NCBI GenBank assembly: GCA_023091665.1
Contig: JALJCQ010000020.1
Coordinates: 407,703-471,702 of the forward strand
Reading direction: 5' to 3'
DNA length: 64,000 nt
From: Pythium myriotylum
Lineage: Eukaryota; Oomycota; Peronosporomycetes; Pythiales; Pythiaceae
Shown here: positions 1-64,000 of the stretch, one piece after another
Numbering within the stretch: the first letter of the stretch is position 1
How the letters are laid out: every line of letters begins with the position of its first letter
Notes under the pieces: generated by a model
Database searches by the model: none
The model's input: only the letters and a program-made list of their open reading frames with translations
What the model was told of the DNA's origin: nothing
Program-made: the position numbers and the translations under genes

Positions 1-888
1 TGGCGGAAACGATTGTAAATAAACTTCCGATGTCTGGTGCTAATTTGGGTGATCAAATATGAAAACTATAACATATATTATTTTTTCCCCCTGTATCATC
101 CACTTTCGAATCTGTTGACCAGTTCGTTTCGTTCGTACGCAAATAAATGGACGACCCGACTGCTCGCTCGTTGGCGAAATCTCTGCTGCTTCCGTCCACA
201 TCTGCCGCCGGCTTCTGCGCGGCTCGGGGGTTGTCTTGTGATTGCCACGTCAAGACGACTTGTCACTAGGGCTAGGTCTCTTCTTCGCGACACCCCCCTC
301 CTTCTCCTTCTCTTTTTGCTTCACGTCCTCCTCTTCGGGTTGTGCAGTCTCTCGTCCTCGACGAGAGCGACGTCATCGTCGTGTTTCTCTGCGTTTTCCT
401 TCTCGCAATTCGTCGGCTGACTTTCCCTTAAACCAGTACCTTCCGTCTGCCCCGTCGCGTGGCCGCAGTCAGTCCTCCCACTTTGCCGATCCCCCTCGGC
501 ACCGTGTTGCGTGCGGGTTCGGGGAACTTCATCTGAGAACGCGTATTCATTTACAGAGGTTTTCGCCCTTTGCTTCTCGTCGCCCGTTGCGCGCTCGTGG
601 GGCGGCGTATGCCTTCTCACAGTGTTGCTGGTCACGCGTGGCAGGGATGAGTGGACGAAGGGAAGCTTGAACGTCCATCCACAGACAGGAATGCCGCGCG
701 CCTGTCCGTCGCGTGAGGAGCGCGCGCTCGCGGCCGCGAGAGCCTCTCTCTGTGTTCCCGCGCGCCGCCACCGAACTGGACGCCCTCGTCTCGATTCGAT
801 TCGCAGTTCCGCCCCGCCGCCGCGAAGACGTCCTCCACTGACCGCGCGCAGCAGGTGGCGCGGGAGAGAGCGAGAGAGAAGAGAAGAA
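1..888. other. Upstream region, no gene supported
   Basis: No convincing coding segment is seen. Several overlapping ORFs on both strands have low-complexity Arg/Ser/Pro-rich translations typical of G+C-rich shadows. The segment is pyrimidine-rich from about 290 to 420. It most likely holds the promoter and 5' leader of the gene starting at 889. Confidence 0.5.
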
Positions 889-3724
889 ATGCAGAGCGAC
901 GCCGTCGTCTGCGAGTTCGTGCGCCAGCGGTGCACGCACGACGCGCTCTTCCAGCCCTTCTACAAGCGGTGCGTGCAGCGGTCGGATACACAGAGAGACG
1001 GAGACGAGCTGACGTGACGTGAATGCTTTTTGGTGGACCCATGCAGATCGAACCGGACCAAGGGCTCCAAGGTGAGTCGCGCGGCATCTCTGCCGTCGCA
1101 CAGGCTTCCTCGCTCACGAAAAGTTTCATGTTCTCTGCTTTCCCTTCTCCGCGTGTGCCTTTCGACGTGTCCTCTAGATCCTCCGGTGCGTTCGTCGGGC
1201 TCGTCCTGTTCTCTCTCGAGTGCTCACGCGGTGTTTGCTGGTCCAGGTGCTTCCCTCACTGCTGCCCCAACCACGCCCACCGCGGCTTCTGCGGCTCGAG
1301 TCTCCACGTGCGCGTGCAGTGGCCCGCGACGGGGCGCTCGCCGCCGCCGCCGTCGATCCACGTGCTCGGGCGCTTCCGCCTCTCGGACGCGCCGCCGCTG
1401 CCGCTGGGCCACTGTCTCCAGGCCGCCGGCGTCTTCGCCGCCGTGCAGTCGGACGACACGCCCAACGGCGAGTGGATCGACTCGCAGATGATCTACTCGT
1501 GGAGCGAGGTGCGTCCGTCGTCTTGTTCTTCTATCATCTCTCTCGGCATCCCCTCAACACTCGTGGTGGTGGCTAGACCAACTGGCTCTTCGAGATCAAT
1601 AGCGCCGCGCGCTGGTTCTACGGCTGGGAGTCGAGCACGGTCAAGTCCCAGCGCCTCAAGGACCACGTGCTCGACGTCTACGTGCTCGCGGCCGTGCCGG
1701 CGTTCGGCCAGACGCGCGCCGACGCGCTGCGCGTCGTGGCCGCCGTGACCTCGCCCTCGTTCCAGCTCATCTCGTTCCGCCGCGCGACCGACGACGCCAT
1801 GCTCGCGCTCTCGGCCACGCACCACGTGCGCCAGCAGCTCCAGCACGGCGTCGACGCCAGCGACGACAAGCCGCCGACGCCGCCCCATCCGCAGCTCCAC
1901 TTCCACGCCGACGCGTCGGCCGTTCGCGCGCCGCCGCCGCCGCCACCACCACTACCAGCAGCAGCAGCAGCAGCGGCACCGACCGCCGCCTTCCCGAGCC
2001 ACGCCGCCGTGCCCGTGACGAGACCGCTCTCGCTGCCGTCGCTGCGCCCGACGTTCGCCGGCGTCGCCATGGCCGCGGCGCCGCAGGACGTGAGGCCCCC
2101 GCAGTGGTCGGCGCCGCCGCTCGCCATGGCCTCGGCGCGCCTCGCGCACCCGCCCCTGCAAGCCGCGCAGCCGTCGCCGCAGCTTCGCCCCGCCGCGCTG
2201 CGCCCCACGGCGACCGCGCGCGCTCCGCCGGCGTGGCGCCCGCAGCCGTCGATCCCGGCGCTGCGCCCCGCGGGCGTCGCCGTGCAGCCCATGGCGCCGC
2301 CGGGCCCCAACGTCGCCGGCGGCGGCGGGCGCGACAGCACGGTCTGGGAGGTCGCGAATCTCATCGGCCAGCTCCACCAAGTGTCGTTCGTCGACGCCTT
2401 CGACCGCGTGGCCGCCATGCACGAGAGCTTCCTCGAGTACGCGAGCGACTACCTGGCGCCCGACGAGAGCGCCGGCAAGACCTCGGCGGCGCCGCCGGGA
2501 CTCCAGGCCGACGCCGAGATGGGCGTGCGGCGCGCCATGGCCACGCTCTACGAGCGCTCGGACCTCGCGGCCGCGAGCAAGCTGCCGCCGCGGCTCGTGG
2601 CGACGCTCACGGAGGTGGCGCTCTGGGTCTTTTTCGACCGCGTGACGCTGCGGCAGATCCACGGCTCGATCCGCAGCGCGCAGGTGGCTATGGCGAACGC
2701 GAGCGAGATCCAGCGGCGCTTCCGCCGCATCATGTTCTTCCTCCACGACCACATCAACCGCTTCCTGCACAACCGCTTCCACACGACCATCCGCGAAGTG
2801 CTGCTCGAGTGCCAGGCGCTCGGACTCGAGCTCCAGTACGAGAGCTCGCGCTCGGTCGCGGCGACGCCCGCGGCCGCCATCAAGGGCCAGCGCCCCATGA
2901 AGGCGCAGGACGTGTTCGTCGCGCAGCTGCGCGAGGTCTTTGCCCACGAGCAGACTGCGGCGCGGCGCGTGCGACGGAAGCTCGACGCGCACGCCGTGCC
3001 GGCCACGGCGCCCGCGGTCTGCCGCCAGTTCAACCGCCAGTGGACCTGCTCGCTCGACAACGTGGTCGTGCGGGGCGCGCGCGCGTCGACGCCGCTGCCG
3101 CCGGCGCACGAGCTCTCGCTCTTCTCGCTCGTGTGGTTCTACCGGCAGATCAGTGTGCTCTCGCTCGAGCTCCACGACGACAAGCACCAGGCGCTGCCGC
3201 GGCTCGAGGCCGCGTCGCTCTTCCGGCTCTCGCCGCTCCACTCGCGCTTCGTGCTCGACGGCAAAGACCGCTTCCTGCACGCGTTCCCGGCGGGCGAGGC
3301 CACGCTCGCGACCTGCGTCGGGCGCTACACGCTCGGCGACTACGTGGGCCACTACGACGCGTCGCTCGGCGAGATCCAGCTGCGGCTCTACGCGTTCCTG
3401 GCGCCGTCGCTGCTGCCGGCGAGCGAGCCCGAGCTGCCGCTCGAGCGCGTGGCGCGCGACGCGTGCGTCTGCTACGCCGTGCGGCTCATCGTGTCGCCCG
3501 CCGGCGCGCTCGTGGCCAACGTGACGGTGCAGCGCGGCGAGCTCGACGTGGCCAAGCTGCGGCACGTGGGCTACGCGGCGGCGCGGCCGCTGCTGGTCGA
3601 GATGGCGACGTGGTCGCTGCAGGAGAAGCTCACGGCCGTGCGCGCGTTCGAGGACGCGAGCCACGTGGACCTCGTCTTCCACCCGTACGCAGAGGCTGTA
3701 GAAGGAGCGCGCGCGTCGTCCTGA
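889..3724 (+). CDS. Cys/His-rich family protein, copy 1 (unrecognised family)
   Basis: Multi-exon gene, about 846 aa. Exons read as 889-968, a 25-nt microexon 1047-1071, a third exon ending at 1508, and 1577-3724. Exon 1 carries C-x6-C-x-H followed by LF..F/Y..R. The microexon encodes SNRTKGSK. Exon 3 opens with CFPHCC, then NH..R.FCG, and contains a GEW motif. Exon 4 starts NWLFEI and has RWFYGWES, HVLDVYVL and LISFRR, then a long Pro/Ala linker (about 1930-2330). A conserved C-terminal domain has WFYRQIS, LVLDG-like and GDYVG motifs. Spaced Cys/His residues suggest metal binding, and the C-terminal domain could be a lipocalin-like beta barrel; both are inference. The natural acceptor of exon 3 (CCAG at 1246) leaves one extra base, while an AG at 1219-1220 keeps frame. 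I do not recognise the family. It is the only one of the four copies on the + strand. Confidence 0.75.
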
Positions 3725-4503
3725 AAAGAGCTGCCGCTCCATATTCGGTTTAGTATAATATAGCTCCTGGGTATCCGTTTTGAACGAAGATCACATGACA
3801 CTCGGGCGAGGGAACCGCCCTCCGTTTCCTCCCCTCTGCAGATGTCTGCCTGTCGCGGGCAAACCGAATAGTGACAATGGACGCGTGCAGAGACGAGCCA
3901 GGTGCGCCCTGCGAGTTTGATGAACTCTTGCCGCACGAACGCCAGCTGACCCCAAGGGCGGACCAAGCGTCACCCGATCGGCTTCTCGCTTGGCAAAAGG
4001 CAACACGCGCGGCACTCGCTCGCGAGCAGCTCCACGCCAAACGACCGAGAACAAACAAAACCCCCACCACTTGAATTATAAAACCACGACCTCCGCAATT
4101 ATAATTGTCTGGTGGACGGGGGGTTCTCACCCCCCTGACTAGATTTTGTCGACCTGACCGGCGCCGTGGATGAGTGAGTCGGGTCGGGTTCTCTCACCCA
4201 CGCGCGGCGTTCGTGTCGTGAAGCCAACCGATCCCGTGCCCTCGATTACGGCAGAGGGCCCTTCTGCCCGGGACAAGCGCGGTGGGTGGTTGCTGACAGC
4301 GTCCCACGGAAAGACGCGGCGTCCCACTCTCCAGATGAGACGCTTCGCCATGAGGCCAGAGCGCGCAGCCGCGCTCTCGGACATTCTGCGGAGGACCCGT
4401 TTTAGAATCTAGGTGCACCAGGCACAATGGTCTGCTATTTGGAGTAAAGGAGAATGTACTGAATTAAATGATAATAGTCCAATGTAGCCATCTCTCTCTC
4501 TTG
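3725..4503. other. Convergent intergenic region
   Basis: This lies between the stop codons of copies 1 (+) and 2 (-). ORFs on both strands are short and show no family features. It presumably holds the 3' ends of both transcripts. On the minus strand just after the copy 2 stop lies the motif GAGATGGCTACATT (4484-4497), which recurs downstream of copy 4. Confidence 0.5.
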
Positions 4504-7185
4504 TCACGCCGCGACGCGCGCATACCGCAGCTCGGCCGAGAGCGAGGGCTCCCACGCGCGCACGAGGCGCAGCTTCTTCTGCAATGACCAGAAGGGCAGC
4601 TGCGCGGCCACGGCCTCGACGCTCGGGAGCCCCTGGTGGTAGGCGGCCGGGCGGTCGAGCAGCGCGCGCGTGACGGCCACGCGCACCACGAGCACGTCGG
4701 CGCTCGGCGTCCAGAGCTGCAGCTGGAAGCAGAGCCCGATGCTCGAGAGGTCGTCCACGGGCGACTCGCGCTGCTTCCACGCGTAGAGATTGACCTGGAG
4801 CTCTTCGCGCGACTCGGAGACCTCGCCCGAGTGGTCGCCCCACTGGAGCGCGCCGATCGAAAGCGCCGACGTCGACACGCCGCTCGGGAACGACCGGAAC
4901 CACTGCGAGCTGCCGTCCAGCACGAGGCGCGAGCCGGCCTCGTGGCCGCCGACGTTGAGCAGCGACGAGACGTCCAGAGTCGTCGCTTGGTGGTCGCCGT
5001 CCACGCGGATCGAGATCGTGCCGAGCTCGCGCAGCACCGCGAAGAGCGACTGCAACGAGACGTTGTGCGAGTCGCCCGACGGCGCGAGCGAGCGCGCTTG
5101 GAGACCGCCTTCTAAGATACCACACTTCCACGTGCCGTTCGTGGACCAACTGGAGCGAGCTCTCGCTGACCTCACCGAGCGAGGCACTCGCACGGCCGGC
5201 TTGAGTGGGCGTCTCGCCGTCGTGCGGCCCTTGGTCTGCTTCACAAACTGCTCGCTCGACTGCGCGACGAAAAACCGCATGCCAACGGCCAGTGCGTCGT
5301 ACGGATCGCCGCCGCTCTCGCGCGTGTGGCGCGCTCCCGTTCGCATGTCGAGCGCCGAGACTTCCGAAACAACGTCTTCCAGTCGCCAGCCACGGTCTTG
5401 GAGGAACGCGTCGACGTGGCGCTCGAGCCACTCGACGAACGCGAGGTACGTCACTTGCAGTCGCGGCTGTGAGAACACGGCCGTGGCCTCTTGTGTGATC
5501 GTCGAGTGGACCGCGCGGTGGAGATCCACGTCGAATGAAAGCCAGAGCAGCAGCTCGCAGAGAATCGCCGCGAGCTCGCTGGGCATGGATGACGGCGTCG
5601 ACATGCGGTTGCTTGGGATCGCGCCGATGTCCACGAGCAACTGGCCGACCACTTCCACGGGCGACCACGACGGTGGCGCCCCACGCACACCAGCGGCGCG
5701 AGCGATCGCGTCGGCGTAGACTCGCTGGAACGTGTCCATGTGCTGGAGCGAGTCGGCCGCTCGCACACGGTCGAGACAACGCAGCAGACGCAGCACGCGC
5801 TGCGCGGTCCGCGCTTGCACGGGAGACGCTGACGACAGCGGTCGTGGGCTCGTGAGCAGTGGCATGGGTGTTCGTAGGGGCGGAGGCCCCGCTGACGGCG
5901 CGCCCGGGCGGAAGGACTGCTCTCGGCGGTCGATGAACGCGGTTAAATCGGCGAACGAGGGGCCGTCTCCGTTGGATCGGGACGACGAGCCCAGCGGCGG
6001 CGTGAAGCGGTCTCGGTCTTGGTAGAGGCCTCCGGGGCCTCGTAGTGGCGGCTGTGGACGCGCGTCGTAATGGGAAGGCATGCCACCGGGGTAGCCTCTT
6101 CGCGGCGACACAGGTCTTCCTCCAGAGGGCGGAGACGGCGATTTCTTCACGGGAACGCGCGGCGCGGGCTTGCGCGTACCGCCCGAGCGATCGTCGAGCG
6201 GCACACGGGGCACTGAGAGCGCCTGCACGGCCTTGGGCGTCGCGCGGCGGAACGAGATGAGGCGGAAGGGCGGCGAGTGCGTCGAGGCCACGACCTGGAG
6301 TGGCTGGTGGTCGCCGGCGCTGGCTGCTGCTGCCGAGGTCTCGCTGAACGAGGGCGAGAGCACGTAGACGTCGAGCACGTGGTGCTTAAGCCGGTGGCGC
6401 TTGGCGACGCCGCTCTCCCAGTGGTAGTACCACCGCGCCTCGTGGTTGATCTCGAAGACCCACTGACGGGGCTGGTCCTAGCGACAAGGAGCACGCTTCG
6501 GGTTAGGACGTGTGCACGAGCCCCGAGAGAGAGAGAGAGAGGAAGAAAGGAAACGTACGCCGTCGCTGACGGAGGAGACCGTGACGGCCGGGATCCACTC
6601 GCCGTGCGGGTTGCTCTCGCTCTGGAGCGACTGGTTGATCTCGTGGAGCGTCACGTGGTCGCCCGCGACGAGCCCGCGCGTGTCCTTGACGCGGAAGCGC
6701 GCAAAGACCGAGACGTCGGGCGCGCTCGCGGGGCGCGGCGCCGCGTTCTCCCAGCTCACGTCGAGATGGAGCGACGCGCCGCAGAACGACCGGGAGACGT
6801 GGTCTGGACAGCAGTGCGGGAAGCAGCGCAGGATCTGGATGGGCGAGGAGGAGGAAGAAGAAGAAGACAAGAGTCAGCATCCCCACATCGACGGCCACGC
6901 GCGTGGCTCGAGCGCCATACCTTGTCGCCCTTGCGGAGGTTCGTGCTGCGCGTGCGTGTGCGTCATCGTGAGTCCAAACGCGCGGGAAGGAACGGAACGG
7001 TCTCACGTAACTCACCGCGTGTAGTGCGGGTGGAAGAGCTGCTCGTGGCCGCAGCGGCCGCGTGAGAAGTCGCAGGCAAAGCCGTGGAGCGTGGGCATGG
7101 GCTCGCCGCGCGGGTGTACGCGCGGAAGCGTCTCGGCGTCGCTCTCGACCTGGCTGCTGCCGCCGTCCTCCGTGCTGCTACTCAT
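4504..7185 (-). CDS. Cys/His-rich family protein, copy 2 (unrecognised family)
   Basis: This is the cleanest gene model of the family, about 814 aa. Exons on the minus strand are 7016-7185, a 25-nt microexon 6921-6945, 6559-6834 and 4504-6477, all in frame. The start ATG is directly preceded by GTGAGACC. Exon 1 has C-x6-C-x-H (CDFSRGRCGH) and LF...Y.R. The microexon encodes TNLRKGDK. Exon 3 starts ILRCFPHCCPDH and contains RSFCG and GEWI. Exon 4 has WVFEINHEARWYYHWES, HVLDVYVLS, SPPFRLISFRRAT, a Ser/Pro-rich linker, and a C-terminal domain with RLVLDG and W.F..FPSG. It is convergent with copy 1. Function is unknown; conserved Cys/His positions suggest a zinc-stabilised N-terminal module. Confidence 0.8.
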
Positions 7186-9651
7186 GGTCTCACCTGGGCC
7201 GGCGTCTGATGACGAAATGTCGCGATGGGAGGACCAAGGCGACAGCGGGGAGGGAGAGAGAAAAGTACCGTACTAAACGTCAGGCGAAATGCCGTCGCAA
7301 CGAAAGGAGGAGAACGAAGCAAACGGGAAAACGGGACGTTGCGCCAAAAAGAGAGGCGAGTCCCACATGGCAAACGCCTCACGGAGAAAAAAGACATCCT
7401 CGAGACAGACTTTTATTTGTCGTAAGCAAGCCTGCTTTCACTCTCGCAAGGGCAGCCTCCAGGTGTTTACCCACCACGCGTCGTGACCAATACGGCTTGC
7501 TGATGATGCCTCCAAGACGACCGGGCCCGTCGCGGCGTCGTTCGCGCGACGTCACTCGGCATTTTACGTCTGCCCGGGGGAAAAAAGCCCCCCCGAAGGT
7601 ACACTCGAGTGGCGGACAATCCCGTGGGGGCAACGATATCGAGTGTGGCAGGCGCGCGCCAAGGAGCGACGGGACCAAGACGTTTTCCAGCGGGCACCAT
7701 CTTCGTCCATGTATTTGATCTCGCAGGGCACCCTGGGAACCCGAGTCGTCTGGTTCGGTGGATTTGGGGGATTTCGAAGCGAGCAGCTGTCGCCGAGATC
7801 AGCGGACGCGCGTGATGTGTGGCCTGATGCTGTCGTCACCCGCTGCCCTCTGTGGCGGACGTGGCTCGTCAGCGCAAATCTGGATTACAAACCACCCGCG
7901 CGTGGACAATCCGCATCGGCGAGTCTGGATCTCTCGTGACGAGTCCATGAGATCCCTCCTTCACCCAACGCCGTAATCGATGCCATTGGAACTATTATCC
8001 AGTGAGTTCCTTCCTTCCCCACCATCTTCGCACGGTCTCTCCGAGTTGGAGAGACCGTGGGAAGATGGTGGGGAACTGGATCATCGAAGCCCTTTAAGAG
8101 TCCGAGGGCTTCTTCCATCAGAATCCACCACCACGCACTGGTAATCACGCCAATGCTTGAGGAGCTCCGGACGATCGTGGCGAGCGACGCCAAAGCGCCC
8201 AGGAAGAAGAAAAAGGGCCCTGGCGCCAGCTTGTGTTTGGTCCGACGCGCGGTCTATCCATGTTTACACCTCTGGCAGCGTCAGCTCCGTGCGACTGATC
8301 CCACTTCGTGCTTGCTAAGACGGCGAATCGTCCATCTCGCCCGACATGAGTCGGGAATCGAATCGATTCGAAATCGCTGCGAGGAGCTCAACTCGGAGAG
8401 TTCGAACGAGAGAGAAATTTTTGAGATGCGAGAGAGAGTTGGAGGCCTCGGGACCACTCACCTCTCTCTCTCGACTGAAAACGAGGAGGAGTCGGCGCAA
8501 CGACGTGCATAGACCTTTCAGCCCAGTGCCACGCTTCTGACGCGCCCAAGCTCATCTCTCTGGACCAGATGGTTCTTAACGCGATGACGACGTTGAAGTT
8601 TTAGCTAGCGCCTCGATTGAGTGACTATTCATTTCCCAAGAGACTCGTGGTCGTGTCTCGCATGACGCCAATCGCACGCGTCGATGCGATGACAGCCGCC
8701 AGCAAGACGGCCAGGTGCGAAACGCAGCATGCTTGCACGGACTGAGAGCTTCCCACGACTAGCAGACACCAAGATGTGCGGCCCGACGTCCGGCGTCTGC
8801 GTCTCTCTCGGACGTCCATCTCGACATTTCGGAAGAAAACGATCCGAGACCGCGTGAAACTGCGCCGCGGGGTCGAGATGACGCACAAAATTGGGCGGGA
8901 GTCAACAAAATGCATCCCAGTTAGAAGACGAGCGAGTTTTACGTTGTACATGCGGAATCGCAGATTCCATTCACTAGAGGGGATGTCGAGTCGAGGAGGC
9001 TTTCTTTGTGGTCTGCATGGAGAAGAACGAGCCGACCGATGGTATTAATACCTCTCAGTCGACCGATATAGCCGCGCGCTCGCCACAGAAATCGCTCACA
9101 TTGCTGAGAACAGCCACGTGCAAGCATTTGTCGGAGATGTTGGAGAAAGATGGAGATCTCTGTAGCTGATATCGGCACCAAAACTGCGCTACTTGCGCTT
9201 CGTGCGACCAAGCAAGGGAAGAGGTCACTCCACCTTTTCCAAGCGCTCGTTCAGTTCACTTGATTCACTGAATTGATTCGGCTACCGCCATCAGCATGCT
9301 TCCTGTGGACAAGGCAGCGATATGGAAGAGAGTTCTGGATGCTGCGCCGTTGATTCCGTGAAGTTCGAAGGCAGTTTCTAGGCAGCGACAACTGATGGAG
9401 GCCTCGGTAGACGAACTGCACTACGTCAACGCGCGAACAACTGTCTGAATTCATTCAGTCTATTAGTCTGCCGTCACCTTGTTCACTGTACTGAGTTGCA
9501 CCAGTCAACGTCCTCGTATCATACAGTAAACGATCCAGCTCGTAGTGTTAATCGACTCGAGAGTCACCAGGTGAAATCAGCAAAATTCGCGTGTTGCTCG
9601 TCAACTTCCCGACATCGATAGTTCTTGTTGAACAAGAAAGACAAAATAAAT
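7186..9651. other. Intergenic region with a long hairpin
   Basis: About 2.5 kb between the start of copy 2 and the stop of copy 3. No ORF shows family similarity or sensible composition. The clear structure is an inverted repeat at 8017-8073 (listed separately). The part next to 7186 should hold the copy 2 promoter. A small inverted repeat (TTCTTGTT/AACAAGAA, 9622-9638) lies just past the copy 3 stop. Confidence 0.45.
8017..8073. repeat. Long hairpin / inverted repeat
   Basis: The left arm 8017-8042 and right arm 8048-8073 are reverse complements over 26 bp with a single mismatch, separated by a 5-nt loop (GAGTT). Each arm contains the GGTCTC/GAGACC core that recurs near other gene starts here. 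It may be a mobile-element end, a small-RNA precursor or a replication-derived palindrome; the sequence alone does not decide. Confidence 0.8.
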
Positions 9652-11803
9652 CTAACTACTCCGTTTGTAGCTGCAGATCCAAACGTCGCTCGGCACCCAC
9701 TGGGGCACGAGCGCAAGCCGTTTTTGCAGCGGCAGGGTCGGGAAATCGTCCGCATGGAAGGACTGAAGCTCAAGGCGGCCTCTATTCACAGTCACACGCA
9801 CGTGGATTCTATTCCCTGAGGATTCAGAGACTGTGAGGTGCAGCTGAAAGCACGTGGCCCAGAGTTGCGCGCCGCCTGCGTTGGGCCACGCGTAGCAGTT
9901 AATGTGGAGCTCGCGTTCAGACGGCGAGACCTTGCCCACGTAATCTCCGAACTGTTGCGCGCCCAGTGAGACTGCGATCGAGGATTCGCCACATGGCCAG
10001 TGGCGAAACCAGCGACACCGGTGGTCGAGAGTGAGCTCCATGGCGTTGCCGTAGTAGTGGAGGCGTGACTGGAAACTGAGCAGGCGCGAGGTTCCGTCAA
10101 AGTGGATTGAAACGGCGCTGAACTGCCGCCAGAACCACATCAAATGGACCAGTTTCCAGCTCGTGGTCGGCCACGTCCTGTCGTAATCAGAGCTCGAGAC
10201 GATCTCGAGCGCGTCCAACGTCGCGATCCATTCACCATCAAACATGCTCGCCCGTGGGATCCGCGCTGGAGCCCTTTCAAGTCGCAGGACGTTTCGCTGG
10301 TGGTCAATAAACCTTTCGCGCACGTGGGCGATGAACAGCTCGAAGCCTTCCTTGAGCTCCGAGCCGCTGGATCGGCGGTGAGGGGTCTGTTGGAAGTCGT
10401 CTTCGATTGCGACGACTAATGCCGCGACCGTCCAATCTGCACGGCGCACGCATGCGTCCAGCTGAGACCAGAGCCATTCGATCACAAGACACTCGAAACG
10501 CCACCGCAACTCGCGGGCGTCAAGTAGCACGTCGACCGAGTCGTCTAGCACGCCGACCCACTCGCTGTGGAGCTCCTCGTCCAGAAACAGCGTAGTGGCT
10601 ATATGGACGGCGATCTTGGTGAGCGAGCTCGCTGTTCTTCGCCGAGGACCTCGGTCGCCAGCTGCTGTGAGTAGCGACGCGATTATCTGGTCGGCAGTTG
10701 CGCGCTGTTGAAAAGAACGCATAGAATTTTGGCCGAGCCGCTGCCAGAAGACGCGCTCCACGTGAGCGGTGACCGGCACGGCGCTTGCGAGGCTCACATT
10801 CTGGACAAAGGACCAGATTGTGATGAGATCGTAGAGTCGCGACGCCGCATCCGCGCTGCGAATAGCCGTGCGCGGTAGTCGTAGCTCCTCTTGAGGTCTA
10901 ACAGAGAGGGAAATCTTCGTATGCTTGACCGGAGCCGCGTCTCGAGCGTTTGTGGTATTTCTCGCAGACTTTTCACCGTCGTTGGGCAAACGTCCCTTGA
11001 TCTCGACCGTCGGTGCGCTGCTATTGGAGAGCACCGACATAGCCTCGGGCGTCGCGCGGCGGAAGGAGATGAGCTTGAAGGGCGGTGACTGGATCGTCGC
11101 CACGACACGCAGCCACTCGGTGAGCTCGCCAGACCTCGCGTCGGCCACGAGCTCGGGCGTCGTGACCATCACGTCGAGCACGTGCTCACGGAGACGGTGC
11201 GACTTGGCGACGCCCGATTCCCACCCGTAGAACCAGCGCGCGCTGCCATTGACCTCAAAGCGCCACTGCAGTGGCGGCTCGTGGACCTGCTCACAGCAAC
11301 TCAATTCCTTAGTCTCACAATGACCCCCGTCCCATAAGTGAGACCATAACGTACATTTGGTGGACTCTCGAGCAGCGCGGACTTGATCCACTCCCCGTTT
11401 GGATTGTCATCGTTCTGGATCGAGCTCGCGATGGCATCTGGCGCAAGCAGGTCGCCAATGGGGAAGCCGCGATCCTGCTGCAGCCGGAACCTCCCAAACA
11501 CGAGCAGCAGCGGGGGCTCGTCGCCGGCATCTCGTTGCAGCTGCACGTCCAAGTAGAGCGGCGCGCCGCAGAAGCTTCGAGCCACGTGGTTGGGACAGCA
11601 GTGCGGGAAGCAGCGCAGGATCTTGGAGCCCTTGGTGCGGTTCGTCCTGCGTGGCAAATTCGGCTGTTCGTCAGAAGGTCTCATCTCAACAAACGAGTGT
11701 CAACTGGAGCGAGAGAACCCCACCGCTGGTAATTGGCGTGGAAGAGCTCCCCGTGGGTGCATTCTCGCCGCGCAAAGCTGCAGGAGAACGCTGCGGACGC
11801 CAT
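9652..11803 (-). CDS. Cys/His-rich family protein, copy 3 (unrecognised family)
   Basis: About 668 aa in three exons on the minus strand: 11724-11803, 11355-11646 and 9652-11286. Here the microexon is fused to the next exon, so TNRTKGSK and ILRCFPHCCPNH are read continuously. This confirms the frame used for the other copies. Exon 1 has C-x6-C-x-H (CSFARRECTH) and GELFH..YQR. Exon 2 has RSFCG, LDVQL, GRFRL and GEWI. Exon 3 has WRFEVNGSARWFYGWESG, HVLDV, SPPFKLISFRRAT and a C-terminal domain with FDGEWIATLD, LMWFWRQ and GDYVGKV. The central Pro-rich linker is shorter than in copy 1. Function is not recognised. Confidence 0.8.
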
Positions 11804-13467
11804 GCTCGACCTCCGAGGCCCCCCTGGGACTCTTGGGGGGACCCGTTTTGGTTGCCGCTCTTCCCGGCGTGACGTTTCGACCCACGGGCCGAGCCTGTGT
11901 ACGAGCTGACTTGGTAATTGTATGAAAACGGGTGGGTTCTCAACCAGGAGAAAGAAGACCCGTGGAGCCATTCGCATGGGTGGAAGATGGAGTCCTGGGA
12001 GACACATGTGGTACAAACCGGTTCATACCAGCCGTTGGTTGCATAGACGCGCGGCCTTCGCCTTCAGACATCGGTTGTTTGCTATTTCGACCGTTCGTGT
12101 AATCACGTCTTGCTTACCATCCATAAAAAGGACTGATTCTCTCCTTCTTTTCTCGGCCAGGCCGTGAATCCACCACCCATCCTCGGTGCCCTCGCCTCCG
12201 AGACGCTTCTCGAACGTTCTCCTACCCATGGTCTCACTTTTGGAACAGTCAAAGGTTTCACTAAACCATTCAGCCGTCCGATTCACATTTGTTAACTCGG
12301 TCATTTGCCTCGATTTCAAGTTCGAGGCGTTCCCTTCCACCAAGTCGTCGAGGGCGTCGCGCTCGTCACGACGACGTACTGTACGCAGTCATCGTGGCTC
12401 GCCATGACTGCGAGTGAGCAGTCACCAGCCTTCCGATCTGTCACGCCCATCTCGACGCTCGAGAGACACGCGAGCGAGTTGGCAGTGTCGGGAGAACGGA
12501 GAAATCGACTCGGAGGCTGATGCGAAGAGATCCTGATCCATTGGGTATGACGAAACGCTTGAGCAATCTCGTGAATTCTCGATGACCGTGGAATTACCGG
12601 GGTTCCCTAGGCTGCAAAGTCATTGCAAAAGCTTTTTTATTCTTCTTCTTTTCCGGTCGATTGTGTTGTCATTTACTCGAGCGCGAACTCGGTTCCCGTT
12701 TCGGACGAATCATTTGTCAATGTCAAGACACCAGCTCCGAAAGTCTCTTGGACTAGATTATCCGCAGGAAAGAATCCACGGAGGAAGAAACCACCCAGCA
12801 ACGAAGAAAACTCCAGACAAGTGGGTACAGCGAAAGAACTAGATCCGCTGACCAACTTTACAATGGCTCGAGACGTTTGGATATGTCTATCCATCAAAAT
12901 GTGAGTCAACGTGACACAGGAGGCGCCCTCGTGTCATCATGAGCGACATCGGAGTGTAAGTTAACCTGCTGGATGGCTTGAGAGAGCTCAGCCACAATGC
13001 TACATCGGCGTGTGCGACCACGAAGGAAAAGAAAAGGATCGTGTTGATCTGATAAGAGGAAACGAAGTTGAAGTTAATTCTTCACGATGGATCTTCAAAT
13101 CCTGTTTACTTGAACCAGTGTACTTCATTTCGTCCACACGAGCACTAAACCGAAGAAGTTCAGTAAATACAATAGTCACTGTAGTCATTGGTTGCTGCGG
13201 TCCTTAATGTCAAGAGTAGTAGAAAAGTCGTTTTGGCGCCACATCGGTGGCATTTCCCACATGGGGTCCTAAAAAAATTATTGAAAATCTTACTCGATTA
13301 TCGACAACACTGCGATTCTTTTCCCCTTAAGCGACAGCACATCAATCTGAGCGAGGTGCCGATGACAAATGCAAGTATGCTTACCACCGTTAATAAGGGA
13401 CGATCGTATCTGCGACATGCGAATGTAGCCATCTCGTTCAATGGCTACATTTCTTACTCGACCTGTT
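11804..13467. other. Intergenic region between copies 3 and 4
   Basis: No gene of known family is visible. A 69-codon minus-strand ORF (12023-12231) begins with ATG directly after GTGAGACC, the same context as the start of copy 2, but its translation looks non-specific. The stretch 12580-13200 is more A+T-rich than the genes. A hairpin (13422-13451) lies beyond the stop of copy 4. Confidence 0.4.
13422..13451 (-). repeat. Small hairpin downstream of copy 4
   Basis: AATGTAGCCAT (13422-13432) and ATGGCTACATT (13441-13451) form a perfect 11-bp stem around an 8-nt loop, 17-46 nt past the stop codon of copy 4. Part of it, GAGATGGCTACATT on the minus strand, is also found just after the copy 2 stop. 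It may be a 3' UTR element. Confidence 0.65.
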
Positions 13468-15590
13468 CTAGATTTTCCGATACCGCATCGAGACTTGCCA
13501 CTGCGGCGACCACACCCCCACGCGTTGTAGACGATGTGCTGTGGGCTTCGCCTCATCCGATGGCCCATGGTGGTCAAGGGTTCCGCGTTCGAACTTGAAG
13601 TCTGCGACCATTTCATGCTCACTGACAACCCTCCACTCGACGAGACAATTGACAGCGAGAGGTTCACGGACGTGCCATGCAAACCAGCGCACTGATAACA
13701 CCTTCGAAACGCCATCGTATTGCGCCATGTAATCACCCGTCGACCATACGTCGGCGACGCGAGCAGCGAGCGTGGCATCGCCATTCGGCAGCGTCGCTGT
13801 CCAGCGCGGAAGCCCGTCGAGGACAAGAGTCGCACCTGCACGAGTGGAATCGTGAGGTCCGATCGCTGATGTGAGTGTGGCCATTGCGATGTGGTTTTCG
13901 TTCTTCGTTGGTTCTGAGTATTCGACGGAGATACAGAGAAGCTGGCGGTAAAACCACAGCAGTTGTGGTAGTGACGCAGCCACACCAGCTTTGCAGGTGA
14001 GCGGCGTTAGCGGCGTGATTTGTAGAGATCCAAGTGACGCGAGCCACCACGCACGAGGCACGGCTGGTGAACGGATAGGGACATGCTGCCTCTTTCGAGC
14101 CTTGGTTTCGTCCACGAGAACCTGTCGAACTTGCGCCACGAACCAACGGAAGCTCAGCGAGGCCGGCAACGTCGGCTCCGCAAGTGTCCGCTGCCTTATC
14201 TCCTTCACGAGCACGACCAGCGACCTCTGTGAGGCGGCAACGTACGCGTCTACGCGACTGTGAAGCCATGTAATCCAGTCGGAGTAGGCGTTCAGCAATC
14301 GCGGTCTGCTTGAGACGAGGGTCTTGGCTTGGGAGAATCGGCGTCGACTCTCTTGGTTGACTTCAGAATCCACGGCGAGCCACACGGCGATTTCGATAAC
14401 GGAGTCGAGAACCGTCCCTGAGAGGCTCGCGCCTTGCCCTGGATGAGCAAATTCGAAAGGCCTCGTGGCAGTGGACGCATCAGCTAGTAAGTACTGAACT
14501 AGCTCCGACGGCCACGCGACCAAGCAATGGCTCGACGAGTCTTGCAATCGCAACGTCTGGAGAACTTGTCGGTGGAGTCTCAAGACTTTGCTTTGCACGT
14601 CTTGAAAACTCACGGCATTGGCAGCATTGAAGAGGACGATCAAGTCCTGAAGAGCATTGGTGGTTGGCGATCCACTGTAGCTATCTGTCATTGTAGTTCG
14701 GGGTGACCGGGGGATCCGTCGGATGGATGACAAAGGAGCGGCCGTTGAAGGCGCAGCTCGACGATACGATAACAAGCGAAAGGGTGGGGAGCAAGTACTA
14801 GCGACCACGTGAAGCGAGTCGGGCGGGCGGTGCACGACCACGATGACCTCCAGCACGTGCGAGGCTGAGCGCACGATCTTGGCGGAGCTGCTGCCCCAGC
14901 TGTAGTACCATCGCACCGAGCGGTTGATCTCGAAGAGCCACGCGTTCTACACGAGAGGCAAGTGTTTGATGTTTGGCAAGTACCTCATCAAATACCTAGC
15001 ACGAACCTGGTGGGCCGATGCAACCAGCCAGCCTTGGATCCACTCGCCCGAGGGCCTGGCTTCTGATTGAAGAGACGAGAGAACGCTGCTGGCGGAGACG
15101 CAGTCCCCTACGAAAAGCGACCACTGCGCGAGTGGGCGGAAGCGAGCAAAGACGAGAACGTCGTCGTCTGCCTTAGGCTGGTCGTCCGAGAGTTCACTTG
15201 AGTGGAAGTCGACCTGGAGGAAGAGCGAGGAGCCGCAGTAGCTGCGTGGGTAATGTCCGTGACAGCAGTGCGGGAAGCATCTAAAGGAGAAGACAGTGTC
15301 GACATGAGGGAGGAGTCTGAAACCCGCACGGGGACGAGGGGTTACTAAGTCTATTACCGGACGATCTACACGCTTCCAGTTAGAGTCTCAACAAATATTG
15401 ATCGCAGTAGACAATGCGCCGCACCTTATTCTCGCGCGTGCGGTTTGTACTGCACTCAACTGAGCGGTTAGAAGACTACAACGAGAAAGACTATCGTAAG
15501 GAAGGCTTCGCACCGCTGATAGGTTTCTTGGAAGAACGGGGCGTGCGTGCAATCACGACGTGTGAAGCTGCAGGAGTACGATCCGTTCAT
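13468..15590 (-). CDS. Cys/His-rich family protein, copy 4 (unrecognised family, splice frame unresolved)
   Basis: Minus-strand exons are 15514-15590, a 25-nt microexon 15425-15449 (TNRTRENK), 15007-15280 and 13468-14946. Exon 1 shows the family C-x6-C-x-H (CSFTRRDCTH) and ends ETYQR. The third exon has CFPHCC, RSYCG, VFARF and GEWI. The last begins AWLFEINRSVRWYYSW and has HVLEV, SPPFRLLSYRRA and, near the end, LWFYRQL and LVLDG. With the visible splice sites the sum is one base too long (acceptor TTTAG then A before the Cys codon), so either a splice site is non-obvious or this copy is defective. A tract of 28 C residues on the coding strand lies three bases before the start codon. Divergence from the other copies is highest here. 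Confidence 0.65.
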
Positions 15591-16105
15591 CTTGGGGGGG
15601 GGGGGGGGGGGGGGGGGGGGGCTTTCGAAATGCTTTTCCACTTGAGGTTTGATCACACCAGAGTAGCTTCTGAAGTGAGCGGGAACGAAGGATCCAGTCA
15701 ACGGGAGGGTGGTCCTTCCACCCTTTTCCTCCTGCTGAGAAAACGTCTCGCAGTGAGACGGGTGCAGTGGTACTCTGACTACACATGCGTATCCCGATTA
15801 CACCAGGCGGGCTGCTGGACTGGTGGGACATCACACTTCCAGCTGGCGTGCGGGTCAACACCCTGGCATGTCCAGACGTCTGCTTCTGACTTCGCCACGC
15901 AAGAAGGGTCCTCCAGCTGGTTAACCGGTAAGTCCAGACGCGCTTCAAGAGACAGAGCACGTCAGACCAGAGCGTGGCCTCGGAAAATCCAGTGGCCGTC
16001 TCGCACGCAACGACGGACCCTCGCTCCACTGCCACCGTCTTCAATAATCACGTTGCAAGATGCTACCGGAGACCTTGACCCGAGAAATATCGGAGACCGT
16101 TGCTG
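15591..16105. other. Intergenic region with 28-nt G tract
   Basis: Lies between the stop of the receptor kinase gene at 16106 and the start of copy 4, both on the minus strand. It contains a run of 28 G (15594-15621). No other coding segment is supported. Confidence 0.5.
15594..15621. repeat. Poly(G)28 homopolymer
   Basis: An uninterrupted run of 28 G on the plus strand, read as poly(C) in the 5' leader of copy 4, three bases before its ATG. It is likely length-variable and G-quadruplex-prone. Confidence 0.9.
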
Positions 16106-19100
16106 CTATCTGCTGGAAGGCGAAGGGTGCACGATGAAGAAGCCTGCATGCGCGTCGCTGCTGGCGTTACTCTCGTCTGCGCTGCTAATAGCGAGATCCT
16201 CGTCCACCGTCTGCGTCGCTACCGCCACGGGCGCGAGGCTGCGCTGACTGCCGGCGTTGCTCGTTGACAAAGTCGTGTTCGTGTTTAGCACCGTGCCGCT
16301 CGAGCTGCCCGTGGACGCGCGACGGCGACTCGCCAGTCGCTCCCCGGTTTCGTTCGCGATGGTTCGCAGAGCATCGCGTACCTGTCGCATACTCGGCCGG
16401 TTCTCGGGTCGGAATTCGAGGCACCGCATGATGAGGTCGCCCACACCCATGGGCGTCGAGGTCGTCAGATTAATGTGGACAGCGCCGTCTGCTAGCTTGC
16501 GGAGTAGCGCGAGTTCGTACCGCTCCTCTGCCGACGTCATAGTCGCAGCCACGTTCGACACCGGCGGTGCGCGAGGAGAAGCCATGGTCGCGAGGGGCTG
16601 CGAGGCGAGCTGGAGACTCGTGGGCTGGCCCATCAGACTGTTGTGACCTGGCATACTGGAAAAACGCATGTTGTCACGGTCGTGGGGGCCAGGCGGCATC
16701 GCAGCTGCAGCGTTCGCACGCCGTCCGAAGTGGGCCAGATCATCTTCCAACAATTCTTCAGCCGACTCGTCTGTCTCCACGTGTGCGAACGGCATCTCGA
16801 ACGAGTCGAGCTCAAGCAGCAGCACGCCAAAAGCGTACACGTCGGCGGCAGTCGACGCCGCGCTGGTCGCTGTCGTCGCTGTGTTCGCTCGGGATTGCGT
16901 CGAGCCACTTCGTGTGCTCCGCCGCCGGCCGCGAAAGTGTCGACGCAGCACCTCGGGCGCCATCCAGCGACCGGCATCGAGAAGGAACGCGTTGTCCACG
17001 GTTGGCGGTGGCACGTCCTTGTCTCCAGCGTCGATTCTCGTCAACGCCTTGGCGTCTTCGTTGTTGTCGTCTTCAGAGAGCCCCTGCACGGGCTCCACAA
17101 ACACGTGGCGTCCAAACCCCGTGAGCTTGGCGTTGCAATCGTCATCCAGCACCACGTTCCGCGACCGCAGATCGTTATGCGCCACGCCACGTCGATGGAG
17201 ATACTCGAGCGCTTCCGCAACTTGCAAAGCCACGCGGATCGCAAAGCCGTCGCCCAGTCCGCCGCGCCACCTCGAGGGCGGCGCTGGTGGCTGTGTGAGC
17301 TCCAGGTAGCCGCGTAGATCGCCGTTTGCCATGTCTTCGAGCGCGACCTGGACGTCGGTGGGTGCGTTGAGCCACGTGACCCCCACGAACTGCACGATAC
17401 TCGGGTGCTTGAGCTGCCGCAGTAGCTGGATCTCGCGGATGAGGGAGGCAACGGCGGCCACCGAGCCGTCACCACCGTCGTCGTCGCGGTGGCGATGCGC
17501 CGTGGGTTGCAGCGCCTTGAGAAAGACGGGCTGGTTGGCGATGCGTGCGAGCCAGAGCACCGAGTACTGGCCCGAGCCGATGACCTGACGGTCGCGCACG
17601 AGGTCCCACGGGATGCGCAGACGCAGCACGTCCTGGTCGTCCCAGAACGTCCACATCTGCAGCGCCCGCCACTCGGTGTCCGTCATCTCGCGGTCGGACG
17701 CGAGCTCCGTGGGCCAGCCGCCGTCATCGAGCAGTCGCTTGTCGTCGCGGCGCCGGCCGGCCGAGCGACGGCGCATGAAGTAGGACATGAGAGTGAGCAC
17801 CACGAGCGCCGTGCCGATGGTCACGGCGATGATGACGAGGTTACGGTTCACGCGTGCGTGTGCATCCTCGATATCCGCAACGGTCGTGTCGTTCGCTACG
17901 CACACCGAGTAGCCAAACGAGAAGGCTATGGACGAGCAGTTGGTAGACCGGAAGATCGAGGGCTCCACGGCGAACAAGCGGAGACCATGCAAGAACAAGA
18001 CTTGGGTCATCGTGAGCGACGCGACGGAGCCAGACGGAATGGCGTTACCTTGCAAGTCCCTATGGTACAACAGTTTCGGTGAGCGTTCGATATACAATCC
18101 TCAACGATAAGTCAATCGTACAATTCTTCCAGCGAGGGGAGCGAGAAGATTTGTTCTGGTAGTGCTGTGAGTTTGTTATTCGACAGGTTGAGGAATCGGA
18201 GTGTGGACGGCAAGTCGGACGCGTTAGCGAGCGCGTTGGCGCTCGCGTCGAGCGTGGTGAGGTTTGTCAGTGGGCTGATACGAGCGAACGAGTCGAGCCC
18301 ACAGCCAGAAACGTTGAGGAAGCGCAGCGTCGCGCTCACTTCGGTCGGCGGCCAGAGCGACAAGTTGGCATTGTGGGCTACATCCCTGCACACAAACACC
18401 ACGGTGAGGAGGCCGGACAGTGCAACCGAGGTCGCTAATGGAGAGACACTTACAAATACTCAAGCGACCGCGGAAGCGACAGCGAATCGATCATCGTGAT
18501 GGCGTTGAAAGCGAGCGATCTGCAGGCGACGACTCGTTAGTTTAGTCTCAGAGAGGCGATTACTTGCGACCTCGCGCGCTGCTTACAAGTGCGTTAGGTG
18601 CGATCTTGAGGCCACGGCAGCCGGGACTCGGTCGAGGTTCGTCGACGAAAGATCGAGCGTCGAGAGGTTCGTGAAAGGCTCGAGCAGAGAGCTGAGGCCT
18701 TCGTTAGTGTTGTTCAGTAAATTGAACGACAGGTCGCTGCCACGTAACGGAGCTGAGTTAGTCTTCCTGACTGTCCATTCTATGTCCATTTGGAAGACCT
18801 CCTTACAGCGTCGTGAGCTTGAGATCTTGGACGATGGCTGTCGGGAAGGAAGTGAGCCCACAACGTGACACCCGTACCTCCCGCACGGACAGCGGGAGGC
18901 TGGGAAGTCCGATCGATGGGTTGTGGGAGAGATCGATCGACTCGAGAGATGTGAGAGTCGTGAGGTTGGTCGGGACGCGGCTGAGCGCGCAGTCTCGCAT
19001 GGATCTACGGTGCAAAGTCGGCGTCAACACAACGAAAGTGTCATCCTGGTGTATGTGTCCACGACCACGTACAGCGTCGTGAGTGACGATGGGAGTTTGA

Positions 19101-20239
19101 CGAGGGGATTGGACGGAAGAGCGTTGCCGTCCAAATAGCTGGCACCAAAGATACTGTCAGTTTCAAGCAAAGCGACTCAGAGCGAGAACCCTTCCGACTC
19201 ACAGCGCAGTGAGCGAGCTGAGGTTGGAGATCGTCGTCGGGATCGTGGTGAGTCCGGTGGATCGCAGGGATCTAAGAGACAGGAATGAGCTGGAAATCCT
19301 CGAAAGTGAGCAGTGGACGCGACCTACAGGGACTGGAGCGTCGAGGGAAGTGGCTGCGAGGCGAGAGCGGCGGCGAGATCGGGGTTTCGGTCGAGAGATC
19401 TACGCCGAAGCACCGAGAGTTGTTAGATGGGCTTCTCGGCTAGAGTTAGACGCATGGTCTAAAAGGGCACGACTCACAAGGCTTGGAGGGCGTTGGTCGA
19501 CTGGTTGAGGGGCCACTGCGTCAACGCCGCCTCGACGAGCGACCTGAAGCCCACGGAGACGTTAGGAGACGACGAGAAGCTCACGGAGCCACGATGAAAC
19601 CTACAGATTCTGCAGCTGGGGCATGGTCGGGAGTGTCTTCCAGTCCGTTAGGTTGATAGCCTCGAGGCGTCTAACCACGGTGGTCGTGGAACAAAAAAAT
19701 ACAAAAAGTTAGTCCTGAGAGCTACTGAGCAGCTCCGTTTTTTTTTCAGCCACGTACAGCGAACGGAGCGAGCTGAAGCTAGCGAGCGTCTCGGTCGAGA
19801 GCGTGAGACTGGGCTTTGTCGGCCCGATGATCGTCCTAACCACCACCACCACAACGATATTTAGTCTCCGAGCCTAACCACTTGGTCGGGATTGGCGTCT
19901 AACTCACAGATCCACGACCGACGGCGGAATCTCGAGCGCCGGGTCTATCCTCGCGACGCCTTCGTGGGCGATGGCGGTGGTGGCGCTATCGCTCTGGTTA
20001 GTTTTAGACTCGACGACCACGCCCGCCGCGGCTCGTCGCCACTCGATAGTCCACTGCGCCGGACTAACCGCGGCGGCGAGGCAGTCGAGCGAGCACGCGG
20101 CCGCCGAGACGCAGGCGCCGCCGAGCGCCGCGCACGGCTGCGCGTGGTCGCGCGCCACGCAGAGCGCGCAGCCGGCGGGGCAGCGAGCCGCGAGCGCGTC
20201 GGGCGCGCCGTCGCAGGCGTCGAACGCGAGGTCGCGCAT
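16106..20239 (-). CDS. LRR receptor-like kinase A (TKL type), predicted pseudokinase
   Basis: About 12 exons on the minus strand. The first (19909-20239) encodes a Cys-rich ectodomain start (FDACDGAPDALAARC, then several C-x-n-C). About ten short exons (19.9-18.1 kb) each encode one to three leucine-rich repeats, for example 18122-18385. The last (16106-18059) has DLQGN, a Cys pair, a transmembrane helix (LVIIAVTIGTALVVLTLM), a basic stop-transfer, and a kinase domain. Kinase motifs are GSGQYSVLW, the VAIK-type FLKAL lysine, the alpha-C glutamate in LIREIQLL, HNDLRSRN and MAPE. The DFG motif reads GFG, so the magnesium-binding Asp is absent. All LRR introns split a Leu codon in the same phase. 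No signal peptide is visible in the first exon; an upstream leader exon may be missed. It lies directly downstream of kinase B in tandem. Confidence 0.85.
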
Positions 20240-20839
20240 CGAGGTCTAACCTTCCGTCGGCGTCGCGTGGGACGCGTTCCCTCGCGCGAGTGACATGCCA
20301 GCTCACCGCTTGACAGCGAGCAGGTTACCACTGAACAGACCTAGCCCTCTATCCAGCCGCCACATTCCGGAAAGCCGAGGCAACGCTGCAGATGAGTTCC
20401 CGACGTCGGGTTTCGTGAATGTGGCGGTTATGGATACAGTGTGCATAGGGCGGGACCACTGGCCACTCGCGAGCGTTGCGTCGCGTCGCGAGCCGACTTC
20501 TTCCTCGGAGCTTGCGAGGAGCGACGGCGTTGCCAAATGATGGGGGGCAGCGACTAACAGAAGCCCCATGTCTGAATCGTTTAGACATGTGAACAGTCTC
20601 TAGTCGCGTCGTCAAATGTCTCACTTTCGGATTTTGTATTATTATTATTGGATCCTGCCGAGCGTTCATCATTTGTTTTGTTGATCTGCAGGCGCCAAAG
20701 CGCAGCCGAGAGCGCCAGTCGCTGCGCCTCGATGATGGGAGCCAACGGATCGGGCACGCTCCAGGGCTGTCGCGATGTGATCATGAACAATCTGAGTCTG
20801 ATCAGTCCCGGCTATGTGCAATCGGACAAAGTGAGACCT
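20240..20839. other. Intergenic region between tandem receptor kinases
   Basis: About 600 bp between the 3' end of kinase B and the first recognised exon of kinase A. It should contain the kinase A promoter and possibly a missed leader exon. A minus-strand ORF starting at 20569 begins hydrophobically (MGLLLVAAP), but the splice needed to join it to the next exon is out of frame. Confidence 0.4.
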
Positions 20840-23800
20840 TCAGACTTCGACCTCGCCGCCACCGGCGCGACTGCTTCTCCTGCTCGCTGACCGTGACGAC
20901 CGCGCGCTTGCGAGACTCGGTCGTATGTCGGCCATGCTCAACGACGAGACGCGACTGCCGCCGACGCTCGCAGCGATCCACCGGAGACGCTTGGCGAGCT
21001 GCTGGGCGGTCGGACGCTGCGATGGCTCGCGCTGCGTGCACCAGCGCACGAGGTCCGCGATCGCAGGCGGACAGGACGGCGACACGAGCAGCGAGCGCAT
21101 GTCGTCGACGTCGCCGCGCACGACCGCTCGCAGCAGCGTGCGCTCGGACGCGAGGAAGAGGTCGTCGGGCCCGCCTTCGACCGTCGACTTGCGTCGCAAC
21201 ACCGTCTGGTAAGGCTGCTTGAACGTGTCGAGCTCGGCCAGTAAGATGCCGAACGCGTAGATGTCGCCCGAGAGCACGCTCGACGGATCGGCGTCTCCGT
21301 CCGATGAGTCGCTGGCGAGCACTTCGGGCGGGATCCAGCGACGCAAGTGCTGGAACGCCTCGCGGTCTTTGGCCGACGAGCCGAAGTCGGCGAGCTTGGC
21401 GACGGCGCGCGAGCTGTCGACGAGCACTTTATGCGACGTGAGCCGCCAGTGGCGACGTGAGCGATGGAGGTGGGCGCCGAGCGAGTGCACGTAGACAAGA
21501 GCTTCGGCCACGTCCAACGCGATGCGCAGCGACCTCCCGGGCGCCACGGTCGATAACATGGACGTCCTCGGCGCCATGGACACGTCTTCTAACACCCAGC
21601 GGTCTTCGATGCTGTCAGGCCCGTACGTGGAGAGGTGGTGGCCGAGCACTGTGCGAAGATCCGACTCGGGCATCCACTCGAGCACGATCTGCAAGTCGAG
21701 GCGACTCGTCCACGAGACACCGTAGAATTGGACGATCTTGGCGTGTTGAAACGGCGCGAGCACACGGATCTCTCTGGCGAGCCGCTCGATTGCATCCACG
21801 TCCTCGCACGTTTGGTGTGGAGGCAGCTTTTTCACCGCAACGTTGATTCGCTTACGTGGAGCCCGAGTGCCGTCGGGATCCGGCGAACCGCCGCCGACTG
21901 TTAGAAGCGCGTGGTACACGAAGCAGCTTGTGCCTGTCGCGACATGAGTGCCAAGCTTGACATGGTGAGGCCGAATGCGCCAAGAAATGAAGTCCAGATC
22001 GTCCGTGATGTCCTCCAACAGTGAAGCAGCCTCAACGTTGAGCGTCGCCACAGCCGAGTCACCGAGTCCGAGATCCACCGCATCGCTGTCGTCCGAGTCA
22101 ATGGAAGAAGCCTCGAGCGTCGGGATCTTGGGCAGTGTTATGATTGAGTTTTGACCGGTTGTATGAGCATCGCGCGTAGGCACGCTGATATTGCTGAGAG
22201 AAAACTGGGTACGGTTCACATGGCCCTCTCGAGTGTATCCACGTTCTTGGGCCTCAATTGATCCCGCTTTCTTGTTTTTGTTGAGAACAGCGAGCACCAT
22301 CACAATCAAGACGAGAAGTCCGACGAAAACTCCGAGCGTTATAAGCGTTGACGTCAGCTGGCTCGGACCGCTTGAGCTTTTGGAAACTTGCTTGGACGAG
22401 TCATCCCCGGTGCTGTTCTTTTGTCCGTCTTTAACAGGGCCGACGGTGCCAGGCGTGGCTGCGAGGCTGTCGACGCAAACAGTGTAGCCACTCGACAAGA
22501 TTTTCTTGGAAGAGCCCGAGCAGCTTGTGTCCAGATAGTCTTGATCCAGCCGGACGGCGTCGAGGCCTTCCAAGAAAGCTACCTGGTCGGGTGTGAGTCG
22601 GAGCCACGGCGTGAACTGGTTCCCTCGGAGGTCCCTATTAAAGAACAAAAATGTTAATGTCAACACAGATAACGTTCTCTTCCACCACAGACTGTACAAT
22701 ACTTACAGCTCGCTGATGGTCTTGGAGAGCTGCAAGAGAGCAGCTGGGAATTTCTGTAATCCATTGCTTCGTAAATCTCTACAAACAATCAGAGTGGGAG
22801 AAGTCAGCGACAAATGAATAATGGGCTACTTGACGAACAACGTACAATCGAAGATGTCGCGTGAATGAACGTGACGCGTCTAACGACAGGTCTGAAAAGT
22901 TCAGGTTCTTGGTGACTTTCGACACCTCTTCGACTGTTCTTAAGTGGTTGAAACTCAAGTCCCTGCGGCCAAAGCCACGACATAAAGTCAGTCTCAGGCA
23001 CTGAGCGAAATGAAAAACACTTCGCAAGACTCACAAGACACGTAAAGTGCTCCAGTTGGGCGTAGGGAGAGATGTGAGGGAACAATTTGAGGCATTAAGG
23101 ACTTCAAGTTGCTTTGGTAGCGTTGTCAATGTGATGGCCAGGTTTCCTGAGATTGATCTAGTGCCAGGAGGATAACGCTTGTGAGTGAGCAGGGAGCAAT
23201 CTAAATTTCCGGATGGGGACTTACAAGTTCCGTAAGGATTCACTCTGGACGAGTTGCGCTGGGAGTGCCTCGAGGGCATTTAGTGATACATCCAGTGCAG
23301 TGAGTGTCTGCGGAGCCGCGTCTTCGGGAAGCGATGTGATACCAGTAGCCGAGAGATCCCTAAAGAAAGATCGAACTTTAGAATCTCGTGGTAATGGCTC
23401 AATCAGGTGAAGAAGAACGCACAGTATTCGCAGACCAGCAGGTGCGGGCCACGTGGAGATCGAGCCGAGATTGTTGCCTGCGAGTTTGCTGCATAGAGGT
23501 GTGATTATAAGCATGGCCTAACACGGCCGCATGAGACGGTGCTACATACATCGTTTGGAGAGTTCTAGACTGATGTATGGCAGCTGGGATGGTTGTCAAT
23601 CCCGTAAACGACAAGTCTCTTCGAAGACTCATTAGCCAAGAAATGAATACTTCCACCAAACGAGATTGCTTCTTACAATGAGGTGAGAGATCCTGACGAT
23701 GTGAAGGTTTCGATACTCGAAGATGACAGAGGGTTGTGCGTCAAGTTGCTATTCAGCGATGCTCGTCAGACTTCGCCATAGAGTTCTCCACGGGAGGCGA

Positions 23801-25326
23801 TACTCACAGTGTCCGTAAAGGAGAGGATATCAGCGCATCAAATGGAAACGACTGTAGGGCGCAGTCACCAAGGTTGCTGCATTGTGGTGCGTCAGGAAAG
23901 CCGAGATAGCCCAGACTCGAATACAAGACTTACAGCGAGACCAACGTGCTGAGCGGCAAGGAAGTCAGAGCCGCGGGGGAGGTGTTACCGATGCCAGGAT
24001 TCTCCGAGAGATCTAGCGTGATCAGATCGTCTCGATCACCGAGCCCTGTTGGTAAACTGGCTAGCCCGCATCCGCGCAGGGACCTAATTGCACCGCAAGA
24101 ATGTCAGTGTCTTGATATAACGCACCCGATGCGACGAAAACGTACAGCTTGGTGAGAACTGGGGGAAGGATCGCGCTGGAGGAGAGCGTAGTCGTCAATG
24201 GATTGAAATCCAGCGTTCTGTATGCAACGTACGAGAGTGTTCGATCAGTTGTTAATAATCTTGTTGTCTTCAAGGCTGACTTTGAATTCGCGGACTCACA
24301 GATCGCGAAGGGAGACTACTGAGCTGAAGTCCGCTGGTAACGTCTTTAGACCACATGAGGCGAGGTTGAGAGACCGCAGTTTACTTCCAAAAGCGCCGGT
24401 CTTGAGCTGGAGGCCCTGATTTTGTTGCAGATCGCTGTTAAAAAAACATAAAAATCAGTGGCAGATCATCGGAATTCTAAGAAGACACGATTCTTACAGC
24501 GTCACAATGTTGGCAGCGGTAGTAGCGCCAGTTAGCGGCCACTTTGTGATAGATGTGTTGGATAACGATCTGGAAGAGAAACGTCAGTCTTTGTCGATAG
24601 AGGACCCCGTCGAAAAAATCTCTCTCACAAATATTGGAGATTGGCGAGCGAAGGAAGCGACGACCACGAGGAGCCGACGTTAATATTGCTGAGTTGTCTG
24701 TCGATTCACATCCACAGCACAGAGTGAGCGCTCGCCCACGAAAAAAAAATAATTTTCGGCTTCGACTCACAGAGAGACGAGAGATTTGTACGAGGCGAGC
24801 GCGACGGCGTCTGCGTCGACGGCGAACGAGCTGTCGCCTCTCACGGAGCTACAGACAACAGCATTTGTCAGATCTCGACCCACCGAATTGCAGCTCTCGA
24901 ATGAGGAAAGGGGTCTCACAGCTCGACGACGTTGCCGGGGAGATCGAGGTGGTCGAGGCGCGAGATGGATTTGCTGAGCTTGACGACTGTGGCGTTGTCG
25001 CCCGAGGTCGTGGCGCTGCGCACGAGCACCGAGCCGTCTCCGGGGGCCTCGATGGTCCAGCGCAGCGGCTGCGAGGACGCCGAGACGGTCGGGACGCACT
25101 CGTACGTGCAAGTGAGACCGTGGACGCAGTGGGGGTTCGTGAGCGTCGCGGTCGAGGCGTTGGCGCACTGGAACTGCGCGCTGCCGCGAAAGACGCAGAG
25201 CCCGTCGCAGAGCCCGTTGCAGTGGCTCGAGAGCCCGTCGGGCGTGGGCGCGAGCCATTGCTGCGACGAGAGCAGCGTCGCGGCGAGCGTCGCGTTCGAC
25301 TCGCCGCAGAAGACGGCGGCCGCCAT
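20840..25326 (-). CDS. LRR receptor-like kinase B (TKL type), predicted pseudokinase
   Basis: About 16 exons on the minus strand. Exon 1 (24920-25326) encodes a Cys-rich head (VFCGESNAT, HCNGLCDGLC, CVHGLTCTYEC). Fourteen short exons between 24.85 and 22.7 kb encode LRRs of the form DLSxNxLxxLP. The last exon (20840-22634) starts DLRGNQFTPW and has a transmembrane helix (LITLGVFVGLLVLIVMVLAV), a linker, and a kinase domain with VAVKKL, AREIRVL, KLADFGSS and PPEV. The catalytic HRD motif is replaced by HWR, and the following Asn by Lys (HWRLTSHKVLVD), so the catalytic base is missing while DFG is intact. No signal peptide is obvious; an acceptor-like CAG sits just before the ATG at 25326, so a leader exon is possible. 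Its role would be membrane reception and signalling, with phosphotransfer doubtful. Confidence 0.85.
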
Positions 25327-25793
25327 GCTGCGTGGGACTCGCTTCGTCGGGCAAAGGGGGGTTGACACGAATGCGAGTCACCGAGGTGATGGCCCTCGTG
25401 ACGTGGGACGACTCATCTTCATAGCCGGAGCGACCTGACCAAACGGCAATGGATGATTTTCCACCTGGAGACACTGACGGCACGTCAGCCTGGCGGTCCG
25501 AGCCTCAGACCAAGGAGGGACCGTCAGTCGGGCGAACAGGCCCAGGGCTCCGTCGACTACAAGCATTACTATTGCACCATGAACGCTTGCACGGAGAGTC
25601 CTGAAGCAGCCAGGCAGCTCCATGGAGGCTGGCTGGGCTTGCCTGCATATCTGGGGTCACCCAGGAGCCCAGTATTACTACTGCTCGTACAGTAGTACTA
25701 CCGGATGACTTGACAGTAGTAGGTAGTAGTAGTGTCCCGAATAGTGCCCCCGCCCTCGCTCTCCCCGACGGTCTCACTTAGGCGCCTCCCGTC
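25327..25793. other. Divergent intergenic region, kinase B / ICMT
   Basis: Contains an AGT-rich simple repeat near 25690-25735 and the motif ACGGTCTCACTT (25768-25779), 15 nt before the ICMT ATG. It may include a missed leader exon for kinase B on the minus strand. No other gene is seen. Confidence 0.45.
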
Positions 25794-26678
25794 ATGTTCC
25801 GCTCGTCGCAGTTCGTGCTGGACAAGGGGCTCGGGCGCGTGGCGCTCGCGGCCTTCGGGCTCGGCTTCGCCATGGCGCTGCACGTGGCGCTGCTCGCGTA
25901 CTACGCGCTGCTCGTGGCCTCGAGCGAGGGCGACGTCGCCCGGCTCTGGCACTGCGCGGCGCTCTGGAGCCTCTACGCCGTCGCGCTCGCCTTCTTCCAT
26001 GTCTCCGAGTTCATGCTCACGGCCTCGTTCAAGCCGCAGGACGTCTCCTACGAATGTACGCACGCAGCAACCTCGTGGGGAGTTTTTATGTCATGGTCGC
26101 TGACGAGAGAAGCTCTGCAGCGTTCCTGCTCAACCACAGCAAGGAGTACCACGTGGCGCTGGGCGTGAGCTGCGCCGAGTTCTGGCTCGAGGCGCTGCTG
26201 GCGCCGTCGCTCAAAGTGGAGCACCCGGTCGTGGTGCTCGCGGGGCTCGCGCTCGTGCTCGTGGGGCAGAGCGGGCGCATCGCCGCCATGTGGACGGCCG
26301 CGTCCAACTTTTCGCACCGCATCGAGCACGTCAAGCGCCAGGAGCACGTGCTCGTCACGCACGGCGTCTACCGCTACGTGCGCCACCCGTCGTACATGGG
26401 CTGGTTCCTCTGGACCGTCGGCAGCCAGCTGCTGCTCGCCAACCCGCTCTGCGCGCTCGGCTACTCGGTCGTCTCCTGGGGCTTTTTCCGAGACCGCATC
26501 CCGTGCGTATCAACTTGGAACAAGGAACGAGGATGTGTGGACTAACCTGCCCTACTTTTGCTTTTCGTTGCTGCTGCAATCCCCTAGATACGAAGAAGAG
26601 CTGCTGCTCCAGTTCTTCCCGGAAGAGTACCCCAAGTACCGGAGTCGGACGTTCAGCGGCGTGCCGTTAGTGCGCTAA
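25794..26678 (+). CDS. ICMT: Protein-S-isoprenylcysteine O-methyltransferase
   Basis: Three exons, 25794-26055, 26121-26502 and 26588-26678, all in frame (about 244 aa). The protein transfers a methyl group from S-adenosylmethionine to the carboxyl of prenylated C-terminal cysteines (CaaX proteins such as Ras/Rho) at the ER membrane. Exon 1 has hydrophobic helices and FHVSEFMLTA. The first splice joins YES to FLLNHS, giving the family motif FLLNHSKEY. Exon 2 has NFSHRIEHVK and the signature HGVYRYVRHPSYMGWF. The C terminus has YEEELLLQFFPEEYPKY, typical of the Ste14/ICMT family. Introns are 65 and 85 nt; the second contains CTAAC. It is convergent with the AIRIM-like gene, about 110 bp apart. 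Confidence 0.95.
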
Positions 26679-26787
26679 GCACGCGACCAATAGAAGCGAG
26701 CGCGGTGGTTTGTTTTTCCCCCCTCAACGCGCTCGCGCTTTTTCCTCACTACAAAACGTTGTGTTGCCTCGATGGTGATAAATACTA

Positions 26788-27556
26788 CTATTCCTTCACG
26801 GGTTTCGCCTTCTTCTTCTTCTTCTTGGCCGACGTGGTGACCTCGTCCGTCGACAGCACTGGAAGAGGCGGCAGCACCTCGAGGCCTCTGCGTACTAACA
26901 GCTCCCATCGTAAGACTACGAACTACCCTCCGAAGTAACAACTCGTTTTCAACTCACCATAGTCGTTGTCCACGTAGCTCGCGCCGGCCTTGGCAGGCCA
27001 CTCGCGGTGCATCGTGCGCAGCCTCGCGACGTCGTGGTACTCGACGTCGGCCACGAGCACTCGCTTGCGCAGCGTCTCGCGCTCGAGCATGTTGCGCACG
27101 TTCTCGGTCCACTCGAGCAGCTGCAGCGCCGCCAGCAGCTCCTCGGGCTCGACTCCGTCGTCCACGAGCTCCACGAGCTCCTGAGCAAAGCCTCGCAGTC
27201 GGCGCAGCGAGTCCACGAGGTCTCGGAGGACGTCGCGCAGGAACGCGGCCGACTTTTCCATCGCGACAAAGTGCTTTTGGAGCAAAAGCGACGGCGCGTC
27301 GGCGAGGAACGAGAGCACGCCGAGTGCGTCGGAGGGCGACGAGAGCAGCGGCACGCGAGCGGAGACGTTGGCGAGCGACGAGAGCACGCGAGAGCCCTCG
27401 GCGTCGAGCTGCTGCCATCGCTCGAGCTGGGGCGGGTTCCAAAGTTGCGCGTACGTTAGACGCCAGGTTAGACCACTGGTTAGACGCAAGGTCTAATAGA
27501 CCGCCCACCTCGGCCACGAAGAGCTTGTGGGTCTTGAAGCACTTCTTGAGCGTCAT
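26788..27556 (-). CDS. AIRIM/C1orf109-like ribosome maturation factor
   Basis: Three exons on the minus strand: 27509-27556, 26958-27426 and 26788-26894. They are in frame and give about 207 aa, close to the human protein (about 200 aa). Exon 1 encodes MTLKKCFKTHKLFVAE, like the LKKCF start of C1orf109. The body is helical with LLEWTENVRNML and ETLRKRVLVADVEYHD, matching the family's C-terminal WL.DIE..Y...Y..R..L pattern. A lysine-rich tail (TSAKKKKKAKPVKE) fits a nuclear/nucleolar protein. The human homologue works with the AFG2 (SPATA5) AAA-ATPase complex in late 60S maturation. The assignment rests on remembered family pattern and length. It is divergent from the next gene with 107 bp between start codons. 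Confidence 0.7.
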
Positions 27557-27663
27557 TGCTGAATCAATCCGATGGCTCTTCGTCACGTTCGACCAGTTCG
27601 ACCGGTTTTAGACCGGTTTTTAGACCCGGAAGTTGGAACAGCTCACTCATTGTGGAGACGACC
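27557..27663. promoter_or_regulatory. 107-bp shared divergent promoter
   Basis: This gap separates the ATG of the AIRIM-like gene (-) from that of the Tim17-like gene (+), so both promoters must overlap here. It contains TTTAGACCGG repeated with variation. The position is solid; the regulatory role is inferred. Confidence 0.5.
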
Positions 27664-28298
27664 ATGGGTGACTCGCAGAACTGGTCGTCGTTCGAGCCCG
27701 AGGCGCCCAAGCCGCCGCCAGCCGCGCCGCCGCCCAGCGAGCGCGACGCGGCGCTCGGACTCAAGCCCGTGGACCTGCGCAACCTGCGCAACCGGCTCGT
27801 CTTCGGCGGGCTCGTGGGCTTTTGCACGGGCGCGACCTTCGGCGCCAGTGCGTGCTGCGTGGTGGTCTAACGCGTCCGAGTGGACCGCGCGTCTAACCGC
27901 TCGTTTCTGCCTCGCAGTCGACGCCGTCAAGGTCTACCAGAAGACGCACCCCAAGCTCTCGTTCGCGGCCGTCAACGCCGTGGCGCGCGGCGCCGCTGTG
28001 AGCGGAGGCGCCTTCGCCGGGTGAGGATCTTGCTCTGGTCTAAATCGCGGTTAGACCGGTCTAACCAAACGAAACTCGTCTTGACTCGCTCGGCAGCTTC
28101 TTCCTCGCGTACCAGGGCGTCAAGACCGTGCTCGAGGTGCAGCGCGGACAGCAAGACCTCGTGAACGTGGGCGTCGCCACGGCGCTGGCGGGCGCCCCTT
28201 TTCTGCGCGCGCGGGTGCTGCGCCACAACATCCCGTACGCGCTCATGCTCGTGGCGCTGGACCACTTCCACGAAGAGATCAACGAGATGCGGCGGTAA
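27664..28298 (+). CDS. Small Tim17/Tim22/Tim23-like membrane protein
   Basis: Three exons, 27664-27847, 27918-28020 and 28097-28298 (162 aa), in frame with GT..AG introns of 70 and 76 nt that contain several CTAAC runs. After a Pro-rich N terminus, the protein has Gly-spaced hydrophobic segments (LVFGGLVGFCTGATFGA, AVARGAAVSGGAFAGFFLAY, VNVGVATALAGAPF), a pattern seen in Tim17/22/23-superfamily proteins and the complex I subunit B14.7. It ends with a charged helix (DHFHEEINEMRR). A mitochondrial inner-membrane role is inference from this pattern only. The stop TAA overlaps a GTAAGT, so a further exon is conceivable. Confidence 0.6.
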
Positions 28299-28721
28299 GT
28301 TGACGTACTGATAATAGTTAGAGACGACGAAAACTCCCCCACCAAAACACCTTTTAAAAAGATCGCGCAATTTCAGTAGATTATGTCCGCTTTCGAGAAT
28401 GTGGATGCTCTTCATATACTGTTTTAAGTGATATATAACATGTCCAAAACACCCATTACCCCAAACATTCACCTTCTAATCCCCCTCGAAACCGCCTTCC
28501 TGACTCCAAGGCGGCACCCCCAGCGGAGCGTCTCCGCCAATCAGCGGCCTCCACCAGCGGAGATCGCTCTCCCCTCCGCCAATCAATGACCTCCATCAGC
28601 GGAGATCGCTCTCCGCTCCGCTCCCCCCCGGGCGGAGACCGCTCCTCCGCTCCCTTCCTTTCACGTCAACATCCCCACAAACTTCAATCGCTCCTGAGCA
28701 GCTCCAACCCCCTCGGTGACC
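28299..28721. other. Intergenic region and promoter of the carnitine acyltransferase
   Basis: An A+T-rich stretch to about 28480 is followed by a C-rich segment with two tandem 42-bp units (28533-28616), each carrying CCAAT. The segment just before 28722 is pyrimidine-rich and is the likely core promoter/5' leader. Confidence 0.5.
28533..28616 (+). repeat. Tandem 42-bp repeat with CCAAT boxes
   Basis: Two adjacent units with a 42-bp period, starting at 28533 and 28575, share TCCGCCAATCA and CAGCGGAGATCGCTCT. A third partial unit may follow. Each unit holds one CCAAT pentamer about 110-190 bp before the start codon. Confidence 0.75.
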
Positions 28722-30608
28722 ATGAGCTCGTCGCGCTTCGGCCCGCAGGGCTTCCGCGAGTGCCTCGGCGACTACCGCGCCGAGGCCGACCTCGAGCGCG
28801 CCTCGCTGCCGCTCTACCGCTTCCAGGGCTCGCTCCCGCGCCTGCCCGTGCCCTCGCTCGACGAGACCGTGGCGCTCTACCTGCGCTCGGTCGCGCCGCT
28901 CGCGACGCCCGCCGAGCTCGCGCGCACGACGCAGCTCGCCGGCGAGTTCCTCGCGAGCGCGCTGGGCCGCGAGCTGCAGGCGCGGCTGCTGCAGCGCGCG
29001 CGCGAGCGCTCCGACACGTCCTACCTGGCCGAGTGGTGGAACACGGGCGGCTACTTGCAAGTGCGCGACCCCGTGGTGTTCAACGTGAGCTACTTTTTCC
29101 ACTTTGCCGACAGCGCGCACGCCGCGCAGCGCTCGAACGTCGGGCGCGCGGCCGCGCTGCTGCGCGCGACCATGGAGTTCCGCGCGCAGGTCGCCGACGG
29201 CTCGCTCGAGCCCGAGCAGCTCGGCCCCAAGAAGACGCCGCTCTGCGCCACGGCCTACAAGTACATGTTCAACGCCTGCCGCATCCCGCACCGCGAGTCG
29301 GACACGTACCGCATCTACGACCCGGCGCGCCACAACCACGTCGTCGTGCTGCGCCACAACAAGTTCTTCAAGGTCGAGCTCGTGGACGCGGCCTCGCACC
29401 AAGTGCTGAGCTTTGAGCAGATCGCGCACCAGCTCCAGCGCGTGGTCGACGCTGCGGGCGCCAAGGAGTCGGCCATCGGCGTGCTCAGCTCCGAGAACCG
29501 CGACGTCTGGGCCGACGCGCGCGACGAGCTCCTGCGCACGGGCAACGAGCAGGCGCTGCGCGAGATCGAGAGCGCCGTGGTCGTGCTCAACCTCGACGAC
29601 GCGGCGCCCGTGTCGCGCACCGAGGTCGCGGCCGGGCTCTGGCACGGCGACGGCCGCAACCGCTTCTACGACAAGTGCATCCAGCTCGTGGTCTTTGAGA
29701 ACGGCAAGGCCGGGCTGCTCGGCGAGCACTCGATGCTCGACGGCATGCCCATGTCGCGCTACGCCGACTACATGGTCACGCGGCTCCAGAAGGCGCAGAT
29801 CGATCTCGGCGCCAAGGGGCTCACGACCCAGCAGCTCAACACGCAGCTGCCGCTGCCGCAGCCCGTGACCTTCCGCTTCAGCCGCAAGACGCTCGAGAAC
29901 ATCGCCGCGGCCGAGCGCACGTTCGACCAGACGGTCGCCGACCACGACCTCTACGTCGAGAGCTTTTACGGCTACGGCAAGAACGCGATCAAGACCTTTG
30001 GGCTCAGCCCCGACGCGTTCGTGCAGGTGGCGATCCAGCTCGCGTACAAGAAGCTCTTTGGCATCAACGTCGCCACGTACGAGGCCTCGCAGACGCGCAT
30101 CTTCCTCCACGGCCGCACCGAGACCACGCGCTCGTGCTCGATCGAGAGCGCGGCGTTTGTCGACGCCATGCTCGACCCGAGCGGCGCGTACTCGGCCGAC
30201 GACAAGCGCCAGCTACTCAAGAAGGCCGTCAACAGCCACGTCCAGTACATGAAGCGCGCGGCGCAGAGCTGCGGCGTGGACCGCCACTTGCTCGGCCTGC
30301 GCATGCTCGTGAAGCCCGGCGAGCGCGTGCCGTTCTTCGAGGACCCGGTCATGGCGCGCTCGCGCTACTGGCTCATCAGCACGAGCCACCTGACAAACGA
30401 GCTCTTTGACGGCTGGGGCTGGGGCGAGGTCGTGCCCGAAGGCCTCGGCATCGCCTACAGCATCAAGAACCAGTCGATGCAGTTCAACATTGCCTGCCGC
30501 AAGCAGGCCGACCGCTGGGCGCCGCGCATGGGCCACTTGCTGGAGGAGGCTCTCGTGGAGATGCAGGCGCTCTTCCCGGCCAAGGACAAGGCGCAGGCCA
30601 AGCTCTAG
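28722..30608 (+). CDS. Carnitine O-acyltransferase (acetyltransferase type), peroxisomal signal
   Basis: Intronless, 628 aa, normal length for the choline/carnitine acyltransferase family. It moves short or medium acyl groups between CoA and carnitine. The N-terminal LPRLPVPSLDETVALYL and WWNTGGYLQVRDPVV regions are typical. The catalytic His lies in GLLGEHSMLDGMP, and RTETTRSCSIES matches the carnitine-site region. The protein ends AQAKL, and AKL is a type 1 peroxisomal targeting signal, as in mammalian CRAT. No mitochondrial leader is obvious. The start is ATG in ACCATGAG. Carnitine acetyltransferase is the best subtype, though octanoyl specificity is not excluded. Confidence 0.93.
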   Translation: MSSSRFGPQGFRECLGDYRAEADLERASLPLYRFQGSLPRLPVPSLDETVALYLRSVAPLATPAELARTTQLAGEFLASALGRELQARLLQRARERSDTSYLAEWWNTGGYLQVRDPVVFNVSYFFHFADSAHAAQRSNVGRAAALLRATMEFRAQVADGSLEPEQLGPKKTPLCATAYKYMFNACRIPHRESDTYRIYDPARHNHVVVLRHNKFFKVELVDAASHQVLSFEQIAHQLQRVVDAAGAKESAIGVLSSENRDVWADARDELLRTGNEQALREIESAVVVLNLDDAAPVSRTEVAAGLWHGDGRNRFYDKCIQLVVFENGKAGLLGEHSMLDGMPMSRYADYMVTRLQKAQIDLGAKGLTTQQLNTQLPLPQPVTFRFSRKTLENIAAAERTFDQTVADHDLYVESFYGYGKNAIKTFGLSPDAFVQVAIQLAYKKLFGINVATYEASQTRIFLHGRTETTRSCSIESAAFVDAMLDPSGAYSADDKRQLLKKAVNSHVQYMKRAAQSCGVDRHLLGLRMLVKPGERVPFFEDPVMARSRYWLISTSHLTNELFDGWGWGEVVPEGLGIAYSIKNQSMQFNIACRKQADRWAPRMGHLLEEALVEMQALFPAKDKAQAKL

Positions 30609-30647
30609 AGAGAGGGAGAGAAAGGAGAGAGAGAGAGAGGTTTTCTA

Positions 30648-31422
30648 TTACAGTCCGGGCCAGTCGGGCCAGTGGTCTTTGTCGCTCTCGGCGATCACGC
30701 GCTCCGTATTGAATAACTCGATGAACTACAATGCCACACACACCAAAAATTCAAAATCGCTGGTCCCTGATAATATCGACGTGAGTAGAACGCACCTGCT
30801 GGTCCATCATGCGCGGCTTGGGCGCCGAGAAGCGGATGTACTCGTCGAAGATGGAGCTGAAGGCCCACTTCTGGACGTTGCGCAGCGCGCCGACGAGACA
30901 CCCCGTGCGGTGCTGCCCACCATGTACAAAATAATTAATTCGTTTATAATCAAAATCCAAGAGCGCAACGCGGTCGCACCTTTCCCTTGTTGCAGTGGAT
31001 CAGCATCGGGTGGTTGCGCTTGTCGAGCACGGCCGTGAGCGCCGCGACGATGCCGTCCTCGGGGATGTCGACGAAGGGCTCTTTGTTGCCCGGCACGCCG
31101 AACTGGAGCAGCTTGATGCCGTGCATGCGGTTGAACTCGCTGTTGGCGAGCGGATAGTCCTCGAGCACGAGCGTGAGGATCGATTTGAGCCCGAGACATT
31201 TCTTCAAGAAGGCAAAGTTCTTCTTCTTGGGGAAGCCGCCTTGCAGTTTGAAAAGTGAGACCGACGCCACGCGCGACGAGAAAGACGCAACGTACTGCGA
31301 TAGAGACCTTTCTCGATCATGGCAAAGTTCTCCGGCGGGATGAGCTCCTCGTACTCGGAGTCGTCTTCCTCTTCCTTGGCGCCGAAGGTCTCGGCCAGAA
31401 GCGCCGACACGGACACGCTCAT
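30648..31422 (-). CDS. Plant/fungal atypical dual-specificity phosphatase (Siw14 type)
   Basis: Four exons on the minus strand: 31296-31422, 30980-31239, 30796-30912 and 30648-30725 (193 aa). An acidic N terminus leads to PPENFAMIEKGLYRSGFP, then LGLKSILTLVLEDYP and GIKLLQFGVPGNKEPF, and the phosphatase loop HCNKGKHRTG (C-x5-R) split across the exon 2/3 junction. It ends with RFSAPKPRMMDQQFIELF, a PFA-DSP signature. Yeast Siw14 and plant PFA-DSPs hydrolyse inositol pyrophosphates; phosphotyrosine activity is also reported. Cytosolic. An upstream in-frame ATG at 31443 would add seven residues. Confidence 0.9.
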
Positions 31423-31734
31423 GATATCGACCAAAAAATGCAAGTTGGATCGATCGTCACAGTTGTGCGAATGACACTAATACACCCCCGACATCTTAAT
31501 GTCAGTATACTTACGCGGCTTCTTTGAGAAGTCCAGCAGACGAAAGAGGATCGGCAGGAAAAAGCGGGCTCGTGAATCTCCACGCAGCAAGCGGTGCCAA
31601 TGTCTCCAGAGAAGTTATCGCTTCGTCTGGATTTGTCGACGTGTCCATGGCAACGAACTGGAACTCTTACCGCATTCGAAGAAGTTTGAAGCAGTTCTTT
31701 GCCACTTATTTTTCGATCGCTCGATGGCATGGCC

Positions 31735-31772
31735 GCCTCGCTGTCTATGCACGGTGCATAGCACAGCGAGGC
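31735..31772. repeat. Hairpin
   Basis: GCCTCGCTGTCTATGCA pairs with TGCATAGCACAGCGAGGC apart from a one-base bulge, around a 3-nt loop. No coding or family context is visible. Confidence 0.6.
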
Positions 31773-33434
31773 TTAGCAAGCACGCTATTTCGTCGTCGAC
31801 GACGGGGAGGCGAGGTCTGTAATCCCCTCAATGACTCGGACTGTGTAGCCTCGACGATGCTGCAGTGCCCCCAAGACAACGAGCGGGTGCGACAATATCT
31901 ATAATAGAAGAAAGTTCCTTGGTTTCTAATCTTGCCCGACGGAAGGATGTTGAAGGGATGCGTCGGAACGACCCCGTGGACGCATTCGTCTGGTCACTTC
32001 GACCGAATTTACAGATGCGATCTCGGCATGACGTGCGCCTGACAACTCACGCAAAAGCACGAGCCCGACTCATTTTTGCGTGGATGGGCATTCGGGGGGA
32101 GATGTTCTCCGATGTCCAGGCGCTGGTAAACAGCCACTTCAAGGTCACCACGGTACGGTCGCCACCGAGAAGAAACAAAAAACAAAGCAAACAGATTTCT
32201 TTGCCGGCTGGTGGATTCGGCACGAAGATCGATTACAGCGCCTACACACATACGGTTAGCCGCGACGGCTGTGGACACGGCTCGCGGAGAAGCGCGCGTG
32301 ACACTTGGGAGTTAGGTTTGCGGTACCGTACAGCAATCGCCTTCCCAGCAAATAATGGGCTCCTTAAATCCTGCGACGCAGAGCAGATGAAGCCAGGCTT
32401 CAAGATGCAGGCGATCTATCCACCACCTTGATTACGGCAGGCGCAGCCGGATTTGTGGGGTCAGAGCGTGACGCGTCGTCTGGATGGTGGCTACCATGCG
32501 ACTGCAACCAGATCAGTCTGTCATCCAGGCAATTGGGAGAGAGAGGCTGAGGTTCCTTGAATTTCCCACCCGCTCGCTCGACTATCGCCGTCTTTTTTAT
32601 CGCGTGAGGCACGGCCGCCAAAGGCGTTTTCTGCAAAACGGTAAAGCCCGAAAACGCGCTGGCTGTTTTGCGTCTGTCAAGTGACTCCGAGTGTGTCCTC
32701 GCTCATCTCCACGTGCGCCGTGTGGAGGGCTGAGCATGGATGGAGATTCGGGATCAGGACTGCAGCAGTGCCTCTTTCCCACCGCCGTTTCTTTCTCGTG
32801 ATGGCTCCTCTCCTTCTCGGCGCACTCTGGTGAGTAACTTCCCGTGACATGGCTCCACCTCTGATACACACTCGTCCTCTCCCATCCCCGCACGCGAACT
32901 CGTCGACGGCAAGTCGACTCACTCCCTCTCCTTCCGCGCGCACGAAGCAGAAGAAGAGAGAGGAAGGAAGCGAGAGCTGTCGAATAGTACTATTTCGAAA
33001 TAGTATTATTATCATATCACAATGGGAGCGTCACGAGGAAAGCCAACAATCTTTGCAAACACCGTGAGGCAGCAGTCAGCCGAGCGAGCGCAGCTGCAGC
33101 CGCGAGAGACTAGCGGACCAGGACTTGCTGACTTGCGAACTGATCGGCTCCCAGGCCTCTGGAAGGCGGAAGCGAACACACCTTACAAACGAGGTTTTAC
33201 GCGCGCTCAACTCACAACTGGCTCGTTTGTGTCCCGCGGGGGATAAAAGAGCCGCCGACAGCCTGAAATCTTGAAGCGGATCTCCTGAGCGCGGCGCAGC
33301 GACGGGCCAGGCATTGCAACTTTCTGGCGCAGAACAGGATTGCTGGCCGAGCGAGCTTTTCTCTCGCTTGTCGTTTCTTTTTCCGCAAAGATCCGTGACG
33401 AAAGACGACCGCCCGCGCGAGCTCTCCACAGACC

Positions 33435-33524
33435 TCATATACATATATATAACATACAAATGTATCAGTATATAAGTATAAGTATATATGTCCTAAATAT
33501 TTTTAAATATATGTATGTATATGA
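33435..33524. repeat. AT-rich simple sequence
   Basis: A run of ATAT/GTAT/TATG motifs markedly different in composition from the G+C-rich surroundings, about 300 bp before the zinc-finger gene. Confidence 0.6.
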
Positions 33525-33835
33525 ACGGGCCGAGTCGCCCCTGACGCCCGTGTATCCTATTGCGATTTCGCGCGGCAGCTGCCGCGCATAGCGCGGACGC
33601 GTGTGCTCGCCATGTGGTTTCCGAATCGGAAAGTGGAAGAGAGTGGGCATGTTGCGGTTCAGTTGGTGCAACTGTCGCGTCGGGCGAGAAGAACACGACG
33701 CGACTCGCCGGTGACTCGCTGCGCATCCTTCCGAGGTCTCTTACTCTCTCTCTTACTCTCTTCATTCTCCGACTCGCCGTCGACCTCTCCCGTCCGGTCG
33801 CGTCGCGTCGTCGAGGCGTCGAGTACCCATCTTCC

Positions 33836-35326
33836 ATGCTCGCGCAGATGAACCCGCCGCCGGCCTTTGACTACAAGCCCTACGGCCACCACGACGAGCT
33901 CCACTACCACGGCCACCACGCCTACGCGGGGGCCCCGAGCTACGCGGGCCTCTCGCACTTCGAGTCGTTCCACCACCAGGACGACGAGGACGAGCCCGAG
34001 GACGACGAGTCGCCCGAAGATCCGCACCACGACTACGACGAGGCGAGCCGCAAGCGCAAGGGCTCGACGCCGTCCCTGGCGAACGGCTCGACGCCCCACG
34101 GCAAGAAAGAGATCTTCGTCTGCCCCGAAGTGCACTGCGGCAAGACCTTCCCGCGCTCGTTCGCGCTGCGACGCCACATGCGCATCCACACGGGCACCAA
34201 GCCGTACTCGTGCGACTTTGAAGGCTGCTCGCAGCGCTTCAACACGTCGGGCAACCTGAGCCGCCACAAGCGCATCCACTCGGGCGAGCGGCCGTACCCG
34301 TGCGTCTTTGCGAGCTGCGGCAAGCGCTTCAACACGAGCACCAAGCTCAAGCGCCACATGCGCATCCACTTTCCCGACGGCCAGAGCCTCTTCCACTGCG
34401 TGCAGCACGCCTGCACGTTCGCCTGCGACAACTACAAAGAGTACGTCCACCACCAGCGCCAGCACGGCAACCCGGCGTACGCGGCGCCCGTCAAGCCCGG
34501 CGACGAGAACCTCGACCCGGCCAACGCCGCCAAGCAGCCCGCGCGCAACAAAGGAGCCGTCAAGGCCAAGCGCCCGCCGCAGCCGCGTGTGAGCAAGGCC
34601 AGCAAGGCCGCCGCCGCCGCCGCCGCCGCCACGACCGCCGTGCTCACGGGCGGCGACTACCTCTCGGGGCTGCCCGACCGTCGCTTCGACCACCAGTCGC
34701 CGTCGACCTCGGCGGCCTCCGGACTCAGCATGCTCATCAAGGAAGCCCACCGCGAGAACGACATGGTCGGCGAGTACACGGACCACCGCCGCAAGAGCCA
34801 CCTGCTCGACGGCGACCGACCAGCGAGACTGCCCTTCCCCACGGGCGCCTTCCCGTCCGAGTCCATCTCGAGCGCCTCGCCCATGAACCTCGCCTCGGGC
34901 TTTGGCGCCTCGTTCCCGAGCCGCGCGCCGCCGCCGAGCGGCTCGTACTACGACCAGAACCCGGCGAGCTCGGGCGGCTACGGGTCCTCGTCGTCCTCCA
35001 TGAGCTCGTCGTTCCCGTCGTACCTGCGCGGTCCGGCGAACGACGGCTACGGCCACCACGGCCACCACGCGTCGTCGTCGTACCACGACTCGATCCACTT
35101 CCCGCCGCTGCGCCCCGAGGACGCCGACGACGGCTACGACTCGACGTCGCCGCGGTCGTCGCACCAGCACCACGCGCAGCAGCACCATCATCACCACGCG
35201 CAGCACCACGAGGAGAGCGACCACGGCGACAAGTACGGCGGCTACAGCAACGTGCCCCACGCCGTGGGCCCCGAGTTCACGGGCGAGGAGCTCAGCGCCG
35301 TGCTCGAGCTCATGAAGGACTCGTGA
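33836..35326 (+). CDS. C2H2 zinc-finger transcription factor
   Basis: Intronless, 496 aa. The N terminus is His/Tyr-rich and then acidic (residues 45-68). Three classical C2H2 fingers follow at about residues 96-118, 126-148 and 156-178, with TGTKPYSC and SGERPYPC linkers. A fourth, atypical Cys/His unit lies at 188-210 (C-x4-C spacing, ending HHQRQH). The C-terminal half is low complexity with Ser, Gly and His-rich tracts and ends FTGEELSAVLELMKDS. A nuclear DNA-binding role is inferred from the fingers. An upstream in-frame extension begins well before the ATG used here but lacks coding character. Confidence 0.88.
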   Translation: MLAQMNPPPAFDYKPYGHHDELHYHGHHAYAGAPSYAGLSHFESFHHQDDEDEPEDDESPEDPHHDYDEASRKRKGSTPSLANGSTPHGKKEIFVCPEVHCGKTFPRSFALRRHMRIHTGTKPYSCDFEGCSQRFNTSGNLSRHKRIHSGERPYPCVFASCGKRFNTSTKLKRHMRIHFPDGQSLFHCVQHACTFACDNYKEYVHHQRQHGNPAYAAPVKPGDENLDPANAAKQPARNKGAVKAKRPPQPRVSKASKAAAAAAAATTAVLTGGDYLSGLPDRRFDHQSPSTSAASGLSMLIKEAHRENDMVGEYTDHRRKSHLLDGDRPARLPFPTGAFPSESISSASPMNLASGFGASFPSRAPPPSGSYYDQNPASSGGYGSSSSSMSSSFPSYLRGPANDGYGHHGHHASSSYHDSIHFPPLRPEDADDGYDSTSPRSSHQHHAQQHHHHHAQHHEESDHGDKYGGYSNVPHAVGPEFTGEELSAVLELMKDS

Positions 35327-35801
35327 AGCGAGCAAAGAAGAAAGAACCACGTAGGGAAAACAAGCTAGTTAGGCCAGATAGGAGTTGGTGTTCGCGCGAG
35401 GTTGGCAACAAGCCTCGCGCTCGCGTGCCGTAGGAGTTGGTAGGTCCGTGCGATAATTTAAGGGTGAGTAAGTACATCGTGTCAAGACAAAAGGGGCATC
35501 CGTCGAGATTTTTTTTGTTAGCATTCGGACATGTTCGTTATCACGCGAGAGGAACTAGCAGATGACCAGCGAATGCGTAGAGTTTGAGAGGGTGCGATTC
35601 TGATGAACATGCGTAGATTTTGATGAATGCCATTCGTATTAGAGATCGTGACGGCTTGTCGTGGGTAAAAGAGACCACCGATCGACGGAAGAAATTCGTG
35701 AATGTACATATCGGAGACCGTGGAAATGTTGAGCATTTGGGTGGAGTCTGCGAAGTCCACCGACGGAGCAAGTCGCGAGGGAACATTTTTGCAAGAAGAA
35801 A

Positions 35802-36164
35802 GAGGACGATTATGAGTCGAAGGAGATGGGGCGAGCGATGCACGAACGCGACTTGGAGGGCTTCTGTTCCTAGAGGAAGAGAGAGCGAGAGCTGCTCGTC
35901 GGTTTCTGAGATGCTCTCGTATGTCAGTATGTCAGGCTCGAGCCAATCGACCCACGTGTCATCGGTCAGGAGCCTCGTGATGATGGGGGCGGGTTCATTC
36001 TCTCGCACTGGCATCTGAACCTGCCGAAGGGTACAGCTGAAGTGCAACTGGACAGTGGGACCCCTTCCGCCGCCACGAGACACAAGGGGAGAGGAGCCTC
36101 GACGGTCATCCAGCTTCTGCTTCTCTCCCTGTTCTCACGCTCACGACCTGAACTTCAGATCACG
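35802..36164. repeat. Direct repeat, copy 1
   Basis: Aligns with 38350-38743 in the same orientation at roughly 80% by eye, including a shared core that reads TCATCGGTCAGGAGCCTCGT. On the minus strand it is an open frame (part of 35541-36083) with the motif ITRLLTDDTW. The same frame in copy 2 is broken by a stop. It is probably a relic of a coding sequence. Confidence 0.75.
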
Positions 36165-38349
36165 CTCACGTTTCGAAAGCGACCAAAACTGATAAAACTC
36201 ACACGAAGCATGCAGAATGCCTGGGAAGTGCTTGCTCCCTTGATTCATCCTTGTCACTGGGTGATACTGGATCCCTGACACTGCTCATTCTTCGCCGATC
36301 CACCGATGTATGTTCCCAACGGGAATTCCGCTTTTGGTGCACCCAATGGCACTTGTTGAGAGGTCAGGAGCTGACAACGACAAAAGAATCATTTGATTTT
36401 CGCTCAACTCGATAACCTCCGCTGGGATCGATGGTCAACTAGATACCCATGCAGGGCGCCTGGGAAACCATGCTCGTGCTCGTGCACGGTTGGATAAACC
36501 TCCGTGGGCATCTAACATGAAGTGAGCTGAACGTCTTGTGGTACTGCGACTTCGAAGATTGCAAAGTCGAAGGCAGCAGAACTACACCAACAGATACCAC
36601 TGTTGTGGCTAAACCTGAGGACTTTATCGAACGTCTTGCCGTCCGGAAGGAGCTGCTCATTCACAATCACAACTGTAGAGGCTTGTCTGACAAAACTGGT
36701 GCTCTCCTTCGTGACGTGCGTGGAGATTCAGGACATGGTTGATTTGAATCAGCGACTGGATTGCTCTTCCTTTCACCTCGGAGTGTCGCCTTAGTTTCGC
36801 TTGACTTCGACGAAGAAAACAAAGTGTGAGTTTAAGTAAGCTATGTTTACCAGTGATCTAAAATCATCTGTGAATGCTTCATCGACCCACAAGTGCAAGT
36901 TCGTCAGCCGATACACATTGACCAACAACCAACGCTCTCCTGAGCAGACGCTTTCTACGAAAAAAAAGACCTGACAACCGACTTCCAACTTTTCATCTGA
37001 ACTTCAGGCGCCACAGCAGGCAATTTGTCTGCGCTCCATTCGCGTAACCATGGCTTTTGCGTTGGGAGCTCTACCAAAACATGGATTTCACCATCAGCGG
37101 CGTCTTCGTCTTGATTCTCTGAAATCGAAACACCTCATTGCAAACACTTTGGCTTGGATCCATCTTGTTCGTCTTATTCATGATATCATTGATTCGTTTC
37201 GGAAGCAGCCCAGAAAATCCACTTCAGTGAACTCGCAAAACATGTTCACGAAGAAATTTCCAAATCTGACTTGCACCCAGCGTTAGTAGACTAGAGCACC
37301 TGAACCAAAAGCGTATCATTTGCTTCGATGATTCCAAAACGTCCAGTACACTACTGTATTGTACCATTAGCTGATTGAGTTTGCGTGGAGCATCTGCACT
37401 GTCCAGACAGCAAGATGAAACGTATGCTCGAGCTCCATTCAATGGAGAAGTCTTCAAGCTCCTTACGAGTCTTTTGGGAGCAGCAATTGCTCACATCATC
37501 TCATTAAAATCCGGAAAGCGTTGATCACCGCACTTCTTTGTAAAAATCTGTGCTGGTTTTTGGAAATCGCTCGCTACAAAACCTTATTTCGTGACTGCCG
37601 TGAGCGAGAGTGACTGAAGTCTGCGCTCGCTAATTCCGTACAATCTACTGGTAGTTGGAAATTTTACCATGAAGAATTCTATCGCTTCGTCGCTAAATTC
37701 ACTCGCGCCTCTAGTAACGTGGTCGGCATTATCGAAGACAAGATGGTAGAAATCTTCGATGTGAAACCGGTGCAAAAGCACAACAAGGTCTATCGTGGCG
37801 AAGATAGCGACGATGTGATTCAAGATGAACACGAGATGAACAAATTTGACGCCTATTTGAAACAGTTCGCCAGGTCAGCGCCAAAATCTTACTTCTGAAC
37901 GTTACAATGACAACTGGTAGCAATGAGGGCATTGTCAACTATGTGAATGAGCTCAAGGAATCTGGACTGCATCAAATCATGCACTCTCAACCACAAGGTC
38001 AATTTCGCGTGGAGGGAGATGTCATGTATCAGCACTATCAAGAATGACACGACAAAGGTGGTGAGGTCCCAGATACAGCAAGTCATCCAAATTTTGTGAG
38101 AAGATCACGTAGCCGGACTAGCGTATCATATTCAAGCGTTACAGGAAAAACGGAGCGACGGCCGATGGGTTCTTCTTTCCCAACAACTGAAACCCAGTCG
38201 AAGCCATCCCTTGGAGACTGAGCAGATTGTCGTGACGAGACACCCAATGTTCAACATCTCCACCGTCCCCAATATATTCACTGGATTCTTCCGTCGATTG
38301 TTGGCGTCTGCGTCGGAGGAAGTTAGAAAATTGTGCAAATAGCAAGTTT

Positions 38350-38743
38350 GAGGACGACTATGCGTCGACGGAGATGGGGCGAGTAATGCACGAACGCGAC
38401 TTGGAGGGGGCTTCTGTTCCTAGAGGAGCACAGAGAGCGAGAGCTGCTCGTCGGTTTCTGAGATGCTCTCGTATATCAGTATGTCAGGCTCGAGCCAATC
38501 GTCCCACGTGTCATCGGTCAGGAGCCTCGTGATGATGGGGGTTGGCTTGTCTCTCGCACTGGCGTCTAAACGGCCGGGAGGGGTACGCTTACGTGTAACC
38601 CGAGAGTGGGACCCCTCCCGCTGCCACGAGACACTAGGGGAGAGGAGCCTCGACGGTCATCACGAGCGACCGCCACGACCGGCTTCTCCTCCTCTCCCTC
38701 TGCCGTTCTCAGAGTCTAAACCTGCACTTTAGACCACGAGGGC
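38350..38743. repeat. Direct repeat, copy 2
   Basis: Counterpart of 35802-36164. The minus-strand translation LLTDDTWDDWLEPDI and ESISETDEQLSLS matches copy 1 but then meets a stop codon. It lies about 2.5 kb from copy 1. Confidence 0.75.
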
Positions 38744-38805
38744 TCGACCTTGTGCCCTGGGGGGAGCCGTGCGGATAGTCGCGGTCTATCCTCGCTATCC
38801 ACCTC

Positions 38806-38825
38806 CGTAAGACGCGCGTCTTACG
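38806..38825. repeat. 20-bp perfect palindrome
   Basis: CGTAAGACGCGCGTCTTACG is its own reverse complement. It lies between the second direct repeat and the HSF cluster. It could be a dimeric protein-binding site. Confidence 0.8.
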
Positions 38826-39075
38826 TCGACCCGGGACCCTCCCGATCCCACCGAGCGAGCGAACTGGACCTCGCCGTGCAGCTGCCCGTGGACCTGCTGA
38901 AGCGGTCTCGCCTGATATCTGCCGCGTTTTCCCAGGATCTCGAGCGAAGTATCCGGGAAGCCGCGATCCGGCGCGAGGATTTTCGTAGGTGAGACCGTCG
39001 AGCGGATTTCTCAGGACGAATCTCGTGGGCGTGTACTGTACGTACATTGGGCGCACCCCACTGGCTGTCCTCGCC

Positions 39076-39096
39076 TGTACGGTACGGTACGGTACG
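39076..39096. repeat. ACGGT short tandem repeat
   Basis: Four units of GTACG/ACGGT in tandem about 290 bp upstream of the first HSF gene. Confidence 0.7.
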
Positions 39097-39379
39097 TGAA
39101 CTTGGTGTACAGTACGAGGCGAGCCGTGTTTGGAGCGGGTGACACGGTGGAGGGGATCGGCGACGACATCATCCACTTCGTCTCGTTGTCCCACTGTATA
39201 GACTGAGTTTTTCTGGACAGCGGGGACGAGGGATGGGCAGCAAGAGTCACCGCTCCGTCAGTCAACCATGCGGGCTCAAGCCCGTTGCTTACTCCCGACC
39301 CGGCTGGCCAAACCGCAAGCTCGAGCTCGACAGTCTCCGATCGACACCGTCGCACGCACACACACACACACTTGCCAAG

Positions 39380-39976
39380 ATGTCCGCTTCCCCAACGCAG
39401 CCGCGCGAGATCGCGCCGTTCCTCAAGAGCCTCCGCGCTATGCTGGACGAGGAGAGCGACGCCGTGCTACGCTGGACCCCCGACGGTCGCGCGTTTGAGA
39501 TCCGCGACGTCCAGGCGCTCACCAAGACCGTGCTGCCAAAGTACTTTAAGCACGCCAAGTACGCGAGCTTCCAGCGACAGCTCAACTATTTCAACTTCCG
39601 CAAGTGGACCAAGTCGCGCACCGAGGTCTGCACGTTCGCGAACCCGCACTTCCAGCGCGACGAGCCGCACCTGAGCTGGCGCATTTTGCGCAAGCGCTCG
39701 CTCGCTGACATGAAGCGCGACGCCGTCGCCACGAACGCCTCGGCGGCGTCGCCCGTGTCGGCCTCGGCGCCGTCCGGCAGTGACGACAGCGCCTCCCACT
39801 GCGAGAGCCCCACGGGCGACAGCGAGCTCGACGTGACGCTCGACTGGATCGACGCCGTCTTCCCGTCGCTCGAGATGCTCTACGCGCTCGGCCAGGACGC
39901 AAGCGCCGATAAGCCGCTCGCGCCGCGCCGCAACGCGCCCATGCCCCCGCAGAGCTACGAGTACGTCTCGTGGTAA
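39380..39976 (+). CDS. Heat-shock-factor-type DNA-binding protein 1
   Basis: Intronless, 198 aa. The HSF DNA-binding domain fills residues 10-105. It has IAPFLKSLRAMLDEE, LRWTPDGRAFEI and VLPKYFKHAKYASFQRQLN, the recognition-helix region, then YFNFRKWTKSR and HPHF-like NPHFQRDEP. There is no clear leucine-zipper oligomerisation region, unlike animal and yeast HSF. A Ser/Ala linker leads to a short conserved C-terminal motif, LDWIDAVFPSLEML, shared with the two neighbours. It likely binds nGAAn-type elements as a nuclear factor. Start chosen at ATG 39380 after a CA-rich leader. Confidence 0.93.
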   Translation: MSASPTQPREIAPFLKSLRAMLDEESDAVLRWTPDGRAFEIRDVQALTKTVLPKYFKHAKYASFQRQLNYFNFRKWTKSRTEVCTFANPHFQRDEPHLSWRILRKRSLADMKRDAVATNASAASPVSASAPSGSDDSASHCESPTGDSELDVTLDWIDAVFPSLEMLYALGQDASADKPLAPRRNAPMPPQSYEYVSW

Positions 39977-40772
39977 AGCGAGAATCGAAGTGAATTATTT
40001 ATCAAATTTTAATAAGCAAAAGCGTTGAGATGTTTCCACTGTGGTCGTATCATGTTGTGCATGGCGATGGAATGGGATGGGATGGTTACAGTAGTTGGAG
40101 ACCATGAGCTGCGTCTTCATCGAGCTGGGAGGTACTGTAACACGCGTCTGGATCGCGGAAGATCCGGTGTCGAAGGTGTTGACCATCGAAATCGAACTCC
40201 CCCGGGGTTGAAACCCGAAACGCGGGTTGCCCGAATGAAGCTAGTCGTCGCTACCCGAGAGTTGGTACTTTGGGCTGCGTGATGACGACCAGCTCATCGA
40301 TGCCAAGCTTCGTGGGGCTTTGGCGATGGCTGATCCGTTCAGCAGCCACGAAGTCCGCGGGGGAAACTTTGCAATCGGTGCATGACCCGTAACGTCACGT
40401 TGGCCCATCCCGATCGATCGGCGTGATCTCCCTCTGTGGTCTATCCAATCCAGTCGCACGAACCTCGTGCGGGCTCGAGCCGCGAGTCGCCGGCAGCTGC
40501 CCAGCAGCTCTTTCTCTCTCTCCAGTTGCGAGTTGCGGCGTGCCAGGGGGACTTGATGACCAGACTGCGTGGGACGGCCCAAGCGAGATAGCCTCTCACA
40601 TCCAGCGTGGACTGTTCACAGGCCTTACCAACGCTGACCAGAGTGGCAATGAGCAAAAACGTGACGAGGTGACTGAATCATAATTTCTCCGCTGTGATAA
40701 AATAATTGGGGGTACTGTACTGCTACACTTGGTCTCTCCAAAATTTTCGGGTGGGGCTTCCCGGTGGCTCCA
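39977..40772. other. Convergent intergenic region between HSF genes
   Basis: Tail-to-tail spacer of the first two HSF genes. It contains no supported gene and is presumably 3' UTR and terminal sequence. Confidence 0.5.
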
Positions 40773-41327
40773 TTAGAGCACGTAGCCCACGTCGGGCGTG
40801 GGCCAGAGCGTCGTGAGCCTCGGCGCCGACGTCTCGAGTGACGAGTAGAGCGAGTCGATCCAGTCAAGACACTGGAGCCCGTCGAGCTCGGGCAGCAGAG
40901 GGCTGAAGCCGTGGACCACGACGTCCGTGGGCGACTGGAAGCCCTCGAGCGGCGCGGTGACCTCGACCTTGGGCACGGCGATCGAGAGGCTCGGCTTCTT
41001 GACCGGGAGCGACTTTTTCCGCGTGATTCGCCACGCGAGCTCGGGTGCGTCGCGCTGGAAGTGCGGGTTCGAGAACGTGCAGACCGCGGTCTTGGAGCGC
41101 GTCCACTTGCGAAAGTGGAAGTAGTTGAGCTGTCGCTGGAAGCTGCTGTACTTGGCGTGCTTGAAGTACTTTGGCAGCACGTGCGAGACCAGTCGAGCGA
41201 CGTCGTGGATCTCAAACGCCACGCCCTCGGGCGTCCAGCAGATGATCGACGCGTGCTCCGTGTCGAGCATGCGACGCAAGTTGCGCAGGAAGGGCGCGAT
41301 CTCCTTGGCGGCACTCGCAGCAGTCAT
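40773..41327 (-). CDS. Heat-shock-factor-type DNA-binding protein 2
   Basis: 184 aa, intronless, convergent with HSF-type 1. The DNA-binding domain starts almost at the N terminus (EIAPFLRNLRRMLD) and has VLPKYFKHAKYSSFQRQLN and YFHFRKWTRSK, then NPHFQRDAPELAW. A basic stretch (KKSLPVKKPS) may be a nuclear signal. The C terminus carries CLDWIDSLYSSLET, the counterpart of the motif in HSF-type 1. The upstream in-frame ATG at 41525 gives a non-conserved leader, so the start at 41327 is preferred. Confidence 0.93.
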   Translation of the reverse strand: MTAASAAKEIAPFLRNLRRMLDTEHASIICWTPEGVAFEIHDVARLVSHVLPKYFKHAKYSSFQRQLNYFHFRKWTRSKTAVCTFSNPHFQRDAPELAWRITRKKSLPVKKPSLSIAVPKVEVTAPLEGFQSPTDVVVHGFSPLLPELDGLQCLDWIDSLYSSLETSAPRLTTLWPTPDVGYVL

Positions 41328-42932
41328 GGGGCGGTGGGTGGACCTGGGGCTTTGCAGGCGAATCGGCGAATGGAGTGAGGAGATCGAAGCTGAATCGACG
41401 GCCGAGCTCCGAGTGTTGGTCGATTGGGACGTTGAAGTCCTGTCTAGCAGCGACACAGAGTTTCCAGTTCTCTGTGATCCGGGTCGGAGGAGGAGGCAAC
41501 CCAATCGTCCACAAGAGGAGCTCACAGAGTGGGAGAAGGGATCCGCCCAATCAACCTCTCGTCAGCTGCCGCTGACTGGCCACTCGGAGGAGGCCCGCGC
41601 ACGCAAGTGAAGAGAAGAGAAAGCTGAGTTTTGTTGTTCTCTTCTCAACATAGACGCCTCGCGACGCCATGAACGCAGATGCCGCAACACCCGGCGGGAG
41701 CACTCGCCTGCATACTCAGTCGTCGGGCGGGCGACCGTTTACTGGATCTCGCAACACCCAACTGAACTCTTTTTGAGCCAGACTGAACAAGTTGATGAGC
41801 CCGTTGACGGATTAGCAACCGAGTGGCTTACGAAGGGAAGGGAGCGGCGGACGAAAAGACTGGCGGGACGACGTGGGAACAGCCACAGCACGGAGCCGGG
41901 CATCCCACCGTCGCTCCCATCCAGAGTCGAGTCCCACGTAGAGTACAGTGTACTCATCGGTGGAAGGTCTGCACCGCGAGCGAGTACCGTACTTGGTGTC
42001 CAGTGCCGGCGATCCGGAGCCGAGTAACGCGAGCCTTGGCGTCGCAACCGACGCCGGGCTCACCTCAACAGGCGCAAGCCGCTCCACGCGGCTGCCTGGT
42101 CTCTGCGCCACTGGCCACCATAGAGAGGGAAGACGGGCTCGACGTGCGGGAGAAATGATTCCCAGGCCAAGTGGCCGGCGCGGCGGCGACTCGACGTCAC
42201 GATCGTTCGTGCGCCGCGTGCAGGCGCGGGCCAGGTCGTTCGTCCGTCGCCAACTTTTTTTGGTCTCTCTCCATTTGCAATCGCTCCTCATCTGATACTC
42301 GTGCGCCGGCTCGTCTCCTGCCTAGAGACGCCCGCCGAGCCCACAAACGCATTCCCGCCGCCGCGACGGGATCATGGGAGCTGAAGCTTCAAGAGCTACG
42401 CGGGACGCGGAAGAACCTGTAGAAATGAGTAAAGTCGTCCAACCGCAGGAAGGCTTCGCGTCTCGGCGAGGGCGAACGACCTCTAGAACGAGATATCTCG
42501 GACCTCCGGGAGCTCCCGGGAGGCTGGCTTCCCGTTGCCGTCGGTGCCGCGCTGCCTTCAGTCTTACAGCCGTTCGGTGTACTGAACGCGTTGATGCACT
42601 GACCGATGGCGCGTACCGTACTGCACCGATCGCCGTCCCCGTCCCGACGCTTGTGCCTGCCTCCCTCTTGCTCCTTGAAGAGTCAGCAAGCGTGCACCCA
42701 AAATAATCCAAGCAAAGAGCGCGAGAGAGCGAGAGAAAGAAAGAAAGAGAGAGAGCAAGCGAGCAAGCGAGCGAGCGAGCGAGCGAGCTGCCGCGTCTTT
42801 TTGAAGTTCAAAGACCTCGGCGCATGTGCAGTGTCGCAGCGTCAGCGCGGCGGGTCTTAGTCTCCCACCAAAGTTGTCGGGTCGTCGAGAAAGATGTTGA
42901 GTTGATTCCGAATTAGCTTATGTGTATATATC
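41328..42932. other. Intergenic region between HSF genes 2 and 3
   Basis: About 1.6 kb. It is the upstream region of HSF-type 2 and the downstream region of HSF-type 3. Short ORFs lack family features. A GAGC/GAGA-type microsatellite lies at 42720-42788. Several near-palindromic GTACNGTAC-like words occur (for example near 41940 and 41985). Confidence 0.45.
42720..42788. repeat. GAGA/GAGC microsatellite
   Basis: Purine-rich simple repeat moving from GAGA/AAGA into GAGC units. Confidence 0.75.
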
Positions 42933-43622
42933 TTAGGTGGAGGTCGCGTAGGGGTGATAGGACGACGCCTGCGTCTGGTACTGATAGGGTGTCCAGACGG
43001 GCAGCCCATCGAGGTTGGCGTCGTCGAGCAGCTGGATGCTCGCGATGGATGGGAACTGGTCGTCGATCCATTGCAGCAGCCCTTGCGCGTCGCCTTCGTT
43101 CAACGAGACCGAGTCCGACGCCGCGCGCGTGCGTGCGAGATTCTGTGGACTGCGGGGCGCTGTGGGCTCTTGCGGCGGCGCGAGCGGGTCGAGCGACTGC
43201 GCGCGCGGGCGTTTCTTCTTGCTCGAGAGATCTCGCTTGCGGACAATGTGCCACGTGAGCTCGGGCGCCTCGCGCACGAAAAACGGGTTGGCAAACGTGC
43301 AAAGTGGGCTCTTGGACTTGGTCCACTTGCGGAAGTGGAAGTAGTTGAGCTGGCGCTGGAAGCTCGCGTACTTGCAGTGCTTAAAGTACTTTGGGAGCAC
43401 GACGTGGGTCATCTGGTGGAGGTCGAGGATCTCAAACGCCCGGCCGTCGGGTGTCCAGCGCAAGATGCTCGGGGACTCGTGGTCGAGCATCTCGCGCAAC
43501 TGCCGCAGGAAGGGCGAGAGCTCGCGCGCCTTGCCGGGCGTGCTGGGCGTCGTGGGCGTCGAGGTCGACGAGCGCGGGCTCGTGGTCGCAGGCACCGAGA
43601 CGCGCAGAGTTTCCATGGTCAT
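42933..43622 (-). CDS. Heat-shock-factor-type DNA-binding protein 3
   Basis: 229 aa, intronless. A Ser/Thr/Pro-rich N terminus is followed by the HSF DNA-binding domain (about residues 33-130): ELSPFLRQLREMLDHE, LRWTPDGRAFEI, VLPKYFKHCKYASFQRQLN, YFHFRKWTKSK, ELTWHIVRKRDL. A basic patch (SSKKKRPRAQ) follows. The C-terminal motif LLQWIDDQFPSIASI is shared with the other two. There is no obvious trimerisation coiled coil. An alternative start two codons later (MET) is possible. Confidence 0.93.
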   Translation of the reverse strand: MTMETLRVSVPATTSPRSSTSTPTTPSTPGKARELSPFLRQLREMLDHESPSILRWTPDGRAFEILDLHQMTHVVLPKYFKHCKYASFQRQLNYFHFRKWTKSKSPLCTFANPFFVREAPELTWHIVRKRDLSSKKKRPRAQSLDPLAPPQEPTAPRSPQNLARTRAASDSVSLNEGDAQGLLQWIDDQFPSIASIQLLDDANLDGLPVWTPYQYQTQASSYHPYATST

Positions 43623-46600
43623 GATTGCGTGGGATCCACCAAAAAGCTAAATGTGACTAGCGCTATGCTGGTCACGCGATGCAAAGGACGGGAACGGGAG
43701 GGGAAGGACGGGGAGGGATCTGTACCTACTCGGAGATGGGCCCGGCACGCGAGGCTGTGCACGACGAGCCAATCCATCCGGACCAACATCTCAGGCGGTG
43801 GTTCACTCAACGATCATCCGAGAGATCAGCCACGCAGACGCAGTGGCGTCAGTGGATCCCCCTCCGCTGAGGCACCACTCGGCGCACTGGACCGTACTTA
43901 CTGTATGCTCTGCGTTCCTCCCCTGTCTCCTTCGGAGGGTCCATTTACTGGCGACCGAGCAGAAGACGGGGAGCGCTTGAGCCGTTGGGTGAACCTCGGA
44001 GAAATCACTCGAGATCCAGCGCACGCGATTACCGCTGGCCATGGACAGCCGCTCAAGTCTGGCAAACGATCAGTCTATGGGCACGTAGACTGATCAACCG
44101 TTACCGATCAGTCCGACACGGCAACCCAAAGGCGATCCATCCAGTCGATCTCGTCAGACCGGGCCTGTTGACTCGACGGAGCGAGGGCAAGAGCGAGAGA
44201 GCGAGGGAACCGTGGAAAGAATTTGTCCAACGAATCTTCATGCACGCAGCGAAGGCGTCCTCATTCAAGTGAAGCGAAGCCCCGAAAGATTCCCGAGCGG
44301 TCTCACTCATCGGATCGGACTGCTCATCCCGGACCGGCTGGATGCCACGGTTGCCGTTGCGCGAGCGTCCGCTTCTCCCGGTCGTCACGGGTGCTACTGT
44401 CCCACGCGACTTGCTGACAGGCGCAAAGGCTCGGACAGCCCCAGCTGCGTCGCCTCTTGTCTCGTGGGCCTCGGCGGCGCCCACATGCACGCAACTGGCT
44501 CACGACCGTCGTCTTCGTGCGCGGACTGTCGCTCACCAGGATGCCCGCCAGAAGAAGCCAGAGGGTGGCTCCTCTCGCCTTGGATGCACCTCGTTTCGCG
44601 TCCGTGTAATCAGCTGCGTTTGTAAACGTTTACTAACGTCCATCCAATAGGTGGAGCCGCAGGCAATAGCCGAGGCGCTCACGCAATGCGTGCGGAGACG
44701 AGGCCTGGAGGCTCCCTTCAAGGCGCGGCTGCCGGTGGATAGGCGGCCGTGGACAGCCGCGTTCGCATGAAAGTTCGAGCTGTTTGCCAATCGAGCGGCC
44801 GGCCAAAGGCGGGGCGCTCACGGGAGCCGAGGACATCCTCCTGCGACTCGCTCTCTGGATAGTTTAGCACGAAGTAACAATGCGTCTTCTTGATCGATCC
44901 TTACCGAGCATGACACGGTGTGGATATGCGAATGGGTCCAGACCGTCTGGATGACTCCACACGCGGCGGCACCACACACGCTGCTCGCGTCTGGATGTCT
45001 CGGAACCGGATCGCCTGTTGTGGATGACAAAAAGGGGAACGGTCGTCAGCCGAGCAGAGAGAGAGAGAGTGGTCTGGCCGCAGCTGGCCAGCCCACTCGC
45101 GAGTGTATCCGCTCGGGAGGGCACGCCACGTTATCGTCGATCGTGCTGCGTGTCCACGCGCCCAACCAGAGGAGATGTAATGGGCTCGGCACTCGTGAAG
45201 CCCACACGCACGGTCTCCGATGGTTGTGGGTCTTCCATTCACGTATTTCAGTACAGGCATACCACTTTTGTGATTTGGAAAAGTGGGTCGGCTAGTTCGA
45301 GTAGATTCTCTCAACGGTGCATTTTTAACCAATCGCGACTTTGCGCTGTTCGCAAAAGGACACCTGCCTCCCCTCCACGACTGCCGACTCGAACGAGAAG
45401 CTCGCGAGGCTCGGCGATTCGCTGCCGGTTCCTCACTCGAAGGCCTCGCCAGTGAACTGTTCGTGGCTGGGAGAGCGGTCGGATCTGCGTCGTCGTCCTC
45501 GTCTCTCTCTCTTGAGCGTCCGGGAATTTCCGAGTCAAGAGAATCCCATCGCCGATAGCGGAGACCATGCTGTTACGAATGAGACACGGCGTTGCGTTCA
45601 GTTGATCTCGTCGGTCTCTTGAAGGTTGATGGATATCTCTTCTCTCGTATGTACGAGTTCTTTCGAGTTGTAAAAGCTTGTGCCTTCGAACTTGACTCAG
45701 AGCGAAGCGCGACAAATGGGTGAACGACTTTACTGCTCAGACACCGGATCGGGCGATTCTGGAAGTTGATCTCGATGTGCGGACGGTAGACAGACTAACG
45801 CTGTACGAGTGCTAGAGACACGAGGCAAACGCTGCCCGCGTGTCCGAATTGCTCCAAAGTGTGTCATTTTCGTCATTCGTCGATGGCCACGGCACTCCAC
45901 TGTGCAAGCAAAAGAGCCATGCTTGCGAGCAGATTTCAAGCGCGTGCAGGTGAGCGATTGGTTGCTCGAAGACGTTCGCGTTTCGAGTGTTTCGTGCCAG
46001 GACTCCACCACCTTTTCGACACTCACAATTGATTGTCGTGTCATTCGATTCGGTGCCACTTGGCGTTGCAGACCCCGAAGTCTTTTGCCCCAGTTTTGTC
46101 TCGAGAGGCTGAGTTCCAACGTCACAAAGGCTAAGACATCAGAAACTTCGATATCGACAAGTCGTTGCGCGAGAAGTTGAACTTGTCAAAGCTGCTGGAT
46201 TTGATTTTCGAGCAACTGTCGCAATTGGCTTTCTTCGAGTTCGAGTTGAAGCTCGTATCGCTGATCGCCTCAGCCGCGCATCAAGAGGCACCTCTAGAGT
46301 GTGGCAGTGGAGATTTTTACAACGCTCACAAGTCAACTGAGACACGACGTAACGACTGCGATGGTCGAATGCGATGTCAAAAAGACCAGCGTAGTGCGTC
46401 TTGAGTACAGCTGTGTATCTATGAAGATGACGCCAAATGCGACCCAAAACTTTCAAATCGAGTCGATGACAGGCACGTATTATCGTAAACTCAGCGTCCT
46501 TCTGGGCTTACAGTGGCACACGATGGACGATCATTCGGCTGGAAGCGACATCTTTATTTCGTGCACGCATGTATGAAGACATATCACGATGTGGAGCAGA

Positions 46601-47923
46601 TAGAGAACGGACAAAGACGCTCCAGACATGTGAACTTGAACATGAAGAACTTTAACGAGGTGCCCTAGATTTTATTGCTGATCAATCAGATCATGATTGC
46701 TGTCATCAACGCAGCTCGCGTCTCGGTCGTCGCTATGACCGTCGTCCAGTCCCTTCTCCAAAAGTCTGTCAACTCAACCAACTCGACCATCCACCCCAAG
46801 ACTAATCTGTCGATCAAGACCACGTCGTCTTCGCTCACGCCGTGGCCAGAAGAACGACGAGGAGAAGAATAGTACGCTCTCTCAGATTCTGCTCTATAAG
46901 GGTCTCACATCTGTCGAATACCGTGCACATAATGATGACCACAAGCTGAATGCGCTTTGATCATCAATTCTAAGGTAGCTCCAACGAAAGGTTGACTCAG
47001 TAAAGCATCCATCGGGGATCTCATCGCACGCTACGCGTTACATAATTGGCAGTGAGAGTACTGCACGACTCGGAATTACTCCGTAATCCCATGGTCCAGT
47101 AGTCCAGTGATCGCAGACAAAGATACAGAGTTGGTCAGAATCTTGCCAAGCGGTACTCGAAGAGCTGTTTGCGTATCAGTTATCATCGGACCCGCCTTCA
47201 GTCCATGGATTCAGTTGGGCTCTTGGATTACTGGCGAACGTTGCTCACTCTGTCAAACTTGGACTTGTCAGGATCTCTCCCAGTGCACACTCTCCAGCTC
47301 CGGTGGGGGACATTGCTTTCATCGCGTTGAGTAACCGTGACACGGACTTGGGTACACTGAAATGGGCTGGCCGTTCATCAGAGTTGGTCATGTTCAAAAA
47401 CACCGACTTAGGAAGGATGGCAAATGAGTTCAGTTAAGTCGGCGCGGCGTTCGACTCGGCCGTTTGAGGATTTGTTCCACTCGGGTGGTACATATCAGTT
47501 TGTCGTGTTGCAGTCAACCCGTTGAGATCGAATCCAGTCGACCGATGTCTGAGCTGTCAAGTCGGTGCTCCCATTCCTGCAGTCGCAACGAAGTTGTAGT
47601 CGCAAAGAGGTATGGAGTTCTAGTGGTTGTACCTTGGCAAAAGGGCTCAAAGGATCGACCACTAAGCCACCATCATTGCTTGCACTGTCCTGTTGCAGCC
47701 CGCGGAACACTCGTCCGACTTGAACAAAACACCCTTCATTGTATGTGGGGCATCACCGTCAACAGTGCTCTTAGGAGCCGTGTTGTTTGTGGGATAAAAG
47801 GGGGTTCTTTCTTTATTTGTTACTTTGTGATACCTCGGTCTGGTAAATCGCGCCTTTCGTGGGACTTGTTGCTTAGCGTAGAATATACACCACCGCACCT
47901 AATAGCAACTATCATTCGTAGCT
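43623..47923. other. Gene-poor region
   Basis: About 4.3 kb without a supportable gene. ORFs from 45.8 to 46.6 kb (for example a Leu-rich helical frame around 46165-46330) are interrupted and may be a decayed gene. Around 46.7-47.9 kb the DNA is lower in G+C and the frames are short. I see no terminal repeats or transposase motif. Confidence 0.45.
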
Positions 47924-49387
47924 TCACTCGCCACCGTGTCGCTCGCTCGAGGCTCGACGGCGCCGCGAGCGGTACGCGTTAAGTCGGCTCCGTTCGTGGG
48001 CGGGCGCGTTCTCGCTCAGGAACCTCGTGGTGACCACGTGAACGTCTGGAAAACGCCGTGCCACATCGAGGGCGGCGCTCTCGTCGCAAAGCAGCACGGC
48101 CACGACGATTCGACGCTCGTCGAGCCCGCTGAACACAAGCGAGTGGAGTAGGAACAGCAACTGTCGTGTTGTTGAAGCACTCGGTGCTCCACCTTCGTGG
48201 ACGAGATCGTCAATGAAGACGAAGACCGGGCTGTGTCGCAACGCCACGGCCGGCACGCGCGCTACAATTTCGACTTCGTCCTCGACAGCTCGTTGCTCGA
48301 CTTCACGCAGCGAAGCCGACGCAGAAGCCGGTTCGATCTGCAGGTACTCGTGCAGAAGCCGCGGGGCCTCATCGTCGCCGATCGCGAGCGCGAACGGATC
48401 GTACCGATCTGGCGCCTGGGAAAAGCTCCAACCGATCGTCTCCTCGAGTAGCAGCCGCGAGTGGCGCGCGACCGCTGCACGGAAAGCCGCGTCCGTGGCC
48501 TCTGGGTCCAGCAGCGTCGCAAGCAACCGACTCGTGGTCTGCGCGCTGATCTCGCGGTGGCTTGGCGGTCGCCGCGTTGTCTCGGCGCTTGTTGCAGCGT
48601 GGTCGGCTGGTGTTACGGCATCACTTTCGTCACTGTCATTGTCCTCCGACCGGAGACTTGGCGGTTGTCCGCCTGGCGGTTCGTGCCCGTCGGTCGTGCT
48701 TCCTTCAGCCGTCTCTGGCTCGGTCGTGCCGTGTGAGAGCCGCCGTCTCTTCTGGGCCTCCTCGCGGTGTTTGGCGTTGCTGCTGTTTTCGAGCATCTCG
48801 AGCATCTGACGGCGCTGTTTGAGGTTGGTGATGGCTGCGCGGCTCACATTGTACTCCTTGGCGAGGTCGGCCTGCTTCTCCCCACGGCGGATGCGTTCCA
48901 TGATATCACGTCGGTTCGACTCCGTGAGGTAGGGAGCCGACCGACCACGCGCTTTCGGCGGTCGTTCGCTCGACGACAACGATGACGCCGTTGCATTAGT
49001 TGAGATCGTCGCGGAGGTGAGACCGTTGGTGGTCGCTGGCGCCGCCGTCTCGCGATTGAGCAGCGACGCGAGCGAGGATGAGCGGCGAGACGACGCCGCT
49101 CGCGGCTCGGGCGACACGTCGCGCGGAGCTCGGTCGTAATACGTCTCGCTTCCCGCCGTGTGGAAGCGCGAAGGCTCGGCAGCGTAGTACCACTCGCCGT
49201 CGGGGCGCGCCCGCGGCCGCGAGAGATAGCTCAGTGGGCGGTCGTCGCCGTAAAAGTACTCGCGGTCCTCGGCAAAGTAGAGCGGCGATCTCCGCTCGGC
49301 TGAGCCGTCTCCTGCGGCTCCGGCGGCTGCTCCGGCGCCTCGATCTCCGCGCGAACGCAGGCTCGTGCTGGCCGTGGAGGCTCGCAT
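47924..49387 (-). CDS. HTH (Psq/CENP-B-like) protein fused to degenerate UPRTase-like domain, 1
   Basis: Intronless, 487 aa. An Arg/Ser/Ala-rich N terminus is followed by a helix-turn-helix at about residues 157-195 (RRDIMERIRRGEKQADLAKE and VSRAAITNLKQRR), typical of Psq/CENP-B-type domains. An acidic Ser/Glu linker leads to a domain at about 279-470 that resembles uracil phosphoribosyltransferase: RHSRLLLEETIGW (the RL.RLLLEEAL helix), VFVFIDDLVHEGG in place of the VDPMLATGGS PRPP loop, RIVVAVLL, and RRFPDVHVVTT (the FP.V.I.T strand). The Asp is kept but the ATGG core is lost, so catalysis is unlikely. The C terminus is basic. Inferred role: transcription factor with a nucleotide- or PRPP-sensing regulatory domain. 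A close relative lies at 53.3-54.5 kb. Confidence 0.8.
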   Translation of the reverse strand: MRASTASTSLRSRGDRGAGAAAGAAGDGSAERRSPLYFAEDREYFYGDDRPLSYLSRPRARPDGEWYYAAEPSRFHTAGSETYYDRAPRDVSPEPRAASSRRSSSLASLLNRETAAPATTNGLTSATISTNATASSLSSSERPPKARGRSAPYLTESNRRDIMERIRRGEKQADLAKEYNVSRAAITNLKQRRQMLEMLENSSNAKHREEAQKRRRLSHGTTEPETAEGSTTDGHEPPGGQPPSLRSEDNDSDESDAVTPADHAATSAETTRRPPSHREISAQTTSRLLATLLDPEATDAAFRAAVARHSRLLLEETIGWSFSQAPDRYDPFALAIGDDEAPRLLHEYLQIEPASASASLREVEQRAVEDEVEIVARVPAVALRHSPVFVFIDDLVHEGGAPSASTTRQLLFLLHSLVFSGLDERRIVVAVLLCDESAALDVARRFPDVHVVTTRFLSENAPAHERSRLNAYRSRRRRASSERHGGE

Positions 49388-51630
49388 TGTGGTTTCCGGG
49401 CGACTGGAAATCCCGCCGTGTTTCTGGCACAGAGGTGAGACCTTCAGAAAGCCATATCATGTGTCACATCCTGCAACGAGAGAGGAGACGAGAGGCCCGA
49501 TGAGGGGCGTTCGCTCACGCATATTAGTGTTCACAGGTCAAAGTTCTGTTGTGTTCCAGTCAATTTATGGAAGCGGGCAGCGTTTTCAAACGTTTGGTCC
49601 CCTTTCGCTCGAGGGAATTCATCCACCACCGCTCGACACCACTCGTCCGTTCAATCTCCCACCACGTGGTCATAGATGGAGGAGAAGACAGGAGGCGTCT
49701 CATTCAGCCTCTACTCTGGTCTGGCCACCACTGGTTGTCCCTTCACAGCGATCCACCGATTCTATTTCGACCCAAACTGACAGGACAAAGCACCCATCCC
49801 CGAAATATGCTTACGTGTCCACGGATGGCGAATTAGTCCTCCCCGTGGCCCATGACGAGAGGTGAGAACACGACGAGCGCGCTTGAAAGAGTCGAGTTTA
49901 CGCAGAGTGAGTGCCTCTAGTGTCCGTGTGCGTCATTTAATAAGGGGAAGACGTTTTCGACGTCGTCAGCAGTTCAGATGGTCACCAGTGATCATACGAA
50001 CGATCCTGTTCACTCGCGAGGCTGTTTCAATGTTGAGAATATCAGACCAGATCTCACTCGCAAGTTCTGGTCGTGGCATTTGGCTGCACGCGATGAGCAA
50101 AAAGTGCCCTCGTAAACTGATCGTAGCCAGGTATTTGCCGCGAACCAGCGAAATGCAACGCCGCGACACGGGTATTTCTAGCCCAAGCGCTAGGCAGCAT
50201 CCGACCAGGTTCAAACCATCAACTGCGCCTCTGAGATGCACAGCGAGGTTTTTATTACAACGCCGCCATGGTCGTGCGAGACACAACGAGACGAGTGAGG
50301 CGACGGACGTGGGGGCATGAAAGCCGCTGAAGCCCCCATCTTGACCCGGGCGATTGTCCGTGTTAGCGCGCCCGAGAATGGCCGACAGTTCCACCCAAAT
50401 TCGAACAGTTCTTTTCCTCCGTGTGATGCGTCCTCATCCCAAATTGACACCTGAGCACACGGCGTGCTCGTCGATCAGACTGATCAGACCATTGGGGGAA
50501 TCGCTCTTTAACCCCCTGTACTAGGAATCTTGCTTGATAGCATTCGCATAGGATCCTCGACTCAGTCATCCATCAGTCGGATCGAAAGCCTACCTCTCGT
50601 CGCGTGTCAGTGGACACCACAGATGTGACGTGAGCGCCATGAGTGATCTCTCTTCGCTGTGACGGACGGGAATACTGAGTGCTGTCAACAAGGCGTTACT
50701 TGTGACGAGAGAATAGCGATCTTCTGGACGAACAAAGGCTTGGGGAGAAGCGTGAAGAAGGGAGAGCGAACTCCAACAAATACTGGAGACCGTAATCAAT
50801 GGCGCAATCCGTTCCCCTCTTGAAAAGGATGGACTCATCGAATCTGCATTGGGAGGTCGCACCACTTTTGCTCTCCACTTGCCAGCTCGATTTGGTCGAG
50901 CATCCCCCCCCCCCCACTGGTGGTCGCAAGATCGCAACAAGTCGAGACAGCAGGCAGCATGGTGTTTTGACTGCGATTGAACAAAGAGGTTTTGGGTGGA
51001 GTGTACAGTATACAGATGTGCGAGAGATAGAGACCTTGTAAATTGATTGGAGACGAATGAGATCTATTGCAAGAGATGTCTCCATACGTATTGTGAGTAT
51101 GCAATCCAGCAGAGAGGTTGTTTACACATAAGGAGACGTCCTCCTCCCTCTTTCATCGTTTGGCTCGTGGGGCACTTTACCTCTTCAACGAGGAGATGCG
51201 GCAAATCCCTGGGAGAGTGAGTAACTACGACGCCAGCTTGCAACACTGCGACCACGGGGCACAATCACCGTCTGCGTAAGCGAACGTAACTCTGGCTCCA
51301 TCAGATCCTGAAGTGAGCTCTGCTTGGGGCATAATCAACCCACTTGTGAACCCACCATCAACCAGGACGTGTGGGCGTTATCGTCGCGAAAGATCACCAA
51401 AAGGTGATGACACTGTAATAATGTGAATCTTCCTGGGCTCACCTATTGTCACAGATAGGATGGGAAGTGATCTAGATCTGGTTTTTTTGAGCATCCTTGG
51501 TGCGTCAGCAAATGGAGACCATCCTACCTACCCAAACAGTTCATGGGTGCTTCCTACAGTACAAACCAAGCGCACTCGTGATCTTCCGACCTCATTCGTC
51601 AATCTTCCGAACCACGCAATAACGCCAATC
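49388..51630. other. Gene-poor region
   Basis: Upstream of the HTH gene and of the epoxide hydrolase. AAGGTCTCACCT on the gene strand lies about 50 nt before the HTH gene start. A C12 run occurs at 50904-50915. Other ORFs are short and unsupported. Confidence 0.45.
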
Positions 51631-52590
51631 ATGACGCAGCAATACGAGCACAAGTTTGCCAAAGTAAGTGAGACCGTCACGCTCCATTACGTCGACGTTG
51701 GCCCACGCGACGCCACGCCGATCGTGCTCGTCCACGGATGGCCCGACCTTTGGTTCGGCTGGCGCCATCAGATCGGTCCGCTCTCCGAAAAGTACCGCGT
51801 GATTGCACTCGACGTGCGAGGCCATGGAGACAGCTCGGCTCCGAAAGAGGTAGAGAACTACGGCTCGCAGACCATCACGAACGATCTCGCGCGGCTGCTC
51901 GACCACCTCGAAATTCCCAAGGCCGTGTTCTTTGGTCACGACTGGGGAGGAGCTATGGTCTACCGCATGGCGCTTTACCATCCAGATCGTGTGATCGCAC
52001 TCGGCAGTGTCTGCACGCCGTTCTACCCGCCACGACAGGAGTACTTGGACCTTGAAAAGCTCGCAGCGACGCACCCGACGCTCGCCTATCAGCAGTTCAT
52101 GGCACAGACCGAGTCGACATCCAAGATACTGGACGCGGCTCCGCGGCGCTGGTTTACGGCCTTGTTCCGGCGTCACTCGGAGCTCTTCAAAATCCATGGC
52201 TCTGTAGTCGACATGATCAAGGCGCTGCCAACGTCCGAGGCGGACTCGGCGTACACCGAGCGCTCCGAGCTCATGTCAGACGCCGAGTTGGACGTGTACG
52301 AGGCTGCATACAGCAAGACGGGCTTCTACTCGACGCTCAACTGGTACGCGACACGTGTAATCGACTTTGAAACTGAGAAGTCGCTGCCCACGACCATCAC
52401 GCACCGTGCGTTGTACATCGGCGCACGCAATGACGCCGTGCTGCCGCCCGAGATGGCGCAGCCCATGCCTCAGTTCATGCCCAACCTCGAGATGGTGATC
52501 ATTGACGACGCCGGACACTGGATTCTCTGGGAGCAACACGAAAAGGTCACCGAGACCATGCTCACGTGGCTCGAGAAGCTCGCGCCATGA
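51631..52590 (+). CDS. Epoxide hydrolase, alpha/beta-hydrolase fold
   Basis: Intronless, 319 aa, normal for soluble epoxide hydrolases. The oxyanion motif HGWP is at residues 35-38. RVIALDVRGHGDSSAP follows, and the nucleophile elbow GHDWGG has Asp104 as the expected nucleophile. A cap region with several Tyr follows. The late Asp (ARNDAVLP) and the His in DDAGHWILWEQ complete the triad. It opens epoxides to diols, likely in the cytosol, in lipid or xenobiotic metabolism. The ORF is open upstream to 51460, but the added residues lack conservation, so ATG 51631 is chosen. Confidence 0.93.
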   Translation: MTQQYEHKFAKVSETVTLHYVDVGPRDATPIVLVHGWPDLWFGWRHQIGPLSEKYRVIALDVRGHGDSSAPKEVENYGSQTITNDLARLLDHLEIPKAVFFGHDWGGAMVYRMALYHPDRVIALGSVCTPFYPPRQEYLDLEKLAATHPTLAYQQFMAQTESTSKILDAAPRRWFTALFRRHSELFKIHGSVVDMIKALPTSEADSAYTERSELMSDAELDVYEAAYSKTGFYSTLNWYATRVIDFETEKSLPTTITHRALYIGARNDAVLPPEMAQPMPQFMPNLEMVIIDDAGHWILWEQHEKVTETMLTWLEKLAP

Positions 52591-53252
52591 GGCGACTCGT
52601 GGAGAGATGGACCCGTAGACCAAGCTATAGAACTTAATCTCGTTGAAACTGAGCACGAGAAAATAGAATGAGTTGTCCTGCAAGACGAACGAATCCACGC
52701 CACGTCTCATGAGTCAAACTCACTTCCACTCTCAACTTCATGAAGCTGAGCTGCAACGCCTGACCACCTGTCACCGGAACTATGTTTTAGTTGAATGGTA
52801 GCCAAATACAGACAATGGGCCCATAACGTCAGCCGAGCTGCCTTCAAATGATCAATAATTGACCATTTGGCTCTCGTGCTTCAATTATTGAACCACGAGA
52901 GCCGATGTGTTTGGTCAGTCGAGAACGGGGTCGTGTGGATGCAATTGGTTGACATGCAATCGAAAATATTCGATGAATATGATTGGATTAATTGCCATTC
53001 TCATTTAATGGCCAATCACATCAAGATACCTCTTTCTTTCTATCGTATGTCTTTCTTTCGGATGGATGAGGCTGTCGTGGGTGTTGCTGTTCAAGACTGG
53101 AGACGCAATGATGACGTCCCGCCGACCGCCATCGCATTCGGAGGCAAGTCCTTCTGTGGCGTGGCGAATGTATCTATACAAACTACTAGGATCTTTAATT
53201 TAGTTCGAGCTTCTAAGCAATAATTGTGAACTACCAGTCTAAATCAATGAGA
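52591..53252. other. Intergenic region with inverted repeats
   Basis: Between the convergent epoxide hydrolase and second HTH gene. The clearest structure is the inverted-repeat cluster at 52852-52903. No gene is supported. Confidence 0.5.
52852..52903. repeat. Nested inverted repeats
   Basis: TCAATAATTGA (52852-52862) is the reverse complement of TCAATTATTGA (52881-52891). GGCTCTCGTG (52869-52878) pairs with CACGAGAGCC (52894-52903). The two hairpins overlap and are mutually exclusive. Confidence 0.7.
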
Positions 53253-54540
53253 TCAGAGCCGAGACTGCAGAAGCTGGACGAGATCCGTTTCGCTCCGGCC
53301 CGCACACTCGAGCTTGGTCGTAAGCAAGGCACTGATACGTGGGAATGCATCGGCCACGCGCACGAAGCCTCGCTCGTAGGCTGCGAGGGTAGCGACGACG
53401 ATGTTTTGCGGGTCCACGCCATTCCGTTTGAGAGCCTAGTCAGTGCCACAGCACTCATCAGTCTCAGCTGGCTTCTCAAAAGGCTGATTGCTAGAAACTC
53501 ACCTCAACAGCCGAAATGATTTCGATTCCCGACTCTGAGCCGGTGGCGTCCAACAACAAGACACTCGCGGCCGTGAGCTGTGCCGGTGGCTCGGTTAGTG
53601 ATGCCGTGACGCCCGACGACGTTCTGGTCGGCGTGATCGTGATCGTGGAGACCTCGCAGCGCGGTTCGATGGCTCGGAACTCGTCCAGAAGCAGCTGACC
53701 GCCGACGCTACCGCCCACCGCGACAGCACAAACAGGCCGAGCGTACGTGACACCGTAAAAGCGACCAGGTCGAGAGATCTCGCTGTTGAGCGATCGTGGT
53801 GTGATCTCGATCGGGTGCGTGGGCAGGAAGCTGAGGGCTTCTTCAAGAAGCAGCCGCATGAGCCGCCGCGCTGCGACGTGAAAAGCACTGTCGTTGAACT
53901 GGAGCTTCGTGAAGAGCATCGCAGACGAAGCCACGCGGACCTCGCGCACGACGTTGGCGTGCCACCTCGTGACCTGAGGCCGTGATGGAGATGAGAGCCG
54001 CAGCGGCGCGAGTCTCTCAGATGGCGAGAAGCTGGATGACGACGAGGAGATCGGAAGTGAGAAGCGGAGACTCGACTGATGCGACCGGGGAAGCGGCTCC
54101 GAGCTAGCCGACTCGTCGCTGCTGTGGTCTACGCGAAGTCGGCGCAGACGGTCAGCGCCTTCAGCTTCTTCGGTCCGCGGCGACTCGGCGCGTTGGCGGT
54201 CCTTCATCCTCCGCCGCTGCTTGAGATTCGAAATGGCAGCTCGACTGACCTGGTACTCCTTGGCGAGGTCGGCCTGCTTTTCTCCGTTCTGAATACGCCG
54301 CAGGATATTGCGGCGGTCGACCTCGCGTAGATAGCGCGACGTGCGCAAAGGCGCCGGACGCGCTGAGGGACTCGCGCCGGCGTCGCGCTTGGCAGCCTTG
54401 AGTGGCGAGTCGTTGTAGAGCGGAGACGACACACTCGAGGGCTTGCGCACACTGTGCTCGTAGCGTCGGGCTTCGTCCAAGTCGTCGAGCGGTGTGCGGG
54501 GGCGCAGGAACGCCGTGAAGCCTGGGAGTCTGTCGTCCAT
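53253..54540 (-). CDS. HTH (Psq/CENP-B-like) protein fused to degenerate UPRTase-like domain, 2
   Basis: Two exons on the minus strand, 53503-54540 and 53253-53435 (406 aa), with a 67-nt GTGAGT..TAG intron. The HTH lies at about residues 74-111 (RRNILRRIQNGEKQADLAKE, VSRAAISNLKQRR). A Ser-rich linker leads to a UPRTase-like domain at about 193-400: HANVVREVRV, AARRLMRLLLEEALSFLP, VCAVAVGGSVGGQLL (the VPILRAG region), and ASVLLLDATGSESG (PRPP loop, with PMLATGGS shortened or altered). The spliced C-terminal end has ALKRNGVDPQNIVVATLAAY and FVRVADAFPRI. Splicing restores the conserved strand order, which supports the exon model. The catalytic loop is degenerate. Inferred role is a regulator with a PRTase-derived sensor. 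Confidence 0.85.
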
Positions 54541-55932
54541 GGTGGCAAATGTCTGATTGGAGGTCGAACCCCAGGTTTAGCGGAGACCGTGACCAGTGTA
54601 CGAGTGCTAGTTACTGTTGACGGGCTCGAGTGTATCCGGCGGAATCTCGTAATCGGCTGTTTGCTTCCTCTGTTTATGCGCAACGCGCTGCCCAGGTGCT
54701 GGCGGCCGCATCATGGAGGGGCGTCAACGTGTTTATCCTATTCCACCGCTCCCAGTGCTTGCAAACTCCCCAAGATTGTTCACTGGGGATAGGGTTTACT
54801 GGTCGTAAAATGGTTACAGTAGTATTTTGTGTGGTGTTAAACCAGTACGTGCGAAAAAAGTTTGGCCCAAGACAGAGACCATAGAAAAATAATCGTGGGT
54901 GCCGTGGCATGGAGAGCGTGGCGAACGCGCGAGCAGACGACGAGGGGTCTGCGGAAGATCTGGACGGCGAGGTTTACACAGAACGTGACGTTTGTGGGCG
55001 CTCAACTCGTTCAACGTGATTCCGTACGGCAGACGGCGTGGGTGGGTCAAGATCCAGCGTCTGGTTGTGGTGGTTGCGGAGGTGCGGGCCATGGATACTG
55101 ATGAGTGAGTCGCCCGGCTGGCGTCTGTTCGTAGTGTCAAGCGCCAGCCAGTGGGTGGCACCCAAACTTTAGCAGCTACTGTACAGCACGATTGTAATAG
55201 CTGCCAGAGGTAGGCACTTTTTGTTGTGTACTGGATCTGTGAAAACTCCACACTGCCAATGGACAGGCGCACGTGGGACTTGGCATCAGGAGCGTAAACT
55301 CGGTACGCAAACTGTCGTCAACATCCCTCGTGCTGATGGGCGCCCTGTCCGACCTGGGTATTCGGCAAGTTGCAGACTACAGCGGCGTCTCCTATTCGAC
55401 CTTTCACCCAGGTCCACTGGAGATGGGAATCTCAACTCAAGTGGATCTGGGCGAAGGACTGTCTCTATGGGATTACCGACCGCGACGGCGGCGCGTGGAC
55501 AGAGTGTTGGTGGGCTGTAATCGTTTGCCGTTGCGTTCTGATTACTGCCCCCCCGTAGATGTTGGTCAGCTGCCCATCCTTCTGTACACGTGTATGTACC
55601 TTCCAGCGACATTCTGACTCACTTGATCCTGCTCAATCGAACCGAGTCTGTCAAGGTTTCGAATGTCTCAAAAGGCACGGCCTCTTCCTCCTTGGCGCCG
55701 AAATAGGTGATCCCAAAGAGCGACTACAGCTGTCGACTCTCTGTGAGACGGCTGGCTCTAGACATTCAGCACAGCGCTCGGTTTTCGTTGTCAGCCGTCT
55801 TCAGAGAGCGAAGCTGAAGTCTGAAGTAGAGGCAGTGTCTCCTGGAGTCTACTGGGTTAGTAATACGAGCTGCTGAAACTGTTGGCCGTCATTGACGTGT
55901 ATGTACCGTCCGAATCCTCCGTTGCATTCATC
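54541..55932. other. Intergenic region
   Basis: Contains ACGGTCTC on the HTH gene strand about 40 nt before its start. Between 54.86 and 55.1 kb both strands carry ORFs of similar length (plus 54862-55101, minus 54814-55272), and I cannot choose between them. Frames from 55.27 to 55.88 kb are open but unrecognised. A decayed gene is possible. Confidence 0.4.
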
Positions 55933-58491
55933 TTAGACTACCTGCACACGCTCTGTCTCTTCGCCACGCGGCGGCCTTTCACTGGTGGTTTCTTCTCTGA
56001 GAACGCTCGTGCGATCCTCGATGTGGGTCAACGAGATCGCGGAAATCTCGAAGTCTTCCAGCTTGCGAGACTTTTGCGTCTCGGACGGCTCGACCACACT
56101 TCGATGAAGTAGTGTCGACGGGAACTGTCCGTCGTCGAGCATTACACGGGCAATAGCCTGAGGAGCTGTGATGGCCCTTAAAGGATCTCCTTCCTTGGGC
56201 GAAACCAACATTGGTCTCAAGACAGCGACGAGGAGCCCAAGCACGAGCACCGCACAACCAATGAACGTGAGCCATGCGTTTTGATTCGGCACTGACAGCC
56301 ACACGACGATATCCTGTGTGTTGCGGTCAAAGCGAAGCGTCGCCTTGGTCGCAGATAGCTGGACTGTGTCTCGGACCTTTGCGTTCTGGAAGAGGAAAAA
56401 AGTAGCGGCCGTGTAGGCGACCTGAAAGCCGTGCTCGATGTAGACGTGGTTGTTAAGTTTGGTGAAGAGGATCGACTCGACGTCAGCGTCACACTCGTCC
56501 GATACGGTCTCGTTCACCCATTCAACTCGCGCAATATTGTGGGGGAGCAGTACATCTCCAGAGTCGGTAAGAGTAGTGCCAGACGGCTCCTTAAGCTCGA
56601 CCAAAGGGACCGAACGTGGCATCAAGGAATGAATTTGTGTAGACGGCACGATCTGACGCGTTGGTAGTTCGTCCGCACTGAGGACAAGCTGCTGGTCACT
56701 GTACAGGGCGGGTGTCTCGCCGTCTGAGCTGAGTGACGAAGATGCCAAAGGCAGTTGCAAGCCTCGACACTTGCTCTTTGTATCCTTGCACTCAGCGTTG
56801 AAGACACTCGAAAGGTCTTCTAGCTTCCAAGACAGGCGCCCGACAGTGATCGTGTACACTTTGCGAAGATTCGTGATGAGCGCAGGCTTCTCTACGTATT
56901 CATCTGAGGAGTTGTCCGATTTGTTCTGAGCAAGCGAGTCAGCGACCAAGCGTTTGCCGATTGAAAGGATCATCATGGACGACGCCGACGTGTTTTCGCA
57001 GCGAAACTGGTAGTCCCCGAATCCCCGTGACCAGAGCTCTTCTCCTCCACTCTGATTCACACACGAACTGAACGCGTGGACTTGCTGGGGTGGTTCCATA
57101 GCACTCTGTAATTGCCTTGCTCTGTAGATCGGCTTACTCACAAGACAGAGGGCCGGCCACGGACCGCAGTTTTGGTTCGAACCAGGGGCGTTTGCCTGTA
57201 GGATCTGGGTCGAACGCGTCGTGTTGTCTCGGCCAATGCGCGTGGCTAGCACTCTCGGATCGACGTCGACCTCCAGCGTGACTGCCTCAAATGCAACAGA
57301 CGGCGAGATGTCAACATGGGAAAACGTCATCGCGATGTCGCTTTTGGACGTGTTGGTCGCGTTAGTGAGCTGACGCAGGACTGCCGCTGCACTTGTACGA
57401 AGGAACCAGTCGCGCCGCTTCTCCTCGTTTGCCAGCGGAGAGGGCGGAAGTAATCCCGAGACTTTAGCGCTCGGCTCGATCACGCTCATGTTTCTATCGC
57501 GAAGATTCTTGACGGGATATCTCTTGTTCAAGTCCTCTTTGTCAACGAAGTCACCGACGCCACCCCATGGGAAATTCTGCGGCACCACGGCCATCATGTA
57601 CAGGAACAGGTCGGCGGCAGCTGTGGCGTCCATCGGAAGGTCGGTGGTGTTGACATCGTCGTTGGCGCTGCTGTTCGTTGGGTTTACGATATAGCGAAGG
57701 GTCTTAGGCTCTAGTGCTTCCTGCAGCACTCGACTTTGCCAGTCACGCTGCGAGAAACCGTAGTCGATTGTGGGCATCGGAGGCGGGTCGTAACGCTCCC
57801 AGCGTGTCTGAGCCCAGTCGCAGATCTCCTGCTTGAGTATCACGCGCGGCAGCACCACACTCCGAAGCACCGTGTTGGAGATTAAGTTCCGAGTAGTCAG
57901 CTCCGAGACAGTCTTCGCGACAGTCGTGGTCCTTGCCACGACGTTCTGCCCGAGCTGCGTCGACAGGGCGAGATCATCAGGGTAGATCACAGCGTGGATC
58001 TCTTGTGGACGCAACTGCACGTTGAGTGCGTTGAACGCGTTGCTGATGAGGTATCCGGTCCCTGCGGCGAGTGCGAGCACTGCCGGTCCAAGTTTCCAAC
58101 TTGCAGTCGGCTGTGTGAACGCGTGAGCCATGAAACGTAGCGTGACAATTTGCGCGAGCACCGCCACGAGCATCTCAATGGGTTTGCCGAATGCGGAGGC
58201 AACGTTGGCAGAGTACGAGTTATAGTCGTCCAGCAGTCGAGCTCTCTCCGTCGCGTTCTTTTGGCTGTTTTCGAACCGCGAGATCTCAACACCGTGATTA
58301 AACGTGAATACGAGGCCGACGATGAGACCGATGGCGACGGTTGTGACGAGAAGCGCTCGACCACGACGAATGGCCACTGCGACCGTCAGAGTTTGGGTCT
58401 TAGTGTCTTGTGTGTCCATGGCCTGTGTGCGAAGGATCTTGAAATTCTGACAATGACGATTCGAAAACGCGAGTTGTGCCGAGCTGACCAT
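55933..58491 (-). CDS. Large multi-pass membrane protein with glycosylated ectodomain (unrecognised)
   Basis: Intronless, 852 aa, or 828 aa from the second ATG at 58419 (MDTQDTK). Three N-terminal hydrophobic helices lie near residues 46-66, 108-125 and 137-157. A large extracytoplasmic region has many Cys and N-x-S/T sites (NPTNSS, NATNTS, NKSDNSS). One C-terminal helix (WLTFIGCAVLVLGLLVAVL) precedes a charged Ser/Glu-rich cytoplasmic tail. I do not recognise the family; oomycetes have large lineage-specific membrane protein families of this type. A truncated paralogous 3' end lies just upstream on the other strand at 58.83 kb. Confidence 0.8.
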   Translation of the reverse strand: MVSSAQLAFSNRHCQNFKILRTQAMDTQDTKTQTLTVAVAIRRGRALLVTTVAIGLIVGLVFTFNHGVEISRFENSQKNATERARLLDDYNSYSANVASAFGKPIEMLVAVLAQIVTLRFMAHAFTQPTASWKLGPAVLALAAGTGYLISNAFNALNVQLRPQEIHAVIYPDDLALSTQLGQNVVARTTTVAKTVSELTTRNLISNTVLRSVVLPRVILKQEICDWAQTRWERYDPPPMPTIDYGFSQRDWQSRVLQEALEPKTLRYIVNPTNSSANDDVNTTDLPMDATAAADLFLYMMAVVPQNFPWGGVGDFVDKEDLNKRYPVKNLRDRNMSVIEPSAKVSGLLPPSPLANEEKRRDWFLRTSAAAVLRQLTNATNTSKSDIAMTFSHVDISPSVAFEAVTLEVDVDPRVLATRIGRDNTTRSTQILQANAPGSNQNCGPWPALCLVSKPIYRARQLQSAMEPPQQVHAFSSCVNQSGGEELWSRGFGDYQFRCENTSASSMMILSIGKRLVADSLAQNKSDNSSDEYVEKPALITNLRKVYTITVGRLSWKLEDLSSVFNAECKDTKSKCRGLQLPLASSSLSSDGETPALYSDQQLVLSADELPTRQIVPSTQIHSLMPRSVPLVELKEPSGTTLTDSGDVLLPHNIARVEWVNETVSDECDADVESILFTKLNNHVYIEHGFQVAYTAATFFLFQNAKVRDTVQLSATKATLRFDRNTQDIVVWLSVPNQNAWLTFIGCAVLVLGLLVAVLRPMLVSPKEGDPLRAITAPQAIARVMLDDGQFPSTLLHRSVVEPSETQKSRKLEDFEISAISLTHIEDRTSVLREETTSERPPRGEETERVQVV

Positions 58492-58826
58492 GAACTACGA
58501 CAGTCAACGAAGTGCGGTTCTGTACGTATCTCCCAAACCCTCGCTGAGAGATCTCTCCCATTCCTGAGTTGGGAAGTATCACCATTTCCGTGGCTGCGCC
58601 ACTAAATATGCGCTTCTGAATGGCACGCAATCCCTGGTCGCATGTACACGTGAGCTTGACTCTAAATTCGCAGCCCCCCCCCCCCCCCCCCCCCCCCTCC
58701 ATTCGAATTCGACGTGCACGCAGTAGTTGCTTGGAAACCGTTATAGTCCGAATGATTATCGTACAGAAGACGAGTAACACCTGCAACTGAAAGAGCTTAA
58801 ACTGACTCCTTGCCAATGAAGCAAAT
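58492..58826. other. Promoter region with C24 tract
   Basis: Separates the start of the membrane-protein gene from its truncated divergent copy. A run of 24 C occupies 58674-58697. No gene is seen. Confidence 0.5.
58674..58697. repeat. Poly(C)24 homopolymer
   Basis: Uninterrupted C run about 180 bp before the membrane-protein start. It is one of four long G/C runs in the window (others at 15594, 50904 and 59937). Confidence 0.9.
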
Positions 58827-59162
58827 ATGTTCGCGAACAAGGTGGCATTGCGCTTCGATAGTAAGACTCAGAACATCAAGGTGTGGCTGTCAGTTTGGAA
58901 GCAAATTGTGCAACTCCACAAGACATTGATCTCTCCGATGACAGTTAGTTCCCAGTGGCTGCTTTTCATCGAAAATTGGTCAAGCCGTCAGACACGTGAG
59001 AGTCTCGTGATGGAGATCACAGCGATCCCGTTGGTCTACAGGGAGGAGGGCTTGGACAGTGAAAGTACTGAAAGGCGTAGTGAAAGAGTCTGGAGATGGT
59101 CTGAGACCACGGGAACGGAATCTACATGGTTCCACTCGTTGAATGCCTGGTATAACAGCTAG
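58827..59162 (+). pseudogene. Truncated 3' fragment of the membrane-protein gene
   Basis: The translation starts VALRFDSKTQNIKVWLSV, matching ATLRFDRNTQDIVVWLSV near the C terminus of the 852-aa protein. It continues into a shortened version of its tail (LLFIENWSSRQTRESLVMEI, ITAIPLVYREE). The C-terminal transmembrane helix is missing between these parts, and nothing of the N-terminal 700 residues is present. It lies divergently to the intact gene. Best read as a decayed, inverted partial duplicate. Confidence 0.75.
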
Positions 59163-59287
59163 TACTATGGCGGGTACATGGTGGCCAAAACAAACAAATT
59201 CCGTGTTCTCTTCTGTTTACTTGGACTTCGTTTCCTTACATGCAATTGGGAGTCATTCATCGTGCTGTTGACACCAAGAGTGGCTCA

Positions 59288-59608
59288 TTAGCCCACAGTC
59301 GCGAAACGACCGTTGACGAACCCACAGGCGACACCAGCCTTTTCCAGCGGCGTGGCGGTCCATCCGTTCTTGAACCAGCACCCGTTCGTGGGTTCGTACG
59401 ACCAATGTGTGCACTTGGGGTCGTCGGCACAGACGTCGCCGCACTTGGTGTTGGAGATCTTCTGGTGGTAGATGTCGTCCCCGAAGTAATCACAGTTGTC
59501 GGCGTACTGCACGCGACCACCGGAGCCCACTTTCCAGTCGAAAGCGTTTACACTCGATGAGGCAGCAACGACCGAGAGAACAAGCAGAGCTGACTTGGAA
59601 GAGAACAT
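59288..59608 (-). CDS. Small secreted PAN/Apple-like protein 1
   Basis: 106 aa, intronless. A clear signal peptide (MFSSKSALLVLSVVAASSSVNA) is followed by a compact domain with six Cys: NCDYFGDDI, KCGDVC, KCTHWSY, GCWFK, ACGFVNGR. The C..DF.G.DI ... C...C.....CTHW ... GC.LK ... CG pattern fits a PAN/Apple-type module, which in oomycetes is common in secreted carbohydrate- or adhesion-related proteins. Likely exported to the cell surface or medium. The same architecture is found in the inverted-repeat pair at 61.0-61.4 and 63.4-63.7 kb. Confidence 0.85.
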   Translation of the reverse strand: MFSSKSALLVLSVVAASSSVNAFDWKVGSGGRVQYADNCDYFGDDIYHQKISNTKCGDVCADDPKCTHWSYEPTNGCWFKNGWTATPLEKAGVACGFVNGRFATVG

Positions 59609-61031
59609 TGCGGCGTGGCAGGGACGTCTTGAGTGGAGTCGCTGGTCTGAACGAAGCAAGGCAAATTCGATTGTGAGCCTCGAGAACAAAGCCTCCACGA
59701 TCCCTTTGGCTTGTTTTCTAGTCTGGGCAGGGCCGTTGTGCGATGACTGCGGATCCCTTACCCAGGATCAGCTCCAACCGTTCCCAAAAGATCTGCGATG
59801 GGTCACCTAGAGTTTGTGGGTGAGAGGCGATCTCGGTTTGGCGGGGGTGACAGTTTACCATGGAACGATCGCTCATCTGTGGCTTTACAGTACACACCTC
59901 GTTGATGGAGAGGATTGCGCAGTGAAAGCAAAACACGGGGGGGGGGGGGGGGTCCAGCAAGACACGGTCCAACAAGAGTGTAGCGGACAAGCTTTGGTGA
60001 CATCTTTGTATGGGAAATTTGTTTTTGGAAGTATTGTGGGAAACTATGTGTCCAATTGGGTGGAATGGATTCTTCAACTTCAACGTTTTTCACTCAAGCG
60101 CGCATAAAAGGTGCAACACTTGACATACTTCAATAGCTCTTGCGTTGAAGTCCGCTTCGTTGTTGCCACTGCCAAATGGCCTTGTGCCACTTTAGATCAC
60201 GTTGCTGGTTAATTTGCTATCAAACGCTGGATCGAGACCTCTTCCAGTTCATTTCTGAGTGGCTCACTGGATAAACCCTTCCTGTCGTCAGATATGCACG
60301 TTTCTTGGTGTACAGGTGGTCGATAGTTTCTTAACAGCAATCTTTGGATACGATCTGTTCAGATGCTGATCAACTCCACAACCTCCGGGGGGTGGTCATC
60401 ATCGAGTGCCCCATTGCCAATGCCTGGATCTGTCAGTGAAAGTCTGTTCCCGTACGAACTTATTCTTTGAGCCATCGAGCGGTATCAGGATGGTGGGGAG
60501 GTGGGGGCAGCAGAGATTCCTCGCCAAGCAATCTGAGGGAGCCAACTCACGACCATTCTGCACGACGCAACTCTGTCATCGGCTTCTCGACACGTTGGCT
60601 GTCATGTTCGAGGCTATGAGGGGCGAGGAGGAGCAGGAGCTGATACTTCCAAGTAAACGGTACTCACAACAAATACACACTTCCTCTAACTGGAAGAACA
60701 ACTCGAACAGTGCACCGAGAAACTGACGAAAAGAAGTCTCCATTACCCTCTTATGCGAGACATCCCTACTCCCGCCAACTAGATTCGCAACATACACTAA
60801 GATAACTGTCGCCGACTGGACAAACGCCCATCGCTCGCCGAATCTCCACGTCTTCGCTCGGATGGACTGTCTATCTGCAACGAGGAACCGAAAGCCGAAA
60901 GCCGAGAACCGAGAAACCGAGAAACCGAGAAACCGACCCCAAACCGAGAGCCAAGAGAGGAGAGACAAACGAGAACCTTGAGGCGGCACCCAGCCGAAGA
61001 CAGAACAGATTCGAGATCTGACTCACGTGAC
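59609..61031. other. Intergenic region with G16 tract
   Basis: No supported gene. A G16 run lies at 59937-59952. From 60778 onward the DNA belongs to the left arm of the inverted repeat, including short GAGAAACC tandem units at about 60895-60945. Confidence 0.5.
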
Positions 61032-61818
61032 TCAGTTCGCCGGCACGAATCGACCGAGCACGAAGCCGCACCCAGCGCCGGGGAGAGTACTCCTTTGGCG
61101 CCGTGTTGTCTCCCTTGAGGATGCACCCGCGCGACGCCGCCCACGTCCAGTGCGTGCAGCGCGCGTTGTTGTAGCACTTCCTGCCGCACTCCGCGGGGCC
61201 TCCGCTCACGTCGCCGATGTCATGGCCCGGGAAGTCGCAGTTGCTCTCCCACATGACCAGGCCACCGTCGCCAATCTCCCAGGCGGAGGCGGTGGTTGGC
61301 GCGGTGATGAGCGTGGCAGTGGCGGCGAGCGCGGCGGAGAGCACGAGGGTCTTGATGGTGAAGGCCGGCATGGTCGTCGTCTGGGTCTTGGACTTGGTTG
61401 AGTCGTGTGCAGTGGAGTGGGGTGGAGTGGAGTAGAGTGGGAGGTGCTTGCTTGTTTGCTAGCTGAAGGGCAAATCGCGTTGTGATGGTGGAGAGTGTAG
61501 CAGCGGAGGGTAGGTAGAGCGGTTGTTCACACGCGAACACTTGGACTCGGATGGCCCAGCCTAGGCCCTCCCGGACCGGACACTGGTACGGTCAGACGCT
61601 GCGTCGTGACCGTAGCAGGAGCGCCCGGCGCTCCTAAGGTTTCTCTTCCGCATCGCGTCGTCTTTGTGAACCGCGATCGCCATCGAACGTGGCGTGCCAA
61701 CATGCTTCGACGCCGTCGCAAGTGAACCCAACTCTCCCAGCGAGTCAAGGTAATCGGGTTGTAGTTGGCAGCTTCCATCGCTGTTGCAGTCAACGTAATT
61801 GGGTTGTAGTTGGCAGTT
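60778..61818. repeat. Inverted repeat, left arm
   Basis: The reverse complement of 62961-64000, nearly identical by eye. Position sums are 124779 on one side of a single-base indel and 124778 on the other. It carries a PAN/Apple-like gene with its promoter. The outer limit cannot be set because the partner arm reaches the window end. Confidence 0.93.
61032..61371 (-). pseudogene. Small secreted PAN/Apple-like protein 2, frameshifted
   Basis: Mirror copy of the intact gene at 63408. The signal peptide (MPAFTIKTLVLSAALAATA...) and five Cys of the domain (SNCDFPGHDI, ECGRKC, RCTHWTW, GCILK) are kept. An extra C in a run (four instead of three, 61080-61083 on the plus strand) shifts the frame after APKEYSP. 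The last Cys motif CGFVLGRF is lost and the frame runs on to 60871 with a basic/hydrophobic tail. There is also a Ser-to-Pro change before ECGRK. A sequencing or assembly error in a palindrome is an alternative. Confidence 0.8.
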
Positions 61819-62960
61819 AGTGTCGTCTTGACAAACTAGAGCAAATGAGCAGCGTGGACGTTATTTCGATATCATCCTGAAGCCATGCACCCAAAACCAA
61901 AGCCTGGAACGCTGTGGATAAGAAGAACCCGGGCAGTCTTCCCGCAACACATAGAAGAGACTCGTGGTTGCGCCCAGGAATCATGGATGTCGAAGTCGCC
62001 GCTGAGGGTCGGTGTCGTCTGTCTACGATACCATGAAGGAGTGGAGGAAAAGTCAAGTTAGATGCAGCTCGGACTCGCGGATCTGCGACGTTGGCGGTAT
62101 ATTAGACTCAGCTGTACGTTCTGATTAGTCGAGCAGTGATCGGGTGTGTAATAAACTCGGACGTGTCAACTGCTTTGCAGGAAGGAGATGGCACAAAGAG
62201 TGCAAAGTACAAATACCCGTTTCTACGCTTGCAAGTACCGGTACGGGTTTCAAAAAGTGGAGACCCAACCGTAGTCACTGTTGACTGCTCGGACGGCGAG
62301 GGGAAAAAACGCATTCGCCAATACGCGGATATTTGTGCTCATTAAAGGGACTCTCATGACGACTCCAACGAGGGGAACATCGCCAAAAGAAAAGACGTCA
62401 CGGGTAACTTTGTACATATTACTCTTGAGCTACAGTATGGATGATAAAAATCACAGCAAGTGGAATCAACTGAAGTCGAGTCGGTTCATGGTAGAACCAA
62501 AAGCGATCAAAATGCCCGTACCAACAAGAGTGGTCTTTCTTCCCTTGCGAGAAAGAACAACTCAATCGCCAGCCCGAAAGTGTTGGATCGAGACCGGAGT
62601 TCTACTTCTAGGTGCAAATGTTCCCACTGCCTGCCTTTCGTCATTATCCACCCGACCCAGGGCCAAGATGCCCTCTGTGTGGCTAAGGCAGCTTCACTTC
62701 GTACAAAGTGGTAGTCGAATGAAGTTAGCTCCGGCAACCACATATCAACTCCACTTCAATCTCCTTGAACAGTACCTGCTGTGTCCGATAGTGGGTGGAC
62801 AGACGTTTAGTGTCGCCTCGGTAAACTACAGAAACCAGCGGAGTCGGCAACATGACAACATCGTCTTGAAGCCATGTACCCAAGAGCCCGGGAAAAAAAA
62901 AACTTCTGTCGACCGGGCGGTCCGAGGACCGAATTACAACGGCGTACATCCGTCAACTGA
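61819..62960. other. Spacer between inverted-repeat arms
   Basis: About 1.14 kb with no intact gene. Two diverged segments in the same orientation (about 61866-61906 and 62848-62890) share TGAAGCCATG and ACCCAA words, suggesting an older direct duplication. The long plus-strand ORF from 62281 runs through into the right arm promoter and is not believable as a gene. Confidence 0.5.
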
Positions 62961-64000
62961 AACTGCCAACTACAACCCAATTACGTTGACTGCAACAGCG
63001 ATGGAAGCTGCCAACTACAACCCGATTACCTTGACTCGCTGGGAGAGTTGGGTTCACTTGCGACGGCGTCGAAGCATGTTGGCACGCCACGTTCGATGGC
63101 GATCGCGGTTCACAAAGACGACGCGATGCGGAAGAGAAACCTTAGGAGCGCCGGGCGCTCCTGCTACGGTCACGACGCAGCGTCTGACCGTACCAGTGTC
63201 CGGTCCGGGAGGGCCTAGGCTGGGCCATCCGAGTCCAAGTGTTCGCGTGTGAACAACCGCTCTACCTACCCTCCGCTGCTACACTCTCCACCATCACAAC
63301 GCGATTTGCCCTTCAGCTAGCAAACAAGCAAGCACCTCCCACTCTACTCCACTCCACCCCACTCCACTGCACACGACTCAACCAAGTCCAAGACCCAGAC
63401 GACGACCATGCCGGCCTTCACCATCAAGACCCTCGTGCTCTCCGCCGCGCTCGCCGCCACTGCCACGCTCATCACCGCGCCAACCACCGCCTCCGCCTGG
63501 GAGATTGGCGACGGTGGCCTGGTCATGTGGGAGAGCAACTGCGACTTCCCGGGCCATGACATCGGCGACGTGAGCGGAGGCTCCGCGGAGTGCGGCAGGA
63601 AGTGCTACAACAACGCGCGCTGCACGCACTGGACGTGGGCGGCGTCGCGCGGGTGCATCCTCAAGGGAGACAACACGGCGCCAAAGGAGTACTCTCCCGG
63701 CGCTGGGTGCGGCTTCGTGCTCGGTCGATTCGTGCCGGCGAACTGAGTCACGTGAGTCAGATCTCGAATCTGTTCTGTCTTCGGCTGGGTGCCGCCTCAA
63801 GGTTCTCGTTTGTCTCTCCTCTCTTGGCTCTCGGTTTGGGGTCGGTTTCTCGGTTTCTCGGTTTCTCGGTTCTCGGCTTTCGGCTTTCGGTTCCTCGTTG
63901 CAGATAGACAGTCCATCCGAGCGAAGACGTGGAGATTCGGCGAGCGATGGGCGTTTGTCCAGTCGGCGACAGTTATCTTAGTGTATGTTGCGAATCTAGT
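62961..64000. repeat. Inverted repeat, right arm (reaches window end)
   Basis: Mirror of 60778-61818. The inner boundary is where AACTGCCAACTACAAC begins. The arm is still matching at the last base of the window, so its full length is unknown. Confidence 0.93.
63408..63746 (+). CDS. Small secreted PAN/Apple-like protein 3
   Basis: 112 aa, intronless. A signal peptide (residues 1 to about 30, ending TTASA) precedes a mature domain with six Cys: SNCDFPGHDI, ECGRKC, RCTHWTW, GCILK, GCGFVLGRF. It is the intact counterpart of the frameshifted mirror copy at 61.0-61.4 kb and a paralogue of the protein at 59.3 kb. Expected to be secreted. The start ATG follows a leader rich in CTCCAC repeats. Confidence 0.9.
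   Translation: MPAFTIKTLVLSAALAATATLITAPTTASAWEIGDGGLVMWESNCDFPGHDIGDVSGGSAECGRKCYNNARCTHWTWAASRGCILKGDNTAPKEYSPGAGCGFVLGRFVPAN

What the first reader, a model, noticed from the sequence alone, without database searches (positions are those of the whole stretch)
47924..54540. Two paralogues fuse a Psq/CENP-B-like HTH to a degenerate uracil phosphoribosyltransferase domain
Both proteins have the same HTH (GEKQADLAKEY.VSRAAI.NLKQRR) followed by a Ser/acidic linker and a C-terminal region that follows the UPRTase strand/helix order: RL.RLLLEEAL helix, VAV-G-GG region, hydrophobic strand ending in Asp (FIDD, LLLD), a broken PRPP loop, then G..R/P..I.V, and FP. In the second gene, removing the 67-nt intron restores the expected LKRNG...NIVVATLAAY strand. 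The PRPP loop lacks the full ATGGS motif in both. Bacterial PurR and PyrR show that PRTase folds can be regulatory sensors, so a nucleotide- or PRPP-responsive transcription factor is a plausible new eukaryotic design. The two genes sit 3.9 kb apart around an epoxide hydrolase.
Basis: partly seen in the sequence, partly recalled or inferred. Interest (0 to 1): 0.88.

Follow-up and report, generated by a model that had tools for sequence, protein, structure and literature searches.

The report
Dead salvage enzyme fused to HTH
A genome that is very likely an oomycete's (water mould's) carries at least 17 genes, two of them in this window, that join a helix-turn-helix to a predicted uracil-salvage-enzyme domain lacking the usual substrate-binding motifs, and the proteins likely work as gene regulators in which the predicted-dead enzyme would act as a dimer-forming and perhaps metabolite-sensing part.

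The parts
47924..49387 (-). Gene A coding sequence, single exon, 487 aa: N-terminal region, HTH, Ser/acidic linker, degenerate UPRTase domain
   Evidence: ORF; Pfam; structure model
48800..48937 (-). Gene A helix-turn-helix (about residues 151-196)
   Evidence: Alignment; weak HTH_28/HTH_23/CENP-B_N matches; three predicted helices
47939..48574 (-). Gene A UPRTase-fold domain (about residues 272-483), predicted
48170..48211 (-). Gene A remnant of the PRPP loop (from DDLVHEGGAPSAST), carrying an insertion
   Evidence: Alignments; the P. insidiosum homologue P0002 has a different, longer insertion there
53503..54540 (-). Gene B exon 1 (HTH, linker, about the first 70% of the UPRTase domain)
53436..53502 (-). 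Gene B 67-nt GT..AG intron (predicted)
   Evidence: removing it doubles the Pfam UPRTase score
53253..53435 (-). Gene B exon 2 (end of the UPRTase domain and stop codon)
54205..54339 (-). Gene B helix-turn-helix (about residues 68-112)
   Evidence: HTH_28 E 0.0036 and HTH_23 E 0.0077, both under their cut-offs; alignment
53524..53550 (-). Gene B degenerate PRPP loop (DATGSESGI)
   Evidence: Alignments
51460..52590 (+). Neighbouring epoxide-hydrolase-like alpha/beta hydrolase between the two genes; not part of the fusion family
   Evidence: Pfam Abhydrolase_1 E 4.6e-35, EHN E 9.3e-5

Best explanation
Both genes encode a helix-turn-helix joined to a C-terminal domain that sequence and structure prediction place in the uracil phosphoribosyltransferase family and that lacks the usual PRPP-loop and pyrophosphate-loop motifs, and the proteins likely act as sequence-specific transcription regulators in which the predicted-dead enzyme domain would hold two HTHs together as a dimer. 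Shown by sequence: the fusion, its presence in many oomycetes, the loss of the catalytic motifs, and the stronger conservation of the HTH than of the UPRTase domain. Predicted: the UPRTase fold of the window proteins. Inferred: DNA binding in the nucleus, dimerisation through the UPRTase fold, and catalytic death. The remaining pocket may bind another metabolite. This is most likely in the least derived paralogues (C13a, C13b), which keep much of the uracil loop, and least likely in the two window genes, which have lost that loop too.
Against: No expression, DNA-binding, ligand or oligomer data for any protein seen here. It is not shown that the P. infestans array proteins carry a UPRTase domain: 'phosphoribosyl' does not occur in that paper's main text; PITG_11803, a family member, is not named there and gives no CENP-B_N match at E<=1. 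The array constructs held the DNA-binding domain plus 50 flanking residues on each side, so their palindromes do not require the UPRTase domain. GTTAAC is not enriched in the window (3 found, 6.2 expected) and not near the genes. The window HTHs match Pfam HTH models only below cut-off. Not every active-site position is lost: Asp144 is kept in 71 of 116 rows, and the position next to the lost glycine, 150, is Gly in 49 of 127 rows (bacterial ATGGS enzymes, recalled, have Gly at both). The counts rest on one alignment: gene A's DDLVHEGGA resembles a PRPP motif (recalled DDLLATGGT) but falls in an insertion, and its homologues P0002 and P0003 lack the GG there.
Confidence: 0.62

Rival explanations
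1. A ligand-gated regulator: the UPRTase pocket has changed specificity and likely senses a pyrimidine or other metabolite, switching DNA binding on or off, as PurR and PyrR do in bacteria (recalled).
For: The fold is predicted in both members modelled; the PRPP-loop Gly151 position is Asp or Glu in 59 of 116 rows, a recurrent charge change; new near-invariant residues F101 and P106 appear after the pyrophosphate loop; Asp144 is kept in 71 of 116; most C13a-type members shown keep PG.GNF..RY or close to it in the uracil loop.
Against: Both window genes and most members lack the uracil loop as well; the PRPP loop of gene A and of its homologue carries unlike insertions; no ligand data.
Confidence: 0.25
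2. Still an enzyme: a divergent UPRTase with a DNA- or RNA-binding appendage that would make UMP near its target.
For: 19 of 93 listed relatives bear the name uracil phosphoribosyltransferase; C13a matches a true UPRTase at 8.1e-29.
Against: Loss of PRPP-loop Gly151 in 116 of 116 aligned rows and of the pyrophosphate-loop Arg in 111 of 113; a separate UPRTase with all four motifs exists (L012).
Confidence: 0.04
3. Domesticated transposase-like DNA binder: the HTH comes from a CENP-B/pogo-type transposase and the proteins would bind repeats or silence mobile DNA; the UPRTase domain is a passive scaffold.
For: CENP-B_N over cut-off in C13a, C13b and L004 and P0100; HTH-only relatives in a C18 cluster, two of which give weak CENP-B_N and HTH_Tnp_4 matches.
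Against: No transposase catalytic domain was listed for any family member scanned; repeat binding was not examined here; PMC11267843 reports that the P. [quoted passage not shown]
Confidence: 0.09

Closest known systems
Eukaryotic uracil phosphoribosyltransferase (Toxoplasma UPRTase 1upf/1bd3/1jls; Candida Fur1p 7rh8)
   Same: Whole-domain sequence match for C13a and fold match for gene A and P0096
   Different: PRPP loop, pyrophosphate loop and flexible loop lost; uracil loop lost in most members; fused to an HTH
CENP-B N-terminal / Psq-type HTH proteins
   Same: CENP-B_N over cut-off in some members; some P. infestans CENPB/Psq proteins bind DNA in vitro (PMC11267843, passages)
   Different: C-terminal partner is a UPRTase fold, not a DDE/CENP-B dimerisation or BTB domain (those partners recalled); window genes are below the CENP-B_N cut-off
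Bacterial PurR (Bacillus-type) and PyrR
   Different: UPRTase-type domain, other HTH type, PRPP motif not retained, eukaryotic multigene family
Oomycete fusion proteins of Morris et al. 2009 (PMC2705460)
   Same: Oomycete domain fusions
   Different: Passages seen list an OMPDC-OPRT fusion; 'uracil', 'helix-turn-helix', 'DNA-binding' and 'homeodomain' do not occur in its main text

Membership tests
Uracil phosphoribosyltransferase (PF14681) | UPRTase fold / profile match over the domain | tested here: met
Uracil phosphoribosyltransferase (PF14681) | PRPP-binding loop (ATAGS/ATGGS) | tested here: not met
   Gly151 in 0 of 116 aligned rows, though neighbouring position 150 is Gly in 49 of 127; gene A has an insertion there
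Uracil phosphoribosyltransferase (PF14681) | Pyrophosphate-loop Arg (RAG) | tested here: not met
   2 of 113 rows; aligned columns read IDDEAPRL in gene A and VGGGGQLL in gene B
Uracil phosphoribosyltransferase (PF14681) | Uracil loop PG.GD.GDR | tested here: not met
   Absent in both window genes; largely kept in C13a, C13b and several relatives
Uracil phosphoribosyltransferase (PF14681) | UMP synthesis from uracil and PRPP | not testable with these tools
   Needs an assay
CENP-B_N / Psq HTH | Profile match above curated cut-off | tested here: not met
   Gene A 12.9 bits against cut-off 21.2, gene B not listed; met by C13a, C13b, L004 and P0100; 15 of 71 A3 members at E<=0.01
CENP-B_N / Psq HTH | Three-helix HTH arrangement | tested here: met
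   Predicted helices 9-20, 25-31, 36-69 in the gene A core model, block means 93-97 over residues 11-50; no fold search of the HTH alone was made
PurR-type HTH-PRTase repressor | DNA-binding-type domain N-terminal to a PRTase fold | tested here: met
   that this defines PurR is recalled
PurR-type HTH-PRTase repressor | Retained PRPP motif used for sensing | tested here: not met
   that PurR keeps its motif is recalled

The most novel reading that the evidence does not exclude
Oomycetes turned a nucleobase-salvage enzyme into the sensor half of a large transcription-factor family: each paralogue keeps nearly the same DNA-binding helix but a different, re-specialised UPRTase pocket, so one DNA element would be read by many metabolite- or partner-tuned pseudo-enzymes, including mixed dimers.
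Probability: 0.22. Interest if true: 0.88.

Novelty: new variant of a known kind. Interest (0 to 1): 0.7.

Why it matters
If right, a eukaryotic lineage arrived at the PurR-like plan (DNA-binding domain on a phosphoribosyltransferase fold) from different parts, expanded it to at least 17 genes in one genome, and let the enzyme die while keeping the fold. Of 93 listed relatives, 19 are named uracil phosphoribosyltransferase, which would mislead metabolic models. It also offers an oomycete regulator family, with array data on oomycete HTH proteins already in print (PMC11267843), so the question of what the dead enzyme does is directly testable.

Tried and rejected
HTH and UPRTase as separate genes: rejected (single ORFs and a fusion conserved in relatives). 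Assembly or gene-model artefact: rejected, since the fusion recurs in 17 loci and in other species. One likely artefact is P0001 (P. insidiosum), which reads like two adjacent genes merged into one model (my inference). Its first module is closest to gene B by identity (43%) but groups with gene A in the quick tree (SH-aLRT 84), so calling it gene B-like is unsure.

Active enzyme: disfavoured. GTTAAC near the genes: none found. Linking the P. infestans array proteins (PITG_00015, 00016, 12296) to this family: no such name appears in the listed names of the three protein searches (names are shown for some rows and cut), and a paper search on those names returned only PMC11267843. HTH alone against PDB sequences: two matches, E 0.055 and 1, not informative; with C13a, Drosophila CG11849 (2elh) came at E 0.18 over the HTH. 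The fold list shows no bacterial PurR among 50 rows, which says nothing either way. Paper searches, listings and abstract starts seen: (0 papers; 113, 20 listed; 1; 41, 20 listed; 1; 16; 0; 31, 12 listed), 64 on PurR/PyrR (8); none listed describes an HTH-UPRTase fusion. Unlisted papers were not seen, and supplements could not be opened.

Selections: the structure alignments used 70 (A3) and 59 plus the query P0096 (A4) of the 110 database proteins, with the gene A core; the motif counts kept 116 of 127 rows; the tree used 58 rows, and 22 of its 55 inner branches are unresolved. For the five multi-exon paralogues introns were chosen to raise an in-house profile score, so those scores are biased upward.

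Full report
What is in the sequence. Gene A (window 47924-49387, minus) is a single 487-aa ORF; gene B (minus) is a 349-aa ORF at 53491-54540. A predicted 67-nt intron (GTGAGT...CTAG) at 53436-53502 extends gene B to 406 aa, its stop codon ending at 53253. With the intron in place Pfam UPRTase scores 25.9 bits, just under its cut-off of 27; with it removed, 53.4 bits and E 3.2e-14. Gene A reaches only E 0.025.

A family, not a pair. Pfam UPRTase finds 23 matching stretches in the 58.7-Mb genome, gene B among them and gene A not. A 61-aa HTH query finds 21 places, a lower bound. Seventeen of these have a UPRTase domain behind them: seven on C15, four on C17, three on C13, one on C1, two on C20 (the window). 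Fifteen of the 17 are in the Pfam list; gene A rests on its fold and C17b on an in-house profile. Eleven are single ORFs across both domains; gene B, the four C17 genes and C13c need introns removed to complete the domain. Four copies on C18 are short HTH genes with no UPRTase match there. The least derived member, C13a (L001), matches Pfam UPRTase at 3.1e-39 and CENP-B_N at 5.8e-5, over its cut-off, and Toxoplasma UPRTase at 8.1e-29.

Distribution. The gene A query returned 5 proteins; 3 are from Pythium insidiosum, 1 from [Pythium] brassicae, 1 is unnamed. Ninety of the 93 carry a precomputed UPRTase domain, and 82 carry that and the HTH signature. A third, alignment-based search returned 13, eight of them covering 64-94% of C13a at 46-61% identity. 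Each search scored only the roughly 8,000 candidates sharing most words, so absence elsewhere is not shown. That the window itself is an oomycete's is inferred from these relatives. In a quick tree of 58 rows, genes A and B fall in one clade of 9 rows with Pythium and two unnamed relatives (SH-aLRT 100); 22 of 55 inner branches are unresolved. The P. insidiosum model P0001 holds two HTH modules in a row, the second a gene A homologue, so a tandem pair probably exists there too.

Loss of the enzyme. On one MAFFT alignment of 17 own and 110 database proteins with Toxoplasma UPRTase, 116 of 127 rows cover over 70% of the domain and 11 were dropped. Positions are those of the 1upf chain sequence as printed, not PDB numbers. 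PRPP-loop Gly151: 0 of 116, Asp or Glu in 59. Pyrophosphate-loop Arg92: 2 of 113. Flexible-loop Arg117: 12 of 109. Uracil-loop Asp215: 6 of 109. Against a complete loss: Asp144 is kept in 71 of 116, and position 150, Ala in Toxoplasma, is Gly in 49 of 127. Among 73 representatives R48 is kept in 72, E55 in 71, R219 in 63 of 67 with a residue, and new family residues P106 (69 of 73), F101 (66 of 73) and E105 (51 of 73) appear. That pattern is constraint on a changed protein, not decay. A UPRTase gene with IIRAG, QRDETS, DPMLATAGSV and PGLGDYGDRYF lies elsewhere in the genome (L012), and L014 shows VPILRAGLGM (its other motifs were not examined). Gene A carries DDLVHEGGA, which recalls a PRPP motif, but it sits in an insertion, and the P. 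insidiosum homologues have other letters there.

How it likely works (inferred). Among the 17 paralogues the HTH is 62% identical on average and the UPRTase domain 28%, so the DNA-reading part is held while the partner domain varies. In P. [quoted passage not shown] That fits dimers, and UPRTases are dimers or higher (recalled). But it is not shown that those proteins carry UPRTase domains, and the constructs were DNA-binding domains with 50 flanking residues, so the link is a lead only. I commit to a transcription regulator dimerised by a pseudo-UPRTase, 0.62; a metabolite-gated version is the main rival, 0.25.

Comparison. It works like PurR in plan (DNA-binding domain on a PRTase fold) but is not filed as a member: the PRPP motif is lost. 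It descends from UPRTase but fails that family's catalytic features. The HTH is CENP-B-like by its relatives, not by the window genes themselves. Eight paper searches on these and related terms, and one on PurR/PyrR, listed no paper describing the fusion.

Noticed in passing
L040 (G000:C18:479500-489300): A cluster of four short HTH genes (YLKEKQRCEIVRRVRAGEKQAHLAKEFGVSRAAV type; one match has a TAG inside) related to the HTH of the fusion family but without a UPRTase match, next to an ORF that looks Myb-like by eye.
   Followed up: partly
L013 (G000:C12:1363000-1367000): A UPRTase-like gene in pieces with PGIGDFEDRY but, in the tblastn alignment, no RAG or CATAGS motif; possibly a stand-alone degenerate UPRTase. 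The HTH pattern found nothing in the stretch.
   Followed up: no
L016 (G000:C15:1262000-1265500): Two neighbouring, very similar ORFs with LATGGT loops that look like adenine phosphoribosyltransferases (name recalled), probably a recent tandem duplication.
   Followed up: no
window 55933-58491 (-): An 852-aa ORF with hydrophobic stretches by eye, just beyond gene B; not examined.
   Followed up: no
P0001 (Pythium insidiosum): Database protein that appears to merge two adjacent HTH-UPRTase genes into one model.
   Followed up: partly
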